21,580 nucleotides of DNA from a virus. Below the pieces are notes generated by a model, which did not search any database, was not told the DNA's origin, and saw only the letters and a list, made by a program, of their open reading frames with translations. The stretch is taken from positions 1 to 21,580 of the IMG/VR virus record IMGVR_UViG_3300044730_001485. The stretch is one strand, 5' to 3'. The position numbers and the translations under genes are program-made. Below are positions 1 through 21,580 of this stretch, piece by piece (position 1 is the stretch's first letter; each line of letters opens with the position of its first letter).

Positions 1-1
1 C

Positions 2-1546
2 TTAGCCAACTGGCTTGACTGTAATCTTTTTGAAATTATAGTAACCATGGGCTGCTTCTTTACCGTTGTAGTCCTTTAATAATTGTTGAAATGCTCCAAC
101 ACGATCTGAACCAACATGGACTGTTAAGTTCTCAACTCCCCTCTTATGCAAATCAGCCGCATGGTGAAGGATGGTTGGTTTTGCTTTATCAGCCACTACA
201 ATGTTAGCCTTTGGAAATGCTCTCTTTGCGTGTTTTAACTTTTGCTGAGGTGTCAGTGGATTTTTCTTTGCGTCTTGGGTTGCAGTCAAAACGATTGTAT
301 GTCCAGCACCCTCTTTTTCAGCATCTTGTGTGACTTGGTTGAACACCTCGGCATGACCCGCATGAATTGGGTTGACTCGCCCCAGTGTCAAGTGATGACT
401 CTTACTCTGTTTTGCAGCCTTCATCAATGCGCCTTTCGCTCTGTTTGCGGCTGTAAACTTCTTAATGTTCACGACTTTCAATCCACGAGCCACAAATCCC
501 TCGCCTTCAGACTCTTGCGTGCCAATTTGATGACTGTATCCGCCATGCGCTGTTTTAGCCAAACCAGATGCAAGGGCATTTGTAGCCTCTTGTACATGAT
601 GATGAATTTGTAAACTTTTATCAAATGCCTTCTTGTTTTTCTCAACATGGGCAAGTGCTGAATCTCTTTCAGCAGCCTTTTGTAACTTTGACTTTTCAGT
701 TTTCACTGAGTCAATACGCTTTTGATGATATTTTTCTAGGAATTTCTTATATCCATCAACACTCATTTCTTCGCCACTATCAATCAATGAGTTGGTGTAT
801 TGACGAAGGGTGGTTTCATGTCCAACCAAATGATCCCAAGAGTGACCTGCCATTAGGTCAGCGGCTTGTTTTGTATGCTGACGTACAACAGCCCTGTCTT
901 CAGGATTCAGAGCCTGTTGTTCGGCTCCTACAGATGTTGACATCATATGTACATCTGGGTGACTTTTGAACTCTGAAAAGTTACTGATTGGAGTAGCCTT
1001 ACGTTGCGGACCTTTCAATTCGCTATGAATTGCCAAACTGAGTTTTGATTTCTTCAGTTTCTTTCCTTCCGCAGAATTAACAGGAACTGAGTATGTAATC
1101 GTGTTAGGGGTGTGACGGATTTTACCACCAGTGGTGACTCTTTGCTCTGGTGTGCTGAGGAATCCACCCTGCCATTCACCAGCCCTCTTTGGTAATACTT
1201 TACCAATGTGACGAAGCAAATGTTTCATTGGTTCTGCAAGGTATGGCTTATGACCATGTTGACGATCAATGTCATCTTCAGAGTAGTTGTATTGTGCCCC
1301 TGCACCTTTATACTTTACGCCAACTTTACCATCAGCCCTGCGAACTGCTTGGAATGACATTTTGTCATCAATTTTTCTCGAAACTCGAAACTGTCCTGTT
1401 GCGACACCACGAAGGGTGTTGAGAGCATGAATTGCAGGCTTTTGCCCATCAAATACTCTATGTGAAGGATGTTCAATATGAAGTATACCACCTTCATGCT
1501 TGACTTCTTCGGAGAGAAATTTTATAATCTTATCGAGATTGAACAT
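2..1546 (-). CDS. Phage fusion protein: DUF6267-like (ligase-like) N-domain plus cytidylyltransferase-like C-domain
   Basis: 514 residues. The N-terminal ~180 residues match a fold common in T4-like marine phages that resembles nucleotidyltransferase/ligase enzymes (family recalled as DUF6267, not searched). Visible marks are RKIDDK at 57-62, YSEDDID near 88-94, a WQGGF segment and HTPNTITYSVP. The family's usual KWDG and QGD signatures read KIDD and QGG here, so activity is doubtful. A charged helical middle follows. From ~384 there is a Rossmann-type nucleotidyltransferase start, GRVNPIHAGH (389-398), and GSDR at 479-482. The protein stops at KPVG, before the SxSxxR-type motif I expect in this fold, so the C-domain looks truncated or frameshifted. 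It diverges from the 450-aa gene across a shared late promoter. The SD is weak (AGGAT). Function is unknown; RNA or nucleotide processing is only inference. Confidence 0.75.
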   Translation of the reverse strand: MFNLDKIIKFLSEEVKHEGGILHIEHPSHRVFDGQKPAIHALNTLRGVATGQFRVSRKIDDKMSFQAVRRADGKVGVKYKGAGAQYNYSEDDIDRQHGHKPYLAEPMKHLLRHIGKVLPKRAGEWQGGFLSTPEQRVTTGGKIRHTPNTITYSVPVNSAEGKKLKKSKLSLAIHSELKGPQRKATPISNFSEFKSHPDVHMMSTSVGAEQQALNPEDRAVVRQHTKQAADLMAGHSWDHLVGHETTLRQYTNSLIDSGEEMSVDGYKKFLEKYHQKRIDSVKTEKSKLQKAAERDSALAHVEKNKKAFDKSLQIHHHVQEATNALASGLAKTAHGGYSHQIGTQESEGEGFVARGLKVVNIKKFTAANRAKGALMKAAKQSKSHHLTLGRVNPIHAGHAEVFNQVTQDAEKEGAGHTIVLTATQDAKKNPLTPQQKLKHAKRAFPKANIVVADKAKPTILHHAADLHKRGVENLTVHVGSDRVGAFQQLLKDYNGKEAAHGYYNFKKITVKPVG

Positions 1547-1565
1547 TGGCGAATCCTATACTTGT

Positions 1566-1585
1566 GTTGTATTTATAAATACAAC
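1566..1585. promoter_or_regulatory. Palindromic bidirectional T4-type late promoter
   Basis: A perfect 20-bp palindrome (half-site GTTGTATTTA) centred at 1575/1576. It holds TATAAATAC on the plus strand (1574-1582) and the same octamer on the minus strand (1570-1577). TATAAATA is the T4 late promoter element recognised by gp55-programmed RNA polymerase. Starts a few nucleotides downstream would give short leaders to both divergent genes, whose ATGs lie at 1599 (+) and 1546 (-). Confidence 0.8.
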
Positions 1586-1598
1586 GAAAAGGTGACAA

Positions 1599-2951
1599 AT
1601 GGCTAGAGGTTTAACACATCCAACTGCTCACATTGGCAAACCGCTGATTGATCTTGATACAAAACAAGAGTATGTTTACGAGGGGTTTCAGTTCTTTCAA
1701 GACTTAAAAAAACTCCCAAGCAGTTACTCAATTTTCAAAGAAATAAACAAGTCATCAACTGTTAAGTCTGCTGCACTTTTCAAATTCAACAAGTCAAATA
1801 AAAAGTTTGGTATTCTTTACTATGCTCGCTCTGTAACTTCATCTACAAAAATAAATGCTGGCACCTTCAACATGCAGTATGCAGGTCGCAAAGGTGCAAC
1901 TGAAAATTTGGGCATCACTTCAGACACGTTGATCAAAGGTGGCAGAATTCAAAAAAGAATGCTAAATGGTCTTGATGTAAATTGTGCAGTGTTTTCTAAC
2001 AAAGCAGAGTTGGGCAACTCGATTTTAAAAGGTTTGAAAGGTAATAACAAAGTCAATGCGGCGGTGTATGACACCGTTCAAGACTACTTGAATAGTGACC
2101 TTACCCAATTTGGTTGGAAAAAAGGTATACAAGAAAGTGATGTCAATGAACTTGGCAAATATCTTGGTGAGTTGGTCATTGGCGTTTGTGTTCTGGGTAA
2201 AAAGTTCAGCCCAGTTTTCAGTGAGAACATTTTTGCTGGAAAACAAATCAAAGAGTTTATTGTCCCAGACGACCCATCATTTTCTGGGGTTGACTCAGCC
2301 TTTGTATTAAATGATGGATCATTGATTCCAATTTCATCCAAACTTGGTGCTGGTGCAAAAGCCTCCGTGTTCACTAACCTTTTACCAAAAGTGATGACAA
2401 GTAAAAAAGGAATTGGCGACTGCGTCATCAAACAAATTGCTGACAGTGCTAAAAAAATCGGTATCACTGTCGAAGATTTAAATGCAAAACGTGGCGCAAA
2501 AGATATCGTATATGAGTATGGCGTCCGTAAAATACTGAAACTTTCACAACTTGAAGTTCCAGACCCATATCAAGTTTTCAGGGATATAAAACAAAACCCA
2601 AACAAGTTGTCCAAGCCAGCCAAGGCAGTTGTTGATGCTATTAAGAAACATCCAGACATCGAAGAAAATGTGAAAGCAAAATTGCCTTATTCAGTGACAT
2701 CAGCCTTTTCAAGAGAAATAGCAAGACGCTTGAACAATGATGAGACCAGTAAAAAAATCATCACTGAAATTCTAGCGGGAAAAAACTTTTACCAAGCCAA
2801 CCTTGACGTAAACAAATGGAAAAAAGGAGAAGTCTTTTTCAAACTTCTCCTTTCTGGCGATGCCAATGTGGGGTTCATTGGATCAAAAGCGGCAATTGAT
2901 GACCTTGAAGCAAAACAAGGTTTGGTCAACTATGAATTAAAGTATAGTTAG
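1599..2951 (+). CDS. Late-expressed 450-aa phage protein, possible PD-(D/E)XK-like fold
   Basis: 450 residues. ATG follows AAGGTG with 5-nt spacing, right behind the palindromic late promoter. I do not recognise the family with certainty. The centre carries a pattern reminiscent of restriction-endonuclease-like nucleases: a helix with E191 (GELVIGV), then SGVDSAFVL with D232, then the strand IPISSK with K248, where S246 replaces the usual acidic residue of (D/E)xK. A glycine/alanine-rich stretch (GAGAKAS) follows. No signal peptide or membrane segment is seen. The last 15 nt overlap the convergent 181-aa gene. It could equally be a structural or virion-associated protein; the nuclease idea is inference from one motif. 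Confidence 0.7.
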   Translation: MARGLTHPTAHIGKPLIDLDTKQEYVYEGFQFFQDLKKLPSSYSIFKEINKSSTVKSAALFKFNKSNKKFGILYYARSVTSSTKINAGTFNMQYAGRKGATENLGITSDTLIKGGRIQKRMLNGLDVNCAVFSNKAELGNSILKGLKGNNKVNAAVYDTVQDYLNSDLTQFGWKKGIQESDVNELGKYLGELVIGVCVLGKKFSPVFSENIFAGKQIKEFIVPDDPSFSGVDSAFVLNDGSLIPISSKLGAGAKASVFTNLLPKVMTSKKGIGDCVIKQIADSAKKIGITVEDLNAKRGAKDIVYEYGVRKILKLSQLEVPDPYQVFRDIKQNPNKLSKPAKAVVDAIKKHPDIEENVKAKLPYSVTSAFSREIARRLNNDETSKKIITEILAGKNFYQANLDVNKWKKGEVFFKLLLSGDANVGFIGSKAAIDDLEAKQGLVNYELKYS

Positions 2952-3482
2952 CCAAGGTGGTGGACTGCGTTTAGTCCACTTGTGTAAGTGTGTTTTGCCT
3001 TGATTGTAGTAGTTACGATAATTCAAAATTGGATCATCTGATACAATATACTTCTTGTCCATTGCTGGGGGTGGGTTGGTGAAGTCCCACTCCTTCAGAT
3101 TCATTGGCGGTGACTGTAAAGCATAAGCAAGACCATCTTGATCTATCTTATGTTTTTTGCCATAACGGTAAGTATACTCACCCATCAAGCCATATAAGTG
3201 ATCAACAAGCCAACTGTAGTTTTCTACCGAACTGCGGCACCAAACTGCTGATGGGTGGTTGATATGGGTTGCGGAATAAAATGTGACATCGCGATGATCA
3301 TCCAGTCGCCAACGACGAGCCTTTCTACCTGTTGCGGTACTACCCTGATATTCGGTGCCATCTATAATTCTATGAGCAGTGCACAACAACTGTGCTGACT
3401 CTAGGATCATCTTGACTACATGACGATCAACCATCCACTCCGCTGCTTGGCGTGGATCGTTAGAGAGATAAAAAATATTCAT
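2937..3482 (-). CDS. Conserved phage protein with HVVKM motif, unknown function
   Basis: 181 residues. The start MNIFYLSNDPRQAAEW followed by DRHVVKMILESAQLL is a pattern I recall from many marine T4-like phage proteins of unknown role. The chain is rich in H, W and Y, and the tail is proline- and basic-rich (HKWTKRSPPPWLTIL). No HExxH, Walker or nuclease motif is visible. Its ATG overlaps the TGA of the upstream 37-aa gene as ATGA, so the two are likely translationally coupled. Its 3' end overlaps the convergent plus-strand gene by 15 nt. Confidence 0.8.
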   Translation of the reverse strand: MNIFYLSNDPRQAAEWMVDRHVVKMILESAQLLCTAHRIIDGTEYQGSTATGRKARRWRLDDHRDVTFYSATHINHPSAVWCRSSVENYSWLVDHLYGLMGEYTYRYGKKHKIDQDGLAYALQSPPMNLKEWDFTNPPPAMDKKYIVSDDPILNYRNYYNQGKTHLHKWTKRSPPPWLTIL

Positions 3483-3592
3483 TTAGTTTTAATATGCAAC
3501 CAAGCAAAAAATTCACAAAGGAATTTTACCAGAAAAATAATTCCGATAAAAAGCAACCCAGTGATAAAAAGACCAAGTAATAGGTTAAGCAT
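3479..3592 (-). CDS. Small membrane protein, 37 aa
   Basis: A short reading frame, MLNLLLGLFITGLLFIGI... ending WLHIKTK. It has one long hydrophobic segment (about residues 2-32) and a basic C-terminal tail, as expected for a single-pass membrane peptide. Both ends are coupled to neighbours: its ATG overlaps the upstream stop as TAATG, and its TGA overlaps the downstream start as ATGA. This exact fit fills the whole 110-nt gap and is the main reason to call it real. Function is unknown; a lysis or membrane-modifying role is possible. Confidence 0.7.
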   Translation of the reverse strand: MLNLLLGLFITGLLFIGIIFLVKFLCEFFAWLHIKTK

Positions 3593-4080
3593 TAGTCCCA
3601 AAGATTTTCGTAATATTTTCCAAACAAGCGGAAGCCATTTTTCTTTCGCTCCCAATATGCCTTGGCTTTGACTTCATCATATATGCCTTTGTCAGTCGTG
3701 ACCATTTCTTTCCAGTCTTGACCTTCAACGTCTACCCATTTATATTTGGGCTTCTTAATCCAGAAATTTGGATCGCGGTCTTTTGCATGCTCGCCAAAAG
3801 TCCAAATCATTTCTTTCAGGATCCAGTCCCAACGCTTGAAGTGGAATTCATCTACATCCCAATCGTTTTCTTTTGGCTTTGCGGCAGTTGAACGAAGATG
3901 CTCAGGAACGTCTTCATCGTCAGTGCATGGGGCGCCATGTTGAGTTTTCTTCAATTGCTTGAGCATTGGAAGAATTATATCAGCAAGGGTGTGATCCATT
4001 GACCACGTGTCCCATGGGTCAATGCGAATAGATTTCTTTTGTTCGCCCTTCTTTGGATAATTACCAATTGAGATTTTCAT
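3592..4080 (-). CDS. Conserved phage protein of unknown function (DPWDTWSMD / RWDWILKEMIW)
   Basis: 162 residues. It carries motifs I recall from a widespread phage family: RIDPWDTWSMDHTLADIIL near the start, DDEDVPEHLR in the middle, and FHFKRWDWILKEMIWTF. It is tryptophan-rich and acidic in the middle, with no recognised catalytic motif. The stop of the upstream 90-aa gene overlaps its start (ATGA), and its own stop overlaps the next start (TAATG), so it sits in a coupled operon read from the late-type promoter near 4380. Confidence 0.8.
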   Translation of the reverse strand: MKISIGNYPKKGEQKKSIRIDPWDTWSMDHTLADIILPMLKQLKKTQHGAPCTDDEDVPEHLRSTAAKPKENDWDVDEFHFKRWDWILKEMIWTFGEHAKDRDPNFWIKKPKYKWVDVEGQDWKEMVTTDKGIYDEVKAKAYWERKKNGFRLFGKYYENLWD

Positions 4081-4349
4081 TTGTTTTCGTTTTCTGGCGT
4101 TGCCGCTACATCAAAGTCAAATGAACGTCGTTCAGGAGTTTCATAGTACCCCTGACTCCATAACTTTTGCGCCCTTGCTCTGGCGTCAGTAAAGTCATTG
4201 AACACACCATCATCAAACCACCACCACTTGTCCAAAAACCACTGTGGCTTGCGTTGGTATTCAACATACCATTTTCCAGAATAAAAAGTGACCCTGACCT
4301 TGAGGACAGGGTTTTTCTTCATATATAAGCCAAGATCTTTTATATCCAT
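4077..4349 (-). CDS. Small unknown phage protein, aromatic-rich, 90 aa
   Basis: 90 residues with many W, Y and F (FLDKWWWFDDGVF). The N-terminal ~35 residues look like beta strands (VLKVRVTFYSGKWYVEY) and the tail is charged (PENENK). It is the first gene after the late-type element at 4380-4387 and overlaps the downstream gene by 4 nt. An AAGG about 10 nt upstream is the only SD-like sequence. Family not recognised. Confidence 0.7.
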   Translation of the reverse strand: MDIKDLGLYMKKNPVLKVRVTFYSGKWYVEYQRKPQWFLDKWWWFDDGVFNDFTDARARAQKLWSQGYYETPERRSFDFDVAATPENENK

Positions 4350-4379
4350 ATTGTAATTACCTTACCCAGATCTTGTATA

Positions 4380-4387
4380 TATTTATG
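4380..4387 (-). promoter_or_regulatory. T4-type late promoter variant (CATAAATA)
   Basis: On the minus strand this reads CATAAATAT, one mismatch from TATAAATA. It overlaps the stop codon of the 87-aa gene and lies about 30 nt upstream of the 90-aa gene. It would drive the 4349 to 2937 operon late in infection. Confidence 0.5.
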
Positions 4388-4646
4388 CGAAAATGTAGCG
4401 AAGTATACCAGCAAAAAGTATCACACCAAGAGTGCCATTTAGAACCATGATGGCTCGGTCATTCCATCTCCAACCAACGTAAAACCAACCAACAACACCG
4501 AGCCAACTGAATATCAGATCAAAAAACAAAAAGTCAGACACTCCACTGGAACGAAAAGTCACAGCAATCAAAACAAAAATGCTTGATACCCACTTGATAT
4601 ACCAAGTGAGATCATACTTCGGTGTGACTGACTCCATTGTGCTCAT
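4383..4646 (-). CDS. Conserved small membrane protein, 87 aa, about three TM segments
   Basis: 87 residues. Hydrophobic segments lie at roughly 15-32 (YIKWVSSIFVLIAVTF), 38-58 (FLFFDLIFSWLGVVGWFYVGW) and 66-86 (AIMVLNGTLGVILFAGIL). YDLTWYIKWVSS and the short hydrophilic loops are typical of a small membrane protein found in many marine T4-like phages (recalled, unnumbered). The start is chosen because ATG overlaps the upstream TGA as ATGA. Role unknown. Confidence 0.8.
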   Translation of the reverse strand: MSTMESVTPKYDLTWYIKWVSSIFVLIAVTFRSSGVSDFLFFDLIFSWLGVVGWFYVGWRWNDRAIMVLNGTLGVILFAGILRYIFA

Positions 4647-4837
4647 CTTACATCGTCCCTCTGTTTGCGGTAGTTTAGTATAGTGACCGCATCATTGATC
4701 TGGTCGAGATATTTACACTCGGCAGTATAGTTGAACCCTGCCATGTTGTTGGCAGCATCACGTGCATCTTTAATGATAAACATCAGTTCATCATTTGTTT
4801 TATCGTGAAAAGGATGTCCTTCAAGAATCTTTGCCAT
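4643..4837 (-). CDS. Small helical phage protein, 64 aa
   Basis: 64 residues, predicted mostly helical (NDELMFIIKDARDAANNM...YLDQINDAVTILNYRKQ). The start is supported by a strong GGAGG 5 nt upstream. It resembles small T4-like phage proteins with a YLDQxNDA segment (from memory). It overlaps the downstream membrane gene by 4 nt and follows the 110-aa gene at short distance, so it is probably co-transcribed from the early promoter at 5190. Confidence 0.7.
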   Translation of the reverse strand: MAKILEGHPFHDKTNDELMFIIKDARDAANNMAGFNYTAECKYLDQINDAVTILNYRKQRDDVR

Positions 4838-4849
4838 AAATCCTCCGAA

Positions 4850-5182
4850 TTACCGAGCCTTTTGTGCAACGCCAGAATCAATTTCGGCAAGAGCCGCTTC
4901 CATCAAGCCATCGCCAATCGCTTCAAGCGAATCTTTCAACATTGAACCCCTGTAAACGTAGTCTTTGATGCCTGCTTTACGGGCATACATCTCAACTCGC
5001 ATATGGTTCGGACGAGCACCATCGTTGTAGAAACGGTAGTAGTCGTTTTGAAACTTTCTCCAAGCGTCCATTGCTGGGGTCTTACATTCACCAGTGAAGG
5101 GAATGTATTGCATGAGAAGTTGAACTTCCGCATCGCGACGTTGGTTCCAAAAAGTGTTTTCAATATCGTATTCAGTTTTCAT
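4850..5182 (-). CDS. Unknown early phage protein, 110 aa, predicted leaderless mRNA
   Basis: 110 residues, soluble and helical, with an aromatic and charged centre (FQNDYYRFYNDGARPNH). No known motif. The -10 hexamer TATAAT (5190-5195) ends only 7 nt before the ATG and there is no Shine-Dalgarno, so the mRNA should begin at or next to the start codon. It is first in a short operon with the 64- and 87-aa genes. Confidence 0.75.
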   Translation of the reverse strand: MKTEYDIENTFWNQRRDAEVQLLMQYIPFTGECKTPAMDAWRKFQNDYYRFYNDGARPNHMRVEMYARKAGIKDYVYRGSMLKDSLEAIGDGLMEAALAEIDSGVAQKAR

Positions 5183-5189
5183 ATTATAG

Positions 5190-5229
5190 ATTATACGTTA
5201 GTGCAAAAATAAAATAAAGTCTTTTTTTT
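5190..5229 (-). promoter_or_regulatory. Early promoter, A-tract/GACTTT form, leaderless
   Basis: Minus strand: an A-tract continuous with the upstream TAA stop, GACTTT (5221-5216), then AACG-TATAAT at 5195-5190. GACTTT starts exactly 26 nt before the -10, as in the five other promoters of this form in the window. A second TATAAT abuts the ATG. Confidence 0.6.
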
Positions 5230-5680
5230 AAGAACCAGTGCACAGGTTCAAAGTCTCACCAGACTGCTTGAACCCCTCGATGAAAACGTGGTGATGATCA
5301 CCACTGTCACGGATACAAGCATCAGCCGCGACATAGAGAGCAGCCCAAGTGCTACCGTTGATAGCCTTGGTCACAACACCCTCACCCCAGAAGTTCTTGT
5401 AAGTGATATACTTGACACCTTCAAACGGATGACGCTCACTGAGATTCTCGACCTCGGTCATCGACCAAGTTGTGGTAAGACCGAGTTCTTTCTTGACGCT
5501 GTTATAGTGGTCATAACGACGTTCAGTGTTTTCTCGCTCTTGCTGGTAAGCACCTTGAAGAGCCTGATGGATCAATTCAACTTGCTGATTGACTTCCGTG
5601 TTGTTCAAGGAAGACAAACCCCAAAGAGCGTTGTGGATCGTTTGGAATTCTTTACCAGTGAGTTTAACATCGCAAAACAT
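5228..5680 (-). CDS. Unknown early phage protein, 150 aa
   Basis: 150 residues. The N-terminal half is helical (LTGKEFQTIHNALWGL...QQVELIHQALQGAYQQ) and the rest is mixed strands with a histidine cluster (SGDHHHVFIEGFKQ). No catalytic motif recognised. The start follows AGGAAA at about 8 nt. It has its own promoter directly behind a strong terminator, so it is an isolated transcription unit. Its TAA begins the A-tract of the next promoter. Confidence 0.75.
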   Translation of the reverse strand: MFCDVKLTGKEFQTIHNALWGLSSLNNTEVNQQVELIHQALQGAYQQERENTERRYDHYNSVKKELGLTTTWSMTEVENLSERHPFEGVKYITYKNFWGEGVVTKAINGSTWAALYVAADACIRDSGDHHHVFIEGFKQSGETLNLCTGS

Positions 5681-5716
5681 TTTTTATTTCCTATTGATTA
5701 ACTTAACTTTAGAAGA

Positions 5717-5755
5717 AGTATACGTTATTTCAGAAATAAAGAAAAGTCTTTTTTT
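5717..5755 (-). promoter_or_regulatory. Early promoter, A-tract/GACTTT form
   Basis: Minus strand: A7-GACTTT (5748-5743), CTTTATTTCTG, AACG-TATACT (5722-5717), with 26 nt from G of GACTTT to the -10. It directly follows the terminator at 5758-5791. The transcript would have a leader of about 30 nt with SD AGGAAA. Confidence 0.6.
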
Positions 5756-5757
5756 AT

Positions 5758-5791
5758 AAAAAAAACGGCGAGCCTCTTTCGAGACTCGCCG
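5758..5791 (-). terminator. Strong intrinsic terminator
   Basis: Minus strand: CGGCGAG, a one-base mismatch, then a CTC/GAG extension, closed by a GAAA-type loop and followed by eight U residues (5765-5758). It lies 18 nt after the 139-aa gene and separates it from the promoter of the 150-aa gene. Confidence 0.85.
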
Positions 5792-5808
5792 CCCAAAGGG
5801 AGTTACAA

Positions 5809-6228
5809 TTAAGCAACTCGGGTAATCATCACACCGCCAGTCATTGAGCGACGCGAAAAACGAGCACCAGTCAACTTTGTGACGTACTTCGCCGCATTGC
5901 TAACACGACGGATGTTCTTTGCTGAACGGCGAGTCTTGCCAGGATAGGGGATGAAGGTGGTATCATTTCGCTTCAAAGTCAACAACAAACGAGTGGTCTT
6001 GCTACGCGGACGACCTCGGAACCCACGATTAAAATCGGGATCAGTGACCTCAACTTTCGGCTGAGTAAACTGGGACAAACTTTTTTCCATTTCATCAATT
6101 TGATCGGAAATTCGCTTGACTGCCAGTTGGCTCTTCAGTGCATCAATTTGATCGGAAAGTTGAAACACCGCAGCCACGAGGGTAGAAAGTTTCGTCTCAA
6201 GAACCTTAACATTAACATTACTATTCAT
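5809..6228 (-). CDS. Unknown early protein with coiled-coil N-terminus and basic C-terminus, 139 aa
   Basis: 139 residues. Residues ~5-55 form a likely coiled coil with an internal 16-residue repeat (LSDQIDALKSQL / ISDQIDEMEKSL); the DNA repeat is exact over 18 bp (6093-6110 and 6141-6158). The C-terminal ~75 residues are very basic (RGRPRSKTTR, KTRRSAKNIRRVSNAAK), suggesting nucleic-acid binding (inference). GGAG 6 nt before the ATG sets the start. It is transcribed alone: its own promoter upstream and a strong terminator downstream. Confidence 0.75.
   Translation of the reverse strand: MNSNVNVKVLETKLSTLVAAVFQLSDQIDALKSQLAVKRISDQIDEMEKSLSQFTQPKVEVTDPDFNRGFRGRPRSKTTRLLLTLKRNDTTFIPYPGKTRRSAKNIRRVSNAAKYVTKLTGARFSRRSMTGGVMITRVA
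6093..6158 (-). repeat. 18-bp in-frame direct repeat inside the coiled-coil gene
   Basis: catcaatttgatcggaaa occurs at 6093-6110 and 6141-6158, offset by 48 nt (16 codons). Both copies encode SDQID in the coiled coil. It looks like an internal duplication. Confidence 0.9.
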
Positions 6229-6276
6229 AAATCACTCCATTACAAAATTAAAATTAAATCAACTCAACAAGAAACC

Positions 6277-6315
6277 AGTATACGTTATTTGAAAAATAAA
6301 ATAAAGTCTTTTTTT
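6277..6315 (-). promoter_or_regulatory. Early promoter, A-tract/GACTTT form
   Basis: Minus strand: TAA stop of the 106-aa gene running into an A-tract, GACTTT (6308-6303), TTATTTTTC, AACG-TATACT (6282-6277); 26 nt from GACTTT to the -10. The A-tract-to-GACTTT block is nearly identical to that at 5216-5229. Confidence 0.6.
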
Positions 6316-6634
6316 ATCCCCTACGCATTCTTGCAATTTCGGCTGCATCCTCCTGCTTAAAGACTGGAACCATATTAGACTTGTGCATAGTAGCAATACC
6401 GAGCAACTTGTCACCAGTATATTTCATAGACTCTTTACGCTCGATGTACAAGTTGTTGCTCGTTGTTAGAGAAGGCAGAGTGCTGGCAAAACTCGCACCA
6501 ACACGTGGTCCATAGGAAAGTGTTGGCAACTTCTCGGTAGTTTTATACGACTTTGGGTCAAACTTACGGGCAATTATGCCTTTGGGCTTGCGCTTTTTCT
6601 TCGGCTTGAACCGCGATTGTGTATATACTAACAT
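6314..6634 (-). CDS. Conserved basic phage protein, 106 aa, leaderless mRNA predicted
   Basis: 106 residues. Basic N-terminus (FKPKKKRKPKG), a loop-rich centre (TLSYGPRVGASFASTLPSL) and a conserved-looking end (LLGIATMHKSNMVPVFKQEDAAEIARMRRG). I recall the phrase GI.TMHKSN.VPV from T4-like marine phage proteins of unknown role. The -10 TATACT ends 8 nt before the ATG, so the start codon falls at about +3 with no SD. Confidence 0.8.
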   Translation of the reverse strand: MLVYTQSRFKPKKKRKPKGIIARKFDPKSYKTTEKLPTLSYGPRVGASFASTLPSLTTSNNLYIERKESMKYTGDKLLGIATMHKSNMVPVFKQEDAAEIARMRRG

Positions 6635-6642
6635 AAGACAGT

Positions 6643-6671
6643 AGTATAAGTTTCAATCAGAATAAAGTCAA
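6643..6671 (-). promoter_or_regulatory. Early promoter TTGACT-17-TATACT
   Basis: Minus strand: -35 TTGACT at 6671-6666, 17 nt, -10 TATACT at 6648-6643. The -35 contains the TGA stop (6670-6668) of the upstream 89-aa gene. It drives the 106-aa gene. Confidence 0.8.
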
Positions 6672-6937
6672 GTGATCTTTTTCTGATTTATTCCAGCCTC
6701 AAAAGTTCGGAACAACCGATCAAAACGGATTTGATAAAGTTCTTTCATACCCATCAATGCGTTTGCAATTTGATCTTGGCTGAGACCATGTTCCATAACA
6801 CCTTCGAACAAGTCATCAAGATCACTGGTAACTCCCCAGCATTTCATAATTTGATCTTCCATCTCAAGTCTACTAAATGCCACATGAATGTTACCATCAG
6901 CGTCTGTATATGCTTTTTTCAATTTCGGTTCACTCAT
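6668..6937 (-). CDS. Small acidic-helical phage protein, 89 aa
   Basis: 89 residues. An N-terminal strand pair (KKAYTDADGNIHVAFSRLEME) is followed by helices (IMKCWGVTSDLDDLFEGVMEHG, DQIANALMGMKELYQIRFDRLF). It resembles small proteins common in marine T4-like phages (recalled). It is last in the coupled operon from the promoter at 9070. The start follows GAGG at ~9 nt and overlaps the upstream gene by 8 nt. Confidence 0.75.
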   Translation of the reverse strand: MSEPKLKKAYTDADGNIHVAFSRLEMEDQIMKCWGVTSDLDDLFEGVMEHGLSQDQIANALMGMKELYQIRFDRLFRTFEAGINQKKIT

Positions 6938-7115
6938 TTGTTTTTACCTCATCAAAATCGAACCACTCACAAATTTCACTCAATACTGCAACTTCAATCG
7001 CATTGCGAATTGCTTCAGGGTCTGGGATTTCATCATACTTGTGCGCACGATTCCAGCCCAGCATCACACCAGTCTCAACACAGTGTGCAATTAGATTATA
7101 CTCTTTCGCTTTCAT
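6930..7115 (-). CDS. Small conserved phage protein, 61 aa
   Basis: 61 residues: MKAKEYNLIAHCVETG, GWNRAHKYDEIPDPE, AIRNAIEVAVLSEICEWFDF. The start at 7115 is preferred over 7130 because GGGAGAAAG lies 8 nt upstream and the overlap with the preceding gene is then 20 nt. A two-helix soluble protein of unknown role within the operon. Confidence 0.75.
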   Translation of the reverse strand: MKAKEYNLIAHCVETGVMLGWNRAHKYDEIPDPEAIRNAIEVAVLSEICEWFDFDEVKTNE

Positions 7116-7332
7116 ATACTTTCTCCCCATAATACTTCAGAACCAATTCGAATGCCTCAATATGTTTCTCAATAAGCATCACATCAAACTCTTGTTCTGT
7201 AACAAAAATTGCCATGCCATCACCATTCTTACGCTCTGTGAGATCCTTCTGAAGATTTTCAAGAACGCTATGCATTGAAGCACGAGCAATACCATCAACA
7301 GTGTCCCAATCAAGATCAACAGATAAATTCAT
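7096..7332 (-). CDS. Small unknown phage protein, 78 aa
   Basis: 78 residues: MNLSVDLDWDTVDGIARASM, then two helices with a short strand (DGMAIFVTEQEFDVMLIEKHI). The ATG at 7332 overlaps the upstream TGA as ATGA and has GGGAG 5 nt upstream. No motif recognised; it recalls small helical phage operon proteins. Confidence 0.75.
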   Translation of the reverse strand: MNLSVDLDWDTVDGIARASMHSVLENLQKDLTERKNGDGMAIFVTEQEFDVMLIEKHIEAFELVLKYYGEKVYESERV

Positions 7333-7568
7333 GTTCGCTCCCATGCATGCCCACAATCAGGACATTTCCAAGCCACAGTTCGGTCTTTGTCGCGGTCATA
7401 AAGTGCAATCGTGCGACCAAACTTTCCTTTTTCTCGAGTTGCCGCATAGTGATCAGCAATCCTATCAGCATCTGTTTCGCTACCAGTTTGTTTGAAGAAG
7501 TGTTCCCAAATAGAATCACCATCAAGATCTGCGTTACAGTTTGGGCAATAGCCGTGTTCGTTTGTCAT
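7329..7568 (-). CDS. Small zinc-ribbon protein, 79 aa
   Basis: 79 residues with two CxxC knuckles: CPNC near residue 7 and CPDC near 71 (WKCPDCGHAW), the layout of a zinc ribbon. Between them are a helix and charged strands (GRTIALYDRDKDRTVAW). The ATG at 7568 overlaps the upstream stop as ATGA. Zinc binding is a safe inference; nucleic-acid or protein binding is possible. Confidence 0.8.
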   Translation of the reverse strand: MTNEHGYCPNCNADLDGDSIWEHFFKQTGSETDADRIADHYAATREKGKFGRTIALYDRDKDRTVAWKCPDCGHAWERT

Positions 7569-7906
7569 GCTTTCAATCCCCAATTTACATTTAGCCAGTC
7601 AGTATCCTCTGGCATCATCTGTATATTTTCTTCACCAAGTTTCTTTTGCCATTCGGTGTACTTACCGAAAGTCAATGTGCTCCATCGATATGAATTTTTG
7701 CCGCAACGATAGACGCTGCCGCTCTGACCATAAACAAGCCAGTGCGTTCCAGCATCTTCTATCTTGGTGATGCCACTGTTCAATCTCCAAGCATCAGATT
7801 GAGCATATCCACCAATCCATCCAGACAGCAAACGATAGAAAATCGCATTGTCATCTTTGATGCTGACAATTCGAAGAACGACCCAAGTGTCTGGCGTGTA
7901 TTCCAT
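7565..7906 (-). CDS. Conserved beta-rich phage protein, 113 aa
   Basis: 113 residues, mainly strands: WVVLRIVSIKDDNAIFYRLLSGWIGGYAQSDAWRLNSGI, then VYRCGKNSYRWS. This phrase pattern is familiar from many tailed-phage hypothetical proteins. The ATG at 7906 is chosen because GGAG lies 7 nt upstream and it forms TGATG with the upstream stop. Function unknown. Confidence 0.8.
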   Translation of the reverse strand: MEYTPDTWVVLRIVSIKDDNAIFYRLLSGWIGGYAQSDAWRLNSGITKIEDAGTHWLVYGQSGSVYRCGKNSYRWSTLTFGKYTEWQKKLGEENIQMMPEDTDWLNVNWGLKA

Positions 7907-8133
7907 CACTCAACTCCAAAATGTTCTTTGACAGCCCATGCTATACGACTTTTGAAAGCAGGATCAACGTCCTGAGATTCAATTATGCTAGAGCACTCTC
8001 GAACAATCAACTTGGCAAAATCTTCCACTTCCTCAAGATCAATATGAGGGATGAAATATCTTCGCGGAGTTTCATTGTCAAAATAGTTTAGCAATCCTGC
8101 ATCCAAAGCAAGGTTTTCAATTCGTTTGTTCAT
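7906..8133 (-). CDS. Small conserved phage protein, 75 aa
   Basis: 75 residues: MNKRIENLALDAGLLNYF, an acidic helix (DLEEVEDFAKLIVRECSSII) and an end in KEHFGVE. This order of segments is frequent in small phage early proteins of unknown function. The start at 8133 has GGAG at 7 nt and a TGATG junction. Confidence 0.8.
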   Translation of the reverse strand: MNKRIENLALDAGLLNYFDNETPRRYFIPHIDLEEVEDFAKLIVRECSSIIESQDVDPAFKSRIAWAVKEHFGVE

Positions 8134-8537
8134 CACACCACTCCATACCGCTCAGCGATTTCACGAATCCACTTTGCGGCTTCTTCAGCATCAGAATCCC
8201 ACTCAGCATCAACATCAAAGTATTTGGCAACCTGCTCAGTTGTTTGCAGTCCACCCAAATACGATTCACCAAAAGAGGCAAGACGTTCTTGATAGTCCTC
8301 TTCCTCGTCAGCATCCCAACCAAATTCCGCTTCGAATGCATCGCATTCAGAGCAGGATCCGAATGAACCTCGCACCCAACCACGCTCACCCTTGTATTCA
8401 ACAAGAGCAACCCATGAACCTTGCCAGTCACCAAACTCCTGAAACGCAATCACATTTGCGCCAGCAGCCGTCAATGCACTTTGATATGACATTTCCTTTA
8501 CCTTTTCTGCAATTTGTCTCTTTCTCCAAAGAGACAT
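8133..8537 (-). CDS. Conserved phage protein (SYQSAL / GSFGSCSECDAFEAEF), 134 aa
   Basis: 134 residues. From residue 16 the sequence MSYQSALTAAGANVIAFQEF, WQGSWVALVEYKGERGWV and GSFGSCSECDAFEAEFG follows a pattern I recall in many phage proteins of unknown function. The family usually begins at that internal Met (8492), but the upstream ATG at 8537 forms a TAATG overlap with the zinc-ribbon gene, so the longer start is listed. The C-terminus is acidic and helical. Confidence 0.8.
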   Translation of the reverse strand: MSLWRKRQIAEKVKEMSYQSALTAAGANVIAFQEFGDWQGSWVALVEYKGERGWVRGSFGSCSECDAFEAEFGWDADEEEDYQERLASFGESYLGGLQTTEQVAKYFDVDAEWDSDAEEAAKWIREIAERYGVV

Positions 8538-8674
8538 TATTCAAAACTCTGTTTCAGTCCACAATGCGGACAATATAATTCCTTCGGCTTCCAATCATCA
8601 CTGCTTGCAATGCTCCACCAATTGCGGCAAGAGTCACAAACAAAGTGCCAGATTGTCTCTTTAGAAACTTGCAT
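8537..8674 (-). CDS. Small zinc-ribbon protein, 45 aa
   Basis: 45 residues: MQVSKETIWHFVCDSC, NWWSIASSDDWKP and ELYCPHCGLKQSF. The pair CDSC/CPHC separated by ~21 residues is a compact zinc ribbon. It starts in a TAATG overlap with the upstream gene and ends in a TAATG overlap with the downstream gene. It is the second zinc ribbon of this operon and not an obvious duplicate of the first. Confidence 0.75.
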   Translation of the reverse strand: MQVSKETIWHFVCDSCRNWWSIASSDDWKPKELYCPHCGLKQSFE

Positions 8675-8844
8675 TATTCTTCATAGTCATAGTCATAGTC
8701 ATAGTCACTTCGTTCATATCGCTCAAGGATATCATAAACTTCAATCAATGACAATCCAGTGACTTTTGCGATTTGACTTTCGTGAACTCCATCAATCACA
8801 AACATTTCGATCACTTCAATTTCTAATTCTTTGAAAAAACCCAT
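8674..8844 (-). CDS. Small HTH-like protein with DY-repeat tail, 56 aa
   Basis: 56 residues. ELEIEVIEMFVIDGVHESQIAKVTGLSLIEVYDIL looks like a helix-turn-helix (the 'SQIAKVTGLSLIEVYDIL' part fits recognition and support helices). The C-terminus is DYDYDYDYEE, encoded by a hexamer repeat. GGAG lies 8 nt upstream, and both junctions are TAATG overlaps. Possibly a small DNA-binding protein; the acidic tail could be a DNA mimic or interaction tail (inference). Confidence 0.75.
   Translation of the reverse strand: MGFFKELEIEVIEMFVIDGVHESQIAKVTGLSLIEVYDILERYERSDYDYDYDYEE
8681..8704 (-). repeat. Tandem hexamer repeat, four TCATAG units
   Basis: Four perfect TCATAG copies on the plus strand encode alternating Asp-Tyr at the C-terminus of the HTH-like protein. 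Prone to slippage, so copy number may vary between isolates. Confidence 0.9.
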
Positions 8845-9062
8845 TAGAATATCTCCGTGAAACCAACATCAGCAGCCTTACGTTCTTCGCGGTAAGTGCG
8901 GTCGCCAAGCGTCAGCATCAAATTTCTAGCACGTTCAAGTTTTTCGGCGAAATCATAAAGACTTTTTGAGTCAAGGGTGCTGATTCGTTCGTTAACCAAA
9001 ACGTGGTCAACGTTTGAAACGATGTCAACTGCTTCTGCGTACATTTTGTTGTTTGTAATCAT
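8844..9062 (-). CDS. Small helical phage protein, 72 aa, leaderless mRNA predicted
   Basis: 72 residues from ATG at 9062 (MITNNKMYAEAVDIV), mostly helical (SLYDFAEKLERARNLML), ending VGFTEIF. The frame extends further upstream, but that part lies within the promoter. The -10 TATACT ends 7 nt before this ATG and no SD exists, so the first codon is at about +2. A second Met at 9044 is an alternative start. First gene of the ten-gene operon. Confidence 0.75.
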   Translation of the reverse strand: MITNNKMYAEAVDIVSNVDHVLVNERISTLDSKSLYDFAEKLERARNLMLTLGDRTYREERKAADVGFTEIF

Positions 9063-9069
9063 AGTATAG

Positions 9070-9098
9070 AGTATATGGTTTTTGAAAAAATAAGTCAA
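9070..9098 (-). promoter_or_regulatory. Early promoter TTGACT-17-TATACT
   Basis: Minus strand: -35 TTGACT at 9098-9093, 17 nt, -10 TATACT at 9075-9070. The -35 contains the TGA stop of the 33-aa membrane gene. It drives the operon 9062 to 6668. Confidence 0.8.
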
Positions 9099-9196
9099 GC
9101 CCAAATAAGTTGTTCAACCCAAATAAGAGCAAAAAACAAAACCACAAGGGCAAAACGCCCCCAACCTGTAGTAAGTAAAAATTCTGCAAACTTCAT
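9095..9196 (-). CDS. Small membrane protein, 33 aa
   Basis: 33 residues: MKFAEFLLTTGWGR followed by one hydrophobic segment FALVVLFFALIWVEQLIW. AAGGAG lies 7 nt upstream of the ATG, and the gene begins one nucleotide after the upstream stop. Its TGA is embedded in the next promoter's TTGACT, the same arrangement seen at other genes, which supports it being real. Role unknown. Confidence 0.7.
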   Translation of the reverse strand: MKFAEFLLTTGWGRFALVVLFFALIWVEQLIWA

Positions 9197-9197
9197 T

Positions 9198-9404
9198 TTA
9201 CCACTCCTTGAAATCGCCAGACGTTTCGTTTTCGTCGAAACCGAGGTGGTACTCCTTGATTTCTTGAAGAGTCATGCGCTCTTCAGTTACGATTTCGCTG
9301 CTGTAAGTGCCGCCGACATAATAATGCGGCTTGCGTCCACGACGATAGTAACTGTCAGCCGAGCCACGGTCATACGGACCGCCATGTCGAGTATTGATAT
9401 CCAT
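9198..9404 (-). CDS. Conserved phage protein (DINTRHGGPYDRGSADSYY), 68 aa
   Basis: 68 residues. The beginning RHGGPYDRGSADSYYRRGRKPHYY and the end GDFKEW form a pattern that recurs in a great many tailed phages. Compact, rich in G, Y and R, with no known enzymatic motif. It overlaps the upstream gene as TAATG. Function unknown. Confidence 0.85.
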   Translation of the reverse strand: MDINTRHGGPYDRGSADSYYRRGRKPHYYVGGTYSSEIVTEERMTLQEIKEYHLGFDENETSGDFKEW

Positions 9405-9655
9405 TAGGCAAGCACCTGCACACGAGGGAACATCAAGTCATCAGCAAAGTGATGACCAGGGAGCGGAGCGACGAAAGTCGCAGACGGGAACCCATTGTCG
9501 ACCGCACCCATCCACACACGTTTGATCGTGTCAGCCTTGAACGTACCGTCGCCATTGATGGCGGTCACAAGACCGACATAATAACAGTCATTTGAACCAA
9601 CGAAGTCAAGAGACTTGACGACGTCACCAATCTTCACAGTGTTTTCATATTTCAT
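9404..9655 (-). CDS. Small beta-barrel (SH3/KOW-like) phage protein, 83 aa, leaderless mRNA predicted
   Basis: 83 residues. VKIGDVVKSLDF...CYYVGLVTAINGDGTFKADTIKRVW suggests a small barrel of the SH3/KOW kind. The -10 TATTAT ends 6 nt before the ATG, placing the ATG at +1 with no SD. Downstream it overlaps the 68-aa gene. Role unknown. Confidence 0.75.
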   Translation of the reverse strand: MKYENTVKIGDVVKSLDFVGSNDCYYVGLVTAINGDGTFKADTIKRVWMGAVDNGFPSATFVAPLPGHHFADDLMFPRVQVLA

Positions 9656-9661
9656 AGTATA

Positions 9662-9693
9662 ATAATACTACAATCAAGAAATAAAGAAAAGTC
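9662..9693 (-). promoter_or_regulatory. Early promoter, GACTTT form, with upstream element
   Basis: Minus strand: GACTTT (9693-9688), CTTTATTTCTTG, -10 TATTAT (9667-9662); 26 nt from GACTTT to the -10. A 13-nt element TAAGTTATTGATT (9721-9709) lies 17 nt upstream of CTTTTC, as at 18825-18837. Confidence 0.55.
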
Positions 9694-9729
9694 TTTTATT
9701 TCAAAAAGAATCAATAACTTAGAGGCAAT

Positions 9730-9757
9730 AAAAAGGGGTGCCGTTGTCGACACCCCT
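9730..9757 (-). terminator. Intrinsic terminator
   Basis: Minus strand: AGGGGTG (9757-9751), inner CG/CG pairs around a short loop, CACCCCT (9740-9734), then UUUUUAUU. It ends the helicase transcript and the predicted small RNA. Confidence 0.75.
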
Positions 9758-9886
9758 ACACGATGCGTGTATCGAGAGGAACCCCACCTGCTGTGATCCA
9801 GCTGCCTCGACTATTCCAATCGTTTCTGTTTGAAACACTTGCCACTTACACGGAAAGAAACCGCATATCCACGCACCACATTGTGT
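9730..9886 (-). ncRNA. Candidate small non-coding RNA, about 155 nt
   Basis: The 269 nt between the helicase and the 83-aa gene hold no reading frame with an SD. On the minus strand a late promoter octamer (9899-9892) is followed by a run of short hairpins: GTTTC/GAAAC, GCTG/CAGC, and TACACG/CGTGTA with a 3-nt loop (9757-9771). The intrinsic terminator comes last. It does not fit a tRNA (no T-arm or CCA layout). Most likely a late-expressed small RNA, or a structured 3' UTR of the helicase mRNA. Confidence 0.4.
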
Positions 9887-9891
9887 ACTTC

Positions 9892-9899
9892 TATTTATA
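9892..9899 (-). promoter_or_regulatory. T4-type late promoter TATAAATA before non-coding DNA
   Basis: Minus strand TATAAATAG, an exact octamer. No gene starts within 230 nt downstream; a terminator lies ~150 nt on. Predicted start near 9886. Confidence 0.65.
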
Positions 9900-9924
9900 A
9901 ACGAAAAATGTTTTTTTGAAAAAA

Positions 9925-11319
9925 TTATTTGAAATTTTGGAATTTTGTCTTGTCGAATTTGAATTCGGTGACTCTCTCGCCAAATTTACCCTTGTCAGCC
10001 ACTGGTCCATCATCCATAATGTTATGTTGAGCAGCAACTTCAACATCATAAAGTTTCATTTTGGCTCTGTCGATGCCAACAACAAACCTACGATTGTTAC
10101 CAGGATCACCATAGCGATTCTTCAATTGTTTGACGAGGATTTGATTCATACGCTCGAGTTCTTCAGTGCTGATCAGTGCGAACATAAAGTCAGCAGTCGC
10201 TGGCAGACCAAATGATTCCGAAGTATCCTCAAGCCCAACATCAGAGTTTGTAAACCCAGACCTGTTAGTTTGAGTTGCTGATATCAGTGGGACATTAAAC
10301 TCAACCGCAAGACCGCGAAGTTCTTCAGCAATTGCCTTGATGTACATGTAACTATTGACATTGCTATTTGGCTTGATTCTTGAAGAGGCACAAATATTCA
10401 AGTAGTCAATATAAATGATATCAGGGGTGAAATTCTTTTTGATCTTCAGTTCGCCAAGCAAATGACGGAAGTTTGCCGACCCAGCACAGGCAGTTGGATA
10501 CTCTTTGACAATGAGTTTACCCTTTGCCTTCTCACGGATGCGGGTAATTTTTCTATCATATGAGTCTTTTGGTAAATCTTTCAATTCATCCAAAGTCACA
10601 TCCATCAGGTTGGCATCAATGCGCTCAGCAATCTTTTCCTCAGACATTTCCATAGTAATATAGAGGACATTGTAACCACTGAGCAAATTGTATGCGGCGC
10701 AGTGACACATAAACAAAGATTTACCAACACCAGTTCCAGCCAAAGCAATGTTCAAAGTTTTTTTTGGCAAACCGCCATCAGTGATTTTATTGAAGTAATC
10801 TAAATCAAATGGCACCTTCAACTCACGCTTATGATAAATTTCAAAACGTTCATCAGAGTCAAGAAGGAAGTCGTGACCGATGCTACTGTCAAATGAAACT
10901 GCAAGAGCGTCAGACAATATTTTTGGAATTGAACCAACGGAAATCTTATCGTCTTTTTTGTCAACGAGTTTGATTGATTCCATTAGGGCATTATACAATG
11001 CTTTGTCTTTACAAAACTCTTCAGTGCGGTCAACCAACCAGTCAAGTTCTTGATCTTCACTTTCTTTCAAGGTTTCGATCAACTGGCGGGTATTTTTGAA
11101 CTGTTCCTCAGTCAACTTGTTGCTTGACTGCAGGTCAATCAGTAAAGCCTCCTTGCTGGGAAACTTGTTATACTCTTTTACATATTTGTCAATCAGTTCA
11201 AAAACTGCTCTTTGCGAGGCATCACGGAAATAATCTGGGCGCAAAAACGGAATGACTTTGCGGGCATAATCTTCCTTGTAGATAAGGTTGCCAAAAATTA
11301 TTTCCTCAATGTTTATCAT
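9925..11319 (-). CDS. 41: Replicative DNA helicase, DnaB/T4 gp41 type
   Basis: 464 residues, close to T4 gp41. The ring helicase unwinds the fork 5'-3' on the lagging strand and works with primase. The N-domain (1-160) is helical. The RecA-like motor starts near 165: Walker A ALAGTGVGKS (192-201), catalytic EMS near 224-226, Walker B DIIYIDYLN (300-308), motif H4 ATQTNRSG (348-355) and an arginine-finger region KNRYGDPG (400-407). The ATG overlaps the uvsX stop as ATGA, so it is co-transcribed with uvsX. A terminator follows after ~170 nt. Confidence 0.95.
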   Translation of the reverse strand: MINIEEIIFGNLIYKEDYARKVIPFLRPDYFRDASQRAVFELIDKYVKEYNKFPSKEALLIDLQSSNKLTEEQFKNTRQLIETLKESEDQELDWLVDRTEEFCKDKALYNALMESIKLVDKKDDKISVGSIPKILSDALAVSFDSSIGHDFLLDSDERFEIYHKRELKVPFDLDYFNKITDGGLPKKTLNIALAGTGVGKSLFMCHCAAYNLLSGYNVLYITMEMSEEKIAERIDANLMDVTLDELKDLPKDSYDRKITRIREKAKGKLIVKEYPTACAGSANFRHLLGELKIKKNFTPDIIYIDYLNICASSRIKPNSNVNSYMYIKAIAEELRGLAVEFNVPLISATQTNRSGFTNSDVGLEDTSESFGLPATADFMFALISTEELERMNQILVKQLKNRYGDPGNNRRFVVGIDRAKMKLYDVEVAAQHNIMDDGPVADKGKFGERVTEFKFDKTKFQNFK

Positions 11320-12371
11320 TCAGCCTCCATAACTTCTGTTTCTTGAGTTTCTTCACCGCCACCATAACTGTAAAAACGCTTTGCTGCCTTTTCAAGTTCA
11401 GCCATAACCTCTGGCGTGAAGAATTTTTCAGGCTCATCATTGATCGCCTTACCAAACACCTTGTCGCCATTTGGCAGTTCGTAACGAGTGCTAACCTTCT
11501 TAAACACACCAGCCTTTTCAGCCAAGTCAAGCAAGCCATAATATTTGTCAAGACCAGACTTGTATGACAACTTGACAACAGCCTCGCCGTTTTCTTTTGA
11601 CATGCGTGACTTATACATCTTGATCTTAATCAAGTTACCAACAACCTCAGTACCATCACGGTCTTTGCTCTTTGATAACATAGCAATCGTTGATGCAGCG
11701 TATTTCAAACCAGTGCCGCCTGAGATTTCATTTGTTGGGACATAAGCACCAACAGCGGCATACACATGGTTGGTCAAGAGCATTGGGATTTTAGCACGAG
11801 CCAATTTCAAAGTCAAGACGCGGAATGCAGCCTTGATGACCTGCGCCTTGGTCATGTCACGAGTTTCTTTACCCTCTGAACTGTCTTCCATTTCTTTTGT
11901 AGTTGACAGCATGCCAAGTGAATCAAGCACAAACATCATTGGGGGACGTTTATCCTCTGGTCGGGCAATGTAAGCATCAATCAATTTAAGAGCATGATGA
12001 CGAAACTTTTGAATTGTATCAGGCTCGGCATAAATGACACGGGTGACATCAACGCCACGTGATGCCATCATTTCACGAGTGACAGCCGCCTCAGTGTCAT
12101 AGTAAACAACGCCAGCATTTGGGTTGTTATCAAGAAACGACTTGACAATTCCAAGAACGAAAAATGTTTTGCCAGTTGAAGACTCACCAGCAAAGGCAGT
12201 GATCTTATTGTTTGGAACACCGCCATACAAACTACCACTCAATACAGCATTCAAAATGTACGAACCTGTATCAATAGAACCAGAAAATTCACCAGCACCC
12301 TCGCCATCAGCGGCAATGCTTGTGTCTTCATCTTTAATTTGTTCGACTAAATCGCGAAAAAAATTACTCAT
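11316..12371 (-). CDS. uvsX: RecA-like recombination protein UvsX
   Basis: 351 residues from ATG at 12371, chosen because AAGGAG lies 7 nt upstream (an in-frame ATG six nt earlier is too close to it). Walker A AGESSTGKT (61-69), catalytic-glutamate region YYDTEAAV (~90-97), Walker B MMFVLDSLG (145-153) and an L2-like region TNEISGGTGLKYA. UvsX forms the strand-exchange filament and starts recombination-dependent replication in T4-like phages. The C-terminus is acidic (EETQETEVMEAE), as often seen in RecA-type proteins. It has its own early promoter and is coupled to the helicase by ATGA. Confidence 0.95.
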   Translation of the reverse strand: MSNFFRDLVEQIKDEDTSIAADGEGAGEFSGSIDTGSYILNAVLSGSLYGGVPNNKITAFAGESSTGKTFFVLGIVKSFLDNNPNAGVVYYDTEAAVTREMMASRGVDVTRVIYAEPDTIQKFRHHALKLIDAYIARPEDKRPPMMFVLDSLGMLSTTKEMEDSSEGKETRDMTKAQVIKAAFRVLTLKLARAKIPMLLTNHVYAAVGAYVPTNEISGGTGLKYAASTIAMLSKSKDRDGTEVVGNLIKIKMYKSRMSKENGEAVVKLSYKSGLDKYYGLLDLAEKAGVFKKVSTRYELPNGDKVFGKAINDEPEKFFTPEVMAELEKAAKRFYSYGGGEETQETEVMEAE

Positions 12372-12397
12372 ATGCATACTCCTTACCAATCCAAACG

Positions 12398-12426
12398 ATC
12401 ATACTATGACTGGAGAATAAAGTCAA
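12398..12426 (-). promoter_or_regulatory. Early promoter TTGACT-17-TATGAT for uvsX
   Basis: Minus strand: -35 TTGACT at 12426-12421, 17 nt, -10 TATGAT at 12403-12398. The -35 contains the TGA stop of the 96-aa gene. The leader is about 20 nt with SD AAGGAG. Confidence 0.75.
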
Positions 12427-12713
12427 TTGGATTTTACCACTTGATCAAGTTTCTTAATGAAACTATTGATTTTTTCTTTTCTCTTTGGCCAATAAATGTA
12501 ATCGCGAGTGTCAGCGTCTTTGGCCAAATTTTGCAAAAGGGGAATAATCATATTGTACATCGTTTGCACTTTATTATTCACTGCCTCTGAAACTTCTTTT
12601 GCTGTTTGCTCTGCAGCCTCTTGCGCTGCAACCTCTTCTCTTTTTTTGAAGTCGTCTTCACTTAATGTAGTGAAGCCAAAGTCAAAATCTTCATCAAGTT
12701 CTATTCTAGCCAT
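12423..12713 (-). CDS. Small conserved T4-like phage protein between polymerase and uvsX, 96 aa
   Basis: 96 residues: acidic N-terminus (ELDEDFDFGFTTLSEDDF), an Ala/Glu-rich helix, then MYNMIIPLLQNL and YIYWPKRKEKINSFIKKLD. Small proteins of this shape sit near gp43 and uvsX in marine T4-like phages (recalled); it might assist replication or recombination, but I cannot name it. AGGAG at 7 nt overlaps the polymerase stop codon, so it is co-translated with gp43. Confidence 0.75.
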   Translation of the reverse strand: MARIELDEDFDFGFTTLSEDDFKKREEVAAQEAAEQTAKEVSEAVNNKVQTMYNMIIPLLQNLAKDADTRDYIYWPKRKEKINSFIKKLDQVVKSN

Positions 12714-12722
12714 CTTGGGCTC

Positions 12723-15227
12723 CTATGAAAAAAAGTCATCCAGTGTTGCGGTCTTTTCTACATTCCAACCAATTGTACTGATAATACTTTTGATTGGCTC
12801 GATGTATGCCTTATCAAATTGTGTGTCGTAGTCAATGTATTGTTCAAGCCCAAATTCTTTTGGCATGCCGCTTGGACATGATAAGACTGAAATACCATAG
12901 GGGTTGGGCTTCTTCATGTAACAAAACTTGACTTTCTCCCCGCTGGCGATACTTTGGTATTTATTCGTCAGACGTTTACGAACAACGAGGTCATTGAAAA
13001 TAATCGCACCCTTCACATGGATTGGTGTGCCCTTATCATATAAGGCATTACGATCAGTTGACCATTTTTCGATATCGGAAACACCTCGCGGGAATGCAAT
13101 GTCTTCAAATTCCATAGTTTTGAATTTTTGCCTGAAACTTTCAATGAACGCATGAAGTTCAGTTTCACTTTTGTTCATAATAATATCAAGTGATGTTTTA
13201 ATATTATCACGACATGATGATGGGGTGGATGATCGCACCGCCTCAATACCCATCATCTTGAGTTTTGGCTTATCATATAGAACACCCTCTTGATCCCAAA
13301 CGTTGAGGATGTACATTTTCTTGGCTTTCCAAATACCCTTGTTGGCGATAGCCTCACGCTTCATGATCATTTTTTGTTGAGCAGCGTGCATATAGTTCGC
13401 AAGTTCTTGATAGACACTATCAATATATGGCTCAAGTTTCTTTTGGCAAACTGAGTCAATGAACTTCACGATCTTTTTGTCATCAGTTTCGTTTGGCATT
13501 ACCTCTTGTACAAGTTTGTCCAAGGTGATATACACTGAGTCAGTATCAGAGGCGATGACATAATCTTTACCATCAGTTTTGAACAATTTGTTGAGGTACT
13601 TGTTCAACTTACCCTCAATCCAGCGAATGGACAACTGACCTGACATAGTGATAGCCTCCGCATGGTTGATATCATACCAGCGGAAGTATTGGTTACCCAA
13701 AGCACCGTAAGCGGAGTTCAATTGAATCTTTTTCGCCATCTGCATATTATTCAGGCGAGCGATTTCTTTCAGCAGTCCTGGGTTTTTGAACTTCTCATAT
13801 TCTTTCTTCACCTCAATCATTTGCTTCTTGTATACAACACGGTCATTGTACATCTTTTGCATCAGTGCGGGAAGAAACCCTTGACGCTCCTTTGAATACA
13901 CGCAAAGGTTAGCGGCAATGGCACAGTTCATTTTGTCTAGGTATTCATCATAATCAGAAATCTTACCCTCAAGTATTTGCTCAATGGTATGCGTTTGTTT
14001 TAGTTTAGTCACAAACGTCTCAGGGGAGATATTATACTGCATAATCAAGTGGGGGTAAAGTGAGTTCAAGTCAAATGATACAACCCACTTACTCAAACCA
14101 ACTTTTGGGTCTTTGACGTAACCGCCAACAAGTGATTTACAGTTTTTGTTTTTCTCAAACTGCGGGATGACGATGTTTTTGCCACGCAAATAATTATGGA
14201 CAATAACATCCCACTGCTTAACTGAGGCAAGTGTATCTTCATAGTTGACCTTGGCGTCATATGACAGCGCGTAGACCAACTCAATGAATTTCATTTTGTC
14301 TTCAAGTTTTTCAATCAGTTCAACGTCACGGATGTTATACTCAATATACTTTTGATAGTTTGAGTTGTACATATCCTGCAAACCAGTATACTCTGAATAG
14401 TCCAGTTTGCGCTCGCCAAGTTCAACGTTAGCAATATGATCTAGGCGGTATGACTCCTGCTGAGTGTAGGTGAATTTTTTGTACAAGTTTTGGTAGTCAA
14501 GCACATTGACTCCCACTGGAGTGTATGCGATATTTTCACGCCCACGAATTTCAACTTTGTATTCTTCTAATATATTCCAAGGTGATAATCGTTTGGCATA
14601 ATCTTCACCGAGGACGTTTTTGATTCGGTTTACAAGATAAGGAATATCAAAGAACTCAATGTTCCAGCCAGTGACTACATCAGGTAGATAATCCTCACTG
14701 TTCCAAATTTCAAGAAAAACTCGGAGCAATGCGGCTTCATCAGTGCACTTGAAGTACTTGATATTGTCTTGGTGCTCGGTGTAATCACCACAGCCAAATA
14801 CGACTTTTTTACCATCACGTGACATAGTGATGGCTGTGACTTCGTTTAGTGCAGTGTCGACACGTGGGAAACCGTCATCGATGCTTACCTCGATATCGAT
14901 GCTGACAACGGAGATAATTGATGGGTCGTATTTCACCTCACCTTGAAACGTGTCATAAATGTAGAGGTAAGTAAAGTCGCCAAGCCCATAAATGTTCATG
15001 CCCTGAACTCCCTCATACTTCTGAAGGAATTCACGACCCTCTGACATGCTACTGAAATCTATCCTGCCAACATACTCACCCTTGAGATTTTTATACTCGG
15101 TCACCTTGTTGGTAGGTATAAATAGATATGGCTTGTACGGAACGGACTTTTTGTATGGGCGACCGTTTTGGTAGCCCCTAACGAGAATCTGATTGCGATG
15201 CTTTGTTACATTCGTGTAAAAATGCAT
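12723..15227 (-). CDS. 43: DNA polymerase, family B, T4 gp43-like
   Basis: 834 residues from ATG 15227, with AGGAG 5 nt upstream; the in-frame GTG at 15233 overlaps the SD. T4 gp43 is ~898 aa. Proofreading exonuclease motifs: SIDIEV (109-114), NIEFFDIPYL (189-198), YNIRDVEL (297-304). Polymerase motif A SFDLNSLYP (384-392), motif B KKIQLNSAYGALGN (499-512), motif C ASDTDSVY (559-566). All catalytic Asp are present. The C-terminal LDDFFS resembles the sliding-clamp-binding tail of T4 gp43. Early promoter at 15251-15282. A late promoter for the opposite-strand endolysin lies inside its 5' part. Confidence 0.97.
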   Translation of the reverse strand: MHFYTNVTKHRNQILVRGYQNGRPYKKSVPYKPYLFIPTNKVTEYKNLKGEYVGRIDFSSMSEGREFLQKYEGVQGMNIYGLGDFTYLYIYDTFQGEVKYDPSIISVVSIDIEVSIDDGFPRVDTALNEVTAITMSRDGKKVVFGCGDYTEHQDNIKYFKCTDEAALLRVFLEIWNSEDYLPDVVTGWNIEFFDIPYLVNRIKNVLGEDYAKRLSPWNILEEYKVEIRGRENIAYTPVGVNVLDYQNLYKKFTYTQQESYRLDHIANVELGERKLDYSEYTGLQDMYNSNYQKYIEYNIRDVELIEKLEDKMKFIELVYALSYDAKVNYEDTLASVKQWDVIVHNYLRGKNIVIPQFEKNKNCKSLVGGYVKDPKVGLSKWVVSFDLNSLYPHLIMQYNISPETFVTKLKQTHTIEQILEGKISDYDEYLDKMNCAIAANLCVYSKERQGFLPALMQKMYNDRVVYKKQMIEVKKEYEKFKNPGLLKEIARLNNMQMAKKIQLNSAYGALGNQYFRWYDINHAEAITMSGQLSIRWIEGKLNKYLNKLFKTDGKDYVIASDTDSVYITLDKLVQEVMPNETDDKKIVKFIDSVCQKKLEPYIDSVYQELANYMHAAQQKMIMKREAIANKGIWKAKKMYILNVWDQEGVLYDKPKLKMMGIEAVRSSTPSSCRDNIKTSLDIIMNKSETELHAFIESFRQKFKTMEFEDIAFPRGVSDIEKWSTDRNALYDKGTPIHVKGAIIFNDLVVRKRLTNKYQSIASGEKVKFCYMKKPNPYGISVLSCPSGMPKEFGLEQYIDYDTQFDKAYIEPIKSIISTIGWNVEKTATLDDFFS
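15117..15124 (+). promoter_or_regulatory. T4-type late promoter inside the polymerase gene, reading toward the endolysin
   Basis: Plus strand TATAAATAG, an exact octamer, located antisense within codons ~35-40 of gp43. The only plus-strand gene downstream is the endolysin, 170 nt on. No closer late element is seen. Confidence 0.65.
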
Positions 15228-15250
15228 ATGCACTCCTGTAGTAATAGAGT

Positions 15251-15282
15251 AATATACCCTAACCCAATAATAAAGAAAAGCG
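15251..15282 (-). promoter_or_regulatory. Early promoter for DNA polymerase, CTTT form
   Basis: Minus strand: CGCTTT (15282-15277), CTTTATTATTG, -10 TATATT (15256-15251); 26 nt spacing as in the other members of this form. It occupies the region just upstream of the endolysin ATG. Confidence 0.5.
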
Positions 15283-15292
15283 AGAAGAACAT

Positions 15293-16459
15293 ATGAGTTT
15301 AGCGAATTTACAAAAGAAAATGGGCATCAACGCTGACGGCTCATTTGGACCAGGAACACTCAAAGCAGCCATGGCTTACTACAAATTGTCAGCAACTCGT
15401 GCTGCACACTTTTTTGCCCAAACGGCTCATGAGTCTGGTAACTTCAAAGCATTCAGTGAAAATTTGAATTACTCCTCTGATGGACTTGTTAAAATTTTCG
15501 GCAAGTATTTTAATGCAGGAAACGCTCCCAATTACGCAAGAAACCCAGAAAAGATTGCTAACCGTGTATATGCAAACCGCATGGGTAATGGCGACGAAAA
15601 AAGTGGCGATGGTTGGAAGTATCGCGGACGTGGCGCACTCCAACTGACGGGTAAAGACAACTACAAGGCATTTTCAAAGTACCTTGGCAAACCAGAAATT
15701 ATGGACAACCCAGACTTGGTTGCTACAACATATGCTTTTGAGTCAGCAATGTTCTTTTTTGAAAAGAACAACCTCTGGGCGATTTGCGATAAAGGTGTCA
15801 GTGACTCATCCATTTTAGCATTAACTAAAAAAATCAATGGCGGCACTCATGGTCTTGCTGATAGAAAAGAAAAGAGTATCAAATATTTGAACTGGGCTGT
15901 ATCAAACGCCCCAATTCCAAAAGCAGCACCAGCACCTGCTCCAACGCCAGCACCAGTGTCAACTGCTCCAAAAGTAAAATTGTCACCTGACACTGTATTG
16001 TCTGAGCATTTTAAACTTGGCGAGTTCATCAAATCAGAAACCGCAATACGTAAAGGTATAGACAACAGTCCAAGCGAGGATCACCTTGAAAATCTTAAAC
16101 TTGTATGTCAAAAAATTCTTGAACCAGTTAGGAGACATTACGGTAAACCAGTTCGTATTAATAGTGGCTACCGTGGTCCTGCTCTTAATGCTGCTGTTGG
16201 CGGATCCTCCAAATCACAGCACTGCAATGGAGAGGCAGTCGACTTTGAAATTGACGGACTTGCCAATCCTGAACTAGCCAAGTGGGTTGCCGCCAACTGC
16301 GAATTCGATCAAATCATCCTTGAGTTCTATGATCCAAAAGAAGGACCAAACTCAGGCTGGGTTCACGCAAGTTATTCTAAAAAGAGTAACCGCAAACAAA
16401 CTATGACCGCATCCTCAGCTGGCGGCAAAACTGTTTACACGCCAGGATTCAAAGTTTGA
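15293..16459 (+). CDS. Two-domain endolysin: GH19 (chitinase-like lysozyme) plus M15 peptidase
   Basis: 388 residues. Residues ~1-200 are a GH19 glycoside hydrolase: FFAQTAHESGNF with catalytic E47, E56 in the next loop, YRGRGALQLTGKDNY (110-124) and KKINGGTHG (178-186). A Pro/Ala linker spans 206-225. Residues ~232-365 are a zinc D-Ala-D-Ala-type peptidase (M15): INSGYRGPALNAAVGG, H309 and D316 in QHCNGEAVDFE, H357 in WVHAS. Together they would cut the glycan and peptide bonds of peptidoglycan. No signal peptide, so release needs a holin not identified here. SD is weak (AGAAG). Its 3' end overlaps hsp20 by 25 nt, tail to tail. Confidence 0.93.
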   Translation: MSLANLQKKMGINADGSFGPGTLKAAMAYYKLSATRAAHFFAQTAHESGNFKAFSENLNYSSDGLVKIFGKYFNAGNAPNYARNPEKIANRVYANRMGNGDEKSGDGWKYRGRGALQLTGKDNYKAFSKYLGKPEIMDNPDLVATTYAFESAMFFFEKNNLWAICDKGVSDSSILALTKKINGGTHGLADRKEKSIKYLNWAVSNAPIPKAAPAPAPTPAPVSTAPKVKLSPDTVLSEHFKLGEFIKSETAIRKGIDNSPSEDHLENLKLVCQKILEPVRRHYGKPVRINSGYRGPALNAAVGGSSKSQHCNGEAVDFEIDGLANPELAKWVAANCEFDQIILEFYDPKEGPNSGWVHASYSKKSNRKQTMTASSAGGKTVYTPGFKV

Positions 16460-16929
16460 GTTTCCTCAAGCAACAGTGATGGTTTGCTTTTGACTTCGAT
16501 TTTCTTTGGCTTTTTGTGATCTGGGATCACATCAATCAAAGTGATCGTGAGCATACCGTTAACCAGCACAGCAGATTCAACTTGAATTGTATCTGCTAGA
16601 GTAAACTGACGAGTAAATGCCCTGTCAGAAATGCCACGGTAAACATAATGAATGTCGTTAGCAACATCGTCATTGCTGTTGGTTTCATGATTGCCCTTCA
16701 CGGTTAGTTTGCTATCGGCTACTGTGACTTCAATGTCATCTTCAGTGAACCCAGCGACTGCCAGTTCAAGAATATATTTGTCCTCATTGAGGACTCTTTT
16801 AACATTGAATGGTGGATAGTTGGCTTTGCCGAGCGATGCGGCTTCATTAAATTGTTTGATGATTCTATCAGCGCCAACAAAGTAGCGTTCAAAAAGATCA
16901 TTACCAAATACGTCTTTTACGTAGGTCAT
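16435..16929 (-). CDS. hsp20: Small heat-shock protein, Hsp20/alpha-crystallin family
   Basis: 164 residues. The N-terminal arm (GNDLFERYFVGADRIIKQF) precedes an alpha-crystallin domain from ~40 to 140: YPPFNVKRVLNEDKYILELAVAGF, DDIEVTVADSKLTVKG, FTRQFTLADTIQVESAVLVNGMLTITL. The IEV near 144-146 fits the IxI/V tail motif. It is an ATP-independent holdase. Hsp20 genes recur in marine T4-like phages. A late promoter and a structured leader precede it; AAGGAG is 7 nt before the ATG. Confidence 0.93.
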   Translation of the reverse strand: MTYVKDVFGNDLFERYFVGADRIIKQFNEAASLGKANYPPFNVKRVLNEDKYILELAVAGFTEDDIEVTVADSKLTVKGNHETNSNDDVANDIHYVYRGISDRAFTRQFTLADTIQVESAVLVNGMLTITLIDVIPDHKKPKKIEVKSKPSLLLEETQTLNPGV

Positions 16930-16936
16930 ATCGTTT

Positions 16937-16985
16937 CTCCTTAAATAAGCGAGTTGTTGTTATGCACCCCATTTCGGCGATGCAT
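16937..16985 (-). promoter_or_regulatory. Structured hsp20 leader, candidate ROSE-like RNA thermometer
   Basis: The leader has two stem-loops on the minus strand. SL1 (16985-16962): AUGCAUC pairs with GGUGCAU (one G-U) around a GAAA-containing loop. SL2 (16953-16937): CUCGCUU-AUUU-AAGGAG, in which the whole SD AAGGAG is paired with CUC-CUU and one G is bulged. The anti-SD contains UCGCU, matching the U(U/C)GCU core of ROSE thermometers, where that G sits opposite the SD. The ATG is 7 nt after SL2. Confidence 0.5.
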
Positions 16986-16988
16986 TTT

Positions 16989-16996
16989 TATTTATA
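16989..16996 (-). promoter_or_regulatory. T4-type late promoter for hsp20
   Basis: Minus strand TATAAATAA, an exact octamer, directly after the stop of the 64-aa gene. Initiation ~6 nt downstream would start the RNA at the foot of SL1. Confidence 0.75.
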
Positions 16997-17191
16997 TTAC
17001 TCTTTGTCTGCTCCCACCCCGAGAGCAGATAAAATAATATCAAAAACGATAAGAACAAAAAATGTCTTCACCACATTTTCTATGAACAATGTCCAGCCTT
17101 GATGATTGCCCACTATAACAAATGAGACAAACGAAAAAACAAAACTGAGTCCAGTTGCCCAGACTACACGACTGACAATGTACTCTGTCAT
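16997..17191 (-). CDS. Small membrane protein, 64 aa, two TM segments
   Basis: 64 residues with hydrophobic segments at ~7-27 (SRVVWATGLSFVFSFVSFVIV) and ~36-58 (IENVVKTFFVLIVFDIILSALG), and a short charged tail (GADKE). The start overlaps the upstream TAA as TAATG. Unknown role. Confidence 0.7.
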   Translation of the reverse strand: MTEYIVSRVVWATGLSFVFSFVSFVIVGNHQGWTLFIENVVKTFFVLIVFDIILSALGVGADKE

Positions 17192-17457
17192 TATTCTTCA
17201 GAGTTAAATTCTAATTCTTCAAAATTCTTTTGCCAATGTGCGCCAATGTAAAATTCAGCCGCAGTCTCAAGCGCATGCAAAAACAAAGTGACATCTTGAA
17301 TTTCACGATTGACGTAAGAGTTACGGGTCAAGTACTCTGGGTTGTATGAAAGTTCCCTTCGGAGTGAAACCAACTGTTCCCTCAATGTAGAAATATCTTG
17401 TAAAATAACCTTTTTGACAATACTGTCGATTGTCTCTGGGCTCAATTCAATCTTCAT
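17191..17457 (-). CDS. Small helical phage protein, 88 aa
   Basis: 88 residues, mainly helical (ETIDSIVKKVILQDISTLREQLVSLRREL; REIQDVTLFLHALETAAEF), with an acidic end (NFEELEFNSEE). AGAGGA lies 8 nt upstream of the ATG. It overlaps the upstream gene by 11 nt. Family not recognised. Confidence 0.75.
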   Translation of the reverse strand: MKIELSPETIDSIVKKVILQDISTLREQLVSLRRELSYNPEYLTRNSYVNREIQDVTLFLHALETAAEFYIGAHWQKNFEELEFNSEE

Positions 17458-17650
17458 ATTTTATTCCTCTTGGATCAACATTAATTGCCTTTGTTACAGC
17501 AGCAAACCAAGCCAACTGCTCAATGGCTTTGTTTTTGTAGGTTTCATAAAGAAGTTCGCCAGTGATTGTTTCTTCATAAGGATCCATCTCCATAAACAAA
17601 CAATACTCAATGGCAACTTCGTTTATTTTATCCTGCATTGGGTCGCTCAA
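17447..17650 (-). CDS. Small helical phage protein, 67 aa
   Basis: 67 residues if it starts at the TTG at 17650, which forms a TTGA overlap with the upstream stop and has GAGG ~6 nt before it. An ATG at 17638 (MQDKINEVAIEY) is the alternative and would give 63 aa. Helical and acidic (MDPYEETITGELLYETYKNKAIEQL). Function unknown. Confidence 0.65.
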   Translation of the reverse strand: MSDPMQDKINEVAIEYCLFMEMDPYEETITGELLYETYKNKAIEQLAWFAAVTKAINVDPRGIKYED

Positions 17651-18072
17651 AGGTACCTCACTGGGTCACCCTTGAGGATCCATGGGCAATAGTAGTCATA
17701 TAAACCCCGAGCCTCATCGCCCATATCAACTTTCTTTAGTTCTTCCATCAATTGACGGATTTCGTTGCGTTCATTAAGACCAGTGCGCCAAACGCTATGA
17801 TCATCACTGTATTCATAATACCAATCGTGATACTTGAGGCGTCGCTCAAAATCTTTCAACTTGGGGAGGTTGTCAAAAAACACCCTCAAGTCCTTGTCAA
17901 TTAATTCAGCGATATGTGTAACTGGTTCCATGCCAGTCCAGTTTGTTGGTAAAAAGGCATAGTAATAATCATACACCTTTTCATACAAATCTGGCACATC
18001 AAAATAAAAACGCTTGCCACTGAAAATATCATAGGCAAGATCGCGGTCACCGATAATTTCAATCAACTTCAT
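17647..18072 (-). CDS. Conserved phage protein (HDWYYEYSDDHSVW), 141 aa, leaderless mRNA predicted
   Basis: 141 residues, rich in Y, D and W. The segment KYHDWYYEYSDDHSVWRTGL plus a following helix (NEIRQLMEEL) is one I recall in several phage proteins without assigned function. The -10 GATACT ends 6 nt before the ATG, so the ATG is at +1 and there is no SD. First gene of the operon 18072 to 16997. Confidence 0.75.
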   Translation of the reverse strand: MKLIEIIGDRDLAYDIFSGKRFYFDVPDLYEKVYDYYYAFLPTNWTGMEPVTHIAELIDKDLRVFFDNLPKLKDFERRLKYHDWYYEYSDDHSVWRTGLNERNEIRQLMEELKKVDMGDEARGLYDYYCPWILKGDPVRYL

Positions 18073-18078
18073 ACTATT

Positions 18079-18107
18079 AGTATCCTATAATGTGAAATTA
18101 AAGTCAA
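18079..18107 (-). promoter_or_regulatory. Early promoter TTGACT-17-GATACT, leaderless
   Basis: Minus strand: -35 TTGACT at 18107-18102, 17 nt, -10 GATACT at 18084-18079. The -35 holds the TGA of the upstream peptidase gene. Confidence 0.7.
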
Positions 18108-18754
18108 GCAGCAATTTTGGTTCGGATTTGTTCCATCTTTCGGTAGGAAGTGAGCCACTTCTCAGGAGTCATCACAGTGGTTTTACGATGCATGCGGAGA
18201 CCATTCAGACGGAACGATTTCTTCAACCCAACACCAGCCTTTGCACTCATGAACCGCGAGACGAGTTTGACCAGAGCAACTCGGAAAGACAAGTCATGAT
18301 GCATGTGACCAGCACAGTGAGCCATTTCGTGAAGTAGGACATACTGATTCAAACCAGTGCGTGGGCAAAGTTGAATTTGATGACCCCAAGCCAGACCAGA
18401 AGTTGCGGTACGCCCACCCATATCACGTTTCTCAATAAGGTCGATATGACGGTTGGTTGTGAGTTTCTTCCAAGCAACTGAACTCATGACCTGCTTCATG
18501 TATCTTTCGGCTTCTTTGTAGTTGGCGAATTTCTTCACCGTTCCACCAATTTTTTCGTACGCATAGAGGAAATTCCTCTCAGCCGAATAAACTTTAGACT
18601 TCTCGCTGTCCTTATACGCAGAACGACCACCACGTCTCTTTATCTTCGCCTGACGGTTGAGGTACTGATCATACTTTGCGATTTCGACATATGACCAGCC
18701 TTTGGTGTTATACAGATTTTCAACTTGATCGTTTGACAACACGAACGTATACAT
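18104..18754 (-). CDS. Putative zinc metallopeptidase (HEMAH), 216 aa
   Basis: 216 residues from ATG 18754, which has AAGGAG 7 nt upstream; a longer frame to 18793 would run through the promoter. The active-site helix LLHEMAHCAGHMHHD gives H142, E143, H146 and further candidate ligands H150, H152, H153 or D154. The N-terminal half is basic (RQAKIKRRGGRSAYK) and the C-terminus is helical. This resembles the SprT-like/TIGR04338 type of phage and actinobacterial metallohydrolases (recalled). Substrate unknown. Own early promoter; its stop forms the next -35. Confidence 0.75.
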   Translation of the reverse strand: MYTFVLSNDQVENLYNTKGWSYVEIAKYDQYLNRQAKIKRRGGRSAYKDSEKSKVYSAERNFLYAYEKIGGTVKKFANYKEAERYMKQVMSSVAWKKLTTNRHIDLIEKRDMGGRTATSGLAWGHQIQLCPRTGLNQYVLLHEMAHCAGHMHHDLSFRVALVKLVSRFMSAKAGVGLKKSFRLNGLRMHRKTTVMTPEKWLTSYRKMEQIRTKIAA

Positions 18755-18757
18755 TAC

Positions 18758-18778
18758 TATCTCCTTACTATAGAGATA
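18758..18778 (-). promoter_or_regulatory. Inverted repeat at the initiation site, possible operator
   Basis: TATCTC (18758-18763) and GAGATA (18773-18778) are perfect inverted arms with a 9-nt spacer, spanning the region between the -10 and the SD of the metallopeptidase gene. If RNA starts near 18771 the hairpin is not fully transcribed, so a protein-binding site is more likely. Confidence 0.3.
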
Positions 18779-18809
18779 TTCTAATTGAAACAAGAAAAAA
18801 AGAAAAGTG
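18778..18809 (-). promoter_or_regulatory. Early promoter, CACTTT form
   Basis: Minus strand: CACTTT (18809-18804), CTTTTTTTCTTG, -10 TAGAAT (18783-18778), 26 nt spacing. The upstream element TAAGTTATTGATT (18837-18825) is shared with the promoter at 9662. Confidence 0.5.
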
Positions 18810-18854
18810 GTAAATTTCTTGTAAAATCAATAACTTAAAACTTAAAAAAATCGC

Positions 18855-18883
18855 TTGACTTTATTTCTGTCTTTTAGTATAAT
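18855..18883 (+). promoter_or_regulatory. Early-type promoter on the plus strand, antisense to flanking genes
   Basis: TTGACT (18855-18860), 17 nt, TATAAT (18878-18883): the best consensus match in the window. It points into the 3' end of the MazG-like gene. No plus-strand gene follows, so it would make an antisense or small RNA. Confidence 0.65.
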
Positions 18884-18899
18884 CGTTCTGTTAGGCAAA

Positions 18900-19319
18900 T
18901 CAAAGACTTTCTATGTTCCCACTGAACAGGTGATGTGTGTTCTTTTTGTACATGACTTTTTCGAGGTCTGGTTCTTTGTAGTTTGGTCCCTTCATAACCT
19001 TACCATCTTCACGGTACATTGGTTTACCATCTGGACCAAGTTTACTCATGTTGCTACGTTGAACTTCAAGGAAACACTCATCAAGGTTGATTCCAAAGGC
19101 ATGACCAGCACCATAGGTTACGTATAAAATATCAGTCAAAGCATCGGCAACGCCAACTAGGTCTTTGTTGTCCATGGCTTCACGAAGTTCATTTAATTCC
19201 TCTTGGATGAGGTATTCGCGAAGAAGTCGAACATCAGCGTTTGGAAACTCTGGCTCAGTTTTTACCTCCTGGCCAAATTTTTTCATGAACTCACCGACCA
19301 TTTTAAAATTACTTACCAT
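18900..19319 (-). CDS. MazG-like / PRA-PH-type nucleotide pyrophosphohydrolase
   Basis: 139 residues from ATG 19319, with GAGAGG 7 nt upstream. All-alpha NTP-PPase fold: QEELNELREA with E40, E41 and E44, then VADALTDILY with D59 and D63, the metal-binding EExxE...DxxxD pattern. It continues FGINLDECFLEVQRSNMSKL and DGKPMYREDGKVMKGPNYKEP, typical of the phage branch. It would hydrolyse an NTP/dNTP or ppGpp-like alarmone to the monophosphate and pyrophosphate; the substrate is not readable. It overlaps the cytidylyltransferase gene by 11 nt. Confidence 0.85.
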   Translation of the reverse strand: MVSNFKMVGEFMKKFGQEVKTEPEFPNADVRLLREYLIQEELNELREAMDNKDLVGVADALTDILYVTYGAGHAFGINLDECFLEVQRSNMSKLGPDGKPMYREDGKVMKGPNYKEPDLEKVMYKKNTHHLFSGNIESL

Positions 19320-19713
19320 TTTTGACCCTCTCAATTAATTCACTGCTACTATAATCATGATACCTTGAAGTATACACGATGTCAAAATGCTTCAAGTCAT
19401 CCCCTGTAAATGACTTGCCATAATAATCTCCACCAATAAAACGGTAATTGATTTTATGAGTGAGCAAAATATTCAGCAAATCGTGCTCTGTATCATAGGG
19501 AATAATTTCATCAACAAACCTACAACCCTTCAATTGAATGTGACGCTCAAGGGTGCTTTGTACAGGTTTGCGTTTTGTTTCTGGGCGGTCAATGCTTGGG
19601 TCAGTATGTAAACCAACTATCAACCAATCGCATTTTTCTTTCGCTTCAGACAACATCAGTACGTGACCAGCGTGGAACAAATCAAATGCCCCACATGTAA
19701 ATCCAATTTTCAT
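19309..19713 (-). CDS. Cytidylyltransferase-like nucleotidyltransferase (TagD/RfaE-C type)
   Basis: 134 residues, the full length of a single nucleotidyltransferase domain. Motif GAFDLFHAGH (8-17) binds the nucleotide phosphates; YSSSELIERV (121-130) replaces the usual ISSTxIR. It also has RFIGGDYYGK. The nearest known activities are glycerol-3-phosphate or sugar-phosphate cytidylyltransferases; the natural substrate in phage is unknown. Start ATG overlaps the upstream stop as ATGA. It forms a nucleotide-metabolism pair with the MazG-like gene. Confidence 0.87.
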   Translation of the reverse strand: MKIGFTCGAFDLFHAGHVLMLSEAKEKCDWLIVGLHTDPSIDRPETKRKPVQSTLERHIQLKGCRFVDEIIPYDTEHDLLNILLTHKINYRFIGGDYYGKSFTGDDLKHFDIVYTSRYHDYSSSELIERVKNGK

Positions 19714-19856
19714 TTTATTTTACCCTTCATTCTGAGATCTTTATATTCAACAAATGACATTTTAAATTGCGCAGTAGGATGTTTAAGGTAGTCTTGATAC
19801 CAACTCTTACTTCCTCTTCTTGGCGAGTCTTGCTGCCCTTTTCTTTCTTTTAACAT
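19710..19856 (-). CDS. Small basic phage protein, 48 aa
   Basis: 48 residues: MLKERKGQQDSPRRGSKSWYQDYLKHPTAQ and MSFVEYKDLRMKGKIK. Start at 19856 is chosen over 19940 because AAGGTGG lies 7 nt upstream and the overlap with the peptidase gene is then only 50 nt. Basic, unstructured front. Unknown role. Confidence 0.65.
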   Translation of the reverse strand: MLKERKGQQDSPRRGSKSWYQDYLKHPTAQFKMSFVEYKDLRMKGKIK

Positions 19857-20295
19857 GATCCATCCACCTTGAATAGAGTCCTTCTTCTTTACCGTAGGCT
19901 TCAATTTCCCACGGACTGTCATAGTAATCGTCCAACTCATTTCCAGAAGTTCTCCACAGTTCTCCTTTCCAATACGTTTTCACAATTTCATCACCCCGAA
20001 CTCGATCACGCATTTCGCCTGTTAACCACTGTTTGAGGTGAACAATCTCATGCGCCAAGGTCTTGAATTTACCTTTACGATCTTGTTTGCTGTGTATTGT
20101 GATTTCGAATGTCTTTGGATGGTTTGTGTTAACACAAGAACCGTAGTCGCCTTTCATTTCAGCGAGTTTGAAGATCACAGTAACATTATTTAGTTTCTTC
20201 TTTGACAACCCTAATTTATGCAAATAGAACCCACAGGCATCACGAACACTCTCACGGAACTGTTTGTTCGTTCTCCCTCGGAAAACTATTCGCAT
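19807..20295 (-). CDS. Putative zinc metallopeptidase (HEIVH), paralog of the next peptidase gene
   Basis: 162 residues. TLAHEIVHLKQWLTGEMRDR gives H82, E83 and H86; SPWEIEAYG (127-135) carries a likely third zinc ligand (E130 or E132). The tail is very basic (KRKKRAARLAKKRK). It aligns with the 164-aa protein at 20526-21020 over both motifs, so the two are diverged duplicates. Unlike that copy it is preceded by a T4-type late promoter 34 nt upstream. SD is weak. Substrate unknown. Confidence 0.8.
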   Translation of the reverse strand: MRIVFRGRTNKQFRESVRDACGFYLHKLGLSKKKLNNVTVIFKLAEMKGDYGSCVNTNHPKTFEITIHSKQDRKGKFKTLAHEIVHLKQWLTGEMRDRVRGDEIVKTYWKGELWRTSGNELDDYYDSPWEIEAYGKEEGLYSRWMDHVKRKKRAARLAKKRK

Positions 20296-20328
20296 AGAGT
20301 GAATCTCGCATAGAGAGCAGCCTGTTTG

Positions 20329-20336
20329 TATTTATA
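20329..20336 (-). promoter_or_regulatory. T4-type late promoter before the second peptidase
   Basis: Minus strand TATAAATAC, an exact match including the following C. It sits at the end of the 63-aa gene, 34 nt upstream of ATG 20295. Confidence 0.75.
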
Positions 20337-20337
20337 A

Positions 20338-20529
20338 TCACACCTTGTCTATGTACTTCTTCATCGCCTTTTGGAGAACCTTGTATTGAACCATTGTGGG
20401 AACATTGAAGAATGGTGGCTCTACTCGGTAATTGCACGACTCCCACTTACCATACTTCAGATACTTCGCATAATGAATCATATGATCCTTGTTGTTTGGA
20501 TCAAAGTCAATCAGTTCTTTCTTGGTCAC
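20338..20529 (-). CDS. Small conserved phage protein, 63 aa
   Basis: 63 residues: MTKKELIDFDPNNKDHM, YLKYGKWESC, RVEPPFFNVPTMVQYKVL. GTG start at 20529, forming a GTGA overlap with the upstream stop. Short phage proteins beginning KKELI.FDPNN with a later EPP...P segment are familiar to me, without known function. It lies between the two peptidase paralogs. Confidence 0.75.
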   Translation of the reverse strand: MTKKELIDFDPNNKDHMIHYAKYLKYGKWESCNYRVEPPFFNVPTMVQYKVLQKAMKKYIDKV

Positions 20530-21020
20530 TTTTTGTAATCCCCACGTTCAAATGCAAGATACTTCGCAAACAGACCAGGCTCTCGACCATATGCCTCGAT
20601 TTCCCAAGGAGCATCAAGAGTTGGGTACATGTCTGTCTTTTTGGGTTTCCATGGCTTGCCCATCCAAATCACATGTTCATCAATCTTGCCACCACGAGAG
20701 TGAGTGCTACGGTCTCTCATCTCACCCTTGGCATATTGCTTCACATGAACCATCTCATGAGCCAGCACCCTGAATGGATCGCTGTAGAACTCTCTTTTTT
20801 CCATAGCAATACGACGTAGCCGTATCTTGAAGATGCGAGGAGGGTAAACGTCATCAGCCATCTCACACTGACCATCAACTTCAAGATTCTTCAAAACTTC
20901 AATGTCGATGGTAAGATTTTCGTATATACGTTTATCCATCAGCATCACAGCATAGAAGTAAGCAGCCTCAGCATATTTCTGAGACGTTTTACCCCAAGCG
21001 CCACTTACATTGACTTCCAC
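20526..21020 (-). CDS. Putative zinc metallopeptidase (HEMVH), first paralog
   Basis: 164 residues from a GTG start at 21020 with AGGAG 6 nt upstream; the ATG just before it is in another frame. VLAHEMVHVKQYAKGEMRDR gives H88, E89 and H92; APWEIEAYGREPGLF (137-151) supplies a likely third ligand, E140 or E142. An insertion between the motifs (STHSRGGKIDEHVIWMGKPW) distinguishes it from its paralog. Early promoter upstream. Cell-wall, host-protein or virion-protein cleavage are all possible. Confidence 0.8.
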   Translation of the reverse strand: MEVNVSGAWGKTSQKYAEAAYFYAVMLMDKRIYENLTIDIEVLKNLEVDGQCEMADDVYPPRIFKIRLRRIAMEKREFYSDPFRVLAHEMVHVKQYAKGEMRDRSTHSRGGKIDEHVIWMGKPWKPKKTDMYPTLDAPWEIEAYGREPGLFAKYLAFERGDYKK

Positions 21021-21051
21021 TCATCACTCCTATTACTATACGATAGTAGAT

Positions 21052-21080
21052 AGTATAAGACAATTCAAGAAAAAAGTCAA
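21052..21080 (-). promoter_or_regulatory. Early promoter TTGACT-17-TATACT
   Basis: Minus strand: -35 TTGACT at 21080-21075, 17 nt, -10 TATACT at 21057-21052. The -35 includes the TGA of the 55-aa gene. A 15-bp inverted repeat TACTAT-ACG-ATAGTA (21034-21048) lies at the start of transcription. Confidence 0.8.
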
Positions 21081-21244
21081 GCCCCAATTTTCAATGAGTA
21101 ATGTTCAGGGTAATCACTCCCATCAATTTCTTTCCTCAATCTCTCAGCAAGTCTCCAATCATGAGTCAAGATGATAATTTTACCTTTGTTGAGGACAATA
21201 TATCTTTTTGCTTGCCCCCATAAACAAAGAGTTTCAACTGTCAT
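21077..21244 (-). CDS. Small unknown phage protein, 55 aa
   Basis: 55 residues: MTVETLCLWGQAKRYIVLNKGKIIILTHDWRLAERLRKEI, then SDYPEHYSLKIGA. Start 21244 overlaps the upstream TGA as ATGA, which decides it over 21265. Alternating strand and helix; no known motif. Confidence 0.7.
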   Translation of the reverse strand: MTVETLCLWGQAKRYIVLNKGKIIILTHDWRLAERLRKEIDGSDYPEHYSLKIGA

Positions 21245-21579
21245 TTCGCCAGTGGATTTTCCCATGCTTTCTGAATCTTTTCGTCAACTTTTCTTTCAAG
21301 TTCTTTCAACTTTTGATCTGTCTCACGTTCAATTGTACGCAATCTTGCGTTCATGTCGCGGTCAGTCACGCCAACAAACCCACGAACCTCTTTATCAAGT
21401 TCGCGATTTCTGCGGTCTGCTGCGTCCATGTCGGCTTGGAGTGCATCAATGTCGCCTTTTAAATCTGAACGAACGTCGCGGATAATATCACCACTTTCAT
21501 CAACCATAACAACTGCATTGTCCACGCGCTCTTCCATTTTTGTAATGCGCTCGTTGATTGCTGACAAGTCTGGTGCTAC
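21241..21579 (-). CDS. Coiled-coil phage protein, 5' end beyond the window
   Basis: The frame is open to the window edge (VAPDLSAINERITKMEERV...), so the true start may lie outside; a TTG at 21567 is the first candidate inside. About 112 residues are visible, almost entirely heptad-like and charged (LKGDIDALQADMDAADRRNRELDKEV; LKELERKVDEKIQKAW), predicting a long coiled coil. Resembles small coiled-coil proteins of T4-like phages; role unknown. Confidence 0.7.
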   Translation of the reverse strand, partial: VAPDLSAINERITKMEERVDNAVVMVDESGDIIRDVRSDLKGDIDALQADMDAADRRNRELDKEVRGFVGVTDRDMNARLRTIERETDQKLKELERKVDEKIQKAWENPLAK

Positions 21580-21580
21580 A

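Follow-up and report, generated by a model that had tools for sequence, protein, structure and literature searches.

A candidate two-hairpin ROSE-like RNA thermometer in the leader of a phage hsp20 gene

The window analyzed here, a viral stretch of 21,580 nucleotides (IMG/VR record IMGVR_UViG_3300044730_001485), encodes a family B DNA polymerase together with RecA-like and DnaB-like helicase genes, which is the replication set of a T4-like phage. The same contig carries hsp20 (Pfam HSP20, E 8e-20; PHROG 432, Hsp20 heat shock protein, E 6e-37), and an earlier note had proposed that the leader of this gene is a ROSE-like RNA thermometer. The features of the locus are as follows.

16435..16929, minus strand: coding sequence of hsp20 (164 aa), the gene that the leader would regulate
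16929-16927, minus strand: ATG of hsp20, read from the sequence
16985-16930, minus strand: leader of hsp20, with two hairpins, SL1 and SL2
16962..16985, minus strand: SL1, the 5' hairpin AUGCAUC-G-CC-GAAAU-GG-GGUGCAU (shuffles, covariation, alignment to the first hairpin of ROSE_3)
16978, minus strand: bulged G of SL1, read from the sequence
16937..16953, minus strand: SL2, the putative thermosensor hairpin CUC-G-CUU-AUUU-AAGGAG (sequence, fold, alignment to ROSE_3 and ROSE_2, conservation, stability compensation)
16953-16947, minus strand: anti-Shine-Dalgarno (anti-SD) strand of SL2, CUC-G-CUU (CUC 16953-16951, bulged G 16950, CUU 16949-16947)
16946-16943, minus strand: loop of SL2, AUUU
16942-16937, minus strand: SD AAGGAG, wholly paired in SL2
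16989..16996, minus strand: perfect T4-type late promoter TATAAATA (exact sequence match), 3 nt ahead of the first pair of SL1

The pairing described in the earlier note, in which the SD AAGGAG is bound by CUC-G-CUU across an AUUU loop with one bulged G, is exact in the letters. The UCGCU core that it had recognized in the anti-SD occupies 16952-16948, with G16950 bulged opposite AGGA. A fourU thermometer, in which a run of four U pairs with the SD, was ruled out, the anti-SD being CUCGCUU. The bulged-G theme of SL2 is repeated in SL1 (YGCC/GGG, window 16985-16962), and a GCUC..GAG version replaces YGCC/GGG in SL1 of some phages (loci with the theme or its variant: L074, L077, and L108).

From T4 promoter geometry we take the window hsp20 message to start near G16983, which would be the first G-C pair of SL1; this agrees with the earlier suggestion of a second stem-loop beginning almost at the predicted +1. 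Among 94 leaders with SL1, TATAAATA was found just 5' of the hairpin exactly in 28% and with at most one mismatch in 41%, compared with a shuffle background of 0.4% and 7%, respectively, and in leaders having both elements the gap between them was mostly 3–5 nt. Because TATAAATA is enriched 3–5 nt before SL1, SL1 probably forms the 5' end of a late message in many of these phages, the window phage among them; for the latter, late expression of hsp20 is predicted from the promoter motif. Leaders without TATAAATA may use other promoters.

The leader was compared with the ROSE families of Rfam. At gathering scores, Rfam reported nothing in the window and, in 20 related loci, nothing except tRNAs and one marginal microRNA match; standard annotation thus overlooks the element. 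With relaxed thresholds, RF02523 (ROSE_3) aligned to the leader over the whole model at 26.4 bits (E 5e-4, 121 nt searched), below the gathering score of 43 bits, which is a curator's cut-off and not a biological feature. The Rfam check suggested in the earlier note therefore bore out the kinship along the full length of the model but not at the curated score, and the element is here termed ROSE-like rather than a curated ROSE_3 member. Both of its parts are present in the ROSE_3 consensus, the first hairpin as GAUGCCGAA..GGGUC and the second as ACUCGCUGA...CAGGAG, whereas ROSE_2 aligned to the 17-nt core alone of the window leader, with no full-length match. Searches of whole records with ROSE_3 placed the hsp20 leader first in 5 of 16 related phage records (17–29 bits). 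A bacterial leader preceding an ibpA-like gene (L428) also falls under the RF02523 cut-off, at 40.7 bits.

A covariance model built from phage leaders, leaving out the window and its nearest relative, scored the window at 43.7 bits (E 8e-10) and bacterial Pseudomonas-type ibpA leaders at 22.7–35.4 bits. When 299 genomes from a single bacterial phylum were searched with a phage-built model, three matched leaders were also above the RF02523 cut-off, and all three precede Hsp20 genes of the Pseudomonas ibpA type, as judged by sequence. The phage model also matched a bacterial Hsp20 leader (L420; G277, C51:64459-64537, minus strand) with E 7e-4, which RF02523, applied to these genomes with an equal E-value limit, did not list.

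Experiments with probing, toeprints, and reporters have established that Pseudomonas ibpA leaders of two-hairpin design are thermometers, in which hairpin II but not hairpin I melts, a stabilized bulge region represses, and expression rises 4–6 fold with heat (PMC3669281). The phage element shares with these leaders, which RF02523 matches, two hairpins in a leader of about 54–62 nt, a UYGCU core with a G opposite the SD, a free AUG, a small heat-shock gene on the 3' side, and a stable first hairpin with AUGCC..GGGU. It differs in belonging to lytic phages, in being preceded by a late promoter of the phage where the bacterial leaders have a sigma-32 promoter, in its shorter and weaker SL2, A/U-rich linkers and scores under the Rfam gathering score, and in also preceding phage dnaK. 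With the classical ROSE elements of rhizobia and enterobacteria it shares the UYGCU core facing the SD in the last hairpin, but those have three to four hairpins (PMC3669281) and the phage leader has two, with no full-length ROSE_2 match. The Synechocystis hsp17 thermometer likewise precedes a small heat-shock gene and masks the SD, in a host group related to that of the cyanophage members, but is a single short hairpin (PMC4166951), in contrast to the two hairpins and ROSE core found here. The phage lambda cIII thermometer provides a temperature-responsive ribosome site on a phage RNA, as the hsp20 leader would, but works through two alternative folds, with heat reducing its output (PMC4166951), whereas the hsp20 leader has one fold that should open with heat.

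To examine the prevalence of the element, we gathered phage contigs by the Hsp20 protein alone and searched the 148 loci analyzed with an expression requiring UYGCY, then an SD, then a start. The motif was found in 138 loci, directly before hsp20 in 104 and before an upstream gene in 34, the latter being a small gene in 33 cases and a different gene in L253. Among the ten negative loci, three were cut by a contig end, five had near variants recognized by eye, and two (L067 and L068) lacked the UYGCU core. The element thus precedes hsp20 or an upstream gene, nearly always the small one, in about 142 of 145 evaluable contigs. It was also found in 21 of 22 isolated or named phage genomes, namely HTVC008M and HTVC115P (Pelagibacter), Atu_ph07 (Agrobacterium), Callisto (Pseudomonas), Syn30, ACG-2014f, S-SKS1, S-T4, S-CAM3, MED4-213, S-N03, ACG-2014e, P-TIM40, Syn1, P-HM2, S-RIM44, Sf-FR1, ACG-2014d, S-RIM2, S-SSM5, and S-TIM4; the sole exception among the 22 was S-TIM61 (OP053361, L202), whose hsp20 leader lacks it. 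Conservation of the anti-SD in related phage hsp20 leaders, the absence of which the earlier note had named as refuting its reading, is borne out by these two counts, and it holds across phages of unrelated hosts.

Scanning all viral contigs with AACTCGCTTAANNAAGGAGA returned at least 120 stretches. Among the 120 matches listed, hsp20 was the next gene in 95, a 70–80 aa gene followed by hsp20 in 12, and dnaK in 4; the remaining nine comprised five before a similar small gene and four at a contig end. For a second form, AACCTTGCTTNNNNAGGAGGT, hsp20 was the next gene in 58 of 64 viral-contig matches. In 85,000 bacterial and archaeal genomes, AACTCGCTTAANNAAGGAGA gave 13 matches against an estimated chance expectation of about 7, and the four that precede hsp20 were all in metagenome-assembled bins. 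Scans of whole genomes yielded exactly one match, the hsp20 leader, in 11 of 12 isolate genomes.

The element was observed before the 70–80 aa gene lying just ahead of hsp20 at L018:2733, L038, L114, L136, and about 30 other loci, and the two genes may form one heat-gated operon. A "phasin-like" label for the small gene was dropped, as it had no Pfam support. Some phage dnaK genes carry the element (pattern matches at L096, L137, L141, and L162; also L327–L330 and L333), several phage dnaK leaders have an extra hairpin between SL1 and SL2, and other phage dnaK leaders are without the element.

Covariation in SL1 was strong, with a whole-structure score of 0.52 compared with 0.16 for shuffles and at most 0.13 for slid partners, and 0.51 on a model-based alignment; the rows had been selected for having SL1, so the independent test is provided by dinucleotide shuffles, in which a hairpin of the SL1 type (bulged G ahead of CC/GG, outer stem of 4 pairs or more) occurred in 1.9%, compared with 84% of the leaders. 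The SD strand of SL2 is not free to vary, unlike the outer pair, and a fourth outer pair was present in 33 of 34 leaders in which the bulge-adjacent pair is U-G, compared with 22 of 79 in which it is C-G (Fisher p 1e-12, a nominal value, as the leaders are related). This inner wobble offset by an added outer pair is what became of the SL2 covariance check proposed earlier, and it looks like stability tuning, which a thermometer should show but which is difficult to account for in a DNA operator. MAFFT misaligned the SD on raw leaders (A2) and was followed by N-padding by structure (A3) and model realignment (A5 and A6). As pair counts on structure-padded alignments are biased toward the structure, the weight of the argument lies with the shuffles and with the outer pair, on which no selection was made. 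Model R1, the first built, performed poorly, N columns having been turned into positions, and its additional window match, at plus-strand position 12104, was not reported by model R2.

Minimum free energy folds of the window leader (RNAfold) contained both hairpins and a free AUG with 5' ends at -58, -56, -55, and -54, while starting the RNA at -53 kept SL2 but let another fold displace SL1. SL2 alone had a free energy of -5.2 kcal/mol at 20°C and -2.8 kcal/mol at 37°C. Folding at several temperatures, as the earlier note had advised, left the SD masked and opening with heat, but gradually and not as a sharp switch, the fraction of unpaired GGAG rising from 1% at 10°C through 3% (25°C) and 9% (37°C) to 27% at 50°C. 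In the model, loss of the bulged G lowered GGAG exposure at 37°C to 0.4%, and disruption of CUC opened GGAG. Phage SL2s were weaker than bacterial ones in the same calculation (median -3.2 compared with -4.9 to -5.8), which may suit cooler water. Averaged over all leaders, modeled SD exposure was below that of control genes and nearly flat across temperature, and it was therefore not used as evidence of heat sensing. Nearest-neighbor energies ignore the non-canonical ROSE core and are a poor guide to ROSE melting, and we thus infer the heat response by homology with the bacterial thermometers.

The helix in SL2 is short, and a weak partner is available to any SD, as would be expected of chance pairing or of a generic leader that many late genes have in common. 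Against this, the strict form of the motif was found before none of 616 other long ORFs on related contigs (the loose form before 9), and this result, the contrast of SL1 with its shuffles, and the 43.7 bits from a model without the window together exclude chance and show the hairpin to be real. A generic late-gene leader was ruled out by the same control ORFs, the single match per isolate genome, and the gene specificity of the motif scans; with covariation pointing the same way, we give either version a negligible probability. More deserving of consideration, though improbable, is a static attenuator in which SL2 lowers hsp20 translation at all temperatures, balancing a strong late promoter without any role for heat. 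The model does mask the SD at every biological temperature, but an attenuator requires no UYGCU core, conserved bulged G, or exclusive link to heat-shock genes, whereas the element is tied specifically to hsp20, to dnaK, and to the small gene that mostly precedes hsp20, and it matches proven thermometers.

The conserved stretch might instead be bound by a protein, as a DNA operator or an RNA target. A putative Pho box, ATTCAAACTCGCTTAAATA, has been tabulated at -31 of S-PM2d hsp20 (S-PM2d130) (PMC10976474), and regA, which encodes a phage translation repressor, is the immediate upstream neighbor of hsp20 in several cyanophages, which would fit a RegA target. However, ATTCAAACTCGCTTAAATA contains the anti-SD itself, for which a ROSE anti-SD offers a simpler reading, and conservation tracks RNA pairing, spans phages of unrelated hosts, and fits ROSE models, making a protein site very unlikely.

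We conclude, with a probability of roughly 0.85, that the hsp20 leader is a two-hairpin ROSE-like RNA thermometer, a phage branch of a known kind. That it belongs structurally to the short two-hairpin ROSE-like kind is highly probable, and it probably works as a heat-opened switch in the window phage. The thermometer proposed in the earlier note thus gains support from anti-SD conservation, compensation in SL2, alignment to ROSE_3, and modeled masking of the SD, and is extended by the bulged-G motif of SL1 and the generality of the element among phages. In the mechanism that we envisage, SL1, as a stable 5'-terminal hairpin, would probably protect the message and aid its folding. In the cold, SL2 would hide the SD through its UCGCU anti-SD, with the bulged G keeping the helix marginally stable; on warming, SL2 would melt and free the SD, allowing ribosomes to start at the free AUG. 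As the late phage promoter would supply the thermometer-bearing message, the stage of infection would set the first gate on the chaperone and temperature the second.

Our search of the open-access literature found no earlier report of a ROSE element in phages. While this kind of RNA is known, its presence in phages, near-universality, and gene specificity appear to be unreported in the open literature searched. On balance, and with moderate confidence, we favor the view that a ROSE thermometer is an old and nearly universal component of the hsp20 module in T4-like phages and some giant phages, which infect cyanobacteria, SAR11, Agrobacterium, and Pseudomonas and have the element also before some dnaK genes, and that it serves a heat response run by the phage. 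If so, a late promoter combined with an RNA thermometer would shield virus production in heat-stressed cells, and phages would mount a heat response without host sigma factors. In marine T4-like cyanophages, hsp20 belongs to the core genes. Capsid scaffolding (PMC3037559) and host survival at raised temperature (PMC7674155) have been offered as its roles. A conserved leader gated by heat would mean that Hsp20 is produced mostly under heat and favors a stress role, suggesting that the phage may make its Hsp20 chaperone mainly when the infected cell is hot. If the heat response holds, phage Hsp20 would be a heat-gated chaperone, which counts against constitutive capsid scaffolding.

The position of the element also implies that some annotated hsp20 starts are probably wrong, those of S-T4 and S-CAM3 giving proteins that are too short and that of P-HM2 one that is too long (loci checked: NC_048049 108386-108442, KU686197 158626-158681, and NC_015284, L433:365-419).
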